Source: Thermosediminibacteraceae bacterium
GTDB taxonomy: Bacteria > Bacillota > Thermosediminibacteria > Thermosediminibacterales > Thermosediminibacteraceae
Reading direction: 5' to 3'
Assembly (NCBI GenBank): GCA_021890755.1
Contig: JAKKUQ010000001.1
Span: 124,001 to 188,000 of the forward strand
Length of the DNA stretch: 64,000 nt
Shown in pieces: positions 1 through 64,000 of this stretch (positions are counted from its first letter, which is position 1; the number at the start of each line of letters is the position of its first letter). Under the pieces are notes generated by a model. That model did no database searches, was not told the origin of the DNA, and worked only from the letters and a program-made list of their open reading frames with translations. The position numbers and the translations under genes are program-made.

Positions 1-11
1 CCATATTCCAT
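1..11 (-). CDS. Start of the next gene downstream of prkC (partial, possibly rsgA)
   Basis: Only the first bases are inside the window. On the minus strand the prkC stop codon is followed at once by GAGGAAG and two possible ATG codons (at 11-9 and 4-2), so another gene probably starts here in the same operon. In Bacillus the gene after prkC is the ribosome small-subunit GTPase rsgA, so that is the guess by synteny; nothing in the few visible codons proves it. Confidence 0.3.
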
Positions 12-16
12 CTTCC

Positions 17-1876
17 TCACAATCTCTGTTCGTGTATAAGTCTATCATCAATCAATATTTTAACATCGATCGTTCCAACTCCTTCAATTGGTACTTCTAA
101 CGGACTGTCTTCAGGTGTATGCTTTTTATTATATACCACACGTTCCCCTAGCTCATCGGAAATTTGGATTTTCACCCTAAACTCCGGAGGCTGTGGAGGG
201 AGCGGTATTATAAGTTTTGCTCTTTTTACCTCTGGAGGACCGCTGCTTACGACAAGGTTTACCGAGGAACCCTCTTTGACTTCTGCCCCGGGTTTTGGGG
301 TTTGATCAATGACAGTATTCTTTTTTGCATTAGAGGGCTTAAAATCTATGTTACCCAGAGTTAGATTGTTTTTTTCTAGTTCTTTCTTTGCCTCTTCCAA
401 ATCCTTGCCTATAAGAAGCGGCGTGTTGATTTTCTTTATTTTGGGACCCAAGCTAACTACGAAGTTTATTTTCGTCCCCTCAGGCAATTGCAAGCCTTCT
501 CTGGGATTTTGTTCTATCACTATCCCTTGTGGATACTCTTCTGAATACTCTTTATCAACTTTGCCGACTTCGAAGTTACTGCTTTCTATAAGATTTCTAG
601 CCTCTACTTCGGTCTTTCCAATTAAACTTGGAACCTCTGCCATCTTTGGTCCTTTGCTTACAATTAGAGCTATCGGGGGATGGTTAATTTTAACTTTAGT
701 TCCTCCCTTAGGTTCTTGGTCTATTACCTGGCCAACTGGTGCATCAGAAAAGACCCTGTCTATGACCTCTGCTTTAAGATTTTTTTCTTGGAGTTTTCTT
801 ATTGCCTCCTCCTCACTATCACCTACCACGTTCGGGAGGACCACTTCCGGAACGTAAAAATACTTTTGCGCAATCACCATACCTAAATAGGAAAAAGCCG
901 CAAATAGCATTACTACAACTGCTACAACCGCAATTCCTCTTATATATCGGGAAGCTTTCTTTCGCTTATTCCCTCCGCTTTCACGAACAGGTGCATTTAT
1001 ACCGGAATCAAGTATCATCGTGCGCTCCAGATCCGATGGATTGAAATTTATTACTTCTAGATCCCTTTCAATCTTAGAAAGCTCTCTTTTAAGCTCCGAA
1101 GCCCTTTGAAATCTATCATCCGGTGATTTTGATATGCACTTCATTACAATTTCTTCCAAGGCCGGTGGAAATCCCGGTATGATTGCGGAGATGGGTTTTG
1201 GTTCCTCTTGAATATGCTTTAACGCAACGGCGACGGGACTATCTCCATCAAAGGGTACCCGACCTGTTAAAGCTTCGTATAAAAGCACCCCGAGTGAATA
1301 AATGTCTGTTCTCTCATCTACAAAGCCACCCCTTGCCTGCTCGGGGGAAATGTAATGGGCTGAGCCGATCATTCCGCCGGTATTGGTTATAGTAGAGCCC
1401 GTTGAAGCCCTCGCTATACCAAAATCTGCAACTTTAATGCGCCCATCGGGGGTTATTATTATGTTATGGGGTTTAATATCCCTGTGCACAATCTTGTTCC
1501 TATGGGCACACTCTAGCGCATCGCAGATTTGCTTTGCTATTTCTATTACTTTTACAGGAGGTAAAGGAGCTTCTTCCTTTATTAGCTCTTTGAGCGTTTT
1601 ACCTTCCACATATTCCATTACGATATAATAGATACCGTCTTCTTCACCGACGTCATATATATTTACTATATTCGGATGGGAAAGGCTAGCTGCAGCTTGC
1701 GCTTCACGCCTGAACCTTTTGACGAAATTTTCATCGCTAGAATACTCCGGCCTTAATATTTTTATCGCTACAATTCTATTAAGGAGGGTACACCGAGCTT
1801 TATAGACAACCGCCATCCCCCCTCCGCCTATTTCTTCAAGAATAACATACCGATTCCCCAATGTTTTGCCTTTCAT
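17..1876 (-). CDS. prkC: Serine/threonine protein kinase with PASTA domains (PrkC/Stk1)
   Basis: Membrane Hanks-type kinase that senses muropeptides or lipid II outside the cell and phosphorylates cytoplasmic targets. The kinase domain fills about residues 7-270: glycine loop GGGGMAVVY, catalytic lysine in VAIKIL, HRDIKPHN catalytic loop, and DFGIAR. A lysine/arginine-rich juxtamembrane stretch and one membrane helix (about 315-340) precede three PASTA repeats (about 350-550). After the last PASTA there is a 60-residue proline-rich then beta-strand-like tail that is not PASTA. I chose the ATG at 1876, 10 nt after GGAG; a GTG at 1885 is the alternative. It follows the phosphatase prpC by under 20 nt, the usual kinase/phosphatase pair, and is the last complete gene of the dapF operon. 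Confidence 0.95.
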   Translation of the reverse strand: MKGKTLGNRYVILEEIGGGGMAVVYKARCTLLNRIVAIKILRPEYSSDENFVKRFRREAQAAASLSHPNIVNIYDVGEEDGIYYIVMEYVEGKTLKELIKEEAPLPPVKVIEIAKQICDALECAHRNKIVHRDIKPHNIIITPDGRIKVADFGIARASTGSTITNTGGMIGSAHYISPEQARGGFVDERTDIYSLGVLLYEALTGRVPFDGDSPVAVALKHIQEEPKPISAIIPGFPPALEEIVMKCISKSPDDRFQRASELKRELSKIERDLEVINFNPSDLERTMILDSGINAPVRESGGNKRKKASRYIRGIAVVAVVVMLFAAFSYLGMVIAQKYFYVPEVVLPNVVGDSEEEAIRKLQEKNLKAEVIDRVFSDAPVGQVIDQEPKGGTKVKINHPPIALIVSKGPKMAEVPSLIGKTEVEARNLIESSNFEVGKVDKEYSEEYPQGIVIEQNPREGLQLPEGTKINFVVSLGPKIKKINTPLLIGKDLEEAKKELEKNNLTLGNIDFKPSNAKKNTVIDQTPKPGAEVKEGSSVNLVVSSGPPEVKRAKLIIPLPPQPPEFRVKIQISDELGERVVYNKKHTPEDSPLEVPIEGVGTIDVKILIDDRLIHEQRL

Positions 1877-1894
1877 ATCTATCACATCTCCGTA

Positions 1895-2626
1895 TTAGTC
1901 TACAAGTATAATTTCTACGGTAATATTGTCATAACCACCGTAGTAGTTTGCGGCTTCAATCAATTTATCAGCAGCCGCATCCACACTTTCGGCGCTTAAA
2001 ACAATTTCCCTAATCTTATCATCTTCCAGCATATTTGTGAGTCCATCACTGCAAAGCAGGAAAATATCTCCCTTTCTATATTCATGTTCTGTAAGGTCCA
2101 CATCGATGCTTTCATGTACGCCAAGGGCCCTTGTGATAACGTTTCTCATTGGATGGCAGCGGACCTCATCAGGGGTTAATTTTCCTTCTTCCAGCAGCTG
2201 CCATACAAGCGAGTGATCTTTCGTCAACTGTCGTATTGAACCATCCCGCAGTATATAAGCTCGACTGTCACCCACATGACCAATGTAAACCTTGCCGTCT
2301 TTAAAAAGGGCCAAAGTAGCGGTAGTTCCCATCCCTGAATATTCTTCTCTTTCAAGTGAGTTCCTGTATATCTTTGTGTTGGCGGTCAAAAAAGCTTCTT
2401 TTATTAGTTGTAGAACATTTTTACAACCGCTTTCCCAAAAATTGCTGTTAATATGAGAGGATATTTCCTCAACCGCCATTTTGCTTGCTATTTCACCTGC
2501 ATTGTGGCCGCCCATACCATCTGCCACTATAAACAATAAAGGTTTATCTTCTCCTTCTGGAAGATAAAAAGCGTCTTCATTGTTACTCCTTACTTTACCC
2601 TTATGGCTTCTTGCACAATGAATCAT
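1895..2626 (-). CDS. prpC: PP2C-family protein phosphatase (PrpC/Stp)
   Basis: Metal-dependent Ser/Thr phosphatase of about 243 residues that reverses PrkC phosphorylation. Motifs of the PPM/PP2C family are all present: VADGMGGHNAGEIAS with the metal-binding aspartate near residue 36, GDSRAY near 120, and CSDGLTNML plus a C-terminal GGYDNITV that carry the further metal aspartates. No signal peptide or membrane segment, so it is cytoplasmic. Its ATG overlaps the rlmN stop (ATGA-type coupling) and has GGGGTGA just upstream, so the two genes are probably translationally coupled. Confidence 0.96.
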   Translation of the reverse strand: MIHCARSHKGKVRSNNEDAFYLPEGEDKPLLFIVADGMGGHNAGEIASKMAVEEISSHINSNFWESGCKNVLQLIKEAFLTANTKIYRNSLEREEYSGMGTTATLALFKDGKVYIGHVGDSRAYILRDGSIRQLTKDHSLVWQLLEEGKLTPDEVRCHPMRNVITRALGVHESIDVDLTEHEYRKGDIFLLCSDGLTNMLEDDKIREIVLSAESVDAAADKLIEAANYYGGYDNITVEIILVD

Positions 2627-3663
2627 TTTTTCACCCCATCTAAAAAACTACGGCGCAACTGACCGCAGGCGGCCTCTATATCAGCTCCCATTTCCTGCCT
2701 TACAGTGACCGAGATACCGTAATTCTTTATAATCTCTTCAAAAAGCCTTATATTTTCTGGCTTGCTCCTTGAAAAATCTCTTTCATCTATAGGATTTAAC
2801 GGGATCAAATTGACATGGCAAAGCATGCCTTTTAGTAAGCGCGCAAGTTTTACAGCACACTCTTTCGAATCGTTAACTCCTGAGATAAGAGTGTATTCAA
2901 AGGTAATGCGTCTTTTCGTCTTTATTATATAATATTTACACGCATCTAACAATTCCAATATGGGATATCGACGGTTAACCGGAACGAGCCTGTCCCTTAA
3001 ATTGTCATCAGGAGCGTGAAGAGATACCGAAAGCGTTATCGGCAGCTTTTCATCAGCAAGGCGTTTTATTTCAGGCACTATTCCGCACGTAGAAACGGTA
3101 ATCCTCCTGTAGCTAATATTGAAAGCTAGGGGTGAATTTAGGATTTTGAGGAACTTTATAAGCTCCTCGTAATTCAAAAGTGGTTCCCCGCTTCCCATCA
3201 CAACCACATGACTTACCCTTTTCCCTATATCCTCTTGTATCGCCAAAACCTGATCTACCATCTCTCCAGAAGTTAAATTTCTCCTAAAACCTCCTATCGT
3301 GGAAGCGCAAAAAGCACACCCCATGGGACAACCAACCTGGCTTGATACGCAGACACTTATTCCGTACCGGTGTTCCATCTTAACGCTTTCAATAATCTCG
3401 TTATCTTGCAGCAAGAAAAGGTATTTAATGGTGTCGTCCTTACGGGATTCTACTTTTTTATAAACCTTTATCTTGTCTATATACGAGATCTCTTTCAATC
3501 TTGCAGCAAGGCTTTTGGGAATATCGGTCATTTTGTCAAAATCCGTAACACCTTTGTATATCCAGCGGAAGATCTGCTTTGCCCTGTAAGGCGGTTCACC
3601 CAAGGACGTCAAAAAATCTTGAAGCTCTTCGATAGTCTTCCCTTTGAGGTTAGTCTTCGGCAT
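2623..3663 (-). CDS. rlmN: 23S rRNA (adenine-2503-C2)/tRNA A37 methyltransferase RlmN
   Basis: Radical SAM enzyme that methylates C2 of A2503 in 23S rRNA and A37 of some tRNAs, using a cysteine intermediate. The 346-residue protein has the normal family length. An N-terminal HhH-like accessory region (PYRAKQIFRWIYKG) is followed by the 4Fe-4S motif CPMGCAFCAS near residue 115, the SAM-binding GSGEPL segment, and the C-terminal catalytic cysteine in EAACGQLR. Family resistance paralogue Cfr is excluded by the chromosomal housekeeping context and the RlmN-like N-terminus. Sits between rsmB (13 nt gap) and prpC. Confidence 0.97.
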   Translation of the reverse strand: MPKTNLKGKTIEELQDFLTSLGEPPYRAKQIFRWIYKGVTDFDKMTDIPKSLAARLKEISYIDKIKVYKKVESRKDDTIKYLFLLQDNEIIESVKMEHRYGISVCVSSQVGCPMGCAFCASTIGGFRRNLTSGEMVDQVLAIQEDIGKRVSHVVVMGSGEPLLNYEELIKFLKILNSPLAFNISYRRITVSTCGIVPEIKRLADEKLPITLSVSLHAPDDNLRDRLVPVNRRYPILELLDACKYYIIKTKRRITFEYTLISGVNDSKECAVKLARLLKGMLCHVNLIPLNPIDERDFSRSKPENIRLFEEIIKNYGISVTVRQEMGADIEAACGQLRRSFLDGVKK

Positions 3664-3676
3664 AATCTTTTCACCT

Positions 3677-5023
3677 TCAATTTTTTCTTTTTAGTCTTGC
3701 AATAAAAAATCCGTCTATTCCGTGTACATTTGGATAAATTTGTATATAACCGTATGGTTCTTTCACCTGGCAGGAAAGGTTATCAGGCAAAAAAGGCCTT
3801 ATATCATCCATCTCAAAAGAGCGATTTTCCTTTAAAAATTCTTCTACTACTTTGTTATTTTCTTCCGGCTCAATGCTGCAAGTGCTGTAGACCAATACCC
3901 CTCCTGGTTTAACATATTTGGAAGAGGTCTCAAGAATTTTAAGTTGCTCCTTCTTTAATGCCATAATATCTTCCGGTTTTTTCGTCCATTTTATGTCCGG
4001 CTTTCTCCTTATTACTCCTAGCCCGCTGCAAGGTGCATCTACTAATACTTTATCGAATTGGCCGAATTTTTTCTCATCAGGAATTCTGGCATCCCTCACC
4101 TCAGGGTAGACTATTGAAACGCCCAACCGGCGACAGGTTTCTTTTAAAAGCTCTATTCTGTGAGGATGTATATCCCAAGCGTATATACAGCCGCTGTTTT
4201 TCATCAGCTGTGCAATGTGTGTCGTTTTTCCTCCGGGAGCTGCCGCAACATCTAACACTTTCTCTCCGCTATTTACTCCTAAAGCTCTTGCCGCCAGCAT
4301 CGAACTTTCATCTTGTGGCTGAAAATAGCCTCCTTTAAAACTACTAAGTTCGGTTAAAGGCGGTCCATCTTCTACGTATAGAGCTTCTTCAAGAAAAAAC
4401 CCGGCCTTTAATACAACACCTTCCTTTTCTAAAACGCTTATCAAATCTACCTTATTTATTTTCAGCTCATTTACCCGGACGCACAATTTGGGTTTCTCGT
4501 TGAACGATGCGCAAAGGGATTCAGTAAAACTAAACCCGAAAAGATCCAACCATCGCCGGACCATCCATTCAGGAAAGGAATAATAGACGACAAGATATTT
4601 GATCGGGTCCTTTGCCGGATCAGGGTAATCTATGCTGTCTTTATTTCTTATAACGTTTCGCAGAATTCCGTTTACAAAACCCGCTGCTTTTTTCCCATGT
4701 AATTTTGCGATATTTACCGACTCATTTACGGCCGCATAATCAGGCACTTTGTCCAAAAACAATATCTGGTAAAGTCCAATCCTCAAGCTGTTCAATATAA
4801 ATGGATGGATATTGCTCAACTTAACTCTGGAAAATTTGGAAAGCACGTAATCCAACCTGACTTTATACTTTATAACACCATAGACCAATTCGGTTATCAG
4901 AGCTCTATCTTCTCTTAAAATTTCTGGTGTTAAGTGGCGGTTTAGGGAGAGATTAGAATAGGACCCCTTTTCCACTTCGGTCAATATTTTTACGGTCAAT
5001 TCGCGAGGATTTATGCCTTTCAT
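3677..5023 (-). CDS. rsmB: 16S rRNA (cytosine-967-C5)-methyltransferase RsmB (Sun)
   Basis: SAM-dependent enzyme making m5C967 in 16S rRNA. Residues 1-140 form a NusB-like RNA-binding domain (REDRALITELVYGVIKYK, then AVNESVNIAK). The Rossmann domain follows with the SAM site VLDVAAAPGGKTTHIA near 260, the catalytic-cysteine motif DAPCSGLG near 330 and the second cysteine in YSTCSIEPEEN near 380. At 448 residues it is full length. An AAGGAAG site precedes the ATG. It lies 4 nt after the DUF116 gene, within the translation and RNA-modification end of the operon. Confidence 0.96.
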   Translation of the reverse strand: MKGINPRELTVKILTEVEKGSYSNLSLNRHLTPEILREDRALITELVYGVIKYKVRLDYVLSKFSRVKLSNIHPFILNSLRIGLYQILFLDKVPDYAAVNESVNIAKLHGKKAAGFVNGILRNVIRNKDSIDYPDPAKDPIKYLVVYYSFPEWMVRRWLDLFGFSFTESLCASFNEKPKLCVRVNELKINKVDLISVLEKEGVVLKAGFFLEEALYVEDGPPLTELSSFKGGYFQPQDESSMLAARALGVNSGEKVLDVAAAPGGKTTHIAQLMKNSGCIYAWDIHPHRIELLKETCRRLGVSIVYPEVRDARIPDEKKFGQFDKVLVDAPCSGLGVIRRKPDIKWTKKPEDIMALKKEQLKILETSSKYVKPGGVLVYSTCSIEPEENNKVVEEFLKENRSFEMDDIRPFLPDNLSCQVKEPYGYIQIYPNVHGIDGFFIARLKRKN

Positions 5024-5027
5024 TCGC

Positions 5028-5819
5028 TTAACTTCCTTTCTTAACAGTAGCCATCGTTAGATCGTAGTCTAGGAAAAAATCCAAAGCCTCCTCAACCTTT
5101 TTTATATCAACCCGAGTATTTATACAGGGCCCTTCAGGCCTAATATTTAATATGCCCAAAACGGGAATGGGATTTGTATCTAAAATGCCTTCTGAAAGGT
5201 CTCTTTCGCAAGCTATGGCGACAATCGCCTTCGGCCTGAATTCCATCACTATTTTCCGCGCCAACGTTCCGCCGGTGGCTATAGCCAATCTTACCCCCTT
5301 GGCTTCGGCTACCCCAATTAGTTTATCAATATCGCATCTTCCGCAGCGCCGGCAGTTTGATACGTTAGCGGTAATTTTATGAGGGCAATCCCACCGCTGA
5401 AGGCAATGAGGCGCTAACAATAAAACTTCTTCAGGGTTTACTTTATAATTTTTGCTTTTTACCAAATTGTTGTTAACTTCTATGTATGAGCTTTTTATAA
5501 TATCCTTAGGTATGTGGAACAATCTTCCCAAAGCAAGTGTAAGCGGAAAAAGCAAATTTATGGAAAAATCTATTAACCTTTGTAGGCCAAAAAAGCTTTT
5601 CACGTGCCATAAAGTAAGTACAGTAGCTGCGATACCAAGACCTAGAATAACTATTAGCATGACCATAACTGTGACAATCGCAAGCAACAACCACCTGTAA
5701 AAATGAGTAAATCTATTTAAGTAAAGCGCTATGCCTGTTGCTGCCAATGCCACCAGCATTGAGATACTTGCGATAAGCAAGATTATATATATTCTCTTTT
5801 TAATCTTCTTGCTCTTCAT
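5028..5819 (-). CDS. DUF116 family membrane protein
   Basis: Protein of 263 residues of unknown function. The N-terminus is lysine-rich (MKSKKIKKR) and is followed by two membrane helices (about 10-35 and 45-75), then a cytoplasmic domain with a cysteine cluster: CLQRWDCPHK and CRRCGRCDI near residues 140-165, which looks like a metal or iron-sulfur site. This fits the DUF116 family, often found next to fmt and rsmB in Clostridia. I prefer the ATG at 5819 because GGGAGAG lies 10 nt before it; this still overlaps the end of fmt by 20 nt. A role in translation is only implied by the neighbours. Confidence 0.85.
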   Translation of the reverse strand: MKSKKIKKRIYIILLIASISMLVALAATGIALYLNRFTHFYRWLLLAIVTVMVMLIVILGLGIAATVLTLWHVKSFFGLQRLIDFSINLLFPLTLALGRLFHIPKDIIKSSYIEVNNNLVKSKNYKVNPEEVLLLAPHCLQRWDCPHKITANVSNCRRCGRCDIDKLIGVAEAKGVRLAIATGGTLARKIVMEFRPKAIVAIACERDLSEGILDTNPIPVLGILNIRPEGPCINTRVDIKKVEEALDFFLDYDLTMATVKKGS

Positions 5820-6750
5820 CGGCAAAAAGCTCTCCCTCAACAAGCGGATGTCCGCGTAAATATTCTGCGGCCGTCATTCGCTTTTTCCCGGCTTCCTGCA
5901 GCTCAGTAATCATAAGAATTCCGTCGCCTGTTCCTACCAATATGCCTCGTGCTTTATCAATTCCTATTACCTTGCCCGGCTCTTTACTTTCACCAGTGGA
6001 ATAGATTTCAGCTTTCCAGATTTTTAACTCAACACCTTTTCTCACAGTAAAAGCGCCAGGCCAGGGCTGCATCCCTCGTATTAGATTGTAAATGTCTTTG
6101 GTTTTACTCCTCCAATCAATTCTTGCATCTTCTTTTTTCAAAACTGGAGCATAAGTAGCTTCGGCATGGTTTTGCGGGACTCTGATTAAATTCCCGGCCT
6201 TTATTTTCTCAAGGGTTTCCAAAAGAAGCTGGCTGCCGAGCTTTGAAAGTACCTCTGACAATTCAACAGCAGTCCACTGTGGATCGATAGCTATCTCTTT
6301 TTGCAGAAAAATATCGCCGGTGTCCATACCTTCATCCATCCACATAGTGGTAACTCCGGTCTTTTCTTCTCCCTTTATTATCGCCCATTGAATTGGTGCC
6401 GCACCCCGGTACTTCGGTAATAGCGAAGCATGGACATTGATACACCCTATCGACGGAATGCTGAGCACAGAAAACGGCAAAATCTGACCGTAAGCAACAA
6501 CTACAATGATGTCGGGATGGAGAGCTTTAAGTTCTTCAACGAAAATCTCTTCTTTTACTTTTTCGGGCTGATACACTTTTATCCCGTATTTTTCTGCCGC
6601 AACTTTGACCGGTGGTGGGGTTAAAAGGCGCTTTCTCCCTTTTGGCCGGTCAGGTTGTGTTACTACGGCCAATACATTATACCCTCGCTCTACCAGGGCA
6701 TCAAGCGAAGGTAGAGCAAAATCTGGGGTACCCATAAAGACTATATCCAT
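5800..6750 (-). CDS. fmt: Methionyl-tRNA formyltransferase
   Basis: Transfers formyl from 10-formyl-tetrahydrofolate to the initiator Met-tRNA. The start at 6750 gives the family N-terminus MDIVFMGTPDFALPSL and a normal 316 residues; it sits 1 nt after the def stop and has GAGGG upstream inside def. The folate-binding/catalytic segment is seen as NVHASLLPKYRGAAPI near residue 108 with the asparagine and histidine of the active site and the downstream aspartate in DEGMDTGD. The C-terminal OB-like tRNA-binding domain covers about 205-310. Coupled with def, the enzyme that later removes the formyl group. Confidence 0.97.
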   Translation of the reverse strand: MDIVFMGTPDFALPSLDALVERGYNVLAVVTQPDRPKGRKRLLTPPPVKVAAEKYGIKVYQPEKVKEEIFVEELKALHPDIIVVVAYGQILPFSVLSIPSIGCINVHASLLPKYRGAAPIQWAIIKGEEKTGVTTMWMDEGMDTGDIFLQKEIAIDPQWTAVELSEVLSKLGSQLLLETLEKIKAGNLIRVPQNHAEATYAPVLKKEDARIDWRSKTKDIYNLIRGMQPWPGAFTVRKGVELKIWKAEIYSTGESKEPGKVIGIDKARGILVGTGDGILMITELQEAGKKRMTAAEYLRGHPLVEGELFADEEQED

Positions 6751-6751
6751 A

Positions 6752-7219
6752 TTATCCCTCTTCACTACCTTCCTCAAAAATCCTTTCTGCTTTGTCAATA
6801 AAAAGAATACCGTCTAGGTGGTCGATCTCGTGGCAAAGTGCTCTGGCTAATAAGTCCTCCCCTTCAATTTCAAAAAACTCTCCTTCACGATTTTGTGCCC
6901 TTACTTTGACTTTTTTAGGCCTTGCTACTTCTCCAGTTACTCCCGGAATGCTCAAACACCCCTCTATATCTAATACCTCACCCTCTTTTGCAACTATTTC
7001 GGGGTTAACAAGCTCAATTAGCCCTCCGCCTACATCTATAACAACAACCCTTTTTAATATACCGACCTGCGGAGCCGCAAGCCCTACACCGTTGGCCCAT
7101 CTCATAGTTTCCGCCATATCTTCCAGCAGCTGTTTTAGTTTTTCATCGAATATCGTTACCTTTTTGGATTTTTTCCGCAATACTTCATCTCCAAGCTTTC
7201 TTATTTTTCTAATAGCCAT
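6752..7219 (-). CDS. def: Peptide deformylase
   Basis: Metalloenzyme of 155 residues that removes the N-formyl group from new proteins. All three family motifs are present: [10 protein letters not shown] near 45, EGCLSIPG near 90 with the metal-binding cysteine, and HEIDHLDG near 132 with two metal histidines and the catalytic glutamate. GGAGG lies 7 nt before the ATG. The short insert-free form resembles type 1 deformylases. It follows priA by 14 nt and precedes fmt by 1 nt, so the pair is surely cotranscribed. Confidence 0.97.
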
Positions 7220-7233
7220 CCTTCAGCCTCCGT

Positions 7234-9429
7234 TTACATTAGATCTTGTGGATTCATATCCCAGGTCAAGTAAACCTTTTTATTAAAGCTCTTGAGTTTC
7301 TTTAAAAATTCCCCAGCTTCTACCAATTTTTTCTCTTCCTTGCTTTTTAACAGTATGTTATAACGAAAATTGTCTTTCACTTTGAACCTTGGCGCCGGTA
7401 TGGGCCCTAATATTTTCACCTGGGAGGAAACTTCCTGCTCCAAAATTTTTTTCACATCTTCTGCTGCTTTCTTTACCAGATCATGATCTCCTCCAGAAAA
7501 AGTAAGGTTCATTAGAAAATAAAAAGGCGGATATTCAAATTTCTTTCTGCTTATGAGTTCTTCCTTATAAAAGTCTTTAAATTTGTATTCACAGGCGGCT
7601 TTTACCGCCAAAGATTCCGGCGAGTACGTCTGAACTATTACTTTGCCAGGTATTTCACCTCTTCCAGCTCTTCCTGCCACCTGGCTTATCAGCTGAAAAG
7701 TTCTTTCTCCTGCTCTGAAGTCAGGGAGATTAAGTGTAACATCAGCAGAGATTATTCCGACAAGCGATACCCTAGGAAAGTCCAGGCCTTTGGCAATAGA
7801 CTGGGTACCTATCATAACCTGAGCTCTGCCACATTTAAATTCCGAGAGCATTTTCTCAAGTGTTCCTTTTCTGGAGGTAGAATCAGCGTCAACCCTTATT
7901 ACTTTAACGTGGGGATAACGTATTTTTAATTCTTGTTCCACCTTTTCTGTCCCAGCGCCGAAATAACGTATATTTCTGCTGTCACAGCTTGGACACGTGT
8001 CTGGCGCTTTCACTTGAAAACCGCAATAATGACATTTCCCTGTTCTGTCGCTGCTGTGATAAGTAAGCGAAATGTCGCAGTGGGGACACTTCATCACAAA
8101 ACCACAATCTCTGCAGAGGATAAAAGTAGAATGTCCTCGACGATTGAGAAAAAGGATCACCTGTTCCCCTCTTGATAGAGCCGCATCCATTTCAGAACAT
8201 AACTTCCGGCTGAATATATGCTTATTACCGCATTTTAATTCTTCTCTCATATCAACGACTTCTACCGGGGGAAGCGGTTTTCCTGAGACCCGCCGGGTTA
8301 ATTTTAAAAAAATAAATTCTCCTTTTATAGCTTTATAAAAAGATTCTACCGAAGGCGTTGCGCTGCCGAAAATAATAGTCGCGCCTTGAGCTTCTGCTCG
8401 GAACCGAGCAACCTGCCTTGCATCATAAAAAGGAAACTCCATTTGTTTGTAGGAGGATTCATGCTCTTCATCGATGACTATAAGACCCAAATCCTTAATA
8501 GGGGCAAATACCGCCGATCTTGCGCCAATGGTTATATCGGCATCTCCTTGGTAAATCCTGTACCACTCCAAAAACCTTTCTCCCCCGGAAAGCCTGCTGT
8601 GTAGTACAGCTACTTTCCCAGGGAACCTTTCGTGAAACCTTTCCGTCATCTGAGGCGTAAGAGAAATTTCCGGAACCAATACCAGAGCTTTTTTCCCCTG
8701 TGCTAAAACTCTTTCAATGGCTTTGATGTATACTTCCGTTTTTCCACTCCCGGTTATTCCGAAAAGCAGCACAGGTTTCTTATCTTTCTCCATATTTCGA
8801 CATATTTCTTTCAATACATTAGCCTGTTCAAAGGTTAGCTTATGTAAACGGGGTTTTGCTGGGACTTCTCGAAATTTACTTTCCACCTTTATGCGGTATT
8901 CTTTCTTTACAAATCCTTTTTTTGTTAAAACATTGAGAGCATTATTTACCGATGATCTTTTAAGACCTGTAGCCCTTACGATTTCTTCTACCGTAGCCTC
9001 ACCTTTATCTTTGATGTATTGAAATATTTTTCTTTGAATTTCTGACCTAGAGCTTCCGATTTGTTCCACCGCTGGCGCATAAACGGCTTCTCTTTGTGGA
9101 TTAACGTCGGGGGGAAGCATAAGTTTTAGAAAGTCCATTAAATTTGCAGCGTAATACGACGCCAATCTGCGGGCAAGGTCCAGCATAAATTCTGGCAACA
9201 CAAAACGGTCGTCCACTTCTGCGATATCTTTTAGCTGAAAATCGCAAGCTACATCCTCTTTTTCTAAAAATCGCACAACCACGCCTTCTACCATTTGATT
9301 GTTGAACGGAACTTTTACCCTGCAACCTACCTGAACTTTCCCTTCTAGCCGTTCGGGAATAGAATAATAATACTCCCCTTTTATAGCAGGATGCTTAACA
9401 TCCACGGCTACCTCCGCCAGTTTACTCAA
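7234..9429 (-). CDS. priA: Primosomal replication-restart helicase PriA
   Basis: Superfamily 2 3'-5' helicase that reloads the replisome at stalled forks. The N-terminal 3'-DNA-binding domain (about 1-105) is followed by a winged-helix segment (about 130-180), Walker A GITGSGKTEVY near 225, the DEEH box in VIDEEHESSYKQ near 320, and a cysteine-rich zinc region between helicase lobes with CRDCGFVMKCPHC and CHYCG...CPSC near 440-490. Length 731 is normal for Firmicutes. The start is TTG at 9429, 6 nt after a GGGGGG run; no ATG fits. Confidence 0.96.
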   Translation of the reverse strand: MSKLAEVAVDVKHPAIKGEYYYSIPERLEGKVQVGCRVKVPFNNQMVEGVVVRFLEKEDVACDFQLKDIAEVDDRFVLPEFMLDLARRLASYYAANLMDFLKLMLPPDVNPQREAVYAPAVEQIGSSRSEIQRKIFQYIKDKGEATVEEIVRATGLKRSSVNNALNVLTKKGFVKKEYRIKVESKFREVPAKPRLHKLTFEQANVLKEICRNMEKDKKPVLLFGITGSGKTEVYIKAIERVLAQGKKALVLVPEISLTPQMTERFHERFPGKVAVLHSRLSGGERFLEWYRIYQGDADITIGARSAVFAPIKDLGLIVIDEEHESSYKQMEFPFYDARQVARFRAEAQGATIIFGSATPSVESFYKAIKGEFIFLKLTRRVSGKPLPPVEVVDMREELKCGNKHIFSRKLCSEMDAALSRGEQVILFLNRRGHSTFILCRDCGFVMKCPHCDISLTYHSSDRTGKCHYCGFQVKAPDTCPSCDSRNIRYFGAGTEKVEQELKIRYPHVKVIRVDADSTSRKGTLEKMLSEFKCGRAQVMIGTQSIAKGLDFPRVSLVGIISADVTLNLPDFRAGERTFQLISQVAGRAGRGEIPGKVIVQTYSPESLAVKAACEYKFKDFYKEELISRKKFEYPPFYFLMNLTFSGGDHDLVKKAAEDVKKILEQEVSSQVKILGPIPAPRFKVKDNFRYNILLKSKEEKKLVEAGEFLKKLKSFNKKVYLTWDMNPQDLM

Positions 9430-9449
9430 AAAAATCCCCCCGTAAAAAA

Positions 9450-10649
9450 TCAGCTTCTCAAGATTTGCACGATTCTGTCTAGGATGACATGCGCCAAATC
9501 TTTCTTGGTCATTTTAGGGAGTTCCTCCATCGAACCGTCTTTATAGATAATCTTCACAATATTTGTATCTACTTCAAAACCTGCTCCTTCAGCGGTCACA
9601 TCGTTGACCACAATTAAGTCAAGATTTTTTTGCCTTAGTTTTTCCAGGGCATTTTCTTTAATTTCGTCCGTTTCAGCCGCAAACCCTACAAGAAGCTGCT
9701 TGTCTTTCTTTTCGCCCAATTCCTTTAAAATATCCGGATTTTTTGTGAGCTCCAAAACCATTTCTGAATCCTTTTTTTTGATCTTTCGCTCCGAATAACA
9801 TTTAGGCTTGTAATCAGCCACAGCCGCTGCTTTTATAACCACATCGCTCCACGGGAAAAATTTTAATACCTGTTCTTTCATATCCTGTGCCGTCTCCACT
9901 GCTATATACTTAAAAAGGCCTGCCGGTTGGGGAAGGCAGGTGGGGCCTGAAATAAGTATAACCTCACCACCGCGCTCCACAGCAGCCTCCGCCAGAGCAT
10001 ACCCCATTTTCCCTGAAGAGCGATTGGAAATAAATCTCACCGGATCTATGGGCTCTCTGGTGGGGCCTGCAGTAATGAGGATCCTCTTATTCTTTAGGTC
10101 ATTGGAGTTTCCAACAAGTCGCTCTATAACTTCCATTATTTTATCAGGTTCGGGGAATCTGCCCTTGCCTAAATAGCCGCAGGCCAGAAAACCTTCTTCA
10201 GGTTCCATTACAGAAAACCCTTTTTCCTTAAGATAACTAATGTTTTCCTGTGTTATTGGATTGCAGTACATATGTACGTTCATGGCTGGCACTACCAGGA
10301 CTTTTGCACGGGTTGCCAGAATAGAAGCAGTTAGCATATCATCAGCTATGCCGGCTGCCATTTTCGCAATAATATTGGCGGTAGCCGGAGCTACCACAAA
10401 AAGGTCAGCTTTGTCGGCAAGGGATACGTGCTCTACTTCCCAGCGAACAGGTTTTTCGAACATATCAGTAATAACGGGGTTTCCGGAAAGTACCTGAAAA
10501 GTTAAAGGTGTGACGAATTCCGTGGCTGATCTCGTCATTACAACCTGCACATTGGCTCCCTTTTTTTTCAAAAGCCTTACCAGTTCCACTGCTTTGTAAG
10601 CAGCTATGCTACCTGTTACCCCCAGCACTACGAATTTACCTTGTAGCAT
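9450..10649 (-). CDS. coaBC: Bifunctional phosphopantothenoylcysteine decarboxylase / phosphopantothenate-cysteine ligase
   Basis: Two successive steps of coenzyme A synthesis in one 399-residue protein. The N-terminal flavin (HFCD/CoaC) half has GVTGSIAAYKAVELVR at the start, the catalytic histidine region near 75 (EVEHVSLADKADL) and the substrate clamp PAMNVHMYCNP near 120. The C-terminal CoaB half starts near 188 with ITAGPTREPIDPVRF and NRSSGKMG and contains the nucleotide-binding AAAVADYKP segment. AGGTGG precedes the ATG. It lies 11 nt from rpoZ, the conserved Firmicute order gmk-rpoZ-coaBC-priA. Confidence 0.97.
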   Translation of the reverse strand: MLQGKFVVLGVTGSIAAYKAVELVRLLKKKGANVQVVMTRSATEFVTPLTFQVLSGNPVITDMFEKPVRWEVEHVSLADKADLFVVAPATANIIAKMAAGIADDMLTASILATRAKVLVVPAMNVHMYCNPITQENISYLKEKGFSVMEPEEGFLACGYLGKGRFPEPDKIMEVIERLVGNSNDLKNKRILITAGPTREPIDPVRFISNRSSGKMGYALAEAAVERGGEVILISGPTCLPQPAGLFKYIAVETAQDMKEQVLKFFPWSDVVIKAAAVADYKPKCYSERKIKKKDSEMVLELTKNPDILKELGEKKDKQLLVGFAAETDEIKENALEKLRQKNLDLIVVNDVTAEGAGFEVDTNIVKIIYKDGSMEELPKMTKKDLAHVILDRIVQILRS

Positions 10650-10660
10650 AATTTCGCCAC

Positions 10661-10867
10661 CTACTTATTGCCTGCAGTGGGGGGCTCTATTTTTATTTTC
10701 CCTGCATCCAGCTCAAAGAGGGCAATGGATACTGGCTTGGTAGTCTTTACATCCACCAGTTTCTGGGCTCCTTCAACAAGCTGCCGTGCTCTTTTTGCTG
10801 CTGCAACGACGAGGGCATACTTACTCTCATACTTATTGGTCAACGAATCTATGGAAGGATACATCAT
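10661..10867 (-). CDS. rpoZ: RNA polymerase omega subunit
   Basis: Small 68-residue subunit that helps assemble beta-prime into RNA polymerase. Recognised from its N-terminal PSIDSLTNKYESKYALV and the RARQL segment near residue 28, which match the family, and from position between gmk and coaBC. The first of two tandem ATG codons lies 8 nt after AGGAGGGG and overlaps the gmk stop, implying coupled translation. The C-terminal half is variable, as is usual. Confidence 0.95.
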   Translation of the reverse strand: MMYPSIDSLTNKYESKYALVVAAAKRARQLVEGAQKLVDVKTTKPVSIALFELDAGKIKIEPPTAGNK

Positions 10868-11484
10868 AGCTTGATCCCCTCCTTACATGCGCAATGTAAT
10901 AAATCTTTGTTTCTAATAACCTTGCATTTTTCTGCAATAATTATCGACTCAAGTTTTTTCACCGCTTCTTCTAAATCGTCGTTCACTACAGCATAGTCGT
11001 AATCAGATACGGCTTTTAATTCTTCTTCAGCACTTTTTATTCTTAAGTCGAAAGATTCCTTGGTCTCACTTCCCCGCTTTTTTATTCGGTTTTTAAGTTC
11101 CTCTATGTCTGGCGGTAAAATAAATATAAAAACAGCATCGGGGCAATTTTCCTTTACCTGCCTTGCCCCTTGAATGTCTATCTCTAATATTATATCCTTG
11201 CCTTGCTGTAATTGTTCTTCGACGAATTTTTTAGGAGTGCCGTAATAATTATTATAAACCTTCGCCCACTCCAGAAACTCGCCCTTTTCTATCATTCTTT
11301 CAAAATTTTCTACGTCAGTAAAATAATAATTCACTCCATGTACTTCTCCTGGCCTTGGTGGCCTTGTGGTAACTGAAACGGAAAGCACAAGTTCAGGCCT
11401 TCTTTGCAGTAATAAATTACACAATGTTCCTTTTCCTGCTCCAGAAGGCCCGGATAAAACTATCAGCAATCCTCTTTTTGACAT
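10864..11484 (-). CDS. gmk: Guanylate kinase
   Basis: Converts GMP and ATP to GDP and ADP; needed for GTP, dGTP and for clearing (p)ppGpp-related pools. The 206-residue protein begins with a P-loop GPSGAGKGTL near residue 11, followed by the GMP-binding region SVTTRPPRPGEVHGVNYYF near 38 and GEFLEWA near 70, with the lid region around 130-150. Full length. Its 3' end overlaps rpoZ by 4 nt and it lies 13 nt after remA, matching the conserved cluster. Confidence 0.97.
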   Translation of the reverse strand: MSKRGLLIVLSGPSGAGKGTLCNLLLQRRPELVLSVSVTTRPPRPGEVHGVNYYFTDVENFERMIEKGEFLEWAKVYNNYYGTPKKFVEEQLQQGKDIILEIDIQGARQVKENCPDAVFIFILPPDIEELKNRIKKRGSETKESFDLRIKSAEEELKAVSDYDYAVVNDDLEEAVKKLESIIIAEKCKVIRNKDLLHCACKEGIKL

Positions 11485-11497
11485 GAGATCTTCTCTC

Positions 11498-11767
11498 CTA
11501 TAATTCTTCTACTTCTTCTTCAATTTCTTTATTATTCAGTCGGTTAGCCACTGTTTCCGGTTGAACAGCAGAAAGTATTACATGGTCGCTGTCGGTTATT
11601 ATAACCGCTCGAGTGCGCCTTCCATAAGTTGCATCTATTAACATACCCCTATCTCTGGCTTCTTGGATAATTCGTTTTATAGGAGCAGATTCAGGACTTA
11701 CAATCGCAATTATTCTATTGGCCGAAACTATATTGCCAAATCCTATATTTACGAGTTTTATTTCCAC
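11498..11767 (-). CDS. remA: Extracellular-matrix regulator RemA (DUF370)
   Basis: Small 89-residue DNA-binding protein. In B. subtilis RemA activates biofilm matrix genes and forms ring-shaped oligomers that wrap DNA. The sequence shows the family core: [24 protein letters not shown] is typical (only described here in part), [19 protein letters not shown], and DSDHVILS. The start is a GTG with GAGGGAAT upstream. Position directly before gmk is conserved through Firmicutes, so identity is firm although the target genes in this organism are unknown. Confidence 0.93.
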
Positions 11768-11787
11768 AATATTCCCTCCTGAAAAAT

Positions 11788-12660
11788 TTATTCTATATTC
11801 TGTAACTGTTCCCTTATCTTTTCTAGTTCGGTTTTAATTTCAATCACTTCTTTCGCAATCATATAATCCGGGGATTTTGATGCAACGGTATTTATTTCTC
11901 TGAAAATTTCCTGGGCAATAAAATCCATCTTTTTGCCCGAAACATCTTTTGAGTCTGGCATGGCCTTAAACTGGGCAAGGTGACTTTCTATCCTTACAAT
12001 CTCCTCGCTTATATCGGACCTTTCTGCAAAAATCACCACCTCAGCCTCTAATCTTTCTTCATTTAGCTCAATATCTTCCGCAATCCTTTTTACCTTATCT
12101 CGAAGCTTTTTGCGATACTCGTCAATTAACGCATCTGCGCGTGCTTTTATGGTTTCCACTCTACTTTGGATAATATCAAGTCTTGATGAAATGTCCTGCC
12201 AGAGATTAATTCCCTCCTTTGTTCTCATATCAATCAGACCATCTATAGCTTCTTCAAGTGCTTCTTTGAGCCCCGTCCACATTTCTTCTTCCTCAGGAAA
12301 TTGCTGCTCAGTCTTGAATATATCCGGCATCATCGACAGCAAAGAAAGGGATATAGATCCTTCAAAGCCTATCTGTTCCTTGAGTTCTACCAACTTTTTA
12401 TAATAACTTTCTGCTACTGATTTGTCAATTTTAATATCTACAGGGAGCGTTTCATAAGAATAGTTTATAAAAACATCAATGCGTCCCCGCCTTATATGTT
12501 CCTTAACAAAGTTTCTTACTTTTTCTTCAAGAAAAATCCACTGTCGGGGTAGCTTCACGTTTATCTCCAGAAAACGATGATTCACCGATTTTACTTCAAC
12601 TTCCCAACAGATTTTACCGCTGCTTTTGCCTCGGCCATACCCAGTCATACTCCTTATCAT
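11788..12660 (-). CDS. yloC: YicC/YloC family endoribonuclease
   Basis: Protein of 290 residues matching the YicC/YloC family, now known to be Mn-dependent endoribonucleases. The N-terminus [11 protein letters not shown] is diagnostic, followed by [13 protein letters not shown], and the C-terminus carries the DUF1732 segment with [19 protein letters not shown]. The central region (about 150-200) is rich in charged heptads and probably coiled. It lies between dapL and remA with gaps of about 20 nt. In B. subtilis the same gene precedes remA-gmk. Confidence 0.93.
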
Positions 12661-12679
12661 TATAAATCAACCTTTCACA

Positions 12680-13843
12680 TCAAAAACTCAAGCTTTCCTT
12701 AATTCTCCTCATTGCTTCTTTTAACCTGTCGTCCGGAGTTGTGAGTGAAATCCTGATATAACCTTCACCGTAATCACCATAGCCATTTCCCGGTGTAACT
12801 ACCACCGCCGCCTTTTCAAGGAGCATTTCGGCAAAAGTTTGAGACGTATAGCCTTCCGGAACCGGTACCCAAATGTAAAATGTACCTTTCGGAGGTTCAA
12901 CCTCGAGCCCTACTTCTTTCAATGTTTCAATGACCAGGTCCCTTCGCTTTTTGAACACTGCCAACATTTCATCTACGCTGTCCTGTGGCCCAAGCAGCGC
13001 CTCTATTCCCGCCCTCTGAATTGCAGTAAATTGGCCGGAATCTATATTTGTTTTAATAATTCCTAAAGCAGAAATTATATCTTTATTGCCCACCGCGTAT
13101 CCGATCCTCCACCCGGTCATGCGGTAAGGCTTTGAAAGAGAGCCAAATTCCACTCCAATATCCTTGGCGCCTCTCACTGAAAGCAGACTGGGAGCTTTGT
13201 AGCCATCAAAAGTAATATCAATGTAAGCACTATCGTGGCAAATTATTATATCGTAAGTTTTTGCAAATTCCACAGCTTCTTCAAAAAATTTCTCATCCGC
13301 AACAGCAGCTGTAGGATTGTTCGGGTAACATAAAAACATCAGCTTTGCCTTTTTTGCAACTTCTGTATCAATGCTTGAAAAATCCGGAAGGAAATTGTTT
13401 TTCTTCAGGAGAGGCATCGGATACGGTATGCCGCCTGCAAATAATGTTGCAGTTTTGTACACGGGGTATCCGGGATCCGGAATCAGAGCGTAATCGCCGG
13501 GATCTATAAAGGCAAAGAAGATATGGGCTATACCTTCTTTCGATCCGATAAGGGCCATAACTTCAGTTTCTGGATCCAAATCTACACCGAATCTTCTGTT
13601 GTAATATGTAGCAACAGCTTTTCTAAATTCTAAAGACCCCTCGTAGGCCGGATACCTATGGCATTCAGGATCTCTTGCTGCTTTTTCCAGCGCTTCAATG
13701 ATGTGCGTTGGTGTTGGCAAATCCGGGTCACCTACTCCCAGGCTTATTACATCCACTCCTCTTTTCTTGAGCTCAGCTATTTTTTTATCTATTTGAGCAA
13801 AAAGATAAGGTGGTATTTTTTTTATGCGTTCTGCTATTTTCAA
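12680..13843 (-). CDS. dapL: LL-diaminopimelate aminotransferase (DapL)
   Basis: PLP-dependent class I/II aminotransferase that turns tetrahydrodipicolinate directly into LL-diaminopimelate, bypassing the acylated intermediates. Seen: [10 protein letters not shown] near 35, the YPNNPT segment near 165, CHDSAYIDI with PLP contacts near 200, and the Schiff-base lysine in [14 protein letters not shown] near 235. Start choice: TTG at 13843 lies 6 nt after GGAGGAG and gives the usual N-terminus [14 protein letters not shown]; the ATG at 13858 has no ribosome site. The next enzyme of the pathway, dapF, is directly upstream, which supports DapL over other aminotransferases. Confidence 0.92.
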
Positions 13844-13874
13844 AGTTATCTCCTCCATCTAAATTCTTGATAAT

Positions 13875-14717
13875 TTAAAGCAAATTGAGGTCTATCTCCC
13901 CAGAATAAACTTCAACTGCAGGACCCGTCATGTAAACCCTCCCGTCTTCCTCGATCTCTATTAAGAGATCTCCCCCAGGCAGGCTTACCGTGACTTTTGG
14001 GTCCACCAACCCCTTCTTATAAGCCGCAACAGCCGAGGCGCAGGCACCGGTACCGCAGGCCATTGTAAGGCCAGCGCCTCTTTCCCAAACCCTCATCTTC
14101 AAAAGGTCTCGCCCTTTGACTTCTACGAATTCTACATTAGTCTTTTTGGGAAAAAGGGGATGTCTTTCAATAATAGGCCCGATATGTTCTACCGGAAAAC
14201 TTTTAACATCATCCACAAAAATTACGCAGTGGGGATTTCCCATAGAAACACCTGTAAATTTAAACACTCGGCCTTCAACTGTAAGCTCAAGGTCCACAGC
14301 TTCCCCCATTGGATCGGCCGCAACAGGGATGTCTTTGTTCTTTAGGCTATAGCGCCCCATATCAACCCTTACGCTTTCTATTATGTCATCTTTTATTATA
14401 ACCTCAGGCTTTATTATCCCCGCAAGGGTCTCCACGCTGATATGAGTTTTTTTCACCAGTCCCCTCGAAAAGGCGTAGCGGGCAAAGCAGCGGATACCAT
14501 TGCCGCACATATCAGCTTCGCTGCCGTCGCTGTTGATGATCCTCATTTTGAGGTCGGCCTTATCCGAAGGAAGCACCAACAGTATACCATCCGCCCCTAT
14601 TCCTCTATGTCTGTCGCATATTTTTTCCGCTTTGTTAAATATTATACGGATATCTTCTTTAAAACCATTTACGACAATAAAATCGTTTCCCAGACCATGC
14701 ATCTTAGTAAACTTCAT
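13875..14717 (-). CDS. dapF: Diaminopimelate epimerase
   Basis: Converts LL- to meso-diaminopimelate, the cross-linking residue of the wall and the precursor of lysine. The cofactor-free two-cysteine racemase active site is visible: DMCGNGIRCFARYA near residue 72 and MACGTGACASA near 217. N-terminus MKFTKMHGLGNDF is typical; 280 residues is full length. It is the first gene of the leftward operon that ends beyond prkC, driven by the promoter at 14763-14791. Consistent with this, murE of the window carries the DAP-type DNPR motif. Confidence 0.97.
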   Translation of the reverse strand: MKFTKMHGLGNDFIVVNGFKEDIRIIFNKAEKICDRHRGIGADGILLVLPSDKADLKMRIINSDGSEADMCGNGIRCFARYAFSRGLVKKTHISVETLAGIIKPEVIIKDDIIESVRVDMGRYSLKNKDIPVAADPMGEAVDLELTVEGRVFKFTGVSMGNPHCVIFVDDVKSFPVEHIGPIIERHPLFPKKTNVEFVEVKGRDLLKMRVWERGAGLTMACGTGACASAVAAYKKGLVDPKVTVSLPGGDLLIEIEEDGRVYMTGPAVEVYSGEIDLNLL

Positions 14718-14762
14718 ATTACGCTATCACCCTCAATATTACTTCCAAAATCGTTATTTATT

Positions 14763-14791
14763 ATTATATCACCTAATCCCTCTTAAAACAA
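14763..14791 (-). promoter_or_regulatory. Sigma-A promoter of the dapF-to-prkC operon
   Basis: On the minus strand TTGTTT (-35) is separated by exactly 17 nt from a perfect TATAAT (-10, plus-strand 14763-14768). Transcription would start about 38 nt before the dapF ATG. No other promoter of this quality was seen in the next 14 kb, and gaps between genes are short or negative. Confidence 0.75.
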
Positions 14792-14812
14792 TAGATGTAA
14801 TTATGGTATACT
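14783..14812 (+). promoter_or_regulatory. Probable promoter of rqcH
   Basis: TATACT at 14807-14812, preceded by TATGG (extended -10 like) and a weak TTAAAA -35 box 18 nt upstream. It is divergent from and overlaps the dapF promoter on the other strand, so the two may compete. AAGGAGGA follows just before the rqcH start. Confidence 0.6.
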
Positions 14813-14845
14813 AAAAACAGCTTAAACTCAAGAAGGAGGACAGCC

Positions 14846-17153
<2,308 letters not shown>

Positions 17154-17158
17154 TTACC

Positions 17159-18079
17159 TCACCCTCTCTTCCTCAAAATATTTAAAATTTCGCCCAAATC
17201 CTCAGGAATGGGGGCTTCAAAGGTCATGAATTCTCCACTTCTGGGATGAAAAAGTCCAAGCCGAAAGGCGTGAAGGGCCTGTCCCGTAATGTTAAAGGGG
17301 TTTTTTCTCTTTGAATAAATCGGATCACCGACTATCGGGTGACCTATAAAGCTCATGTGAACTCTTATTTGATGAGTTCTGCCCGTTTCTATATTAACCT
17401 CGACAAACGTGAAGTCCCCGAATCTTTCTAACACTTTAAAGTGAGTGATAGCTTCTTTTCCATTATTTGGATTTACTGCCATCTCTACCCTTTTAACCGG
17501 ATGCCTTCCTATAGGCGCTTCAATTGTTGCCTTATCTTCGGGGATATTACCCCAAACCACGGCGAGGTATGTCTTTTTTACCTTTTTGTTCTTGAACTGC
17601 TTGGCGAGTTCCCGGTGAGCTATATCGTTTTTTGCCACAACTATGGCACCCGAGGTATCCTTGTCCAGCCGGTGAACTATGCCCGGCCTTAAAACTCCAT
17701 TTATGCCGGAAAGGTCTTTTGTATGATATAAAAGGGCATTCACAAGAGTTCCAGAGTAGTTTCCAGGAGCGGGGTATACTACCATACCACGCGGCTTGTT
17801 GACGACTATTATGTCTTTGTCTTCGTAAATAATATCAAGGGGGATATTTTCAGGTTCCACAGTGAGAGGTTTTGGAGCGGGTATTTCCGCAACTATCACA
17901 TCGTCCTTTTTCAGCTTGTAGTTGGGTTTGACGAGCTTCCCGTTTACTTTGACCCATCCTTCCTCAATGCCCTTTTGTATATAGCTTCTGGAAAAATCGT
18001 TCAATACGCTGCTCAAAAATACGTCGAGGCGCTTTTTGACATCTTCTTCCGCTACCTTGATTTCAAAGACCTTTTCCAA
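17159..18079 (-). CDS. rluD: 23S rRNA pseudouridine synthase, RluD family
   Basis: Pseudouridine synthase of the RluA/RluD class. An S4 RNA-binding domain occupies about residues 10-75 (KKRLDVFLSSVL, SRSYIQKGIEEGWVKVNG), followed by the catalytic domain with GIVHRLDKDTSGAI near 135, carrying the catalytic aspartate, and GRTHQIRVHMSFIGHPIVGD near 230. The start is TTG at 18079, which lies 8 nt after AGGAGG; an upstream in-frame TTG at 18106 overlaps lspA and has no ribosome site. B. subtilis keeps the same order lspA-rluD(ylyB)-pyrR. Confidence 0.95.
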   Translation of the reverse strand: MEKVFEIKVAEEDVKKRLDVFLSSVLNDFSRSYIQKGIEEGWVKVNGKLVKPNYKLKKDDVIVAEIPAPKPLTVEPENIPLDIIYEDKDIIVVNKPRGMVVYPAPGNYSGTLVNALLYHTKDLSGINGVLRPGIVHRLDKDTSGAIVVAKNDIAHRELAKQFKNKKVKKTYLAVVWGNIPEDKATIEAPIGRHPVKRVEMAVNPNNGKEAITHFKVLERFGDFTFVEVNIETGRTHQIRVHMSFIGHPIVGDPIYSKRKNPFNITGQALHAFRLGLFHPRSGEFMTFEAPIPEDLGEILNILRKRG

Positions 18080-18098
18080 AAAACCGCCCTCCTGTACT

Positions 18099-18551
18099 TT
18101 ATTCAAAACTTTTTATGACCTCAGGGTCCACAATTATTAAGTACACTAGTATTATAACACCTATGACCATAGCCGAATCCGCCACATTAAATACCGGCCA
18201 TATTCTAAAATCGATAAAATCTACCACATAACCGTATCGCAAGCGGTCTACCAGATTTCCTAAAGCTCCGCCCAAAATGAGGGAAAGCGTAACTTTGAGA
18301 ATCTTTTTTTCTGGAGGCAATCTTTTCATGTAAAAAACAAGGGCCGCAATTACTATAAAAGATACCACGATGAAAAAAAATACCTTGCCCTTTAAAAGGC
18401 TGAAAGCAGCTCCAGTGTTTCGTACATAAGTTAAATACAAGATGTTATCAATAACCTCAATTGATTGGTGTGGAACCATTCGTGTCTTTACGAGGGTCTT
18501 AGTGAACTGATCTATGACAAAAATAAAAGCCGCAATAATCCACGCACCCAA
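18099..18551 (-). CDS. lspA: Lipoprotein signal peptidase (signal peptidase II)
   Basis: Aspartic protease of the membrane that cuts the signal peptide from prolipoproteins. Four membrane helices in about 150 residues; the conserved blocks NTGAAFSLL near 52, GNLVDRLRYGYVVDFID near 98-114 and FNVADSAMVIG near 122 carry the two catalytic aspartates. A TTG at 18551 lies 8 nt after GGAGG and is the best start; a TTG 15 nt upstream overlaps that same GGAGG and cannot use it. First gene of lspA-rluD-pyrR. Confidence 0.96.
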   Translation of the reverse strand: MGAWIIAAFIFVIDQFTKTLVKTRMVPHQSIEVIDNILYLTYVRNTGAAFSLLKGKVFFFIVVSFIVIAALVFYMKRLPPEKKILKVTLSLILGGALGNLVDRLRYGYVVDFIDFRIWPVFNVADSAMVIGVIILVYLIIVDPEVIKSFE

Positions 18552-18585
18552 TATTGAAACCTCCAAAATGTAGTTTTACATAAAA

Positions 18586-18614
18586 ATTATATACCAGGTA
18601 TTTTACAACTTCAA
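18586..18614 (-). promoter_or_regulatory. Sigma-A promoter of lspA-rluD-pyrR
   Basis: Minus strand TTGAAG (-35), 17 nt, perfect TATAAT (-10 at plus-strand 18586-18591), about 35 nt upstream of the lspA start. It lies just after the terminator of the preceding DksA-like gene, so it starts a new transcription unit. Confidence 0.75.
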
Positions 18615-18650
18615 TGAACCTTTTCTTAACTGCCGAAAACCCGTGGGCCA

Positions 18651-18682
18651 AAAAAATAAATACCCTTTACGGGTATTTATTT
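18651..18682 (-). terminator. Intrinsic terminator after the DksA-like gene
   Basis: A 12-bp perfect inverted repeat (plus-strand arms 18654-18665 and 18671-18682, loop 5 nt) is followed on the minus strand by a T run. The stop codon of the DksA-like gene lies inside the upstream arm. Confidence 0.85.
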
Positions 18683-19303
18683 TCCCAATTCTCCCGGCTC
18701 ATCATCGTTAATAATTCTATCTAAAAGCTCTGTTACGCCTCTTTTTTCATCTCCATCGGTGTAGGCATCGTCATAATCAACTGACCCCGGTTCATCCTGG
18801 GGGGTATTGGCTGTGCCGTATCTTGCTACATCTTGCCAGGCATCTTCACCATCATACCCAACATATCCTTTATTGTCGAGAAAACTTCTCCCAAAGGGGT
18901 ATTTTAGTACCTCTTCTTCTACAGGTCTTGACCTTTTCTCAAAAACTTTTTCTTCCTCTTTACTGCATTTAGCGCAAAGTGAAGTATATGGCACGACCTC
19001 TAAGCGATCCTCCTCTATCGGATTACCGCATTTTTCGCATATACCGTATCTGCCATCCTCCATTTTTTCCAGAGCCTCGTTAACCTTCATCAGCATCCTT
19101 TTTGCATTATCCCTCAATCCAAGATCCTTTTCTCTTTCAAAGGTTTCAGCCGCAAGGTCCGCTGTATGATTATCGTACGAAGAAAGCTCCCCAACCGATT
19201 CCTTTAATGGATCCGATCCTCTCCTAACTATAGTGGACATTTGGTCTTCTAATTCCCGCTTTAAATCCTCCAGCTTCTGCTTGTAATACTCCAAGTTCTC
19301 CAA
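18677..19303 (-). CDS. DksA/TraR-type C4 zinc-finger protein (YteA/YlyA-like)
   Basis: Protein of 208 residues of the Firmicute YteA/YocK/YlyA group. The N-terminal two-thirds is helical and charged (coiled-coil like, about 1-85), followed by the C4 zinc finger GICEKCGNPIEEDRLEVVPYTSLCAKC near 95-118, and an acidic low-complexity tail (about 150-208). In B. subtilis the ylyA gene at this same place modulates late sporulation transcription by RNA polymerase; that role here is inference from synteny. TTG start at 19303, 7 nt after AAGGAGG. Last gene of a long unit, with its stop codon within the terminator. Confidence 0.88.
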   Translation of the reverse strand: MENLEYYKQKLEDLKRELEDQMSTIVRRGSDPLKESVGELSSYDNHTADLAAETFEREKDLGLRDNAKRMLMKVNEALEKMEDGRYGICEKCGNPIEEDRLEVVPYTSLCAKCSKEEEKVFEKRSRPVEEEVLKYPFGRSFLDNKGYVGYDGEDAWQDVARYGTANTPQDEPGSVDYDDAYTDGDEKRGVTELLDRIINDDEPGELGK

Positions 19304-19323
19304 GTGCTATCCTCCTTCAACGC

Positions 19324-19617
19324 TTATTTTACCGAAAGCTCATCCTGAACTATTTTTACCAATTCAGCTATAAAGTCACCTATAATAGGGAGTTTTAGTA
19401 TGACAACACGCTGAAGAATGTACAGAACAAAAGCCCCCAATAAAGTAAAACCTATTGCCATCCCGAAGCCCCTTGCTACTCCTGCCAAAAAATTAAGATA
19501 AAGCAGCCTTTTGGGGTTTCTGAACACCTCCAGGTATTCCGAGAGGTTAAGCTTTTCTATTTGTACTGACAGTTCATCAATTTTAAAGCTCAATTCACGG
19601 ATAAGGTTATTATCCAT
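19324..19617 (-). CDS. DUF5665 small membrane protein
   Basis: Small protein of 97 residues: an N-terminal charged helical part (about 1-35), then a hydrophobic segment RGFGMAIGFTLLGAFVLYIL near 49-68 and a second half ending QDELSVK. The pattern FLAGVARGFGMAIGFTLLGA is that of the DUF5665 family found in Clostridia; function unknown. It lies between mtnN and the DksA-like gene with about 20-30 nt gaps, so it is cotranscribed with them. Confidence 0.75.
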   Translation of the reverse strand: MDNNLIRELSFKIDELSVQIEKLNLSEYLEVFRNPKRLLYLNFLAGVARGFGMAIGFTLLGAFVLYILQRVVILKLPIIGDFIAELVKIVQDELSVK

Positions 19618-19649
19618 AAAAAAGTACCCCTAAGTCTAATTTAACCAAC

Positions 19650-20369
19650 TTAGCCTGTTTTATGCTCCTTTAGATTATTTATAACCCCCAAAACTATCTC
19701 CGAAGAATTCCTGGCCGCTTCAGTGGCAAATTCGTCATACACCATGACCGCTTTATGGTTAGCTTTATCCGAAATTGATCTTATTATCAGAAAGGGCACT
19801 TTATTTATGTAGCACACCTGAGCAATGGCTCCACCTTCCATTTCCACACAGGCACCATCAAAATATTCCCGCAGGAATACAACTTTTTCTAGACTGCTAA
19901 TAAATTGATCCCCGCTCAAGACTCTCCCCTTAACCACTTTTTTCTTTTTTATTAGCTTACGCGCTACCTCATAGGCGATTTCTACCAGTTTTTCGTCGGC
20001 TTGAAAATACTTTACTCCAAGGTTTGGAATTTCACCGAGCTCGTGGCCAAATGCCGTTCCATCCACATCATGCTGAACCACATCGGTAGAAATTACCACA
20101 TCACCCACATCCAGGTCTTCTCTCAACGCTCCTGCCACACCCGTGCAAAAAATTACACTGGGCCTAAAATAGTCTATTAAAAGCTGAGTACACAAAGCCG
20201 CATTGACTTTGCCCACACCGCTTTTTACCACAACCACACTTTTGCCTTCCAGCGTCCCTGAAAAAAAGGTTAAGGACGCTCTGGTCATGGTCTTTACATC
20301 TTTCAGTTTTTCGTAGAACATGGCTAATTCTTTATCCAGAGCGCCTATTATTCCTATAATTTGTATCAT
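19650..20369 (-). CDS. mtnN: 5'-methylthioadenosine/S-adenosylhomocysteine nucleosidase
   Basis: Cleaves methylthioadenosine and S-adenosylhomocysteine, removing by-products of SAM-using enzymes (radical SAM enzymes and methyltransferases are numerous in this window). Family features: MIQIIGIIGALDKELAMF at the N-terminus with the catalytic glutamate, GVGKVNAALCTQ near 53, FCTGVAGAL near 75, VEMEGGAIAQVCY near 175 for nucleoside binding, and the catalytic aspartate in IRSISDKA near 200. 239 residues, full length, cytoplasmic. An AAGGGG sits very close to the ATG. Confidence 0.93.
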   Translation of the reverse strand: MIQIIGIIGALDKELAMFYEKLKDVKTMTRASLTFFSGTLEGKSVVVVKSGVGKVNAALCTQLLIDYFRPSVIFCTGVAGALREDLDVGDVVISTDVVQHDVDGTAFGHELGEIPNLGVKYFQADEKLVEIAYEVARKLIKKKKVVKGRVLSGDQFISSLEKVVFLREYFDGACVEMEGGAIAQVCYINKVPFLIIRSISDKANHKAVMVYDEFATEAARNSSEIVLGVINNLKEHKTG

Positions 20370-20399
20370 CCCCTTCTAACCCTGGTCAAATGTGTTAGC

Positions 20400-20651
20400 T
20401 TAGGCAGTTACAGCAGATTTCACTTTAACTCCTGGAACCTGGCCTAACTGTCCAGTGAGAGCTCCAAGTTCATCAGTAGTGGCATCTACGATAAGAGCTA
20501 TGACCGATATTCCCCTTTCTTTATAAGGAATACCCATTCTTCCAACTATCAATTCTCCAAATTTGGAAAGTATCTCGTTTACTTTAGAAGCAGATTTTTC
20601 TCTTTCATAAACTACTATCCCCACCACCGACAATCGTTTCTCCTCCGTCAC
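20400..20651 (-). CDS. TM1266-family iron-only hydrogenase system regulator (ACT-like)
   Basis: Small (about 83 residues) ACT/NikR-C-like protein: EKRLSVVGIVVYEREKSASKVNEIL, then IVGRMGIPYKERGISVIALIVD and the end GQLGQVPGVKVKS match the family named for Thermotoga TM1266, usually found with FeFe-hydrogenase maturation genes. No hydrogenase gene is in the window. The start is uncertain: GTG at 20651 (about 12 nt after AGGAGG) keeps the family's EKR beginning, while TTG at 20633 has the better-spaced GGAGGAG. Either way the gene starts within the 3' end of divIVA. Confidence 0.8.
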   Translation of the reverse strand: MTEEKRLSVVGIVVYEREKSASKVNEILSKFGELIVGRMGIPYKERGISVIALIVDATTDELGALTGQLGQVPGVKVKSAVTA

Positions 20652-21204
20652 GACAGGTTTCGCCCTCCTCTTTATCATCTAAGTTTTCCAAGTCAAGTCC
20701 CGCAGCAGCCTGTTCTATGTACTCTTCTGTTTCCACATCTTGTTTCTGGCTTTCTTCATCTAAAACCATCGTGTTGATAAGATCTATTTGTGACTGGAGA
20801 AAATTTAAAAATCTAGTTCTGAAAAGCAAAAACTGACGTTTTAGCTCTTCGCAGTGTTCATTTATAGCCCTGTACCTTGCTTCCGCTTTTTCAATTATTT
20901 CTTCCGCTTTCGCTTGAGCATTTTTAAGTATAAGTTCCTTTTCCTTTTCAGCATTTTTCTTGAGGTCTTCAGCAGCTTTTTCAGCAAGAATTATGGCCTT
21001 TTTGAGTGTAGTTTCTAATTCTTGGTATTCTTTGAGTTTTTCCTTTAAAAATTTAATCTCTTCCTTTAAGTCCTGATTCTCCCTATAAACCTTCTCATAG
21101 CTTTGAGCCACTTTTTCCAGGAAATCTTTAACTTCTTCCTCGCTGTACCCCCTGAAAGATTTTCGAAACTCCTTTTTCTGAATATCTAGAGGAGTCAGGA
21201 CCAT
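20605..21204 (-). CDS. divIVA: Cell-division/septum-site protein DivIVA
   Basis: Peripheral membrane protein that binds strongly curved membranes at poles and septa and recruits partners. N-terminal lipid-binding domain begins MVLTPLDIQKKEFRKSFRGY and continues EEEVKDFLEKV, both diagnostic. A long coiled coil covers about 30-150, with alanine/glutamate/lysine heptads, and the acidic tail (about 160-199) is variable. AGGAGAGAGG precedes the ATG. It ends the yggS-sepF-yggT-divIVA series; ylmH, usually directly before divIVA, is absent here. Confidence 0.95.
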   Translation of the reverse strand: MVLTPLDIQKKEFRKSFRGYSEEEVKDFLEKVAQSYEKVYRENQDLKEEIKFLKEKLKEYQELETTLKKAIILAEKAAEDLKKNAEKEKELILKNAQAKAEEIIEKAEARYRAINEHCEELKRQFLLFRTRFLNFLQSQIDLINTMVLDEESQKQDVETEEYIEQAAAGLDLENLDDKEEGETCRDGGETIVGGGDSSL

Positions 21205-21227
21205 TTACCTCTCTCCTTTCTCAACAT

Positions 21228-21485
21228 TCAATATAATGCCCGGACTAAAATCATAATTACCAAATTCTTGACGATATCTATTGCGAAAAGGGCAAGAAGA
21301 GGCGAAAAATCAAAATAATTAAAAACAAACCTCCTGAAAGGAGCAAGAATGGGCTCCGTAATTTGATAAATGAACTTATAGGCAAGTGAATGGGTTGCTC
21401 CCGGCAGCCACGTCATAAAAGCTCTAAGGACAATCAAAAATTCAATTGCCCTGAATAACAGATCTACTCCCCTTATAAGTGACAA
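21228..21485 (-). CDS. ylmG: YggT family membrane protein (YlmG)
   Basis: Two-helix membrane protein of 85 residues. The YGGT family pattern is clear: FLIVLRAFMTWLPGATHS after the first helix, then ITEPILAPFRRFV, and a second helix ending NLVIMILVRALY. Function is poorly known; family members affect division and nucleoid or thylakoid organisation. The TTG start at 21485 lies 7 nt after AGGAGG. Its place between sepF and divIVA is conserved. Confidence 0.93.
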   Translation of the reverse strand: MSLIRGVDLLFRAIEFLIVLRAFMTWLPGATHSLAYKFIYQITEPILAPFRRFVFNYFDFSPLLALFAIDIVKNLVIMILVRALY

Positions 21486-21503
21486 ACCAGTACCTCCTTT
21501 TGC

Positions 21504-21932
21504 TTACCGTGCTGTAAAAAATGGCTTTTCCTTGCCAGGTTCAGCTTCGTCCAGTTCAACCCCCGATACATCCACATTATTTGGCGCGAACACAAAAGTA
21601 CCGCTCCCCACCTTTTTCACAGTGCCGTCTAAAACAAACACACTGCCGCTTAAAAAATCAAGTATCCTCCTTCCTGTTTCCTTATCCAATCCCTCTAGAT
21701 TTACTATAACTGCCCTCCGGTTCTTTAGCTCTTCTGAAATTTCCCGAACTTCATCAAAACAGGAAGGTTTAAAAACCATCACCCTGTTTTTTGGTGCATG
21801 ATGAATATTGATGATCCTGCCTCTTTCTGATTTCACTGGTACTTGAAGGGGGTCTTCTACTTGCACTTGCGGTTCTTCATCCTCGATTCCCAAAAAATAA
21901 AGTATCTTACTTAATAACTTGTTGCCGGTCAT
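21504..21932 (-). CDS. sepF: Cell-division protein SepF
   Basis: FtsZ-binding membrane anchor that works beside FtsA and sets septum thickness. An N-terminal amphipathic helix (MTGNKLLSKILYFLGI) is followed by an acidic linker and the DUF552/SepF core from about residue 45: FKPSCFDEVREISEELKNRRAVIVNLEGL, GRRILDFLSGSVFVLDGTVKKVGSGTF (shown in part). The ATG at 21932 starts the amphipathic helix; GGGAGG lies 12 nt upstream. 142 residues. Confidence 0.94.
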   Translation of the reverse strand: MTGNKLLSKILYFLGIEDEEPQVQVEDPLQVPVKSERGRIINIHHAPKNRVMVFKPSCFDEVREISEELKNRRAVIVNLEGLDKETGRRILDFLSGSVFVLDGTVKKVGSGTFVFAPNNVDVSGVELDEAEPGKEKPFFTAR

Positions 21933-21954
21933 CTTAGCTTTTAACCTCCCTTGC

Positions 21955-22644
21955 TTAGAGTCGTGGTCCAAAAATTCCGGTCCCTATTCTTATCATGTTT
22001 GCCCCCTCTTCAATGGCTATATGATAATCATGAGTCATACCCATTGACAGAAAACTCATATCAACGTTTTCTATGTTTTTGCTCTTTATCTCTAAGAATA
22101 ATTCACGCATTTTTCTGAAAAAGGGTCTTACATCCTCAGGATCTTCTCTAAAGGGCGCAATCGCCATCAAACCCTTTATCCTTACGTGCTCAAGCGTCGA
22201 TATCCTTTTTATCAATTCCGGTGTTTCCTCATATTCCGCCCCGAATTTGGTTTTTTCTCGCCCGATATTTACCTGAATCAATACATCCATAACCTTCCCT
22301 AACATCCCTGCTCTCTTATCTATTTCTACAGCAAGTTCGTAGCTATCAACCGATTGAATCATAGAAAAAAGCTTTACTGCATATTTGACTTTGTTCTTCT
22401 GCAAATGGCCAATCATGTGCCAGCTAACATCGCCTTTCACCAGCCCAACCTTTTTTTGAGCTTCCTGCACCCGGTTTTCTCCTAATATTTTTATGCCGCA
22501 ATCAACGGCCACCTGAATAGTTTCCGGCTGAACCGTCTTTGTTACGGCAACTATTTGTATATCTTCAGGAGAACGGCCTGATTTTTGGGCAGCATCTTCA
22601 ATTTTTAACCTCAACTTTTCTATGTTCTGCCGAACAGCCTCCAT
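21955..22644 (-). CDS. ylmE: YggS family pyridoxal-phosphate homeostasis protein (YlmE)
   Basis: PLP-binding protein of the fold-type III (alanine-racemase-like) barrel without racemase activity; it buffers PLP and affects amino-acid and cofactor balance. PLP lysine lies in VAVTKTVQPE near residue 36; GENRVQEA near 56, WHMIGHLQKNKVKY near 80, SMGMTHDYHIAIEEGANMIRIG near 198 are family signatures. 229 residues. Its ATG lies 25 nt inside the end of the HlyD-like gene with AAAGAGGGG upstream. Confidence 0.95.
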   Translation of the reverse strand: MEAVRQNIEKLRLKIEDAAQKSGRSPEDIQIVAVTKTVQPETIQVAVDCGIKILGENRVQEAQKKVGLVKGDVSWHMIGHLQKNKVKYAVKLFSMIQSVDSYELAVEIDKRAGMLGKVMDVLIQVNIGREKTKFGAEYEETPELIKRISTLEHVRIKGLMAIAPFREDPEDVRPFFRKMRELFLEIKSKNIENVDMSFLSMGMTHDYHIAIEEGANMIRIGTGIFGPRL

Positions 22645-23831
22645 AGAAATCCCCTCTTTATCAAAACTCTATCCCCGACCTTCAGACCATCTACTATTGC
22701 TTTCTCATCGTCCCTGGCCACCACCCTTACGGGTTTAAAAGAAAGTTTCCCTTCATAAAATAGAAATACACCTTCTTTGCCTTTGGAAGGTACTATGGCA
22801 GATACTGGAACACCAATACCGCTGTATGTCCGCACGACGATTTCCACATCGACTTTTCTCCGATCCAGCAGCTCAAAAGGAACCTCTTTTACAGAAAAAA
22901 CAGCCGTTTGTTCTTCTTCGGAAATTTTTTTAAGATCAGCTTTAACTTCCAAATTTAGTTCGGGAAATCTTAGAGTGTATCTTCTTCCTTCCTGAAGATC
23001 TTCTCTGTTCGACTGAGTTACAATGTATAAAGAAAAATTATCCACGATCTTAAGGACTGCTTGATTGACCTTTATACTATCAGAAATTGCCGGATTTTCT
23101 GCCCTAGTTGTGATATCTTTTATTTCATCATAACTCAAGCCATCTACCTTATCAGGCTTTAGAAGACCTTCATATCCATCTATGTTGAAGCTTACTATCC
23201 CTGCCATTGGCGAAAGAATAACCGGTTCCACTTCTTTCAGCTTTCTTTTCTGAAGCTCCAAGCTTTTTTCCAGCATCTTTATAGCATTGAGGTTTTCTTC
23301 CTCAGCCTTTAGTCTTTCTTTTTCTAACCTCAACAAATCATTTTCAAGCGATGCCACTTTGTCCGTTTGACCTTTGGCTTTGGCTTCTTTTAGCTTATTC
23401 TTCACGTCTGCAATAGATTTATCCAAGAGTTGAAAGGAAAGCACACTTTTTTTTTCTTTTAAACTGTCCAGTTTCTCTTGAAGCTCACTAATATCTCTTT
23501 CAAGAGATTCCTTTTTATCCGCGTCAGTAACTACTTTAAAAAGCGGAGAATTTACCCTTACTCTCTCTCCAGCTTTCACAAGAAGCTCTAGTTTCCCTTC
23601 CGCCGGTGAATTTATAACTTTTTCGTTTTTCACAACTACTGCTTCAGAACTAAAGATTTCCTTTACTGTTTCTTCCTTTGCTATGTATATATCTCCGTAA
23701 GAATTTCTTAGAAAACCCAAATAAATAATTAAACAGAGGAAAATCCCCGCAAGCGGTAAAATTATCCGACGTTTTTTGCGCGTTTTATTCGGCCTTAAAC
23801 TGATGACCTTCGAATACGCCCTCTTTTTCAT
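22620..23831 (-). CDS. HlyD family membrane-fusion-like protein
   Basis: Protein of about 403 residues with a basic N-terminus, one membrane helix (about 22-44: ILPLAGIFLCLIIYLGF), and an outside region. Two halves of a biotinyl-lipoyl/barrel-sandwich domain (NSPAEGKLELLVKAGERV near 72 and VILSPMAGIVSFNIDGYEG near 210) flank a long coiled coil (about 110-205), and a beta-barrel domain follows (about 260-400) ending in KRGFLWRLFGRT. This is the membrane-fusion-protein fold, but no ABC or RND partner is next to it; such a gene before ylmE-sepF is common in Clostridia, so a role in division or wall work is possible. ATG at 23831 chosen because AAGGTGAAGGGG precedes it. Confidence 0.85.
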   Translation of the reverse strand: MKKRAYSKVISLRPNKTRKKRRIILPLAGIFLCLIIYLGFLRNSYGDIYIAKEETVKEIFSSEAVVVKNEKVINSPAEGKLELLVKAGERVRVNSPLFKVVTDADKKESLERDISELQEKLDSLKEKKSVLSFQLLDKSIADVKNKLKEAKAKGQTDKVASLENDLLRLEKERLKAEEENLNAIKMLEKSLELQKRKLKEVEPVILSPMAGIVSFNIDGYEGLLKPDKVDGLSYDEIKDITTRAENPAISDSIKVNQAVLKIVDNFSLYIVTQSNREDLQEGRRYTLRFPELNLEVKADLKKISEEEQTAVFSVKEVPFELLDRRKVDVEIVVRTYSGIGVPVSAIVPSKGKEGVFLFYEGKLSFKPVRVVARDDEKAIVDGLKVGDRVLIKRGFLWRLFGRT

Positions 23832-23909
23832 CCCCTTCACCTTAATTATATCTTCTCCATAAAGAAGAAGAATCCTTCCATTATTGTTATAAAAATGCAA
23901 TGCAGAAGC

Positions 23910-25289
23910 TTAAATTCTTATACTCTTCCAGCCACCGCTTTTAAACCTGAACCAGTATAGCACCGACCTTATAGACCAGTCGAGGAACATTGCAATCCAG
24001 GCACCCATCAAGCCCCAATTTAAGTAATTCAAAAAGATCCAAGTGAACCCTAGCCTTACAAGCCACATTCCAAGCAGAGTAATATAAACGACTATCCTTG
24101 TATCACCGGCACCTCTGAGGGCTCCAGGTATAACCATCCCGATGCACTCAGGTATTTGAGTAAAAGCTACTATCCGCAAAAGTACAGCCCCCATTGCAAT
24201 TATATCAGGATCATCAGTAAACATTTTCAGGAACAAAACTGGAAAGGAAAAAAATAACATACCCATGGTGCCCATGATCGCCACGGCCATGAGCAGGGAT
24301 ATCGCTGTGCTCCTTTGCGCTCCCCTTACATCACCAGCTCCTAAATACTGTCCTACCATAGCAGTGGCCGCAGTAGCAAATCCAATACCGGGCATATAAG
24401 ACAAAGATTCCACATTGATGCTTATTGAATGCGCCGCATACGCCGTAGTTCCAAGACTTGCCACTAACCTGGTATAAATTATCTGACCAGTAGAAATAAG
24501 AACCCTTTCCACAGCTGCCGGCAAACCAATCTTTAGCACTTTGGAAAACAATCGCCAATCAAATTTCCTGAACACTTCATTCCATTTAATAAAAAGGCTC
24601 TTGTTTGGCCTGGACAAAATATAAATTAACCACAGTGCCCCCGCTATACGCGAAAGCGACGACGAAATCCCAGCACCCACTAGTTCAAGTCTAGGAAAAC
24701 CTAATCCGCCAAAAATAAAAAGATAATTAGTAAAAATATGGAATATGTTGATAACTGCGTTTACTATCATTGGTGTTCTGGTATCCCCTGCTGCCCTCAT
24801 CCCTGCAGCAGCTACGGTGAAAACAAATAAAAAGAGCAAGCCTGGCATCATAGCTCTAAGATAACTGCTCCCTAGGGGCCTTACCAAAGGTTCCGCCCCC
24901 ATGTAAACCATTATTCTCAGAGAATTAGCGTAACCCAGGCATATAAGGAAAAAACCTGCTAAAAAAGCAGCTATAATAGACTGACCGGTAACTTGTCCCG
25001 CCTTTTCCTGGTCGCCGGCACCCACAGCCCGTGCTACAAGGGCCGTTGTCCCCACTGAAATACCCATGAAAATTGCATTAAAAAGAAAAAAGGGAGGCAT
25101 GCTAAGGCCGACCGCTGCCACTGCTTCAGCTCCAAGCCTTCCTACCATAGCCATGTCAACAACCTGGCTTACCATAGCCAGAGCTTGTTCTATAACCACA
25201 GGCCACGCTAAATTCCATGTCCTTTTAAGTATCCTTTTTATTTCCTCATCTTGAGCTAAAAAAATGGACCTCGACAAGTCTCCTTTCAT
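23910..25289 (-). CDS. MATE family efflux transporter
   Basis: Integral membrane protein of 459 residues with twelve predicted helices in two similar halves, each beginning with the MATE pattern (AWPVVIEQALAMVSQVVDMAMVG near 28, and GLPAAVERVLISTGQII near 250). It exports cationic drugs or metabolites using a Na+ or H+ gradient; the substrate cannot be read from sequence. The ATG at 25289 lies 5 nt after GGAGG. It precedes the HlyD-like gene, with 78 nt between them, in the same direction. An inverted repeat lies in the upstream region (25348-25387). Confidence 0.92.
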   Translation of the reverse strand: MKGDLSRSIFLAQDEEIKRILKRTWNLAWPVVIEQALAMVSQVVDMAMVGRLGAEAVAAVGLSMPPFFLFNAIFMGISVGTTALVARAVGAGDQEKAGQVTGQSIIAAFLAGFFLICLGYANSLRIMVYMGAEPLVRPLGSSYLRAMMPGLLFLFVFTVAAAGMRAAGDTRTPMIVNAVINIFHIFTNYLFIFGGLGFPRLELVGAGISSSLSRIAGALWLIYILSRPNKSLFIKWNEVFRKFDWRLFSKVLKIGLPAAVERVLISTGQIIYTRLVASLGTTAYAAHSISINVESLSYMPGIGFATAATAMVGQYLGAGDVRGAQRSTAISLLMAVAIMGTMGMLFFSFPVLFLKMFTDDPDIIAMGAVLLRIVAFTQIPECIGMVIPGALRGAGDTRIVVYITLLGMWLVRLGFTWIFLNYLNWGLMGAWIAMFLDWSIRSVLYWFRFKSGGWKSIRI

Positions 25290-25347
25290 CTTAACCTCCA
25301 TTGCTTAAAAAAATAAATTTAATTCCTTCTTCAACAAAAAACCGAAC

Positions 25348-25387
25348 GTTTGCAATTTTGTTTGTCAATCCTTCCCAAACTGCAAAC
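25348..25387. promoter_or_regulatory. Inverted repeat upstream of the MATE gene
   Basis: Arms GTTTGCA (25348-25354) and TGCAAAC (25381-25387), with a further CAAA/TTTG pair inside, surround a TTGACA hexamer read on the minus strand. It may be an operator for the MATE gene, but no good -10 box was found at the right spacing, and the repeat could be chance in A/T-rich DNA. Confidence 0.35.
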
Positions 25388-25388
25388 A

Positions 25389-25424
25389 TAAAAAAATAAC
25401 GTGAAGCCTTAAACCACTTCACGT
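25389..25424 (-). terminator. Intrinsic terminator after tRNA-Pro
   Basis: Perfect 8-bp arms ACGTGAAG/CTTCACGT (plus-strand 25399-25406 and 25417-25424) with a 10-nt loop, followed on the minus strand by TATTTTTTTATG. It lies 13 nt after the CCA end of the tRNA. Confidence 0.85.
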
Positions 25425-25437
25425 CTTGCTTTCTTAA

Positions 25438-25514
25438 TGGTCTGAGTGGGGGGATTTGAACCCCCGACCTCTAGAACCCCATTCTAGCGCGCTACCAAAC
25501 TGCGCCACACCCAG
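25438..25514 (-). tRNA. tRNA-Pro (anticodon GGG), CCA encoded
   Basis: The minus strand folds as a complete cloverleaf of 77 nt: acceptor CTGGGTG/CACTCAG, D stem GCGC/GCGC, anticodon stem CTAGA/TCTAG with loop ATGGGGT giving anticodon GGG and G37, T arm GGGGG-TTCAAAT-CCCCC, A73 and an encoded CCA. GGG reads CCC and CCU proline codons. It has its own promoter and terminator and stands alone between spoIVA and the MATE gene. Confidence 0.96.
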
Positions 25515-25536
25515 ACGCTGTTTATTTTCACTAATA

Positions 25537-25565
25537 ATTATAAGACAAAATCCTGATATTTGCAA
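25537..25565 (-). promoter_or_regulatory. Promoter of tRNA-Pro
   Basis: Minus strand TTGCAA, 17 nt, perfect TATAAT, ending about 23 nt before the tRNA 5' end. A second possible set (TTGGTT, 16 nt, TATAAT; plus-strand 25573-25600) lies just upstream, so expression may come from tandem promoters. The rest of 25515-25690 holds no gene that I can see. Confidence 0.8.
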
Positions 25566-25643
25566 GACCCCCATTATAAATTTTTTTCTTTTCAAACCAA
25601 TTTATTGATTTCGTGCACTAGATTCCCCTCATTTATAAAAAGG

Positions 25644-25669
25644 GCAAAAAAAGAGCCGGCTGAACCGGT
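25644..25669 (-). terminator. Probable terminator after spoIVA
   Basis: CCGG-TTCAG-CCGG short stem followed on the minus strand by CTCTTTTTTT, 20-45 nt after the spoIVA stop. The stem is only 4-5 bp, so strength is uncertain, but position and T run fit. Confidence 0.5.
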
Positions 25670-25690
25670 ATGAAAAACGCCTTCAGAAAG

Positions 25691-27169
25691 CTATAGTATT
25701 ATACATATCAGGCTTCCGCTGCCTTCGTTTACGATGCGCTGGAGAGTTTCCTGTAATTTGACTTGAGCCGATTCGGGCATATGTACAAGCTTATTTTGTA
25801 TACCTTCCCGCACCAAATCCCGCAGGGATTTGCCGAATATATTTGTCTGCCATATCTTTGCAGGATCATTTTCAAACTCACTCATTAAATAATTGATGAG
25901 TTCTTCACTTTGCTTTTCGGTTCCGATAATGGGCGATACCTCTGTCTGAATGTCCGCTCTTATCATGTGAATCGAAGGTGCAATAGCTCTTATTCTAACC
26001 CCGAATTTAGAACCCTGCCTTATAACTTCTGGTTCTTCCAAAGTCAGCTCATCTAGCTGAGGCGGAACTATCCCATATCCCACTCTTTTTACATCTTCCA
26101 GAGCTTTTGCCACTTTATCATATTCTCTTTTGGCATTTGCCAAATCTTTTATCAATGGAATAAGCTGGTGTTCTCCCTCAATGGTAAGCCCCGAAAGCTC
26201 ACTGAGTATTTTATAGAACAGGTCTTTTTTAGCTTCCAATACTATATCTGCTGTACCGCTTCCCAAATTCATTTCTTTTATTTTTACCTCTTCTAAAAAG
26301 TCACTTTCTTTCAAGGTAGCAGCAACTCTATTCACATCCCTTACTCGGTTTATATCTTTTACTTTTTCCCTTGCAGTTTCCTCAAACTTCTTTCTCAACC
26401 AGTGATCCTTTTCCAAGGTCTGAACCCACTTTGGTATATGGATGTTGATCTCCACAAGCGGAAACTCGTATAGGATCTCCTCTAATAGGTTGAAAACGTC
26501 CTCCTGTGTCATTTCCTGGCAATTAAGGGGAAGTACCGGCACATCGTACTTGGTCTCAAGCATTTCCCGGAGTTCTAGAGTTTTCGCATTCGTGGGATCT
26601 GCAGAATTCAGCACTATGACAAAAGGCTTTCCTATTTCCTTTAATTCGTTTACTACCCTTTCTTCAGCCTGCACGTAATTTTCCCTTGGAATTTCAGTGA
26701 TTGTTCCATCGGTGGTCACTACAACACCTATTGTAGAGTGTTCCTCTATAACTTTGCGGGTGCCTATTTCGGCAGCTTCCTGGAATGGTATCTCTTCGTC
26801 AAACCACGGTGTTGATACCATCCTTGGACCATTTTCGTCCTCATAACCAATAGCTCCCCTTACCGAATACCCTACATTGTCCACAAGGCGTACTCTGAAC
26901 TTGATGTTGTCCTTAAAAGTTATCTCAACAGCCTGGCTGGGGATAAATTTGGGCTCCGCCGTAGTGATCATTCTCCCTGCTCCGCTCTGGGGAAGTTCGT
27001 CTTTCGCTCTGCTTTTGGCGTTAGGGTCCTGAATATTGGGAATAACCAGGAGTTCCATGAATTTTTTTACAAAGGTAGATTTACCCGCTCTAACAGGACC
27101 TACAACACCTATATAGATATCTCCGCCGGTTCTTTCCGCTATGTCCTTAAATAAATCAAATCTTTCCAT
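25691..27169 (-). CDS. spoIVA: Stage IV sporulation protein A (coat basement ATPase)
   Basis: ATPase that polymerises on the outer forespore membrane as the base layer of the spore coat. 492 residues, as in B. subtilis. Walker A-like GPVRAGKSTFVKKFM near residue 24 and Walker B-like RLVDNVGY near 94 are visible, with TTDGT near 165 and NSADP near 205 for the GTPase-like fold. The C-terminus ends VNEGSGSLICIIL, matching the family's conserved tail used for membrane localisation through SpoVM. Monocistronic: own sigma-E-like promoter upstream, terminator downstream. The ribosome site lies in a hairpin loop (27170-27190). Confidence 0.97.
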   Translation of the reverse strand: MERFDLFKDIAERTGGDIYIGVVGPVRAGKSTFVKKFMELLVIPNIQDPNAKSRAKDELPQSGAGRMITTAEPKFIPSQAVEITFKDNIKFRVRLVDNVGYSVRGAIGYEDENGPRMVSTPWFDEEIPFQEAAEIGTRKVIEEHSTIGVVVTTDGTITEIPRENYVQAEERVVNELKEIGKPFVIVLNSADPTNAKTLELREMLETKYDVPVLPLNCQEMTQEDVFNLLEEILYEFPLVEINIHIPKWVQTLEKDHWLRKKFEETAREKVKDINRVRDVNRVAATLKESDFLEEVKIKEMNLGSGTADIVLEAKKDLFYKILSELSGLTIEGEHQLIPLIKDLANAKREYDKVAKALEDVKRVGYGIVPPQLDELTLEEPEVIRQGSKFGVRIRAIAPSIHMIRADIQTEVSPIIGTEKQSEELINYLMSEFENDPAKIWQTNIFGKSLRDLVREGIQNKLVHMPESAQVKLQETLQRIVNEGSGSLICIIL

Positions 27170-27190
27170 AGTTTACCCCCCTTGTAAACT
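27170..27190 (-). promoter_or_regulatory. Hairpin presenting the spoIVA ribosome binding site in its loop
   Basis: On the minus strand AGTTTAC, loop AAGGGGG, GTAAACT form a perfect 7-bp stem ending right at the spoIVA ATG; the whole Shine-Dalgarno is the loop. Folding would bring the ribosome site and start codon into a fixed arrangement. Confidence 0.55.
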
Positions 27191-27193
27191 TAT

Positions 27194-27248
27194 CTACCCC
27201 CTTCCTATCCAAGAATTTCACGTCCGGTATTTCCCTTAGGAAGGGTAG
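27194..27248 (-). promoter_or_regulatory. Inverted repeat in the spoIVA leader
   Basis: CTACCCTTCCTA (5' arm on the minus strand, plus-strand 27237-27248) can pair with TAGGAAGGGGGTAG (27194-27207) with two bulged G, around a loop of 29 nt. Lies between the sigma-E-like promoter and the ribosome-site hairpin. Function unknown. Confidence 0.4.
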
Positions 27249-27272
27249 TTTTTTCCTTTTTATTCAATAATA

Positions 27273-27300
27273 TATATATGACTCCGTGTCCCGAATATTA
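27273..27300 (-). promoter_or_regulatory. Sigma-E-like promoter of spoIVA
   Basis: Minus strand TAATATT matches the sigma-E -35 consensus KMATATT, and after 13 nt CATATATA resembles the -10 consensus CATACANT at 6 of 8 positions. spoIVA is a sigma-E gene in B. subtilis, which fits. The run of AT repeats makes the exact -10 uncertain. Confidence 0.55.
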
Positions 27301-27304
27301 CTTA

Positions 27305-27337
27305 AAAATAAAAAAACGTGGACTTGCCACGTTTTTA
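27305..27337 (-). terminator. Intrinsic terminator after gpsA
   Basis: 10-bp perfect arms AAAAACGTGG/CCACGTTTTT (plus-strand 27312-27321 and 27327-27336) with a 5-nt loop, then TTATTTTTAAG on the minus strand. The upstream arm contains part of the gpsA stop codon. Confidence 0.85.
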
Positions 27338-28360
27338 GATCCAACTATTATAGACCACTTCTTCTATTTCATGCTTTCCTTTTCTCATCATTAGATCTTT
27401 TACGGCTTCCATAGGATTTTTGCCTTCATAAAGCACTTTATATGCCTGCTCTGTGATGGGCATTTCAACTTTGTATTTACGAGCCAACTCATAGGCGGCT
27501 TTAGTAGTATGTATGCCCTCTATAACCATATTGGTCGATGATACAACTTCACTGACAGATTTTCCCCGGCCGATCTCAATACCTGCTCTGCGATTTCGGC
27601 TAAACATGCTACCGCAAGTCACTATGACATCTCCGACCCCCGAAAGCCCGAAAAAGGTAGATGAGTGTCCACCCATTTTCAAGCCCAATCGAGTTATCTC
27701 TATAATCCCCCGGGTAATCAATGCTGCTCTTGTATTATCCCCAAAACCCAAGCCTTCGGCTATTCCGGCGCATATTGCTATAACGTTTTTCAGCGCACCG
27801 CCCATTTCGACTCCTATAACATCCGGATTTGTATAAACCCTAAAATATGAGTTCATAAAAAGATCCTGAACACTTTCCGCTACATCCCTTTTTTCCGCTG
27901 CTACAACTACAGCCGTGGGAAGGCGCTTTGCCACCTCTTCCGCGTGGCTGGGACCAGAAATCACCGCTACATCCACATTTAGTTCTTTTGGCAATTCCTC
28001 TTTTATTACCTGGGACATCCTAAGTAAAGTCCCAACTTCAATACCCTTTGCAGCACTTATGATCACGCTTTGGCTTTTTATATACTTTCTGACCTCCCGT
28101 ACAATCGAACGCATTGACTGTGAAGGAACTGCCATAATTACGAATTCAGCTCCATCCAATGCTTCATTTAGGTCCGAAGTGACCAAAATTTCATCCGGGA
28201 TTCTAACGCCTGGCAAATAAGATCTATTTTCACGCGACTTTTTGATTTCTTCAGCAACCTCTTGCCTTCTTGCCCATAGACTCACCTTCATCCCGTTATC
28301 AGAAAGTAGTTGGGCGATCGCGGTCCCCCAACTACCAGCTCCTATTACTGTTGATTTCAT
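27335..28360 (-). CDS. gpsA: NAD(P)-dependent glycerol-3-phosphate dehydrogenase
   Basis: Makes sn-glycerol 3-phosphate from dihydroxyacetone phosphate for phospholipid synthesis. 341 residues. N-terminal Rossmann motif GAGSWGTAIAQLL near residue 6, SAAKGIE near 107, SGPSHAEEVA near 138, and the catalytic lysine in GALKNVIAICAGI near 190. The ATG at 28360 lies about 9 nt after AGGGGG. It follows der by 30 nt; the plsY gene often found between der and gpsA in Firmicutes is missing. Ends the spoIIP-der unit at a strong terminator. Confidence 0.97.
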   Translation of the reverse strand: MKSTVIGAGSWGTAIAQLLSDNGMKVSLWARRQEVAEEIKKSRENRSYLPGVRIPDEILVTSDLNEALDGAEFVIMAVPSQSMRSIVREVRKYIKSQSVIISAAKGIEVGTLLRMSQVIKEELPKELNVDVAVISGPSHAEEVAKRLPTAVVVAAEKRDVAESVQDLFMNSYFRVYTNPDVIGVEMGGALKNVIAICAGIAEGLGFGDNTRAALITRGIIEITRLGLKMGGHSSTFFGLSGVGDVIVTCGSMFSRNRRAGIEIGRGKSVSEVVSSTNMVIEGIHTTKAAYELARKYKVEMPITEQAYKVLYEGKNPMEAVKDLMMRKGKHEIEEVVYNSWI

Positions 28361-28390
28361 CAAAAAATGCCCCCTATTCAATTGCCTTCT

Positions 28391-29698
28391 TTATTTATTT
28401 CGACCCTTTATCACAACTGGCGTACCTTCAAGACCAAATCTTTCTCGTATTTTATTTTCAAGATACCTTACATATGAAAAATGCAAAAGTTCTGTGTCGT
28501 TCACCGTAAGAACAATGGTTGGAGGTTTTACTCCTGTCTGGACTGCAGAATATATTTTCAATTTGCGGCCCTTTATGGTTGGAGGAGCCACCATTGCTGT
28601 AGCATCTTCCAATATTTCGTTGAGCGTTTCCTTTTCTATCCTAAAGGTATACTGATCCATGACAAAGCGTATCAATTCCAGGATTTTATTGACCCTCTTT
28701 CTTGTCTTCGCCGAAACAAATACAATTGGCGCATACTGAATAAAAGTCAATTCCTTCCTAATGTTTTCGGTGTACCTGTATATGGTCTTATCATCTTTCT
28801 CTACCAAATCCCATTTATTCACGACTATTATAATGCCCCTTCCGCTTTCATGGGCTATACCTGCTATCTTTTTGTCCTGCTCAGATATTTGCTGAGTGGC
28901 ATCCAGAACCACAAGCACTATGTCAGCTCTTTCTACTGCCTGAATCGCTCTTAAGTTACTGTAAAACTCAATGGATTCCTTAATTCTGCTCTTTCGCCGC
29001 ATTCCTGCCGTATCTATCAGAACCATTTTCTGCCCTTCATACTCGAATGGTGTGTCAATAGCATCCCTTGTTGTACCGGGAATATCGCTTACTATTACCC
29101 TTTCCTCTCCCAGAATAGCATTGACCAAAGATGATTTCCCAACATTTGGCCTTCCTACTACCGCTACTTTTATTACGCTCTCGTCGTATTCTGGTTCATC
29201 ACTTTCACCGATAAACTCCACTATCCTATCTAATAGATCGCCCACATTGGAACCATGAAGGGCAGAAATAAAGATAGGTTCGTCTAATCCCAGCGTGTAA
29301 AATTCGTAAAGCTCGGATTTCAAAGAATAATCGTCAACCTTGTTTATTACCGGAATAATTGGCTTACCGCTTTTTCTAAGGAGCAAGGCCACCTCCCTAT
29401 CTGTAGGTAAAAGCCCCTCCTTTGAATCCATAAGAAAAAGGATGAGATTTGCGCTCTCTATCGCAAATTCCACCTGGCGCCTTACCTGGGTCGTCATTAC
29501 ATCGTTGCTTTCGGGTTCAATACCTCCAGTATCCACGAGGGTAAACTTTTTTCCTCTCCATTCTACCTCGGCATAAATTCTATCCCGGGTTACTCCCGGT
29601 TTATCATCGACGATAGAAATCCTTTTGCCTACAATTCGATTAAACAGCGTGGATTTACCTACATTTGGTCTTCCTACGATAGCCACAGTAAAACTCAT
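28391..29698 (-). CDS. der: Ribosome biogenesis GTPase Der (EngA)
   Basis: Essential GTPase for 50S subunit assembly, with two tandem GTPase domains and a KH-like C-terminus. First domain: [14 protein letters not shown] near residue 8, DTGG near 56, NKVD near 118. Second: [14 protein letters not shown] near 182, [13 protein letters not shown] near 229, NKWD near 294, SAK near 325. C-terminal KH-like domain about 350-435. 435 residues, full length. Its ATG overlaps the stop of the DUF512 gene. Confidence 0.98.
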
Positions 29699-31029
29699 GG
29701 CTTTACCCCCAAACTCATCCCTGTAAGTTTTTCCAGAAAATCTTTTCCGTCTATCTTTACCACAATTACTTTCGCACCTAAGCTTCTCTCTACATCGCGA
29801 ACGGTAATTCCGTCCAAAAAAACAGTTTCGTCCTTTAACATTACTTCCGGCAATAGCACTATGTATTGCTCTTTTTTATCCTTTAACCGCTCTTTTAACT
29901 GGTCTATCAAATCTTTACCTGTAATCAAGCCAGCTACAGTCACCGATTCTCCAAAAAAGTTATTTTTTATTGGGCAAATTTCAAATTCCAAATTCTCAAC
30001 GTTTCGCAAACTCGACAATGCCTCACTAAGAAAGCGAAAAGCCGACACTCCTGTTGCTATTTTCACCCACCTTTTTTCAGGCAGTGCCGCTGGTACCCTT
30101 TTTATTAACCTTGCCAGCTGCTCTTTTAAAAGTGGCACCATTCCCACACCGTTTTCCCACTGGGGGAAATCTTCATAGGTCTCAGAAGGTGGAAAATCCC
30201 TCTTTGCAATTTCGTAAAACTCATCTGCCAGAAACACCAGCCGTGTGCCGAAACGCGAAAGGTTACGGTGCTGCAGCAATTCCACTTTCTCGATAATCCT
30301 TTCTGCCTCTTCCTGGGTAAAACGGCGGAGGGGATAAAGGCCTTGCCGGTACTTGGTTATACCCACAGGAACCACAGCTATCGATTGCACCGACGGGTAA
30401 AGGGAGAAAAGGTCTTGCAAAGTTTGATCCAGCACTTCTTTATCGTTTACATCCGGACAAAGGACAATCTGGCAGTGAAAAAAAATGCCATTTTCTTTCA
30501 GGAAGGTTAAGTGGTCCATTATTTTTTCTGCTGCTGGATTTTTTAGCATGGTCTTCCTTATTTTTCCTGATGTGGCATGAACGGATATATAAAGAGGGCT
30601 TAACCTCATTGACACAATCCTTTTTAGGTCTTCTTCCGTTAGGTTGGTAAGCGTTATAAAAGTACCCTCCAGAATTGAAAGGCGGTAATCATCATCTTTA
30701 ACGTATAACGAAGGCCTGAGTCCTTTTGGCATTTGATCAACAAAGCAGAATATGCACTTGTTTTTGCAGCGCATTATACCATCTATCAGCGGATTTTCGA
30801 ATTCTATTCCTAAATCCTCATCAAAATTCTTCTCGATAGTAAGTACTCTTTTTTGTCCTTCTTTTGTTTTAATGTGAATATGCAATATCTCATCGGTAAT
30901 AAGAAACTTGTAATCTATTATATCCTTTATATGTTGACCATTAATCTTTAAAATTTGATCGCCTCTTTTAAGGCCTGCTCTTTCCGCTAAACTTCCTTGC
31001 TTAATCTCTTTTATTACAGCTTTTCTCAA
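29695..31029 (-). CDS. DUF512 family protein: PDZ domain plus radical SAM-like iron-sulfur domain
   Basis: Protein of about 444 residues of unknown function, conserved next to der in Clostridia. The N-terminus is a PDZ domain ([18 protein letters not shown] near 9-26). A CxxxCxxC cluster ([12 protein letters not shown] near 90) follows, typical of radical SAM enzymes, then a TIM-barrel-like region and the DUF512 C-terminus ([17 protein letters not shown] near 360; [17 protein letters not shown] near 395). TTG start at 31029 lies 9 nt after AAAGGGG and starts the PDZ domain directly. Expressed from its own promoter at 31082-31110. Confidence 0.88.
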
Positions 31030-31081
31030 TGTGAACTGCCCCTTTAAATATAAGCTACTTTTATTCCCAGATATCAATTAT

Positions 31082-31110
31082 ATTATTTCTAAAATAGGGG
31101 GGTAAGTCAA
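31082..31110 (-). promoter_or_regulatory. Internal sigma-A promoter before DUF512-der-gpsA
   Basis: Minus strand TTGACT, exactly 17 nt, AATAAT: each hexamer matches consensus at 5 of 6 positions. The -35 box overlaps the stop codon of the upstream DUF3189 gene. It would supply the essential genes der and gpsA in growing cells independently of the sporulation genes upstream. Confidence 0.7.
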
Positions 31111-31577
31111 GGTTTTACTGAGCTTGTTACCGCTTGCTTTACGTTCTCCACTAGTTTCACGAACTCAAAGTACCTTTCCTGAATACCTCTTATCGTAAGG
31201 GGTCTGCCCAAAGTTACTAAACCTATCCTTCGAGAAAGAATCCCCCCAATTTTGGTCTTCAAATTTACTAGAGGGAGGGTGTCAACAAAAATAATATCTT
31301 TTGTGTCAACTTTGCTTTGTTCCAGGAAACTTATTATAGCCCTTTTTATAAGTTCTCTTTGGTTCATCATTCCAATAATATAAACTTCCATTTCCCTTTC
31401 ATCCCTGCCCATAAAAAAAGGGGTGCCTATTTCAAGGGAATTAGTTTTATCATAATAGGGCAACCTTTCAAATTCCTGATACTTTGGAACTCTGTCTTTT
31501 GGAAGCAAGCCAAGGTGTATGGATGCAGCCACCACCGATGAATGAGCACTTCCATAACAGCAGTAAAAAATTTTCAT
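31107..31577 (-). CDS. DUF3189 family protein, copy A
   Basis: Protein of 156 residues with no signal peptide or membrane helix. N-terminus FYCCYGSAHSSVVAASIHLGL (first 20 residues of interest) matches DUF3189; then RLPYYDK near 43 and YIIGMMNQRELIKRAI near 85. The cysteine/glycine/serine-rich first loop looks like a small ligand or active-site loop but no activity is known. Lies 11 nt after its paralogue and last of the genes following YIEGIA. AAAAGGTGATGAT precedes the ATG. Confidence 0.8.
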   Translation of the reverse strand: MKIFYCCYGSAHSSVVAASIHLGLLPKDRVPKYQEFERLPYYDKTNSLEIGTPFFMGRDEREMEVYIIGMMNQRELIKRAIISFLEQSKVDTKDIIFVDTLPLVNLKTKIGGILSRRIGLVTLGRPLTIRGIQERYFEFVKLVENVKQAVTSSVKP

Positions 31578-31588
31578 ATCATCACCTT

Positions 31589-32032
31589 TTACGGCGATTT
31601 TTTCACTTTGTCAACCAAGCGTTTTATTTTTTCAAAACTTTTCTTGATTCCCATCATTAAAAATAAGGTTCCCAATGTTTTTAGATTTAACCGATGGATC
31701 AAAAAACATCCTATGGAATAAAAGGCATTACCGTAAGGTAAGAGATTGATAAAAATTAGTGACTCTTCTCCCATGTTATAGATAGAAGCAATGCCCTTTA
31801 ATGCCCTTTCTATAACTTCGCCCACTTTTCTTGAGCCCATGACGTAAATTTCGCGGCCCAAATTATCTTTGCCCACATAATAAATCCTGCCTAATTCGCT
31901 TTCCGGTAATTTGCCGAAATAGGGTAACTCAAGAAAGCTGTTGGGATCAAACCCTTTTATGAGCCCTAAATGCAAGGAAGCAGCTACGACTGCCAGGTAG
32001 CTGCCAAAATAGCAGGAATATATTATCCTCAA
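31589..32032 (-). CDS. DUF3189 family protein, copy B (diverged)
   Basis: Protein of 147 residues, clearly paralogous to the next gene: IIYSCYFGSYLAVVAAS aligns without gaps to copy A, then LHLGL, ELPYFGK and VGEVIERALKGI. Residues G9, H12, S13 and S14 of copy A are changed to F, Y, L and A, while the cysteine at position 7 is kept. This suggests the two are not interchangeable, perhaps partners. TTG start, 7 nt after GGAGG. Function unknown. Confidence 0.78.
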   Translation of the reverse strand: MRIIYSCYFGSYLAVVAASLHLGLIKGFDPNSFLELPYFGKLPESELGRIYYVGKDNLGREIYVMGSRKVGEVIERALKGIASIYNMGEESLIFINLLPYGNAFYSIGCFLIHRLNLKTLGTLFLMMGIKKSFEKIKRLVDKVKKSP

Positions 32033-32045
32033 GGTTATTCCTCCA

Positions 32046-32240
32046 TTAGTGCCTTACTATTATATACGACCCGTTTTCCAAGTCATGAACCATTCCCGAA
32101 AGGATTTTTGCAAGATGTAAAGCTATTTTGTTTCTCTCCTCTTCATCTTTGGCGTAAAAAACAGGCACGCCGGAAGCCGGCTGCTTTCCGTCCAAAGTCA
32201 CAACTGCCAGGATAACCTCTTTTACCCCTACATTTTCCAC
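32046..32240 (-). CDS. Small partner protein of YIEGIA (capping complex subunit-like)
   Basis: Protein of 64 residues: VILAVVTLDGKQPASGVPVFYA, then KDEEERNKIALHLAKILSGMVHDL and the end SYIIVRH. It resembles the short protein regularly found directly downstream of YIEGIA-domain genes in spore formers. Soluble, alpha/beta. GTG start with GAGGTGA 4 nt upstream. Nine nt separate it from the YIEGIA gene, so the two are surely coexpressed. Mechanism unknown. Confidence 0.72.
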   Translation of the reverse strand: MENVGVKEVILAVVTLDGKQPASGVPVFYAKDEEERNKIALHLAKILSGMVHDLENGSYIIVRH

Positions 32241-32249
32241 ATGATCACC

Positions 32250-33140
32250 TCAATCCGAGGCTTTCCTTCCCGCTTTTGATTTCAAAGGTTTTCTCCTTGA
32301 ACTTTCAAGAACCGGTACCATTCTCACAGCTTTTATCAGGCTTTCCATATCTTTTTCCATGGGCACTATAACAAGGCCTACTTTGCCAGTCTCAAGATCT
32401 ATTCTTACAAGAGGCATGAAATCCACTTCGTTTACGTCTCTTTTTACACCGAGGAGTGCTGCAACATCATGGGCAATTGCTTGTCTTTGGCCGATGTTTG
32501 CGAGCGTTGCTCTGGCATTATCGTCCTTCGGCTCAATCATCACCGCAAGGCCTTTTTCCATGAAAATTTTCCTCGAAACGGGGTGACCCACGTTCATAAC
32601 TTGAATGTCTTCTATGCACAGAATTGAACCCTGAAAATGGATTTCTGCAGGTCTTACAGTCGCGATATCTCTAATCCTTTTTCTTCTTGTGAATAAGCTT
32701 AGCAGCAAAATCACCACTGCACCTGTAAAAACACCTAGTACCGGTTTTTTAGAAAATTCCACTACCGTGCTTGCCACTAAAGCAGTCAGCATTGCAAGAT
32801 AATTCCTTGATTCAAAAGCTTTGGCTATGTCCTCAATGTAAGCCGCCCCTCTTGGAACCAATTCAGTTTCTTCGATATTTTTTAGACTTTCTCGCTCCAT
32901 ATCTCGAATTTCCCTGAACTGCTGGGCGGCAAGAGCAAGGAAAGTAACTGCTGTGTACTCCTTTGCCACCAGAGCAGGTACTGCCACAGCTCCAAGAAAG
33001 GCTGCTATAAACCCTAAAGCGAGGTGAACGATGTAACCCTGGGGATAGCTGGGATATTGCCGGTAATCAACACGCAATAGATATAACCTGCCCAAGGTTC
33101 CCATCACAAGGCCCACGGATACTACCGCCATATAATCCAT
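32250..33140 (-). CDS. YIEGIA-domain membrane protein (SeaA/YphB-like)
   Basis: Membrane protein of 296 residues. Helices are predicted near 3-20, 38-62, 65-80 and two near 120-150; the signature appears as AAYIEDIAKAFESRNYLAM near 97 (D where the name has G). The C-terminal half (about 155-280) is soluble and ends in a basic tail RRKPLKSKAGRKASD. Relatives are limited to spore formers, and B. subtilis has a similar gene near der-gpsA-spoIVA implicated in spore envelope assembly; I am not certain of the exact orthologue. Located 3 nt after spoIIP. Confidence 0.8.
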   Translation of the reverse strand: MDYMAVVSVGLVMGTLGRLYLLRVDYRQYPSYPQGYIVHLALGFIAAFLGAVAVPALVAKEYTAVTFLALAAQQFREIRDMERESLKNIEETELVPRGAAYIEDIAKAFESRNYLAMLTALVASTVVEFSKKPVLGVFTGAVVILLLSLFTRRKRIRDIATVRPAEIHFQGSILCIEDIQVMNVGHPVSRKIFMEKGLAVMIEPKDDNARATLANIGQRQAIAHDVAALLGVKRDVNEVDFMPLVRIDLETGKVGLVIVPMEKDMESLIKAVRMVPVLESSRRKPLKSKAGRKASD

Positions 33141-33143
33141 ATA

Positions 33144-34307
33144 TCAGCCCTCGTCTTTTTCGTCTTCATTTTTGTCGCCTTTTTCCTTTCGTTTCAATTT
33201 ACCCAAGAAATTAGCAAATTCAGAGCCCCTGAAATTCTCCAGTTTGCTGGAAAGTTCCTTCCAGCCTCCGGTACTTATCAGCATATATGCTATGAAACCT
33301 ATCGCTCCCGCGGCCACAATCCAGAGGAGACTTTTTAAGGCACTTCCTCCCTCGCCGGGAACTTGAGTGTTTCCGCCTTTTCCCGCTGCGGCAGTCTTTT
33401 GATAGTCTTCTCCATAAAGAGTAGTAGCTATGACATCCGCAAGGATCTGAACTCCTTCCTGAGCGTTTTCTCGATAATTAGTATAAGTACCTGCTTCGAC
33501 AAGTATTGCCCGAGGAAAAAGATCTTGATTATAATTGCCTTTTCCGTAAAAAATACCCTTTACCAGTCCCGGGTATTTCTTATCAGCTACAGCCTTTAGC
33601 TGCCATGCAAAATTGTTGATCGTTTTCATCTGTGGATTCTGCCGCCCTACAACTAGTCGAATCTTAGCTACGGGCTTTCCGTTTATATTGCCGGCATATT
33701 CTTCTGCCGGGACTGCATCCCTATGGATGTCTACGATTGCATCAGGGCCTTGTTTTAAAAGCTCCATTGCGGTGCGGCGTGACCGCTGGTATGCAGATGC
33801 GTCATGCGGATCGTGGGGACGTTTTGATAGGATAACATTTATACCTTTTTCCTCGAGGGCTTTTTTCAAAGCCTCACCTACTTTAAAAATTCCACCATTG
33901 TAAGGTATACTAGCTCTACCATCAGTCGGCACATAGGATTCATCACTATGGGTATGGTATATGGCTATCGTCCTCTTCCCTTGGACTCCAGACGTCGTCA
34001 TAACACTTTTGGACTCTATGTTCTGCAAATCGCCAAGCGCCTCTTCGATATTCACTTTTTCTTTAAATCTGGCATAGGCTTTGTCGCCTTCCACTTTAAT
34101 AATTTCATATAGATTGTTTTCTTCGTCTAGGTACTGATCTCCGACGGTGACTACCCTTGCAGTAGCGAATATTTTTTTGTTCGTTTTTTCCTCGTAAACG
34201 GTATAGTATCCTTCTCTTCTCTCATCTTCAGCAAGACACGTTCCTGAATAAAATATGCTCAAAACCAGGGAAAGCACAAAAAGAACTATAAAAAACCTAT
34301 TTTTCAT
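33144..34307 (-). CDS. spoIIP: Stage II sporulation protein P (engulfment peptidoglycan hydrolase)
   Basis: Amidase/endopeptidase that with SpoIID and SpoIIM remodels the septal wall during engulfment. 387 residues: N-terminal signal-anchor (about 2-25), a linker, then the catalytic domain near 112-300 with IYHTHSDESY, ILSKRPHDPHD, VDIHRDAVP and LVEAGTYTN, the zinc-binding amidase-like motifs. Unusually a second membrane helix (about 335-357, LLWIVAAGAIGFIAYMLIST) and a highly charged tail close the protein. ATG at 34307 follows GAAGGTGA and overlaps DUF1614 by 11 nt. Confidence 0.94.
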   Translation of the reverse strand: MKNRFFIVLFVLSLVLSIFYSGTCLAEDERREGYYTVYEEKTNKKIFATARVVTVGDQYLDEENNLYEIIKVEGDKAYARFKEKVNIEEALGDLQNIESKSVMTTSGVQGKRTIAIYHTHSDESYVPTDGRASIPYNGGIFKVGEALKKALEEKGINVILSKRPHDPHDASAYQRSRRTAMELLKQGPDAIVDIHRDAVPAEEYAGNINGKPVAKIRLVVGRQNPQMKTINNFAWQLKAVADKKYPGLVKGIFYGKGNYNQDLFPRAILVEAGTYTNYRENAQEGVQILADVIATTLYGEDYQKTAAAGKGGNTQVPGEGGSALKSLLWIVAAGAIGFIAYMLISTGGWKELSSKLENFRGSEFANFLGKLKRKEKGDKNEDEKDEG

Positions 34308-34938
34308 TTTCTTCACCTTCTTTTTTTTGTTCGATTTTGGTCGTTCCTCCCTGAAGTTTTTCTCTGGCCTCTCCTACCAATTCGCATAAAGCAACTCCTA
34401 TAGTACCTGCGATGACCGCTGCATCAAAAATTCCAGCACCTCCTATAGTGGTCCCTATCGGCCTTCCTGCAAAACCAAGGGCATAGATTATATCGGAAAT
34501 CAAAATGCCCATTACCCCAGCAACAAAGGCACCCCGCCTTGATCTGCCGAAAATATAAGCGATCACACCCGCAAGAAGTGAAAAAACTATAATCGGGTCA
34601 AGATATGTGGTTTCCGGTTCAGCAGGTAACAGCCGGCCCCCGGCATAAACTGCAAGTCCGGTTAATAGCGAGGCTATAATGGCCCTCAATTTTTCTCCAT
34701 CACTATCAGCAGTAACGATGAGGTAAACCGCCAGCGCTATCGGCACTATTCCCCCTCCAACGTTTATTGAAAGCCCCATACCTAGAGGTATGTTGGGCAA
34801 ATAAGTCCCCACAATCATAGCTCCGATAAAACCTATAGCAGCTTTATCTGTCAAGCGCATCCTGTCAAGTACTCTCTGCAAAAGTCCAAAATATATTAAC
34901 ACTGCTAGCACGAGAAGCAGAGTAACTCCTACTGGCAT
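34297..34938 (-). CDS. DUF1614 family membrane protein
   Basis: Membrane protein of 213 residues with about seven helices. Pattern RMRLTDKAAIGFIGAMIVG near 26 and GLSINVGGGIVPIALAVYL near 55 match the DUF1614 family, found beside spoIIP in Clostridia. A short charged C-terminal tail (about 190-213) is cytoplasmic. It is the first gene of the spoIIP unit, 86 nt after the phoU terminator; GGAGTGA precedes the ATG. I saw no convincing sigma-E or sigma-A box upstream. Function unknown. Confidence 0.82.
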   Translation of the reverse strand: MPVGVTLLLVLAVLIYFGLLQRVLDRMRLTDKAAIGFIGAMIVGTYLPNIPLGMGLSINVGGGIVPIALAVYLIVTADSDGEKLRAIIASLLTGLAVYAGGRLLPAEPETTYLDPIIVFSLLAGVIAYIFGRSRRGAFVAGVMGILISDIIYALGFAGRPIGTTIGGAGIFDAAVIAGTIGVALCELVGEAREKLQGGTTKIEQKKEGEENEK

Positions 34939-35024
34939 TTACTTCACTCCTTTCGCAAATTTTTCTTTTTTAGCTTTACCCAAGGCATTTTTATTTATTC
35001 CAGAAGCTTATCTTACTCTACATA

Positions 35025-35054
35025 CAAAAAAGGCAGCCCTTACCAGGCTGCCTT
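35025..35054 (-). terminator. Intrinsic terminator after phoU
   Basis: Arms AGGCAGCC (35031-35038) and GGCTGCCT (35046-35053), 8 bp extended by A:T pairs, 7-nt loop, then TTTTTTG on the minus strand. Four nt after the phoU stop. Confidence 0.9.
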
Positions 35055-35058
35055 TTCA

Positions 35059-35721
35059 TCAATTGTTCAGTTCCTTCTTTTCACCGGTAACAACGTATAT
35101 TATCCATTCCCCAAGATTTGTGGCATGATCGGCAATTCGCTCGAGGAACCTGCCGACGAAGAGAAGTTGAGTGGCCTGAGAAATTGTTCTTGGGTCCTCC
35201 ATCATTATAACCAACAGTTCCCTAAAAATTTGGGAGTAAAGGGTGTCAATTTCATCGTCGGCATCACATACTTTCTGGGCCGCTGACAAATCTTGATTAA
35301 TATAAGCATCCAGCGCATTTTTTACCATTTCACATGTGAGCTGACCCATCTTTGGTATATCGATTAGCGGCTTTATATACTGCTGGTTCAACAATCTTAT
35401 TGTAGTTCTTGCGATATCCACAGCATTGTCAGACATTCTTTCCAAATCGGTAACGATTTTCACTCCTGTAAAAATTACTCGAAGGTCCTTTGCCAAAGGA
35501 TGCTGTCTCGCTATAAGCTTAACACACTTGTCTTCAATCTCGTACTGCATTTTATCCACTTTATCATCGTCTTGAATCACTTTTTGAGCTAGCTTTTCAT
35601 CTTTCTTAACTAGCGATTCCACAGCGTTGTAAATCTGCTGCTCCACTATACTGCCCATTTTCAGAATATCTTGTTGAAGCTCTTCCAGTTCCCTGTCAAA
35701 TGCGGGTCTCGTCGTGGCCAT
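35059..35721 (-). CDS. phoU: Phosphate signalling/transport regulator PhoU
   Basis: Cytoplasmic all-helical protein of 220 residues made of two three-helix repeats, each with the PhoU metal-binding pattern (KVDKMQYEIEDKCVKLIARQ near 60; QKVCDADDEIDTLYSQI near 155). It links the Pst transporter to the histidine kinase and damps PhoR signalling. Here it follows phoR by 19 nt and closes the operon; the pst genes, usually next door, are not in this window. Confidence 0.95.
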   Translation of the reverse strand: MATTRPAFDRELEELQQDILKMGSIVEQQIYNAVESLVKKDEKLAQKVIQDDDKVDKMQYEIEDKCVKLIARQHPLAKDLRVIFTGVKIVTDLERMSDNAVDIARTTIRLLNQQYIKPLIDIPKMGQLTCEMVKNALDAYINQDLSAAQKVCDADDEIDTLYSQIFRELLVIMMEDPRTISQATQLLFVGRFLERIADHATNLGEWIIYVVTGEKKELNN

Positions 35722-35740
35722 TTTACCCTTCCTCCCGACA

Positions 35741-37441
35741 TTACTTAGACCTTTTCAGAGTGAAAATGAATTTACTGCCTTGGTTTAATTTGCTCTCGAC
35801 CCTTATATCACCACCGAAAGATTTAACAAGATGTTTTACAATAGCAAGCCCCAAACCACTGCCGCCCTTCTCAGGAGAACGCGCTTTATCAACCTTGTAA
35901 AACCTTTCAAAAATTCTTGGTAAATCCTCTTCCGGAATCCCTATGCCAGTATCACAAACTCTAAACTCAACCACATCGTCCTTAGGTTCTGCTTCAATCC
36001 AAACCTTTCCGCCTTTTGGAGTATATTTAATGGCATTGTCCAACAAATTAATAAAAACCTGCCTTAGCCAATCCGGGTCAGCCTTAACTTTCGGAAGATC
36101 ATCGGGAATATTCTCAGAAAACGTCAAATCCTTTTCACTAAACCGGTTTTCAAAAAAGAGCATTACTTCTTTTATCAATTCCCCCGCGGAAACATCTCTA
36201 ATTCTAAGCTTTAACTGGTTTGTCTCTATTCTGGAAAGATCCAGCATATTATCTATCAACCTACAGAGTCTTCCTGTCTCCGCATCGATTATCCGCAAAA
36301 ACCTTTTTGTTAATGCCGGATCTTTATAGGCCCCATCAAGCAAAGTTTCTATAAACCCCTTTATCGATGTCAAGGGAGTCCTCAGTTCATGGGAAACATT
36401 CGCAACAAATTCTGAACGCATCCTCTCAAGACGCCTGAGTTCTGTAATGTCTCTCATAAAAATAAAACTGCCTGAAATTTTCCCTTTGTTGTCCCTATAC
36501 GGAGTTATATGAACTTCTAAAATCTGCTCCCGAGGGAGCAAAACTATTTCTTCAGAATAAGAACTACCGTTTTTTATAACATTTCTTACTGCTTCATCCA
36601 GTTCATAATGGCGGATAATACTAATTAGTTTTTTACCAATCGCCGCTTTGGAATGCGCACCTGTGAGTCTGCTTGCTGTGGGATTAATAAGCTTTATTCT
36701 TCTTTCTATATCAACTACAACAACACCGTCAACCATGTTCAGTAACAAATCGTTCATTAAGGATTTTGTTTCTTCTAATTCATCAAGAGTAATTCTCATT
36801 TTTTTTGCAAGCAGGTTCAATTCTCTGCTTAACTTTCCCACTCCATCGCTGGAATCGACGTGAACGGTACTGTTAAAATGGCCTTCTGCAATATTCCTGG
36901 CTGCCTCGATCATCCGCTTTATCTGTTTTACTATGCTAGAATAGGCCTTTTTCCATATAAAAGTTGAGCCTATCAAGCCTAAAAAGGTAAAAATCAGGAA
37001 CAATAATTGTATTTGGGTTATTTTACCAACTTCTTCTGGAGGAAGCCCTACCACAACGGCCCAAACTACCCCATTTTCCAAAAAAACAGCAACCGATGCT
37101 CGAAACTTATCCACGTACTTTTTACCCTTTAAGATATCCCCCAGCGGCAAACCTTCTGTCGGTAGTTCTCCTACCGAAGCTATCTTTTTACCCTGTCCAT
37201 CAACTACAGCAAAGCTCCTCTGGGAATGGTAATAAAATTCTTGCACCAGGCGCTCTACCTCTTGATATTTTCCGGAAGCCAATGGGGTTTTTATAGTTGA
37301 AGCGATAAAAGTAGCCTCAGCCACCAGATCGTCCTGTATATTTTTTAAATAAATACTACTAAAAGCAGAAAAAATGAAAAATAAAATGGCAAAAAATGAA
37401 ATGTTAATAATGTAATTCACCTTAAAGTGCCACTTCAGCAA
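35741..37441 (-). CDS. phoR: Sensor histidine kinase, PhoR type
   Basis: Membrane kinase of about 566 residues. Domains: membrane helix about 10-32, short outside sensor domain about 33-135 with a degenerate PAS-like fold, second helix about 137-160, HAMP about 160-215, PAS about 225-330, HisKA with FVANVSHELRTPLTSIKGF near 345, and HATPase_c with NLLDNAIKYTP, CDTGIGIP and GSGLGLAIVKH near 450-540. The start is TTG at 37441, 8 nt after GGAG; it lies 5 nt from the phoB stop. Expected partner is PhoB/PhoP, encoded just upstream. Confidence 0.93.
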   Translation of the reverse strand: MLKWHFKVNYIINISFFAILFFIFSAFSSIYLKNIQDDLVAEATFIASTIKTPLASGKYQEVERLVQEFYYHSQRSFAVVDGQGKKIASVGELPTEGLPLGDILKGKKYVDKFRASVAVFLENGVVWAVVVGLPPEEVGKITQIQLLFLIFTFLGLIGSTFIWKKAYSSIVKQIKRMIEAARNIAEGHFNSTVHVDSSDGVGKLSRELNLLAKKMRITLDELEETKSLMNDLLLNMVDGVVVVDIERRIKLINPTASRLTGAHSKAAIGKKLISIIRHYELDEAVRNVIKNGSSYSEEIVLLPREQILEVHITPYRDNKGKISGSFIFMRDITELRRLERMRSEFVANVSHELRTPLTSIKGFIETLLDGAYKDPALTKRFLRIIDAETGRLCRLIDNMLDLSRIETNQLKLRIRDVSAGELIKEVMLFFENRFSEKDLTFSENIPDDLPKVKADPDWLRQVFINLLDNAIKYTPKGGKVWIEAEPKDDVVEFRVCDTGIGIPEEDLPRIFERFYKVDKARSPEKGGSGLGLAIVKHLVKSFGGDIRVESKLNQGSKFIFTLKRSK

Positions 37442-37446
37442 AGAAA

Positions 37447-38145
37447 TCACTCCGACTCATCAAACTTATACCCGATACCTCTTACAGTCTTGATATATTG
37501 AGGTGCCTCCGAATTCTTTTCAATTTTTTGCCTCAGGTGCCTGATGTGTACATCTACCGTTCGTGTATCTCCCAAATAATCATAGCCCCAGACATTTTCA
37601 AGGAGATATTCTCTCGAAAAGACCTTTCCTGGATTTGAGGCTAAAAGCTTTAAAAGTTCAAACTCCTTTGGGGTAAAATCTTTTTTCTCTCCACTCACAA
37701 AGACTTCGTGCCTTTCTACATCTATTACTATAGGACCAGCTTTTATAACTTCCTCAGAACTTCCTTCTTTGCCGGTTCTTCTAAGTACCGCTTTTACCCT
37801 TGCCACCAGCTCCCGGGGGCTAAAGGGTTTTGTGATGTAATCGTCTGCACCCATTTCGAGTCCCAACACTTTGTCTATTTCTCCGGTTTTGGCTGTGAGC
37901 AGTATAATTGGAATATCTTTTGTAGCCTTTTTGAGTCTTAGACTGCGACAAACTTCCATCCCATCTATCCCCGGTAACATTATGTCCAAAATAATAAGAT
38001 CAGGGTTTTCCCTTTGGACAAGTTCCATGGCCTTTTGACCATCCGACGCTGTAATTACTTTAAAGCCGGCATTTTCAAGGTTGAACTTCACAAGTTCCAC
38101 TATATTCGGCTCATCGTCGACAACAAGTATTTTTTCCCCTGCCAT
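37447..38145 (-). CDS. phoB: Response regulator, PhoB/PhoP type (OmpR family)
   Basis: Transcription factor of 232 residues. Receiver domain 1-120 with the acidic pair VDDEP near 10, the phosphorylated aspartate in LIILDIMLPGIDG near 52 and TAKTGE/KPFSPREL at 83-106. The C-terminal winged helix (about 132-228) has GDTRTVDVHIRHLRQKIE, the recognition helix. GGGGTG lies before the ATG. Likely controls the phosphate regulon with phoR and phoU in one operon. Confidence 0.94.
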   Translation of the reverse strand: MAGEKILVVDDEPNIVELVKFNLENAGFKVITASDGQKAMELVQRENPDLIILDIMLPGIDGMEVCRSLRLKKATKDIPIILLTAKTGEIDKVLGLEMGADDYITKPFSPRELVARVKAVLRRTGKEGSSEEVIKAGPIVIDVERHEVFVSGEKKDFTPKEFELLKLLASNPGKVFSREYLLENVWGYDYLGDTRTVDVHIRHLRQKIEKNSEAPQYIKTVRGIGYKFDESE

Positions 38146-38156
38146 AAAAACACCCC

Positions 38157-38969
38157 TTATGTTAATTCGATTACCGCAACAAGACTTCCAGTTTTCCCCT
38201 TATCTCTCCTGTAAGAGTAAAAAAGGTCTGGCCTGCAATGGGTACATAATCCACTTGTAGTTATATTCTCTGGCCTCACTCCCGCATCCATAAGCTGCAT
38301 TCTATTAGCCTCTACAAGATCCAACAGCCAGCGCCCATTTCCTTTGTATTCAAACAAACTTTCCCAATATTCAAAGGTCTCTTTGAATTTCTCTACAACC
38401 GGTTCGTCTACTTCGTAACAGCTTCCTGCGATGCACGGTCCTATACCGCAAATTAATCTCTCTACAGGAGTCCCAAATTCCTCTTTCATTTTTTCTACAG
38501 TTCTCAATCCTATCTTTTTGACCGTACCCCGCCATCCTGCATGGGCAAGCCCGACAGCCGGCGTTACCGGGTCGAGGAAAAACAGGGGAACGCAATCAGC
38601 ATAGTAAGTTACTAGAGCCACATTTTTTTCTTTCGTTATCAGAGCATCTTTCCCTTTAATATCCGATTTTTTTAGAATTCCTTTGCCTCTGTCCTTTTTG
38701 GTAGCAACGTAAATCTCGTTTTCATGTACTTGGTTTGATGCAACCAGATTTTCCATGTTAATCCCGATGGCATCGCAAAAAATTTGATAATTTTTAAGAA
38801 CCGTTTCTTCTTCGTCCCCTTTGTTAAATCCTAAATTCAAAGACTCCAAATAGCCAACGCTGCATCCTCCATTGCGCGTGGAAAAAGCGTGCCTTACCAG
38901 CCCTGTGGCCTCAAAAGAAGGTATAATTAAAAATTTTACCCCGTTTTTTTTCCTCAATTCGAAACCCAT
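38157..38969 (-). CDS. pgeF: Peptidoglycan editing factor PgeF (YlmD, multicopper oxidase-like purine nucleosidase fold)
   Basis: Protein of about 270 residues of the DUF152/YfiH family. Zinc/copper-site residues are in the signature TYYADCVPLFFLDP near 115-128 and GLAHAGWRGTVKKI near 133-146, with CIGPCIAGSCYEV near 170. E. coli PgeF keeps L-serine out of the wall peptide; homologues also act on purine nucleosides. ATG at 38969 is 5 nt after AGGTGA. In B. subtilis this gene (ylmD) lies directly before ylmE; here ylmE is 15 kb away and pgeF instead precedes phoB by 11 nt. Confidence 0.92.
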   Translation of the reverse strand: MGFELRKKNGVKFLIIPSFEATGLVRHAFSTRNGGCSVGYLESLNLGFNKGDEEETVLKNYQIFCDAIGINMENLVASNQVHENEIYVATKKDRGKGILKKSDIKGKDALITKEKNVALVTYYADCVPLFFLDPVTPAVGLAHAGWRGTVKKIGLRTVEKMKEEFGTPVERLICGIGPCIAGSCYEVDEPVVEKFKETFEYWESLFEYKGNGRWLLDLVEANRMQLMDAGVRPENITTSGLCTHCRPDLFYSYRRDKGKTGSLVAVIELT

Positions 38970-38978
38970 TGCCCTCAC

Positions 38979-40679
38979 CTATTTTCTACATATTTTACAC
39001 ACCCGGCATATATCCTGCGTGCACCTTCGAGTAGTTTTGCCTGTTAACGCCCTTTTGTATTCTTCAATAAAATACTCTTTGTCAAGCCCTATGTCTATAT
39101 GATCCCATGGAAGTCTCGCATCGAGAGCAAATTCTCTATGAGCGTAGTACTCGATGTTTTTCCCTTCCACTTCAAACCGCTTAAAACGCGATAAATCTCC
39201 CCCAGCCTTGTGAACTTTATAAAGGATCATCGCTATATTGCGATCTCCCCGAGCAAGCGCAGCCTGAACCTGAGAAACCCGGGGACTTTCATAAAGAAGT
39301 CTTATGCCTTTAGGCTTTAGATTACTTTGAAGCTTCTTTATTTTATCTTCCAAAGACCCTAAACTTTCCATTCCAAGCCACTGAAAGGGGGTAAAGGGTT
39401 TGGGAACAAAAGGATTTACACTTACAGTGAGAAGACCGCTTTTATTTCCACGGGCTACCATTCCTTCCTTGACCCTTTTCAAAAAATCAATCATTTCTTT
39501 AATGTCATCGTCCGTTTCTGTAGGTAAACCTATAATATAATAGAGCTTTACATTTTTTATCCCATAACTTTCCGCCATTTTAATGGCATCCAAGACGTGT
39601 TCTTCGGTTATACCCTTGTTGATGACATTGCGGAGCCTTTGCGAACCCGCCTCAGGGGCTATAGTAAGGGTCTTGTGGCCACTCAGGGAAAGCCCTCTAA
39701 GGAGCGGTTCCCTCAAAGAATCTGCCCGAAGGGATGAAACTGAAAATTTAATGCCTCTTTTGGCTAGTTCCTCTGACAATTCATCGATTTTCGGATAATC
39801 CGATACGGCAGCCCCAACCAATCCCACTTTTTCCCCATGCTTTGCCGCAAACTCAGCCCGCGCAAGTATATTTTCCATCTTTCTTACCCGTGGCACGCGG
39901 TAACAGTATCCAGCCATACAGAACCTGCAATTTCGGCCACACCCCCTTGAAACCTCAATAAGAAACATATCTTTAAATTCGGTATTCGGGGTGATCACGG
40001 CCGTTTCAGTGTTAAAAGCATTAATATCTTTTACCCACCGCCTTTTAACTTTCTCGGGTGCAGGGGATTTTACATTAAATTTTTCGACTTCTCCTTTTTC
40101 GTTATACGTTATTTCATAAAACCTTGGCACGTAGACTCCATCAATTTGAGCCAATTTTTCAAGGATGGCATCTTTTCTTTCTCCCTTACTTTTTCGAAAC
40201 GTATCTATTATTTCGTGGATTACTTCCTCACCTTCACCAATAACGAAAAAATCTACAAATGGTGCCAAGGGTTCAGGATTAAACGTAACGGCAGGCCCTC
40301 CCGCCATTACTAAAATATCCTTTCTCTCCTCGGCAAAAATAGGAATATCTGATTCCTCTAGAATTCTTAAAACATTGACGTAATCTAATTCAAAGGATAC
40401 TGAAAACCCTATTATGTCGTAACTCGCTATTGGGTGGAGAACTTCGATAGTATGAACCGGAAAACCTTTAAACAAAAATGCCCTGTGGCACAGTGAATCC
40501 GGTCTTGAATTGATTTCGCGGTATATAGCTTGAAACCCCAGGTTGGACATTCCTAACTCGTAAGTATTTGGGAAGACCAGGGCAACGTTTACTGGCATTG
40601 ACCCAAAGCTTTTTTGTGGAATAAGGCTGGTCTCTTTCTTCTTTAGCTCTTCTATCTTCAGCCGCATTTTCCAGTTCAT
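38979..40679 (-). CDS. B12-binding radical SAM protein (COG1032-like)
   Basis: Radical SAM enzyme of about 566 residues of unknown substrate. An N-terminal cobalamin-binding-like region (about 25-170, with FPNTYELGMSNLGFQ and MAGGPAVTFNPEPLAPFVDFF) is followed by the 4Fe-4S motif CGRNCRFCMAGYCYR near 250, the radical SAM barrel (EAGSQRLRNVINKGITEEHV near 345, YIIGLPTETDDDI near 380), and a C-terminal cysteine motif CRVCKICR at the end. It differs from the TIGR03960/TIGR03936 pair by sequence. ATG at 40679 is 8 nt after GAGGTGG. First gene of the pgeF-phoBRU operon; a TATAAT is present at 40704-40709 upstream. Confidence 0.85.
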   Translation of the reverse strand: MNWKMRLKIEELKKKETSLIPQKSFGSMPVNVALVFPNTYELGMSNLGFQAIYREINSRPDSLCHRAFLFKGFPVHTIEVLHPIASYDIIGFSVSFELDYVNVLRILEESDIPIFAEERKDILVMAGGPAVTFNPEPLAPFVDFFVIGEGEEVIHEIIDTFRKSKGERKDAILEKLAQIDGVYVPRFYEITYNEKGEVEKFNVKSPAPEKVKRRWVKDINAFNTETAVITPNTEFKDMFLIEVSRGCGRNCRFCMAGYCYRVPRVRKMENILARAEFAAKHGEKVGLVGAAVSDYPKIDELSEELAKRGIKFSVSSLRADSLREPLLRGLSLSGHKTLTIAPEAGSQRLRNVINKGITEEHVLDAIKMAESYGIKNVKLYYIIGLPTETDDDIKEMIDFLKRVKEGMVARGNKSGLLTVSVNPFVPKPFTPFQWLGMESLGSLEDKIKKLQSNLKPKGIRLLYESPRVSQVQAALARGDRNIAMILYKVHKAGGDLSRFKRFEVEGKNIEYYAHREFALDARLPWDHIDIGLDKEYFIEEYKRALTGKTTRRCTQDICRVCKICRK

Positions 40680-40720
40680 CTTGTTTGCCACCTCTTTATC
40701 CTAATTATAATATGTTTTTA

Positions 40721-40748
40721 AAAAAAATAAAAAGGCTTATAAAGCCTT
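40721..40748 (-). terminator. Intrinsic terminator after ylmC
   Basis: Arms AAGGCTT (40732-40738) and AAGCCTT (40742-40748), 3-nt loop, followed on the minus strand by TTTATTTTTTTT. It lies about 22 nt after the ylmC stop and separates it from the radical SAM operon. Confidence 0.8.
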
Positions 40749-40769
40749 ATCCAAGTGGTGGAAGTATTT

Positions 40770-41027
40770 TTATCCTTTATTAGGTTCGGCAAATTCTGAA
40801 AGCTCTATTAGTATTACATCGGTGCCGATTTTCTTTATTTTTTCCCAGGGGATTACGTAGTCTCCACCTTTGCCGAACATGCTAAAAATTTTGGCCGGTG
40901 CAGGAACAATAACGGCACGAATGCGACCTTCTTCCACATCTATATCTAGATCGCTAATAAATCCAAGTCTTTTCCCATCCGTTATATTGATTATCTCCCT
41001 TTGCCTTAAATCGGAGGCCTTTATCAC
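40770..41027 (-). CDS. ylmC: PRC-barrel sporulation-associated protein YlmC/YmxH
   Basis: Small single-PRC-barrel protein of 85 residues: LRQREIINITDGKRLGFISDLDID near 6-29 and the end VIPWEKIKKIGTDVILI match the YlmC/YmxH family of spore formers. Start chosen at GTG 41027, 5 nt after GGGGTGA; upstream in-frame codons would add a non-family extension. It is flanked by terminators on both sides, so it is transcribed alone; TATAAT lies at 41046-41051 on the minus strand. The gene keeps its conserved place after sigG. Confidence 0.87.
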   Translation of the reverse strand: MIKASDLRQREIINITDGKRLGFISDLDIDVEEGRIRAVIVPAPAKIFSMFGKGGDYVIPWEKIKKIGTDVILIELSEFAEPNKG

Positions 41028-41080
41028 ATCTCTCACCCCTTTCACATTATAATTTATATTCACCTAAACAAAAAAATGTA

Positions 41081-41107
41081 AAAAAATAAGGGCCTTGTAA
41101 GGCCCTT
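41081..41107 (-). terminator. Intrinsic terminator of the spoIIGA-sigE-sigG unit
   Basis: Perfect 9-bp arms AAGGGCCTT (41088-41096) and AAGGCCCTT (41099-41107) around a very small loop, followed on the minus strand by ATTTTTT. Starts directly after the stop codon of the 63-aa protein. Confidence 0.85.
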
Positions 41108-41299
41108 TTAGTGTTCTTTCATTAGCATTCTCCTGATTTCTGCTTCTTTCATAACTATTTTTAATGGTTCCTCCTGATTTACATAAATGAGGTTTTTTGT
41201 ATTATAAGCCACTATGGCTCTTGATCCTAATACAAAATAGAAGCCGAAAAGAAAGGCTACGGTTAATATCACTATCAGTAGTTTCTTTACTAGTTCCAT
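41108..41299 (-). CDS. Small membrane protein downstream of sigG
   Basis: A 63-residue protein with one hydrophobic helix (about 5-27, VKKLLIVILTVAFLFGFYFV) and an outside tail ending VMKEAEIRRMLMKEH. I do not recognise a family. The ATG at 41299 is 5 nt after GGGGTGA, a strong site, and the gene lies 15 nt after sigG and right before the terminator, so it is probably made along with SigG in the forespore or with the spoIIG unit. It could be a signal-anchored peptide that tunes sporulation, but that is only inference. Confidence 0.65.
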   Translation of the reverse strand: MELVKKLLIVILTVAFLFGFYFVLGSRAIVAYNTKNLIYVNQEEPLKIVMKEAEIRRMLMKEH

Positions 41300-41314
41300 A
41301 ATTTTCACCCCAAA

Positions 41315-42088
41315 CTAAATGTATTTTCTCAGGTGTTTTAAAGCAGCCTTCTCCAACCTTGAAACCTGCGCCTGCGATATTCCGATCTCTTGAGCAACCT
41401 CCATTTGAGTCTTACCTTCAAAAAATCTTAGTGTCAGGATCATTTTTTCCCTTTCGTTTAACTTTTGCATGGCTTCCTTTATGGAAATGCTCCTTACCCA
41501 ATTTTCATCGGTATTTTTGTCATCACTGATCTGGTCCATGACAAAAATTGGATCTCCAGCATCGTGATAAATGGGCTCAAAAAGCGATATAGGCTCCTGA
41601 ATTGCATCCAAAGCCATCACTATTTCTTCGGCTGGCATGTTCATTTCTTTGGCTATTTCTTCTATAGAAGGTTCTCTCGAATGTTTGTTTACTAAAGAAT
41701 CCCTAACCTGCAAGGCTTTATAAGCAATATCTCTTAAAGACCTGCTAACCCTTATGGGATTGTTGTCCCTCAGATACCGCCTGATTTCTCCTATGATCAT
41801 CGGCACTGCATACGTGGAGAATTTAACGTTCTGGTTTAGATCGAAATTGTCTATTGCTTTCATAAGTCCTATACATCCAACTTGAAAAAGGTCATCTACG
41901 TACTCACCACGGTTATTGAATCTCTGTATGACACTCAAGACCAGTCTCAAATTTCCATGGATAAGTTTTTCCCTTGCTTCTTTATCTCCCTGTTTGACTC
42001 TAATAAAGAGTTCCCTCATTTTACTGTTTGACAACACAGGGAGCTTTGAAGTGTTAACCCCACATATCTCTACTTTGTTCAAATTCAT
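41315..42088 (-). CDS. sigG: RNA polymerase sporulation sigma factor SigG (forespore, late)
   Basis: Sigma-70 family factor of 257 residues that drives late forespore genes. N-terminal segment NKVEICGVNTSKLPVLSN is typical of SigG. Region 2 includes GNLRLVLSVIQRF and DDLFQVGCIGLMKAIDNFD near 50-85 and the -10 recognition part STYAVPMIIGEIRRYLRD; region 3 near 125-165; region 4 with MILTLRFFEGKTQMEVAQEIGISQAQVSRLE near 220-250. SigF, the other possibility, lacks this N-terminus and sits with spoIIAB. The ribosome site AGGGGGAA is part of a hairpin (42094-42142). Confidence 0.96.
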   Translation of the reverse strand: MNLNKVEICGVNTSKLPVLSNSKMRELFIRVKQGDKEAREKLIHGNLRLVLSVIQRFNNRGEYVDDLFQVGCIGLMKAIDNFDLNQNVKFSTYAVPMIIGEIRRYLRDNNPIRVSRSLRDIAYKALQVRDSLVNKHSREPSIEEIAKEMNMPAEEIVMALDAIQEPISLFEPIYHDAGDPIFVMDQISDDKNTDENWVRSISIKEAMQKLNEREKMILTLRFFEGKTQMEVAQEIGISQAQVSRLEKAALKHLRKYI

Positions 42089-42093
42089 AAAAA

Positions 42094-42142
42094 TTCCCCC
42101 TGTCTTTCCAGTGCCTCATTTAAATTTTTGCCACAGGGGGAA
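42094..42142 (-). promoter_or_regulatory. sigG leader hairpin that pairs the ribosome binding site
   Basis: On the minus strand TTCCCCCTGT (plus 42133-42142) pairs perfectly with ACAGGGGGAA (plus 42094-42103), 10 bp, loop 29 nt. The downstream arm is the sigG Shine-Dalgarno, 5 nt before the ATG, and is followed by TTTTT, so it might also act as an attenuator. It lies in the transcript read through from sigE. Confidence 0.7.
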
Positions 42143-42153
42143 GTTTTTATTCA
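42123..42153 (-). promoter_or_regulatory. Sigma-G/sigma-F-like promoter of sigG
   Basis: TGAATA (plus 42148-42153) is followed after 15 nt by GGCAAAAATT (42123-42132), close to the forespore -10 pattern GGNNANANT. The spacer is the upstream arm of the leader hairpin, so a transcript from here would begin after that arm. Autoregulation of sigG is known in B. subtilis; the box match is by eye. Confidence 0.5.
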
Positions 42154-42164
42154 CTTTTATAAAA

Positions 42165-42884
42165 TTACATCATTCTTACTATTTCTTTTCTTAGCCTTTT
42201 TATTATCCTTTTTTCAAGCCTCGAGATATATGACTGCGAAATTCCCAGAAGTTCAGCAACCTCTTTCTGAGTCTTTTCTTTTCCATCGTTTAAACCGAAT
42301 CTTAGTTCCATTATACACCTTTCCCTTTTCGACAAGCGCCGTATTGCTGCGTCCAAAAGTTCTTTTTCAACTTCTTCTTCTATGCATTTATAAATCATAT
42401 CACTGTCGGTACCTAAAATATCGGAAAGCAGGAGTTCGTTCCCATCCCAGTCTATATTCAAAGGCTCATCGAACGACACTTCGCTGCGATTTTTGTTGTT
42501 TCTCCTAAGATACATCAGTATCTCGTTCTCGATGCACCTTGAAGCATAAGTTGCAAGTTTAATCTTTTTACGCGGGTCAAAAGTATTAATAGCTTTTATG
42601 AGGCCAATAGTCCCAATAGATATAAGATCCTCAATGCCCGCCCCGGTATTTTCAAACTTGCGTGCTATGTAAACGACCAAACGTAAATTCCTTTCTATCA
42701 AAACATTTTTAACTGCGTTATCTCCCATCTCCAATTTGCTCAATAAAATAGCCTCTTCCTCGCTGGAAAGAGGAGGCGGTAGAGTTTCGCTGTTACCTAT
42801 ATAATATATAACTCTTTTTTCCGGCATTCCCAGTTTTTTTAGTATTTTCCAAATTAAAACCTTGACATTAAATTTCTCCCACAT
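42165..42884 (-). CDS. sigE: RNA polymerase sporulation sigma factor SigE (mother cell, early), pro-form
   Basis: Sigma-70 factor of 239 residues made as an inactive membrane-bound precursor. The first ~30 residues ([24 protein letters not shown]) are the amphipathic pro-sequence cleaved by SpoIIGA. Region 2: [17 protein letters not shown] and [19 protein letters not shown] near 65-100, [16 protein letters not shown] near 115; region 4 [37 protein letters not shown] near 190-225. Activates spoIVA, spoIIP and other mother-cell genes. It lies 26 nt after spoIIGA. Confidence 0.97.
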
Positions 42885-42910
42885 ACTAATCTCCCCCCAT
42901 TAAAAATTTT

Positions 42911-43807
42911 TTATCCAAGTAAAAGCTCCGGGTTCAATAAAGCTCTATAATTTCCTTGTGGCGAAAGCTTCCTGTGGTAAATACCTAACACTACGTTTTT
43001 TATTTCGTAAACTTTGCTGCTTTGCTCAATCAATACCCTGTCAGGTTTAAAACCTATCATTAAACCCTTGTTTTTCCCTATAGACGTAAACGGTATTATC
43101 CTCAGCCTAGTCGCCCATTCGGAATTTAAAACTGCTGCCGTCATGTTTTCAAGTTCGCCAGTTCCCTTTCCTATGTACTTTTTCATTTCTCTGGGAAGCA
43201 ATTCTTCTAAAGCAGAATATTCTACTATTATAACGGGATCATTGGAAATCGGATCCCGCAAGTCATTTCCTGTATCAATCAGAGCCTTTATTTTAAAGTG
43301 CTGCTTTCCGAAAAATACGGTAATCGGCACCACAAACGAATCCCTGAACAGTATTCTATAAATCATCGGCCACATGTATTTAAAGAACACAAACAAAAAC
43401 GCACAGGAAACCAGTAATATCCACCATGGCACAGAAATATTATTTACTAAGAGGCTTTCTGTAAATCCGCCATTAATGGTTATTAGGTAAAATAAGGCAA
43501 AGGCGCCACCTCCAACCATGAAGGATACAAAATAAAAGAAGCCAAGAGCTTTTATAAATTCAGAAAAGGTTAATGGAAAAAATGCTGTAAGTACCATCAA
43601 AATAGACATGAGTAGCTTTCCCGGAACCGTTTTTAAAAACGCACCGCTCGGGAAAAATATCTCTAAAAGAAACAAGTTGCCCAAAAGGGCTGCTATGGTA
43701 AATTTTAGCTTTCCTGTGTTCAATTTCAGTATTAATTTTACTAGCCAGAGTATTGTGAGATTCATGAGAAAGTTTATAAAAAAGACTATGTCCAGGTAAA
43801 CTACCAT
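42911..43807 (-). CDS. spoIIGA: Sigma-E processing peptidase SpoIIGA
   Basis: Membrane aspartic protease that cuts pro-SigE on a signal from the forespore (SpoIIR). 298 residues: five N-terminal helices (about 1-150, beginning MVVYLDIVFFINFLMNL) and a cytoplasmic pepsin-like half with ALIDTGNDLRDPIS near 182, holding the catalytic aspartate. The ATG at 43807 is 6 nt after GGAGG. A TATAAT (43870-43875) and a TGCCGAA (Spo0A-box-like, 43845-43851) lie upstream on the minus strand, but no -35 box at normal spacing. First gene of spoIIGA-sigE-sigG. Confidence 0.94.
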   Translation of the reverse strand: MVVYLDIVFFINFLMNLTILWLVKLILKLNTGKLKFTIAALLGNLFLLEIFFPSGAFLKTVPGKLLMSILMVLTAFFPLTFSEFIKALGFFYFVSFMVGGGAFALFYLITINGGFTESLLVNNISVPWWILLVSCAFLFVFFKYMWPMIYRILFRDSFVVPITVFFGKQHFKIKALIDTGNDLRDPISNDPVIIVEYSALEELLPREMKKYIGKGTGELENMTAAVLNSEWATRLRIIPFTSIGKNKGLMIGFKPDRVLIEQSSKVYEIKNVVLGIYHRKLSPQGNYRALLNPELLLG

Positions 43808-43888
43808 ATGCTGCCTCCGGACTTCCATGTCTAAAAAATTTATATTCGGCAGGTTCATTTTTTATGATAATTATAACACCGGCAATTA

Positions 43889-43919
43889 CAAAAAAATGTC
43901 ACTTCATGATAAGTGACAT
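43889..43919 (-). terminator. Second intrinsic terminator after ftsZ
   Basis: Arms ATGTCACTT (43896-43904) and AAGTGACAT (43911-43919), 9 bp, 6-nt loop, then TTTTTTT on the minus strand. Tandem with the terminator at 43919-43946. Confidence 0.85.
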
Positions 43920-43947
43920 AAAAAAAGAGCGCGATTTTGCGCTCTTA
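43919..43947 (-). terminator. First intrinsic terminator after ftsZ
   Basis: Arms AAGAGCGC (43925-43932) and GCGCTCTT (43939-43946), 8 bp, 6-nt loop, followed on the minus strand by TTTTTT. It includes part of the ftsZ stop codon. Confidence 0.88.
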
Positions 43948-45000
43948 TTTTTTCCTGCTCCTTCTAAGAAATGCCGGTATGTCAAAATCTTCATCGTCAA
44001 AGGGTTCTAGGTCAAAGTCTTCCTCTTCTTCCTTTACTGGTTTTTCTTTTTGCTCGAAACCTGTGGCAATCACAGTTATTCTTATCTCATCCTGTAGCTT
44101 TTCGTCGATAACTGCGCCAAAGATTATATTGGCGTCAGGATCCGCAGCCGCAGCTATGTACTCTGCCGCTTCATTTACTTCCAAGAGGCCAAGGTTAGAG
44201 CTTCCTGTAATGTTCAGGAGTACACCCTTTGCTCCCTCAATAGATGTCTCTAAAAGTGGACTTGAGACCGCCTGTTTTGCAGCTTCTATAGCCCTGTTTT
44301 CTCCGCTTCCCCGGCCAATCCCCATATGAGCCAGGCCAGTATCCATCATAATAGTCCTCACGTCAGCAAAATCCAGGTTAATCAAACCGGGAACAGCTAT
44401 CAAGTCCGAAATACCCTGAACACCTTGTCTTAGAATATCATCGGCAATACGAAATGCTTCTAAAATAGAGGTTTTCTTTTCCGCGATAGTAAGCAGCTTG
44501 TCGTTAGGAATCGTTATTAGAGTATCTACACAGTTTTTCAGATTTGCTATACCCATTTCAGCATGAGCCATGCGCCTTTTACCTTCAAAGCTAAATGGTT
44601 TTGTCACAACTCCAACGGTGAGTATACCAAGATTTTTGGATATCTCCGCTACCACTGGCGCTGCCCCTGTTCCCGTTCCGCCCCCCATACCGGCGGTTAT
44701 GAATATCATATCTGCTCCTTTTAAAGCTTCCTCAATTTCCGTTCGGCTTTCCTCTGCTGCCTTCTTTCCAATTTCAGGATTCGCACCAGCTCCAAGGCCT
44801 TTGGTGAGTTTTTCTCCTATTTGGATTTTTTTATCGGCCTTCGACAAAAAAAGGGCTTGAGCATCGGTATTGACTGCTATGAATTCTACTCCTTTTAATC
44901 CTGCTTCTATCATGCGGTTTATGGCATTATTACCGCCTCCACCTATACCTATTACTTTTATGTTGGCGAATTGTTCCATGGCAACGTCAATATCCAGCAC
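43945..45000 (-). CDS. ftsZ: Cell-division GTPase FtsZ
   Basis: Tubulin-like GTPase that forms the Z ring. 351 residues. [21 protein letters not shown] at the N-terminus (given in part), tubulin signature [10 protein letters not shown] near 104, T7 loop NLDFADV near 203, and the C-terminal peptide DIPAFLRR that binds FtsA, SepF and other partners. The GTG at 45000 is 7 nt after GGAAGGGGG and gives a typical beginning; a GTG at 45018 overlaps the ribosome site. Last gene of the dcw transcription unit, closed by two terminators. Confidence 0.98.
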
Positions 45001-45022
45001 CTTATGACCCCCTTCCACTGAC

Positions 45023-46240
45023 CTAAAAATACTCTCTCAAGATGCGCTTTGCTTTTTCGAAAAAGCTCCGGGTATTTTTCTCCCTGACTTCGTCTCTCGC
45101 CACAAAAGATCTCTGTTTGAAGCCGTAATAAAGCAGTCCCAATGCCACGGTAAAGGTATGATCATAACCATACATATCTGTTTTTGCTGCCCTAACTGGA
45201 ATTCCAAGGATCTTTTGTGCTATTTCCAAAGCCCCCCTCATATGTAATAGACCACCACCGCATAAAACCACACCGGCAGCCAGTATTTCCTTGTAATTTA
45301 GATTTTTCAACTCTTTGTAGACCATAGATATAATTTCCTGAACTCTTGGTTCAACAATGGCTGCCAGTTCTCTTTGCGAAATTTTTCTCGAAAAAGGTTC
45401 ACCGATGCTCTGTATCTCTATATCCGGTTTATCTGATGAAAGGCTCACCATTGCGCAGGCATATTTTCTTTTTACCGCTTCCGCCTGCGAATAGGGTAAG
45501 CGAAGGCCAATCGCTATATCGTTGGTTATATAATCACCTCCAAGAGGAATTAGACTGTATAATTCTATATTGTCCCCGCGAAATACAGTGATTTCAGTGG
45601 TACCGGCGCCTACATCTACCAGGGCTACCCCCATATCTACCTCATCATCACTTAGCAATATTTCTTTAGCAGCTAATGATTTCAGCACGATACCTTCAAC
45701 TTCTAATCCGGATTTTTGAACACATCTTATTACATTTTGAATTGCCGTAAGCTGACCTGTTATTATACTTACTTCAGCCTCAAGCCGCGTACCAACCATG
45801 CCAACAGGGTCTCTTATACCGTCGCATCCGTCAACTATAAACTGCTTGGGAATTACTTCGATGATTTCGCGGTCGGGCGGGATCGCGATAATTCTGGAGG
45901 CCTGAAGTACCCTTTCAACATCGTGAAGCGTGATTTCTCTGTCGCTCCGCGGTATAGCCACGACACCTCGGTTATTGACTATACTCACATTACCGCCCGA
46001 AATTCCAACCAAAACGCCGCCTATCTTAGTATTGGACATCTGTTCAGCCTGGACAACAGCTTCTCCTATGCTGTGGACCATTGCTTCGATATTCACTATG
46101 TTTCCTTTTTTTATACCGGTAGTGGGTGCCACACCGTAACCTATTATATCTATATCACCGTTACGGGAAATTTCACCGATCATGCAGCATACTTTAGAAC
46201 TACCCAAGTCCAGGCTGGCCAGAATGCTGCTCCTCCCCAA
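45023..46240 (-). CDS. ftsA: Cell-division protein FtsA (actin-like membrane tether)
   Basis: Actin-family ATPase anchoring FtsZ to the membrane. 405 residues with phosphate-1 motif [13 protein letters not shown] near 10, the 1C domain SHS2 (about 85-165), phosphate-2 [13 protein letters not shown] near 205, adenosine motif [14 protein letters not shown] near 330, and a C-terminal amphipathic helix [13 protein letters not shown] that binds the membrane. The TTG start at 46240 is 5 nt after GGAGGTG. A gap of 82 nt before sbp holds only A/T-rich DNA. Confidence 0.96.
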
Positions 46241-46322
46241 ATCTACACCTCCCCTCCCATGGGCAGGTTCTTTTTATAAATTCCACATCTAAAAAAAGAT
46301 TCCTTTTTTTTCAACAAATTTT

Positions 46323-46679
46323 TTAATCATTCTTTTTAAATAACCTGTCCAGCATACGGCGGCGTATAATTGCAAGGTTTTGGAAAATCCTTACTCCAAA
46401 AGCAAATATTGCGGCCATATAAATTGGAATGCCCAATTTATCACCTAAAAATGCAAGAAAACCTGCAAGTAGTGCGTTAATAAAGAATCCGGTTATAAAA
46501 ATGTCCACATCAAAATGGCCTTCACCTAAAGCTCTTAGCCCCCCAAAAACCGAATCTAAAGCTGCAAGAATAGCTATCGAAGCATAAGGAGCATAGCTTA
46601 TGGGTATATCCAAAGGGACCATTAATCCCACTATAATGCCCAAAATGAGTCCTACTATGGGAATTAACACTTTATTCAC
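46323..46679 (-). CDS. sbp: Small basic protein Sbp (DUF1290)
   Basis: Membrane protein of about 118 residues with three or four helices and a basic C-terminus (NLAIIRRRMLDRLFKK). Sequence DIPISYAPYASIAILAALDSVFGGLRA near 25-50 (shown in part) is the DUF1290 signature. It lies between the DUF881 gene and ftsA as in B. subtilis. Function unknown. Start is GTG at 46679 or GTG at 46670; the second has GGGTGA at better spacing. Confidence 0.9.
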   Translation of the reverse strand: MNKVLIPIVGLILGIIVGLMVPLDIPISYAPYASIAILAALDSVFGGLRALGEGHFDVDIFITGFFINALLAGFLAFLGDKLGIPIYMAAIFAFGVRIFQNLAIIRRRMLDRLFKKND

Positions 46680-47400
46680 CCGCCTTTACAGGCTTAAAAT
46701 ATTCAAATTTAATCGGCCCCGTATACGCAGGCATAATTATTTTATCTTGTCTTTTTATATTAACTTGAATTCCGAAAACTTGCAGCGACTCAATTATGCC
46801 TCCTCTCATTCTCAGGGAACTTTCTAAACTCTCCGGGTTTCCAATAGCCTGTATGACGAAAGGTGGTGCCATTCTCACCGAATTTATCATTATCGTGGGC
46901 CCCACGCACCTTATCTCTGAAGTTGCAATGATCCTCTGCCCGTTCACTGATACAGCTTCAGCGCCTGCTGCGAAAAGCTCATTTACTACTTTTAGAATAT
47001 CCTCGTCGTGAATTAAAAACAAATTCGGGTCTTCCCCTGACTGCTGTGGCAAGTTGCTGTCGTCCAATGTAATAACTATTCCTGGGCCAGTCCCTTCCAC
47101 AAGCCCAGCTGCTATGCGGGCTTTTTCCAGCTCTCTTTTCATAGCTTCTGTAACTTGACTTATATTTGCAGCTGAACTTTCATATTCGTTCAGCCTTTTT
47201 CTCAGTTCCGACAACTCCGCCCTTAGCTTTTCTCTCTCATCTATTACAGTTTTTAGTTCCATCGTAAGTTCCTGAATTCTCTGCAATGATGTCATTGCAC
47301 TCCCGCTTTTTTGAGTGCTTCTGAACTGAGCTACCAGCATTAGTCCCAATATAAAACATACAAGTGCTATAAGAATATTTCCTTTAAGTCTATTGTTCAA
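46672..47400 (-). CDS. DUF881 family protein (YlxW/YlxX-like)
   Basis: Protein of 242 residues: one N-terminal helix (about 7-25), a coiled coil (about 38-95), and the DUF881 domain (about 100-235) with GPGIVITLDDSN, LNELFAAGAEAVSVNGQRI-like VVNELFAAGAEAVSVN, and PFVIQAIGNPESLESSL. Outside the membrane. B. subtilis has two such genes here (ylxW, ylxX), this genome one. Function in division is unknown. TTG start after GGGGGAT; its start overlaps the divIB stop. Confidence 0.9.
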   Translation of the reverse strand: MNNRLKGNILIALVCFILGLMLVAQFRSTQKSGSAMTSLQRIQELTMELKTVIDEREKLRAELSELRKRLNEYESSAANISQVTEAMKRELEKARIAAGLVEGTGPGIVITLDDSNLPQQSGEDPNLFLIHDEDILKVVNELFAAGAEAVSVNGQRIIATSEIRCVGPTIMINSVRMAPPFVIQAIGNPESLESSLRMRGGIIESLQVFGIQVNIKRQDKIIMPAYTGPIKFEYFKPVKAGE

Positions 47401-48197
47401 TTATTTATCCCCCTTTCCCCCCGTTCATATGCTTTGAACACGGGCATTTCTCTGCTCAAGTCTATCAACCCTTTACCCCTTCCTCTTTTTCTCAAATCCT
47501 CCAACACTTCTTTTAACAGTATAAATTTTCTTTCTTCTATATCGTCTTCTTCGAGGTATATTTGAAAGCCATCTAAAGTATAAATAAAAAAAGATATTCC
47601 TTTCTGGTTATTTTCTATATGAATTTCTGAAAGCTCTAGCTTCATTGGATATAAAAATTTTACAACTTTCATTAATTTTTCCGTTAAATTCCGATCGCTA
47701 TTTATAGCTATAGGCTTTGCCTTTGCAGGACTTGTTATATCAAGTCCCGTTATGATTGGAACATTTAGTCCTTGTAGTTCCGACTCAATTTTCACAACAA
47801 CACCATTTGGATCGATCAAAACAAAACCTCCTAGATACGGCAGGGCAGCTGCGATTTCTCTTTCCTCCACACTTATTACCATTGTTCCGGGAAGTTTGAA
47901 TTTCACCCTCGCTTCCTTTACAGGAACTGTTTGCTTAATTTCTTCACTTATCAAAGCCGGTCTTATCATAAAAATATTTGTCCCTATATAGTGAGTAATT
48001 TGATTTAAAATTTCTGCATCGGGAATACTAGTATTGCCGATAATCTCAATTTTTTCCAGCTTAAACAAGGAGCTGGTAGCAGTCAGCATTATTGTAATTA
48101 TACATAAAAAAGTGAACAACCTCAATAGTACTTTATAATCAATTTTCCTCTTTTTTCCATATTCATATTGCCTAAATTGCTTTATATGACCCAGCAT
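47397..48197 (-). CDS. divIB: Cell-division protein DivIB/FtsQ
   Basis: Bitopic divisome protein of 266 residues: short basic cytoplasmic part (YGKKRKIDYK), one helix (about 26-46), POTRA domain (about 50-120, LEKIEIIGNTSIPDAEILNQI region), then the FtsQ/beta domain (EEREIAAALPYLGGFVLIDPNGVV near 121-145). It forms a complex with FtsL and DivIC to regulate FtsW and its PBP. Located after murA, 30 nt gap; overlaps the DUF881 gene by 4 nt. Confidence 0.92.
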   Translation of the reverse strand: MLGHIKQFRQYEYGKKRKIDYKVLLRLFTFLCIITIMLTATSSLFKLEKIEIIGNTSIPDAEILNQITHYIGTNIFMIRPALISEEIKQTVPVKEARVKFKLPGTMVISVEEREIAAALPYLGGFVLIDPNGVVVKIESELQGLNVPIITGLDITSPAKAKPIAINSDRNLTEKLMKVVKFLYPMKLELSEIHIENNQKGISFFIYTLDGFQIYLEEDDIEERKFILLKEVLEDLRKRGRGKGLIDLSREMPVFKAYERGERGINN

Positions 48198-48227
48198 GTC
48201 CTTTCTTCCTTTACAAAAAAGGGAGCT

Positions 48228-49490
48228 TTAATCTAAATTTTCAATTTTGGCTCCAAGAGTTCTGAGATTTTCGGCAAACCTTTCATATCCCCTTTCAATG
48301 TAAGAAATGCCTTCTACCACAGTTTTACCCTCAGCTGCAAGGCCCGCTATGACCAGAGCCGCGCCGGCTCTTAGATCTTTTGCTTCGACAGCGGCTCCGG
48401 TTAATTTCCTAACACCTTTAACTATTGCTGTGTTTCCATTTATCTTAATATCTGCTCCCATCCGCCTGAGTTCTTCAGCATGCTTAAAACGGTTTTCGAA
48501 AACCGTTTCGGTAATTATCGAAGTCCCCTCTGCAGTGGAAAGCAAAGCCATCATAGGCGCCTGCATGTCAGTGGGAAAACCTGGATATGGAAGAGTTCGT
48601 AGACTGTCTAGGGCCTTCAGTGGCCCATCCACCCATAGCTCTACTTTATCGTCCTTGCTTTTTATACTACAACCCATTTCCCGGAGTTTGGCCAGCACTG
48701 GTTCAATATGTTCTATGATAACGTTTTCCAGCACTATATTACCTCTGGTGGCTGCAGTCGCAGCAAGATATGTTCCAGCTGCAATCCTGTCGGGAATAAC
48801 GGTATAATCTTCTATAGGTTTCAAATCATCAATAGAGCAGCCTTCTATCTTAATGGTGTCGGTGCCTGCGCCTTTAATCCGGCACCCCATTTTGTTTAAG
48901 AAATTTTGAAGGTTAACTATCTCAGGTTCTTTTGCCGCATTTCTAATTACAGTTCTACCTTCTGCCAAAACAGCAGCCAGCATCAAGTTTTCTGTAGCAC
49001 CCACACTTGGAAAATCCAGGTGGATATTTGCACCTTTCAGCTTCTCAGTTTCAGCATAGATAAACCCGTGACTTTCTTTTATCTTTACACCCAGCGCTGC
49101 GAATCCCTTTAAGTGAAGGTCAATCGGCCGCGGACCTATCTCACAACCTCCGGGGTACGACACTTTTGCCTTTCCAAACCTTCCGAGCAGTGAGCCCATT
49201 AAAATTATAGAAGATCTCATTTTTCTCATTAGGTTTTCAGGTACTTCCCAACTGTTTACCTTACTGGTATCTATCGTCAATTCATTGCCGCTAAAATTAA
49301 TATCTGCTCCGAGTCTCGTCAATATATCTATCATAACGTGCACGTCTTTTATATCGGGCACATTTTTAATATGGCTCTTGTTGCAATTAAGAATAGTAGC
49401 TGCAATAATAGGAAGGCTTGCATTTTTAGACCCTTGGACCTTGAGCTTGCCGGAAAGTTTGGAGCCCCCCGTAATCACATAAGCCCCCAC
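48228..49490 (-). CDS. murA: UDP-N-acetylglucosamine 1-carboxyvinyltransferase
   Basis: First committed step of peptidoglycan synthesis: adds enolpyruvate to UDP-GlcNAc. 420 residues. N-terminus ITGGSKLSGKLKVQGSKNA near 6; active-site loop SYPGGCEIGPRPIDLHL near 110 keeps the cysteine that fosfomycin attacks; FPTDMQAPMMAL near 300; RAGAALVIAGL near 393. GTG at 49490 preferred, 5 nt after GGAGGTGA. The usual partner murB is not in this cluster, so step two must be encoded elsewhere. Confidence 0.97.
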   Translation of the reverse strand: MGAYVITGGSKLSGKLKVQGSKNASLPIIAATILNCNKSHIKNVPDIKDVHVMIDILTRLGADINFSGNELTIDTSKVNSWEVPENLMRKMRSSIILMGSLLGRFGKAKVSYPGGCEIGPRPIDLHLKGFAALGVKIKESHGFIYAETEKLKGANIHLDFPSVGATENLMLAAVLAEGRTVIRNAAKEPEIVNLQNFLNKMGCRIKGAGTDTIKIEGCSIDDLKPIEDYTVIPDRIAAGTYLAATAATRGNIVLENVIIEHIEPVLAKLREMGCSIKSKDDKVELWVDGPLKALDSLRTLPYPGFPTDMQAPMMALLSTAEGTSIITETVFENRFKHAEELRRMGADIKINGNTAIVKGVRKLTGAAVEAKDLRAGAALVIAGLAAEGKTVVEGISYIERGYERFAENLRTLGAKIENLD

Positions 49491-49518
49491 ACAATTCACC
49501 TCCGGTAAAATTACCGGG

Positions 49519-50901
49519 TCACGCGTACATCGCCTTAAGCTTTCTTACCGTATCATAAGCCACTGTATATATGTCGCCTGCTCCGATGGTAAATACAAAG
49601 TCCCCGCGTGAGGCTTTTTGAACTATATAATCCGGTATCTCGCCCTTATCATCGATGTAAATAACCTTTTTACCCTTGCGCTTCAATGCTTCTACAATCA
49701 ACATAGATGAAACACCATCAATTGGTTCTTCTCCGGCACTGAAAATGCGCGTCACTATTACTTCATCGGCATCATCAAATGCATTTCCGAACTCTTCTGC
49801 TAAGATTTTAGTTCTTGTGTACCGGTGTGGTTGGAAGATGGCAAAAAGTTTTTTAGGGTTAAGCAGTCTTGCAGCTCTAAGGGTAGCTTTGATTTCTGTG
49901 GGATGGTGAGCATAATCATCAATAACCTTTACACCGCCAACATCTCCAATAATCTGAAATCGGCGCTTTACCCCTCGAAATACTTTCAAAGCGTTGGCAA
50001 TATCCTCAATATTTAGGCCCAGTCGATGCCCCACCGCAACAGCTGCTGTTGCATTATATATATTATGCATTCCGGGCACATTGAGTTCCAGATCACCCAA
50101 TAGTTCATCCTTGTAGTATACTTCAAATTTTGAACAGACACCATTTACATTTGTCGAGATGTTTTTCGGCATGTAATCAGCGGGATAATTAATCCCGTAA
50201 GTAAAGTAATTCACATTAATGCCTTTCATTATATCCCTTACGTGTTCATTGTCGGTACAGAGCAAAGCAAAACCGTCTTTTTTAATGCCCGTTACAAAGC
50301 TCCTGTATGCTTCTTTCATCACGTCCATATTTTTATAGTAATCCAAGTGATCGTTTTCTATATTAGTTACCACAGCTATATAAGGGTTGAGCTTCAAAAA
50401 TGAGCCGTCGCTTTCATCGGCTTCGGCTACCATGTAATCTCCTTTTCCGAGGGTTGCATTACCTCCTATATCGTTTAGTTCACCACCGATTACTACAGTA
50501 GGATCCATCCCGCTTTTTTCAAGTACTAAAGAAATCATCGATGTGGTGGTTGTTTTCCCATGAGCTCCCGTAACTGCTATTCCTTTTTTTTGAGACATCA
50601 GCAGGCTTAGCACATCTGCCCGGTGCATAACCGGTATGTTTTCTTTGATTGCTTGTACGTACTCCGGATTGTTCGGTGGTATAGCAGAAGACACCACCAC
50701 AAGATCTGCTCCTTTTACATTTTCAGCATTGTGTCCTATAAAGACCTTAGCACCCATTTTTTTTAACCGATCCAACGACTCAGAATACTTAAGGTCGGAA
50801 CCTGAAACGTCATACCCCAATTCTTTTACTATTTTTGCTATTCCACTCATTCCAGCGCCACCGATACCTATAAAATGAATGCGCTTGAAATTACCCAGCA
50901 A
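49519..50901 (-). CDS. murC: UDP-N-acetylmuramate-L-alanine ligase
   Basis: Mur ligase adding L-alanine to UDP-MurNAc. 460 residues in three domains: UDP-binding N-domain (IHFIGIGGAGMSGIAKI near 8), ATP P-loop VTGAHGKTTTTSM near 110, ENDHLDYY near 185, and C-domain with DDYAHHPTEIKATL near 338. The start is TTG at 50901, 9 nt after AAGGAG. A 161-nt gap separates it from murG and contains an inverted repeat (50965-50992), so it may have its own promoter. Confidence 0.97.
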   Translation of the reverse strand: MLGNFKRIHFIGIGGAGMSGIAKIVKELGYDVSGSDLKYSESLDRLKKMGAKVFIGHNAENVKGADLVVVSSAIPPNNPEYVQAIKENIPVMHRADVLSLLMSQKKGIAVTGAHGKTTTTSMISLVLEKSGMDPTVVIGGELNDIGGNATLGKGDYMVAEADESDGSFLKLNPYIAVVTNIENDHLDYYKNMDVMKEAYRSFVTGIKKDGFALLCTDNEHVRDIMKGINVNYFTYGINYPADYMPKNISTNVNGVCSKFEVYYKDELLGDLELNVPGMHNIYNATAAVAVGHRLGLNIEDIANALKVFRGVKRRFQIIGDVGGVKVIDDYAHHPTEIKATLRAARLLNPKKLFAIFQPHRYTRTKILAEEFGNAFDDADEVIVTRIFSAGEEPIDGVSSMLIVEALKRKGKKVIYIDDKGEIPDYIVQKASRGDFVFTIGAGDIYTVAYDTVRKLKAMYA

Positions 50902-50964
50902 GTTTGGTCTCTCCTTCCACCAATCCAGTATCGATTTTGAAATCAGGGAATACTATATATTATG

Positions 50965-50992
50965 CCGAAAGTTTAACATGTGTTACTTTCGG
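50965..50992. repeat. Inverted repeat between murG and murC
   Basis: Arms CCGAAAGT (50965-50972) and ACTTTCGG (50985-50992) with a 12-nt loop that itself is nearly palindromic. On the minus strand no T run follows, so it is not a normal terminator for murG; on the plus strand TTTTG follows. It is in the only sizeable gap of the dcw cluster and may be an operator or an mRNA processing hairpin for murC. Confidence 0.5.
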
Positions 50993-51062
50993 TTTTGTAC
51001 AAGGATACTGCAATTTTATATTACCACAGGTTAAGAATTATATGAAATATATAAGGAAAATC

Positions 51063-52175
51063 TTAGTTCAAAAGAACGACAATTTCATCCAAAATTCTAT
51101 CCAATGCATCGGTCTTTCCTAACCTTTTGCTGGCAAGGGACATCTGATCGAGTCTATTTTTGTCAAATATCAAATCTATAATCGCGCTGTAAAGCACTTG
51201 GCCTCTGAGGTCCCAATCATTGACGACAACGGCCGCGCCGTTTTTCTCCATAAATCGAGCGTTGTAGTCCTGATGCCGACCGGCAGCGGTGGGCAAAGGA
51301 ACAAGGATGGCAGGTTTCCCTGCGGCTGTCAATTCAGCTATTGTAATAGCTCCTGCCCTTGAAACCACAAGGTCTGCTGCAGCTATAACATTGTGCATTT
51401 CGTAAACATAAGGCCTTATTTTAATGTGCCCGAGATTAAGAGGATTTATTCCTTTATCTTCCAGCTCCCGGATAAAACTCTCGTAATTTTTTTTGCCCGT
51501 GATGTGGAAAAGCTGGAAACTGCTGTCGTCTTTTATTCTCTCAATAAGTTCCAATACAGCCTCATTAAGCCTCTTCGCGCCCTGGCTTCCTCCGAAAGAA
51601 AGCACCACTGGCTTTTCTATATCCAAATCTAGTTCTGCTTTTGCCTTCATCTTATCGGTATAAATAATTTCGGGCCTTACGGGGTTTCCGGTTACTACCA
51701 CTTTTTTCCTGGGAAAATATTTTATGGAATCCGAAAAACTTACGGCAATTTTATCCACAAACCGCGAGAGGATCCTGTTAGTGACTCCGGGCTTTACATT
51801 TTGTTCATGGATAAAGGTTGGAATGTTAAGCATTGAAGCAAAAAAAACAACGGGGCCTGCCACATAACCACCAGTACCTACAACCAGGTCTGGTTTTTCT
51901 TTTTTCAAAAAAATAAGGGATTCTATTCCGCCTAGGATCGTTTCCCTTATTGTCACAAGGTTTGACAAAGATAATTGTCTTTTAAACCCTTTTGCCCTTA
52001 TCTTTTTTAGCTTAAAACCCGCTTTGGGCACAAGGTCACTTTCCAATCCCTTCTCGGTTCCAACAAAAAGTATTTCCATGTCGGGAAACCTTTTTTTCAA
52101 TCCTTGACCTATTGCTATCGCCGGATAGATATGTCCACCTGTTCCTCCACCTGCGATTATTACTTTTCTTGCCAT
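51063..52175 (-). CDS. murG: UDP-GlcNAc:lipid I N-acetylglucosaminyltransferase MurG
   Basis: Peripheral GT-B enzyme making lipid II from lipid I. 370 residues: first glycine loop GGGTGGHIYPAIAIG near 8, second GTGGYVAGPVV near 100, sugar-nucleotide site SFGGSQGAKRLNEAV near 192, and C-terminal SRAGAITIAELTAAGKPAILVPLPTAAGRHQ region near 262-290. GGAGG precedes the ATG. Two nt after ftsW. Confidence 0.97.
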   Translation of the reverse strand: MARKVIIAGGGTGGHIYPAIAIGQGLKKRFPDMEILFVGTEKGLESDLVPKAGFKLKKIRAKGFKRQLSLSNLVTIRETILGGIESLIFLKKEKPDLVVGTGGYVAGPVVFFASMLNIPTFIHEQNVKPGVTNRILSRFVDKIAVSFSDSIKYFPRKKVVVTGNPVRPEIIYTDKMKAKAELDLDIEKPVVLSFGGSQGAKRLNEAVLELIERIKDDSSFQLFHITGKKNYESFIRELEDKGINPLNLGHIKIRPYVYEMHNVIAAADLVVSRAGAITIAELTAAGKPAILVPLPTAAGRHQDYNARFMEKNGAAVVVNDWDLRGQVLYSAIIDLIFDKNRLDQMSLASKRLGKTDALDRILDEIVVLLN

Positions 52176-52176
52176 C

Positions 52177-53280
52177 TTATTTTGCCTCCGAATACCTGGT
52201 TATATTTAATAAAATACCTACCTCAGCCAGCGTTATAGAAAGCGACGATCCCCCGTAACTAATGAAAGGGAGAGGCATCCCAGTAGCAGGCATGGATGCA
52301 GTTACAACCGCTACGTGAATTAAAAATTGGAAGGCTATAAGGCTTGTTATGCCTGTAGCCATAAACTTACCGAAAAGGTCAGGAGCCAGCAAGGCTGCTT
52401 TGTACCCTCGCCAAATGAACACGGTAAACAAGATTATTACAAAAACTGCTCCCAGAAAACCAAGTTCTTCTCCTATTATAGCAAAGATAAAATCAGTTTG
52501 AGGCTCGGGAAGGTAAAAAAATTTCTGCCTGCTCTGTCCTAGGCCCATTCCAATTAACCCTCCAGCCCCGAGGGCATATAGTGATTGGATAATATTATAA
52601 CCTTTCCCGCGAATATCTTCCCAAGGGTTCAGGAAAGATAATAATCTTACCATCCTATAAGGTTCTATAATAATTAACGCCATTACCAAGATAAGACCTA
52701 CTGCTCCCAGGAAAAGCATGTGTGATATGCTGGCTCCAGCCACAAATATCATAACCATCGAAATCATAGCGATGAGCACAGCTGCGCTCAAATGAGGTTC
52801 AATAACTACAAGCCCGCAAGTTAGCCCGGTAATGAGCAAAAGTGGGAGTACCCCTTTTATAAAGCTTTTTATATCCTCCTTTTTGCGCTCAAGTGCACAG
52901 GAAAGGTAAATAACCATGCCAAGTTTTGCAATTTCTGATGGCTGGATGCTGAAAGAACCTATCCCGATCCAGCGCCTTGCCTCGTTAATCTTCATACCTA
53001 TTCCTGGAATTAAAACTAATATAAGAAGCACGTACATTACGATTAGAATCGCTTTTTCGTATTTCTTGATCTGCCAGTAATCGTAATTCATAAAATATAC
53101 CATAGCTATTAGGCCTAAAAAGGCAGCTATCAATTGCCTTTTTAGAAAATACAGGCTATCTTTGTGGACATAATATGCCCATACACTGCTGGAACTAAAT
53201 ACCATTATTATCCCAAAACATAAAAGCACAAGAACTGTTAACATAATCGTAAAATCAGGAGGCTTGCGGTACCTCACCAT
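52177..53280 (-). CDS. ftsW: SEDS glycosyltransferase FtsW
   Basis: Polytopic SEDS-family peptidoglycan polymerase of the divisome, working with its class B PBP (SpoVD here). About 367 residues and ten helices. Family marks: the extracellular loop GSFSIQPSEIAKLGMVIYL near 112, GLGQSRQKFFYLPEPQTDFIFAIIGEELGF near 245-275, GMPLPFISYGGSSLS near 335. ATG at 53280 follows AGAGG. SpoVE, the sporulation paralogue, has the same sequence pattern; position in dcw is compatible with either. Confidence 0.95.
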   Translation of the reverse strand: MVRYRKPPDFTIMLTVLVLLCFGIIMVFSSSSVWAYYVHKDSLYFLKRQLIAAFLGLIAMVYFMNYDYWQIKKYEKAILIVMYVLLILVLIPGIGMKINEARRWIGIGSFSIQPSEIAKLGMVIYLSCALERKKEDIKSFIKGVLPLLLITGLTCGLVVIEPHLSAAVLIAMISMVMIFVAGASISHMLFLGAVGLILVMALIIIEPYRMVRLLSFLNPWEDIRGKGYNIIQSLYALGAGGLIGMGLGQSRQKFFYLPEPQTDFIFAIIGEELGFLGAVFVIILFTVFIWRGYKAALLAPDLFGKFMATGITSLIAFQFLIHVAVVTASMPATGMPLPFISYGGSSLSITLAEVGILLNITRYSEAK

Positions 53281-53292
53281 CAACACCTCTTT

Positions 53293-54651
53293 TTATCTCT
53301 TAAGCGAGCGCACCGCTTCTTTAAAAACCCGCCCGCGCTCTTCGAAACTGGAAAACATATCCCAGCTTGCACAAGCCGGTGAAAGCAGCACCGTATCCCC
53401 CGGCTCGGCAGATTTTTTAGCAATCTTCACCGCTTCATACATCGATGAGGCTTTCTCTACCTCGAAAAAACCTTCCCCTCTTGCAGTTTGTTCGATCTGA
53501 TCAGCGGTTTCCCCTATAAGCACAACTTTTTTCACTTTGCCGAAAAAGGACCTAACAAAGGGCCTAAAATCCACCTTTTTATCGTAACCTCCAGCTATAA
53601 GTATTACAGGACCTTCTACAGCCTCCAATGCTTTAATAGCCGCATCAGGATTTGTTCCTTTTGAATCGTTTATAAACTTTACACCGTCTATTGTGTCAAC
53701 ATATTCCAGACGATGCTCTACTCCTCTGAAATCTTTAAGGGTCTCGGCAAGGTTATTCAGATTTGTTTTCGTGATCCATGCTACTGCTACAGCCGCGAGG
53801 GCGTTTTCTAAATTATGCGAACCTTTAATTCCCAGTTCCTTTGCCTCCAAAATTGGATAAATAGCCCCGTTTTCCTTTATGACGATTACTCCGTTTTTTA
53901 CATAAACGCCTTTTGAGAGCTCTTCTTTTCTACTAAAAAATACCACCTTGCTCCTTGCTCTTTTTGCCAGCGTGGACACAATCGGATCGTCGTAATTTAA
54001 TACCGCGAAGTCTCCTTCATCTTGATTTTCCAAAATCCTTGCTTTAGCTTCTATGTAGTTCTCGAATGTCTTATGGCGATTGAGGTGGTCTTCGGTTATA
54101 TTCAAAATAACGCTTACTTTTGGTTTGAAGTATAATATATTCTCAAGTTGGAAGCTGCTAACTTCGACTACAATGTAATCCTTTTGACCGTTTTTGTCAG
54201 CCTCCTGTATCAGCGGTGTTCCAATATTCCCAGCCACAGCAATATTTTTTCCGTCATTTTTCAGTATTTCTCCTATGAGAGTGGTCGTGGTCGTCTTACC
54301 GTTGGTGCCTGTTACTGCAATTATTGGGGCCTTCGTAAACCAATATCCAAGTTCCAATTCGCTCACAACTAGAATACCCCTTCTTTTAGCTTCATCAAGG
54401 AGGGGAATGTCACTGGGCACCCCTGGACTTACTACAATTAGATCGATATCGGCAAGTAGCGACAAAGGATGGTCACCAAAGACTAATTCTATGCCTAGTG
54501 GACTTAATTTATCTATAGCCTCTTTCATTTCTTCTTTTGGCCTTATGTCGTTGGCGGTAACTTTTGCTCCCATTTCCGAAAGCTCAACCGCCGCAGCTAT
54601 TCCACTTCTTGCAAGCCCTATTACTAAAACCTTTTTACCCCTTAATTCCAT
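53293..54651 (-). CDS. murD: UDP-N-acetylmuramoylalanine-D-glutamate ligase
   Basis: Mur ligase adding D-glutamate. 452 residues: N-domain VLVIGLARSGIAAA near 8, ATP P-loop VTGTNGKTTTTTLIGE near 113, ITEDHLNRH near 187, DSKGTNPDAAIKAL near 325 and LLSPACASWDMF near 425. GAGGGTAA precedes the ATG. Placed between mraY (20 nt gap) and ftsW, the common order. Confidence 0.97.
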   Translation of the reverse strand: MELRGKKVLVIGLARSGIAAAVELSEMGAKVTANDIRPKEEMKEAIDKLSPLGIELVFGDHPLSLLADIDLIVVSPGVPSDIPLLDEAKRRGILVVSELELGYWFTKAPIIAVTGTNGKTTTTTLIGEILKNDGKNIAVAGNIGTPLIQEADKNGQKDYIVVEVSSFQLENILYFKPKVSVILNITEDHLNRHKTFENYIEAKARILENQDEGDFAVLNYDDPIVSTLAKRARSKVVFFSRKEELSKGVYVKNGVIVIKENGAIYPILEAKELGIKGSHNLENALAAVAVAWITKTNLNNLAETLKDFRGVEHRLEYVDTIDGVKFINDSKGTNPDAAIKALEAVEGPVILIAGGYDKKVDFRPFVRSFFGKVKKVVLIGETADQIEQTARGEGFFEVEKASSMYEAVKIAKKSAEPGDTVLLSPACASWDMFSSFEERGRVFKEAVRSLKR

Positions 54652-54671
54652 TATTTACCCTCCCGAAGCAT

Positions 54672-55640
54672 CTAGTAGATCTCAGTCAGGTAAAACATTG
54701 CAATCCCCAATATTGCCGAAATTGCTGTAAAGATCCAAAATACCGAAACTACTTTGACCTCACTCCAGCCGCTGAGTTCAAAATGATGGTGGAGTGGGCT
54801 CATTTTGAAAATTCTCTTCCCTGTAGTTCTGAAAAAAGCCACCTGCAGAATTACGGAAAGAGTCTCTAAGATGAACACTAACCCTATAAATGCCAGGTAA
54901 AAATGCGTTCCTCCCAGCACTGACAGAGCAGATATAGCTCCTCCCAATCCAAGAGATCCAGTATCACCCATGAATACTCTTGCAGGATGGCGGTTGTAAA
55001 GCAAAAAACCCAAGCAAGCGCCGCTCAATGCAGAACTAAACAGGGCTAAATCCTGCATTCCCAGAAAAAAATAAATTATCGTATACGCAAAGCCTACTAT
55101 TACTGAAATTCCTGAAACCAATCCGTCTAAACCGTCGGTCAAATTAACGCTGTTTACCGTTCCGATTATCACGAATATCGTGAATGGTATGTAAAGAAGC
55201 CCAATATCAATACCGCCTTTTATAAAAGGGAAAAAGACCTTTGTGGTACCCGGATAAAAGGTTAAGCCAAAAAAGGCAAGCAATATCGAAAGTGTAATTT
55301 GAAACAGCAGCTTTTGGCTTGCCCTCAATCCCAGAGATCTTTTTTTGACAACTTTAATGTAGTCGTCAACGAATCCTATAAGGCCGAACCCTGCAGCGGA
55401 TAAAAGAGCCATCAGCGTGTAATAACTTCCCTTGTAAAAAAGTAAAGTAGAAAGTACAATAGCAGGTATTATCATTATTCCTCCCATGGTGGGAGTTCCG
55501 GTTTTCTTCAGATGTCTCTTAGGGCCGTCGGCTCTTACTGTCTGGCCAAACTTTAACATTTCCAACATTGGTATTACAAAAAGACCCGATAATGCTACTA
55601 ACGCAAATGCGGTCGCTGCTGCAAGAAAAGCGGTTTTCAT
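54672..55640 (-). CDS. mraY: Phospho-N-acetylmuramoyl-pentapeptide transferase MraY
   Basis: Membrane enzyme making lipid I on undecaprenyl phosphate. 322 residues, ten helices. Motifs: KTGTPTMGGIMII near 45, magnesium-binding DDYIKV near 91 (FVDDYIKVVKKRSLGL), NLTDGLDGL near 164, FMGDTGSLGLG near 223 and MSPLHHHFELSGW near 282. GGGG precedes the ATG; 2 nt after murF. Confidence 0.97.
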   Translation of the reverse strand: MKTAFLAAATAFALVALSGLFVIPMLEMLKFGQTVRADGPKRHLKKTGTPTMGGIMIIPAIVLSTLLFYKGSYYTLMALLSAAGFGLIGFVDDYIKVVKKRSLGLRASQKLLFQITLSILLAFFGLTFYPGTTKVFFPFIKGGIDIGLLYIPFTIFVIIGTVNSVNLTDGLDGLVSGISVIVGFAYTIIYFFLGMQDLALFSSALSGACLGFLLYNRHPARVFMGDTGSLGLGGAISALSVLGGTHFYLAFIGLVFILETLSVILQVAFFRTTGKRIFKMSPLHHHFELSGWSEVKVVSVFWIFTAISAILGIAMFYLTEIY

Positions 55641-55642
55641 TG

Positions 55643-57028
55643 TTATGACCCCCTAATCAAAGAATCTATCAGCTCCTCCATTCTCATACCTCTCGATGCC
55701 TTAACCAAAATTATATCACAATTGCCAACGAGTTCTTCCAGGCAGCTTATAGCTTCTTTTTTATTGCTGAAAGTATATATAAAGCTTCTGTCCAATCCCC
55801 CTTTGACGGCACCCCTTGCCAGATCTTCTGCGTGGTTTCCAATGCATATCAGGATATTTGTCCTTTCTGCGGCAAACCTACCCACATCCTCGTGAGCCGC
55901 TGCTGCATAATCGCCTAATTCAAGCATGTCGCCAAGAATTGCTGCTTTTTTCTTACCTTTTCCCAGCTCGCTTAAAACCTGAAGAGCCGCTTTCATTGAA
56001 TCGGGACTTGCGTTGTATGAATCGTCTATTATGGTGGCTCCAAAACGCGATTTTTTAAACTCAAGCCTCATTTTGGTAGGTTTCATATCCAAAAGACCTT
56101 GCCTTATTTCATCCACGCTCAAGCCAAATTCCAGTCCCACGGCGATAGCGGCCAGGGCGTTATATACATGATGGGTTCCCACCAAGGGAATTTCCACGGA
56201 AAACTCAAGCGGACCGCCTATTACTTTAAATCTTATTCCACTCCATCCAAAAGATACTATGTCCGTAGCTCTAAGGTCGCCCCTTTCAATGCCGAAAAAT
56301 AAGGTTCTAGGTGTCAATACCCCTTTTTTCGCGTAAAGCTCGGGACTGTCAGCATTAAGCACCAGCAGGTCATTTTTAGAAAGCGCCTCTGCGATCTCCA
56401 GCTTCGCCTTAGCTATGTTTTCTTTTGATCCCAGTTTTTCAATGTGAGAGACTCCAATATTGGTTATAACTCCCACCCGCGGTTTTACTATGCTGGAAAG
56501 GCGCCTTATCTCTCCGAAACCACTCATCCCCATTTCTACGACTCCAACTTCGTGATCTTCTAAGCGAAAAATAGTGAGCGGTAGTCCAATTTCATTGTTC
56601 AAATTCCCCTCATTCTTCAGCACTCGATAGCGCCTACCCAAGACCGCCGCTACCATCTCTTTAGTGGTAGTTTTTCCGACGCTGCCTGTAATTGCAACAA
56701 AGGGGATAGAAAAACAAGACCGGTAATATGCGGCAAGCCGTAATAACGCTTCTTGGGTATTGCCCACGTAAATCACAGGTTTTTCAAAAACAAGATTGGA
56801 AACTTTTTCTTTTTTATCTTCAGCGCATAATGCTGCCGAAGCTCCAGCTTCAAAAGCGCTTTTTATAAAATCGTGGCCGTCGAATTTAGTGCCCACAAGC
56901 GGAACAAAAAGATCACCCCGTTTTATTGTCCTAGAATCAGTAGAAACACCCAGAATTTCCCCCGAAAACCACTTCTCCATTCGGCCTCTAGTAGCCTTAA
57001 TGACTTCTTCGTAACTGAGAGGTTTCAC
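55643..57028 (-). CDS. murF: UDP-MurNAc-tripeptide:D-alanyl-D-alanine ligase
   Basis: Adds D-Ala-D-Ala to complete the pentapeptide precursor. 461 residues: N-domain VSTDSRTIKRGDLFVPLVG near 28, P-loop ITGSVGKTTTKEMVAAVL near 112, GVSHIEKLGSKENIAKAK near 195, and DDSYNASPDSMKAALQVL near 335. GTG start overlapping the murE stop, 6 nt after GGAGAG. Cytoplasmic. Confidence 0.97.
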   Translation of the reverse strand: MKPLSYEEVIKATRGRMEKWFSGEILGVSTDSRTIKRGDLFVPLVGTKFDGHDFIKSAFEAGASAALCAEDKKEKVSNLVFEKPVIYVGNTQEALLRLAAYYRSCFSIPFVAITGSVGKTTTKEMVAAVLGRRYRVLKNEGNLNNEIGLPLTIFRLEDHEVGVVEMGMSGFGEIRRLSSIVKPRVGVITNIGVSHIEKLGSKENIAKAKLEIAEALSKNDLLVLNADSPELYAKKGVLTPRTLFFGIERGDLRATDIVSFGWSGIRFKVIGGPLEFSVEIPLVGTHHVYNALAAIAVGLEFGLSVDEIRQGLLDMKPTKMRLEFKKSRFGATIIDDSYNASPDSMKAALQVLSELGKGKKKAAILGDMLELGDYAAAAHEDVGRFAAERTNILICIGNHAEDLARGAVKGGLDRSFIYTFSNKKEAISCLEELVGNCDIILVKASRGMRMEELIDSLIRGS

Positions 57029-58482
57029 TGTTTTCTCTCCTTTTTCTTTAAGAATTCCCTCGCGACTTCCCTATCATCAAAGGGCAATACTTTATCTTTT
57101 ATTATCTGATAATTTTCGTGGCCTTTACCCGCAATCAAAATGACATCGCCCTCGGAAGCAAGCTCAATAGCCCTTTTTATTGCTTCTTTCCTATCTGGCA
57201 TTCTCTCGTATTTGCTGTTTTCACTTACGCCTTTTTCGATGTCATCTATAATCGCTTCTGGATCTTCGCTCCTGGGATTGTCTGAGGTTATTATAAAGTA
57301 GTCGGAGTATTCGGAGACCACCCTTCCCATCAGGGGCCTTTTCCCCCGGTCACGGTCCCCGCCAGCTCCAAAAACTGTAATGATTCTGCCTCTTGCAAAA
57401 GATTTGATAGTACTTAATACATTTTCCAAACCGTCTGGCGTATGCGCATAGTCGACGATAACTGTAAAATCCTGTCCCTCATCCACGGGTTCAAACCTTC
57501 CCGGAACGCCTTTTACCTTTTCCAAAGCTTCAGCTATGGTATCAAGGTCAACACCCAGAATAAGGCAAGCAGAAATAGCTGCAAGGGAATTATAAACGCT
57601 AAATCTTCCCGGGACCCTGTACCTTATCTTTTTTCGTTTATCAAGAGCGCATACGTCGAAAGAAACTCCACTTTCATTTATTGTCACATTTTCTGCTTTT
57701 ACATCTGCTTTTTCTTCGATAGCATACGTCAGTACCGGAATATTTAACTCCCGGCATAAGCGTCTTCCGCTTTCGTCATCTACGTTGATCACAGCTTTTC
57801 GCGAAAGGCTAAACAGTTTCTTTTTGGAAGCATAATAGTCTTCAAAATTTATATGGAAGTCCAAGTGATCCTGGGTGAGGTTTGTAAAAACTCCTACCTC
57901 AAAGTTTATATGATCTACCCGGTGAAGCTTGAGGGAGTGGGAGGAGACTTCCATTGATACGTATTCCACTCCCTCTTTTAACATTTCTGAAAAAATATGG
58001 TTCAATTCCAGTGACTCAGGCGTGGTGCGTTCGGATGGGAGGAGCCTATCTTTTATACGGACACCTATTGTACCTACCACCCCAGTTGAATAACCTGCCT
58101 CATCGAGGATGGCCTTAATAAGGTATGTGGTAGTAGTCTTTCCGTTGGTTCCGGTGACACCTACTACCTTAAGTTTCTCAGCCGGTTTTCCGAAAAATAG
58201 AGATGAAGCCTCCGATAGAGCTTTTCTGCTGTTTTTTACTTTTATGTAAAGGATATTTTCAGGCAAATCTACGTCCTTTTCACCTATAACCGCAGTAGCA
58301 CCTTTCGCAACTGCTTCTGAAATGTAATCGTGCCCATCCAGCTTAAATCCCTGAATCGCTACAAAAAGGCTCCCCGTTTCCACTTTTCGTGAATCATAAG
58401 CAATACTTTTTATCTCTACATCGTCCGAACCTTTCACATCCAAAATTTCGGTCAAACTATTTATTAACTGGTTTGCTTTCAT
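57025..58482 (-). CDS. murE: UDP-MurNAc-L-Ala-D-Glu:meso-diaminopimelate ligase
   Basis: Adds the third residue of the stem peptide. 485 residues: N-domain SIAYDSRKVETGSLFVAIQG near 26, P-loop VTGTNGKTTTTYLIKAIL near 110, and the DNPR motif in TSDNPRSEDP near 405, which marks use of meso-diaminopimelate rather than lysine. That agrees with dapL and dapF at 12.7-14.7 kb. Followed by murF with a 4-nt overlap. Confidence 0.97.
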   Translation of the reverse strand: MKANQLINSLTEILDVKGSDDVEIKSIAYDSRKVETGSLFVAIQGFKLDGHDYISEAVAKGATAVIGEKDVDLPENILYIKVKNSRKALSEASSLFFGKPAEKLKVVGVTGTNGKTTTTYLIKAILDEAGYSTGVVGTIGVRIKDRLLPSERTTPESLELNHIFSEMLKEGVEYVSMEVSSHSLKLHRVDHINFEVGVFTNLTQDHLDFHINFEDYYASKKKLFSLSRKAVINVDDESGRRLCRELNIPVLTYAIEEKADVKAENVTINESGVSFDVCALDKRKKIRYRVPGRFSVYNSLAAISACLILGVDLDTIAEALEKVKGVPGRFEPVDEGQDFTVIVDYAHTPDGLENVLSTIKSFARGRIITVFGAGGDRDRGKRPLMGRVVSEYSDYFIITSDNPRSEDPEAIIDDIEKGVSENSKYERMPDRKEAIKRAIELASEGDVILIAGKGHENYQIIKDKVLPFDDREVAREFLKKKERKQ

Positions 58483-58522
58483 ATATGTATTTTCCCTTCC
58501 TTAAAATTTAGTTTGTTTTATA

Positions 58523-60610
58523 TTACTCTTTTTTTGTCTGCGGAGGTTCAAAAAATACCTGAACTACCGTCCCTATCTCTACTTCGGCTCCGGGCGGGGG
58601 ATTCTGGCGTACCGCAAAACCGCTACCTTTAATATCTATCTTAAGTCCAACAGCATTTAATATTTCGCTAGCTTCCCTTATGGTCCGTCCGGTAAGATCG
58701 GGCACAGTAGCTGGATTTTTGTCGCTCTTTGAATCGGAAACTTTTAATATAACGGTTGAACCAGATTTTACCTCAGAATCAGGAGCGGGCACCTGATCGT
58801 ATACTATCAATCCTTCTCCTTCAACCCTTGCCGAGAGTTGATGCTGTACAAGGATCCTCCGAGCATCTTCTACGTAGAGATTTCTTACATCCGGTACTTT
58901 CACTGTCTCTTTTGGTTCTTCGCTTGGAAGTTCCGGTTTTACCCCTTTGTATTTCAAAATATCGGCCATTACTTTTTGAAATACTGGAGCGGCTATTTGT
59001 CCACCATAATATATCCCAGTGGATGGCTCATCTATAATAACCAAAACTACAAACTGCGGATCGTCTGCCGGAGCAAAGCCCACGAAAGAGGCCACGTACT
59101 TACCGTCGGCATACTTTTCCGCTGTACCGGTTTTCCCGGCCACTCTATAACCTTCGACTTTCGCCCTTCCACCCGTTCCGTTTTCGACTACGCTTTCCAG
59201 GAGTTTTTTCAACTCTACTGCAGTTTCTTTCGATATGACCTGCCTTACCACCCTAGGCTTAAACTCATAAATTACTTTACCTTCCTTGTCTACTAAAGCT
59301 TTTGCCACATGGGGTGCGGGCATTTTACCGTCGTTTGCCACCGTAGCCACTGCAGTGATTAATTGTATAGGTGTAACCGAAATTCCCTGGCCGAAGGAAA
59401 TTGTGGCAAGCTCTACTGGACCTATTTTTTCCGGATTAAATATACCCTTTGCTTCTCCCGGAAGGTCTATACCGGTAGTTTCCCCAAAACCGAACCCTTT
59501 TATGTACTTTATAAATTTATCTTTCCCTAATCTAGATCCAACTTCCACAAAGCCTGGATTGCAGGAATTTTGCACCACTTGGGCGAAAGTTTGGCTTCCG
59601 TGTCCCCCTGCCCTCCAGCATTTTATCCTAACCCCGGCAACTAAAATGTAACCCGGATCGTAAAATCTATCTTCGGGTCTTACAACACCTTCTTCGAGCC
59701 CTGCTGCCGATGTTACAATCTTAAAAGTTGAACCCGGTTCGTATACATCGGATACCGCACTATTTCTCCACAAAGACGAGGGGTAGTTTTTATAATCGTT
59801 GGGATCGTAATCAGGCTTATTGGCCATAGCAAGAATTTCCCCGGTTTTCGGGTCCATTACTATTATTGTGCCTCTTTTTGCGTTATTTTCGGCAATAGCT
59901 TTTTCCAATTCCCTTTCGGCAATATATTGTATCACTTTGTCAATGGTAAGTACAAGGTTTAAACCTTCTTCCGGAGGTATGTACTTCTCTAAACCAAAGG
60001 GCAGTTCTCGACTTAAGGCATCCTTTTCCGATATAATCCTGCCAGGAGTACCTTTCAAATATTTATCGTAAATCAGCTCAACCCCGTCAAGTCCCTGGCT
60101 GTCAATACCCGTAAAACCCAAGACGTGGGAAGCAAGATTTTTTTCCGGATAAAATCTCTTACTCTCTTCTGTGAAATAGATTCCTTTTAAGTTCAGCTTT
60201 CTTACTGCTTCAGCCTCTTCGTCAGTAATTTTTCTTTTAATAAATATAGATCCCTTTTTCTTAGTTTTTGCATCTTGGAGAGTTTTTACCAGCGCTTCTT
60301 TATCAATATTCAAGACAGGCGACAAGAGAGAAGCTGTTTTTTCCACATCTTTTATATCCGGGGGACTTGCCATAACCGACTTTACGCTGGCACTTATGGC
60401 TAGAGGGTTCATATTCCTATCGTAAATCGTACCTCTTTTCGGCTCGACCGGTGCATCCCTTGTCCACTGTTCTTTGGCTTTTTGTCTTAGCTCGTCACCG
60501 CGTACAAACTGAATCCAGAAAACCCTTCCCATTAGCACGATGTTCATTACAAAGCAAAACAAGAGTAGAAATACGAGCCTTTTCTTCACTGTTGAACTGC
60601 CATGGGTCAT
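58523..60610 (-). CDS. spoVD: Class B penicillin-binding protein with PASTA domains (SpoVD/PbpB)
   Basis: Transpeptidase that crosslinks septal or spore cortex wall with FtsW/SpoVE. 695 residues: signal-anchor helix about 10-30, pedestal domain about 55-220, transpeptidase domain with SxxK in EPGSTFKIV near 295, SxN in QNSCNPGF near 348, KTG in VAGKTGTAE near 490, and two C-terminal PASTA repeats (about 567-690). Many Firmicutes have pbpB and spoVD side by side here; this genome has one protein in the slot, so it may serve both roles. GGGGGA precedes the ATG. Confidence 0.93.
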   Translation of the reverse strand: MTHGSSTVKKRLVFLLLFCFVMNIVLMGRVFWIQFVRGDELRQKAKEQWTRDAPVEPKRGTIYDRNMNPLAISASVKSVMASPPDIKDVEKTASLLSPVLNIDKEALVKTLQDAKTKKKGSIFIKRKITDEEAEAVRKLNLKGIYFTEESKRFYPEKNLASHVLGFTGIDSQGLDGVELIYDKYLKGTPGRIISEKDALSRELPFGLEKYIPPEEGLNLVLTIDKVIQYIAERELEKAIAENNAKRGTIIVMDPKTGEILAMANKPDYDPNDYKNYPSSLWRNSAVSDVYEPGSTFKIVTSAAGLEEGVVRPEDRFYDPGYILVAGVRIKCWRAGGHGSQTFAQVVQNSCNPGFVEVGSRLGKDKFIKYIKGFGFGETTGIDLPGEAKGIFNPEKIGPVELATISFGQGISVTPIQLITAVATVANDGKMPAPHVAKALVDKEGKVIYEFKPRVVRQVISKETAVELKKLLESVVENGTGGRAKVEGYRVAGKTGTAEKYADGKYVASFVGFAPADDPQFVVLVIIDEPSTGIYYGGQIAAPVFQKVMADILKYKGVKPELPSEEPKETVKVPDVRNLYVEDARRILVQHQLSARVEGEGLIVYDQVPAPDSEVKSGSTVILKVSDSKSDKNPATVPDLTGRTIREASEILNAVGLKIDIKGSGFAVRQNPPPGAEVEIGTVVQVFFEPPQTKKE

Positions 60611-60635
60611 GGAAAAATCCCCCTGAAAAAATTGC

Positions 60636-60998
60636 TTATCTTTTTTCTATATAAACTATCTGATCTTCGCCGGGTTCTTGCATTTTTAGATTGGTTTTGG
60701 CTATCGTTTCTATCCTTTCCGTTGATTTGAGGTTTGCGATTTTGACCTTCAAATTCTCGTTTTCACTTGCGATTCTCATTACTTCTGCTCTCATTTTCTC
60801 TAGCCTGTATTGACTCTCAATTATAAAAGCGAACCTGGTCAAAAGAACGATAAAAGCTAAAGTCACCATTATTATGCCAACTATATAACGAGCTTTTTCC
60901 CTGGATTGAACTTTTGTCCTGGGTCTTGTGTATTCCCTATGACGTGGTAGATATTCTCCGGCTAATCTTCGGTATGAAGGTTTTGGCGCTACTACCAC
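60636..60998 (-). CDS. ftsL: Cell-division protein FtsL
   Basis: Small bitopic divisome protein of about 120 residues: proline/arginine-rich cytoplasmic part (about 1-42), one helix (about 43-65, IVGIIMVTLAFIVLL), and an outside leucine-zipper-like coiled coil with IASENENLKVKIANLKSTERIE. No strong family motif, but size, topology and place between rsmH and the PBP are decisive. GTG at 60998 is preferred, 8 nt after AAAGGGAG. Confidence 0.9.
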   Translation of the reverse strand: MVVAPKPSYRRLAGEYLPRHREYTRPRTKVQSREKARYIVGIIMVTLAFIVLLTRFAFIIESQYRLEKMRAEVMRIASENENLKVKIANLKSTERIETIAKTNLKMQEPGEDQIVYIEKR

Positions 60999-61003
60999 TT
61001 TAT

Positions 61004-61957
61004 TCACTCCCTTTCATATTTAGAACTTAGCTTCTCAGCGGCTCTCAACTTAGCACTTCTTGCTCGAGGATTGGCATTAATTTCATCTTGGGATGGTAAC
61101 ACAGGCTTTGGCGTAAGTATTTTCAAAATCTTCCTGCCTTTGCAGATGCATACAGGACTTTCTTTAGGGCAGGTACACCCCCTTGCCATTTCCCTGAAAG
61201 TATGTTTTACAATCCTGTCTTCCAAGGAATGGAATGTAATAACACATATCCTACCGGTGGGTTTTAAAAGATCCACGGCATCTTTTAAGCTGGCTGATAG
61301 GGCTCCGAGTTCATCGTTAACGTAAATCCTAAGAGCCTGAAAAGTCCTTTTGGCAGGGTGAGGTCCTTCTCTTCTGGCTCTCGCAGGGATAGCTGCTTTT
61401 ATAATATCCACCAGCTCACCGGTAGTTTCTATAGGCTTTATCCTTCTTTTTTCGCAAATAAATTCTGCTATTTTATCCGCCCAGCGTTCTTCCCCGTATT
61501 CTTTCAATATTTTTGCAAGCTCTCTTTTTTCCATTTTGTTTACGACATCTTTTGCGGTGATCTTTTGGCTTTTATCCATTCTCATATCCAAAGGCGCATC
61601 CTGCATATAAGAAAATCCCCGGCTTTTCTCATCCAGCTGATACGATGATACTCCAAGATCGAATATTACGCCGTCAATGTGCTGCAAACCAAGGTCATAA
61701 ACGATTCGTTTTATATTCTTGAAATTATCATGGATGATAATTGCATTGGGGAATGAAGAAAACTTTTCTCTTGCATTTTTTATAGCATCTTCGTCCCGAT
61801 CTATTCCTATGGCTTTGCCGTTTGCACCTATGTTTTCCAGGATTTTTGAAAAGTGACCCCCCCCACCCAACGTAGCATCGACGTAAATTCCTCCGGGTTT
61901 CGGATCGAGAAATTCAATAGCTTCTTTTAGCAATACTGGTTTATGAAAAAATTCCAT
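61004..61957 (-). CDS. rsmH: 16S rRNA (cytosine-1402-N4)-methyltransferase RsmH (MraW)
   Basis: SAM-dependent methyltransferase acting on C1402 in the ribosomal P site. 317 residues. SAM motif VDATLGGGGHFSKIL near 26, GVIFDLGVSSYQLDEKSRGFSY near 98-120, NDELGALSASLKDAV near 225, and CVITFHSLEDRIVKHTFRE near 250. Overlaps ftsL's longer frame by only a few nt. Second gene of the dcw operon, 10 nt after mraZ. Confidence 0.97.
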   Translation of the reverse strand: MEFFHKPVLLKEAIEFLDPKPGGIYVDATLGGGGHFSKILENIGANGKAIGIDRDEDAIKNAREKFSSFPNAIIIHDNFKNIKRIVYDLGLQHIDGVIFDLGVSSYQLDEKSRGFSYMQDAPLDMRMDKSQKITAKDVVNKMEKRELAKILKEYGEERWADKIAEFICEKRRIKPIETTGELVDIIKAAIPARARREGPHPAKRTFQALRIYVNDELGALSASLKDAVDLLKPTGRICVITFHSLEDRIVKHTFREMARGCTCPKESPVCICKGRKILKILTPKPVLPSQDEINANPRARSAKLRAAEKLSSKYERE

Positions 61958-61967
61958 CCTGCATCAC

Positions 61968-62399
61968 CTATATGCCTAACTCCACCATGTTCTCAGCTAT
62001 TTCTTCGTAAGAACCCTCGGCCTCTTTACTGTAGATTTCCCATTCTTCTTTGCTCCATATTTCTGCCCTATTTGAAACTCCTATTATTACCACGTCCTTT
62101 TCTATCCGGGCGTATTCTCTCAACATTGGAGGGATCAATATTCTTCCTTGTTTGTCCATCTCTACTTCTGAAGCCCCCGAAAAGAAAAGCCTAATGAAGG
62201 CCCTGGCATCCTTTTTGGTAAGAGGAAGCGCTTTTAATTTCTGCTCTAAGAGAATCCACTCATCTTTAGGATAGACAAACAAACAGCGGTCTAAACCCTT
62301 GGTGAGAATAAAGGTCTCTCCCAACAGTTCCCTAAACTTTGAAGGAATTATTAACCTTCCCTTTGAGTCCAGCGAATGCTGGAACTGACCCATGAACAT
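61968..62399 (-). CDS. mraZ: Transcriptional regulator MraZ
   Basis: AbrB-like DNA-binding protein that forms rings and controls the dcw operon from its own promoter. 143 residues with two SpoVT/AbrB-like repeats: [18 protein letters not shown] near 6-23 and [19 protein letters not shown] near 75-95. The ATG at 62399 is 8 nt after AAGGGGAGC and gives the usual length; an upstream in-frame GTG at 62444 lies in the promoter/operator. Three repeated boxes matching known MraZ sites lie just upstream. Confidence 0.95.
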
Positions 62400-62430
62400 A
62401 TTTATGAGCTCCCCTTCGGAGGCTTTTCCT

Positions 62431-62457
62431 CCACTTCCCTCCACTTTATACCACTTT
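62431..62457 (-). promoter_or_regulatory. MraZ operator: three direct repeats at 10-bp spacing
   Basis: On the minus strand AAAGTGGTAT, AAAGTGGAGG and GAAGTGGAGG follow one another exactly 10 bp apart, one helical turn, 32 nt before the mraZ start. This matches the AAAGTG(T/G)N3 direct repeats known for MraZ in Mollicutes. A TAGAAT (62462-62467) just upstream could be the -10 box; no -35 box is clear. Confidence 0.65.
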
Positions 62458-62510
62458 AACTATTCTACGGAATGGTTTTAAATTCCTTCCTGGCGACAAA
62501 AAAATACAAT

Positions 62511-62542
62511 AAAAAAAAGTGAGGCTTTTGCCTCACTTTTTT
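62511..62542 (-). terminator. Intrinsic terminator after yfmH
   Basis: Arms AAAAGTGAGGC and GCCTCACTTTT with a 4-nt loop, then a T run on the minus strand (an A run precedes it, so it could work both ways). It divides the peptidase operon from dcw. Confidence 0.9.
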
Positions 62543-62566
62543 CGCCAAAAAGTACTATATTTTTAT

Positions 62567-63844
62567 TTATTCTTTTTCTTTTGGATAAACTGTCGATACA
62601 GCCATCCGGTTAAAATCAAAAAATTCGTATAGCCTACAATTGGCTTCTTCGAAGGTAATTCTTTTTAAAGTTTCCGGAAAATCAAATATGTTTATATTCC
62701 GATGGTAATAAGATACAAAAGAATTAGCAATAAACTCTAGGGAATCAAATCCCTGAATAAAGTCTCCCAGGAATTTCTTTTTAACTCTTTCAAAGTCCTC
62801 TTCATTTAAACCCTTTACTTTTACTTCATTGAGGCTATTTACTAGTTCATCTTTTAGTTTCCCGGGATCCTTAGTTTCTCCGCCTATTGTGCAAAAACCG
62901 TAATCTCTTTGACCTTCGTAGCTGAAACCGAATCGGTCATCGATAAGCCCCTCTTCATAGAGCTTTTCATAAACAGGTGAGCTTTTACCAAAAATAACCT
63001 CGAGCAATAAGTTCAATGTAATTTCCTTTTTCAGAAGCTCTGTCCCATCATAACCTACATCCGCATCTTTAAACCCCAGCAGGAAAAGAGGACGGCTTAC
63101 CGAAAGTTTTACATCAATATGAGGCATATTGACTGTATTTGGTTCTTCCGGATAAATTCTTATGATTTCGTCTTGAGGTGGCAGGTTTTTCTTCTCTTCG
63201 TGTTCCATTATAATTTCAAAAACCTGATCAGGTTCCACTGCACCGGTCACAAAAATCACCATATTGCTTGGGTGGTAAAAGGTATTATAACACTTATACA
63301 GGGTATCGACATCTATCTTTTGAATCGAATCTACCGTACCTCCTATATCCTCCCTCACCGGATGCTTGTGGTAAAGGGCTCTCAGGAGATTTAGCATAAC
63401 CTGCCATTCGGGATCATCTTCGTACATCCGCAATTCCTGGGTGATGATGCCTTTTTCCTTTTCCACACTCTCTTTTGTAAAATAGGGTGTCTCCACAAAT
63501 TCCAGTAAAAGTTTCAAATTTTCTTCAAAAGCTGATGTGGCGGAAAAAAGATATGTCGTACTTGTATAATTAGTATATGCATTTGAAGAAGTACCAAGCT
63601 CTGCGAATTTATCGAATACATTGCCGTAAGGCATTTCAAACATTTTATGTTCTAGAAAGTGAGCTATTCCCTCTGGAACTTTTAACCTTTCTCCAGTAGC
63701 CGGCACCACAAACTCGCTGTCTATAGAGCCGTACTTGGTGGAATAAATCGCATACACTTTGTTGAAATTTTTTTTCGGCAGAACAAACGCTTTTAAACCG
63801 TTATCGAATTTTTGGTAAAATAGATTTTCGCCGATCTGATTCAT
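62567..63844 (-). CDS. yfmH: M16-family metallopeptidase-like protein (YfmH-type)
   Basis: 425-residue M16 (pitrilysin/insulinase clan) protein. The inverted zinc motif HFLEH near residue 62 is intact, with the further glutamate in EKEKGIITQELRMYEDDP near 132. In B. subtilis yfmF and yfmH form a pair linked to the modification of elongation factor P with 5-aminopentanol. Here the upstream partner ends in the overlapping ATGA at the right edge. In such pairs usually only one partner keeps the active HxxEH, and this copy has it. Spacing from dcw suggests an independent operon. Confidence 0.88.
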   Translation of the reverse strand: MNQIGENLFYQKFDNGLKAFVLPKKNFNKVYAIYSTKYGSIDSEFVVPATGERLKVPEGIAHFLEHKMFEMPYGNVFDKFAELGTSSNAYTNYTSTTYLFSATSAFEENLKLLLEFVETPYFTKESVEKEKGIITQELRMYEDDPEWQVMLNLLRALYHKHPVREDIGGTVDSIQKIDVDTLYKCYNTFYHPSNMVIFVTGAVEPDQVFEIIMEHEEKKNLPPQDEIIRIYPEEPNTVNMPHIDVKLSVSRPLFLLGFKDADVGYDGTELLKKEITLNLLLEVIFGKSSPVYEKLYEEGLIDDRFGFSYEGQRDYGFCTIGGETKDPGKLKDELVNSLNEVKVKGLNEEDFERVKKKFLGDFIQGFDSLEFIANSFVSYYHRNINIFDFPETLKRITFEEANCRLYEFFDFNRMAVSTVYPKEKE

Positions 63845-63999
63845 AGGCTTTCACCCCGACTATTTTTGTTAAGAAAATATACGGTATCTAACTTTATTTT
63901 TTGAGCCACATTTACCACATCTTCTTTTGTAACGCTTTGAACTTTTGCGATAATTTCCTCTATTGACTCCTCTATCCCGTTAATAATTCCGTCAAGGTA
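63841..63999 (-). CDS. yfmF: M16-family partner (YfmF-type), C-terminal fragment cut by the window edge
   Basis: The last 52 codons of a minus-strand gene: LDGIINGIEESIEEIIAKVQ..., KEDVVNVAQKIKLDTVYFL, ending SRGESL. The piece KEDVVNVAQKI is the usual C-terminal helix of M16 proteins. The stop TGA overlaps the yfmH ATG, so they are translationally coupled. YfmF is named by the yfmF-yfmH pairing; the visible part alone shows only M16 membership. Confidence 0.7.
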   Translation of the reverse strand, partial: YLDGIINGIEESIEEIIAKVQSVTKEDVVNVAQKIKLDTVYFLNKNSRGESL

Positions 64000-64000
64000 A

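Follow-up and report, generated by a model that had tools for sequence, protein, structure and literature searches.

A promoter spacer predicted to mask the sigG ribosome-binding site in read-through RNA, and its alternation with intrinsic terminators among Bacillota

Introduction

SigG does harm when it is active in the wrong cell, yet its gene adjoins an operon that is transcribed before and outside the forespore. Misexpression of sigG without its restraints and without CsfB results in sick vegetative cells (Mearls 2018, PMC5942855). In C. difficile the gene is transcribed both from the promoter before spoIIGA and from a forespore promoter immediately 5′ of sigG itself (PMC7438776). The spoIIGA-sigE-sigG locus of the Thermosediminibacteraceae bacterium studied here raises the question of what would keep sigG silent in RNA arriving from sigE. 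The analysis was conducted on a stretch of 64,000 nucleotides (the window) and extended to the sigG upstream regions of other Bacillota.

The sigE-sigG interval and its promoter

The three genes each pass the curated cut-off of their own NCBIfam equivalog (Table 1). sigG lies directly 3′ of spoIIGA-sigE in the same orientation, with no intervening terminator reported by a terminator scan, and is separated from sigE by a gap of 76 nt on the minus strand, whose 5′ to 3′ sequence is ...GTGAATAAAAACTTCCCCCTGTGGCAAAAATTTAAATGAGGCACTGGAAAGACAGGGGGAATTTTTATG. No Rfam 15 family matched above its gathering score within positions 40000-44000, and a known RNA family or riboswitch was rejected as an identity for the leader. 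Immediately 3′ of sigG there is an ORF of 66 amino acids (41108-41308, minus strand) with an N-terminal hydrophobic stretch and no NCBIfam match, which precedes the ylmC/ymxH gene (40770-41063). The interval between ftsZ and spoIIGA holds two neighbouring terminator-like hairpins (43896-43946, minus strand), of which one may be bidirectional.

Table 1. Features of the spoIIGA-sigE-sigG locus, in positions of the window
Feature	Position	Strand	Basis or remark
spoIIGA	42911..43858	-	opens the operon; TIGR02854 above cut-off
sigE (spoIIGB)	42165..42884	-	TIGR02835/NF006158 above cut-off; sigG would receive read-through from the sigE transcript
-35 element TGAATA, SigF/SigG-type	42148..42153	-	sequence; promoter aligns in relatives
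Spacer AAAACTTCCCCCTGT, 15 nt, holding the 5′ arm	42133..42147	-	sequence; 15-nt spacing kept in relatives
5′ arm (anti-SD) TTCCCCCTGT	42133..42142	-	folds and covariation; extended by 42150-42144 past a bulged C
-10 element GGCAAAAATT	42123..42132	-	sequence; consensus and position conserved
3′ arm ACAGGGGGAA, which holds the sigG Shine-Dalgarno (SD)	42094..42103	-	folds
sigG SD AGGGGGAA	42101-42094	-	within the 3′ arm
Outer 3′ arm TTTTTAT	42087..42093	-	folds; partner ATAAAAA; covers the first two bases of the start codon
sigG coding sequence	41315..42088	-	ATG at 42088; TIGR02850, 511 bits, E=5e-154

The gap contains a SigF/SigG-type promoter from which transcription of sigG is predicted, by the position of its elements, to start at about 42119-42115. 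Its 15-bp spacing is the one usual for sigG promoters in Clostridia (Mearls 2018, PMC5942855). A strict form of the promoter pattern has five matches in the 2.36-Mb genome, against three for a reversed-pattern control. One of the five lies before sigG and another before spoIIR, which is a known SigF target.

The last 10 nt of the spacer, its 3′ two thirds, constitute one arm of an inverted repeat whose other arm includes the sigG SD. The arms (TTCCCCCTGT and ACAGGGGGAA) are complementary at 10 of 10 positions across a loop of 29 nt and, following a bulged C (42143), seven further pairs join ATAAAAA (42150-42144) to TTTTTAT (42093-42087), and this extended helix also includes the AT of the ATG start codon. 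The perfect 10-bp repeat and its loop had been described in an initial annotation of this DNA, which also placed the upstream arm in the promoter spacer and pointed out that RNA started downstream of the -10 element would be without it. The repeat is confirmed as written and the placement of the arm is exact. The same annotation supposed that the SD would be closed in RNA read through from sigE and open in RNA started at the promoter, and the folds described below bear this out as far as prediction goes.

Folding of the long and short leaders

When folded in silico, the 105-nt read-through leader reaches -22.9 kcal/mol (z -2.2), with five of 200 shuffles equally good, and pairing between promoter and ribosome-binding site (RBS) is better than in about 98% of dinucleotide shuffles (z -3.1). 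The helix thus predicted would sequester the sigG RBS in read-through RNA. It cannot form in RNA from the predicted sigG start, since the 5′ arm lies upstream of the -10 element and the short leader is open. In partition-function folds the SD has an unpaired probability of 0.007-0.009 in the read-through RNA, compared with 0.40-0.44 in RNA beginning at the predicted start, and the cost of opening it is 13 kcal/mol in the long form and 4 kcal/mol in the short form.

Could the structure act on the promoter's own transcript instead? A 5-bp RBS hairpin in the B. subtilis PsigG transcript, separate from any read-through structure, has a 2-4-fold effect, and such hairpins are common in Bacilli, though less so in Clostridia (Mearls 2018, PMC5942855). 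Like the structure described here it is a helix formed at the sigG RBS, but it targets the transcript of the promoter itself. In the window the predicted start lies downstream of the 5′ arm, the promoter-derived leader (42124-42060) folds at -5.1 kcal/mol, no better than shuffles (z 0.05), and this same short leader has no RBS helix that reaches -6 kcal/mol. A dampening role of this kind is accordingly considered very unlikely.

The 3′ arm is followed by TTTTT in the window, and the initial annotation had therefore also entertained attenuation, in which the inverted repeat and its T's would stop sigE-derived RNA before sigG. That part of the proposal fails. The loop is of 29 nt, the T's are themselves paired, and in relatives the run is reduced to two to four T's or broken (AGTTTT, ATATTTT, GGTTTCTATG, GGTTAATG). 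The sigG leader does not show the GC stem, short loop and unpaired conserved T run of an intrinsic terminator, the terminator scan does not report the repeat, and those lineages that do have a terminator carry it as a separate element upstream of the promoter. Attenuation is thus given only a slim chance, much like that of the dampener.

Conservation and covariation in close relatives

The arrangement found in the window is kept in 19 relatives from two families of one taxonomic order, the window's own, always as promoter, 15-nt spacer, anti-SD within the spacer and SD within the 3′ arm. Among them the 5′ arm changes from CTTCCCCCTGT to CCTCCCCCG, CCTCTCCCT or CTCCTCCTA and the ribosome side from AGGGGGAAG to GGGGGAGG or AGGAGGAGG. 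As the whole-family MAFFT alignment places the 3′ arm one base out of register in several rows, pairs were tallied for each sequence separately, using predicted duplexes. The arms were found to covary at several stem positions, as the initial annotation had anticipated, with compensatory changes from T-A to C-G in spacer stem columns 12 and 13, and from C-G to T-A in columns 15 and 18. In all 18 leaders scored, the SD costs more to open in the long form (5.5-18.3 kcal/mol) than in the short form (0.9-5.0 kcal/mol).

It should be considered whether the pairing is a by-product, with a C-rich spacer serving promoter strength or DNA structure and matching a G-rich SD incidentally. Promoter strength can depend on spacer sequence, and as all SDs are G-rich any C-rich spacer will pair with them somewhat. 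However, the complementarity reaches beyond the SD core and covaries. The spoIIR gene, which has the same promoter type in the same genomes, was used as a control for pairing as a feature common to SigF promoters. The spoIIR spacer and RBS pair in the genome of the window and in some close relatives (p 0.00-0.02 in five), while nearly all genomes of the sister family show no more pairing than chance. Spacer:RBS pairing is therefore not general to SigF promoters here, and that explanation was rejected. Taken with the RBS exchanges and the distribution of masking reported below, which also weigh against it, an incidental origin is judged improbable, if slightly less so than the two readings above.

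In the genome of the window, the SigF-type promoter of spoIIR (L285, about 1500-1640; genome G000, contig C97, 7742-7772) shares sequence with the end of the preceding gene, and pairing between the spacer of this promoter, GTGCTTCCT, and the spoIIR RBS has a p of about 0.01-0.02.

Masking and terminators among Bacillota

The survey comprised 237 unique sigG upstream regions from Bacillota genomes, which collapse at 72% identity into 120 clusters. A SigF/SigG-type promoter is present near sigG almost everywhere in these regions. Masking was called thermodynamically, from 60-150 shuffles, by comparing the SD opening cost of the read-through RNA with that obtained on dinucleotide shuffling of only the part upstream of the start (p<=0.05). 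By this test the SD is masked in 30 of the 120 clusters (25%, where 5% would be expected), and in 11 of the 18 with a sigE-sigG gap of <=100 nt. The spacer is the largest contributor to SD pairing in 22 of the 30 masking clusters, its mean share being 0.58 in masked clusters and 0.12 in the others. Between lineages the arm sequences differ while the position of the promoter is conserved, with unrelated pairs of arms in Thermoanaerobacter (TATCCTGCC / GGCAGGA), Defluviitalea (AGTTTCCTC / GGAGGGAAC) and the Bacillus-type leaders (TTTTTCCCACCC / TGGGAGGGAAAAA). The hairpins of different lineages may share one origin or have arisen repeatedly.

In many other lineages sigE and the sigG promoter are separated by an intrinsic terminator, as called by a simple hairpin-plus-T rule. 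Among the 86 clusters whose gap is <=400 nt, two have both devices, 39 a terminator only, 22 masking only and 23 neither (Fisher 3e-6). As competition from a terminator hairpin could affect the fold, folding was repeated from the -35 element onward only. Masking counts are then 4/37 with a terminator versus 17/28 without (Fisher 0.003), and the mean excess SD opening cost is 0.13 and 2.89 kcal/mol respectively (P=2e-5). Simulations of independent evolution on a SigE+SigG tree gave P=0.0005, 0.0045 and 0.0035 with masking defined in three ways. Parsimony on this tree, few branches of which are well supported, requires 16-19 changes for masking and 23 for the terminator. An independent-pairs test of terminator against masking was not significant with 8 supported pairs, of which about two were informative, nearly all being in the expected direction, and in independent pairs there was no significant link between gap length and masking.

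Exchange of RBSs between clusters without a terminator costs 2.7 kcal/mol (P=0.0013), and 1.0 kcal/mol (P=0.14) where a terminator is present. A spacer thus pairs better with its own RBS than with a swapped one, and masking is concentrated where terminators are absent, neither of which would be expected of an incidental match between C-rich spacer and G-rich SD.

The recurrence of masking and its negative association with terminators lead us to read the two as alternative insulators of sigG. In the wider form of this reading, sigG in sigE read-through would be silenced across the endospore formers by either of two interchangeable devices, a terminator or an anti-SD in the promoter spacer, which lineages have swapped many times with the spacer rewritten each time to fit the local ribosome site; the odds on this we regard as even. 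The 23 clusters with neither device under these tests amount to half of the set without a terminator, and may employ Rho, weaker structures or none.

In three leaders from sister families of the same class as the window's organism (L029, L034 and L025, genomes G022, G023 and G025), an intrinsic terminator between sigE and the promoter of sigG replaces the masking hairpin. Three further leader clusters (L104, L161 and L207) apparently possess a terminator together with a masking helix, the sigE-sigG gap exceeding 300 nt in all of them.

Proposed role and comparison with known systems

For the locus in the window we consider it likely that the leader is a switch governed by transcript origin, which insulates sigG from the upstream operon. 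Read-through transcripts of spoIIGA-sigE would arise in the mother cell as well as ahead of the forespore programme. They would carry the spacer of the sigG promoter, which would pair with the SD of sigG and with some of its start codon, and it is therefore proposed that such RNA makes little SigG. RNA made by SigF, and later by SigG, would start inside the loop, downstream of the 5′ arm, and have its ribosome site free. We infer that read-through takes place in this organism, that the start lies where predicted and that translation of the two forms differs. The spacer between -35 and -10 would suit an anti-SD because it is the least constrained sequence near the gene and is yet excluded from the promoter's own transcript. 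In other Bacillota the same insulation would be provided by the intrinsic terminator between sigE and sigG.

These observations suggest that selection acts to insulate sigG from the upstream operon and that the spacer of a promoter is able to double as a regulatory RNA arm. The prediction for any spore former without a sigE-sigG terminator is that an anti-SD should be looked for in the promoter spacer. A caution also follows for RNA-seq, as production of SigG need not follow the level of sigG RNA.

The logic of masking in read-through RNA is not new, having already been described for B. subtilis and for phage T4 gene e. As the passage of Mearls 2018 on this RNA has it (PMC5942855, citing Masuda 1988 and Sun 1991), the B. 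subtilis read-through sigG transcript has a hairpin of 20+ bp that was proposed to block translation and is impossible in PsigG transcripts. The initial annotation had drawn this parallel, which is real and closer than its author knew. Gene and operon order are the same, the sigG RBS is covered in read-through RNA only, the structure is absent from PsigG RNA, and the Bacillus-type leaders surveyed here also place the arm in the promoter spacer. Differences are to be found in the arm sequence, which is unrelated, in the helix, which is of 17 bp here by prediction, and in the promoter and start codon (spacers of 14 and 15 nt and starts of GTG and ATG in B. subtilis and the window, respectively). 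It is the spread of the device across related spore formers, rather than its logic, that looks new, as a literature search covering part of the literature did not find its phylum-wide recurrence or the trade-off with terminators.

Phage T4 offers a second precedent in the leaders of gene e (lysozyme), soc, 49 and I-TevI, in which the RBS is hidden in long early RNA and gene-proximal late promoters, located for gene e in the region encoding the 5′ strand, yield RNA without that strand, with an effect of about 100-fold for gene e (PMC3014915). The sigG leader corresponds to gene e in that the distal RNA is predicted to hide the RBS and the proximal promoter overlaps the 5′ strand. Unlike sigG, the T4 leaders serve phage timing and not insulation between cell types, and there is no homology between the two. 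The long undecoded transcript isoforms (LUTI) of yeast are likewise 5′-extended RNAs that are poorly translated, but they operate by means of upstream ORFs and transcriptional interference, and the resemblance is one of analogy only.
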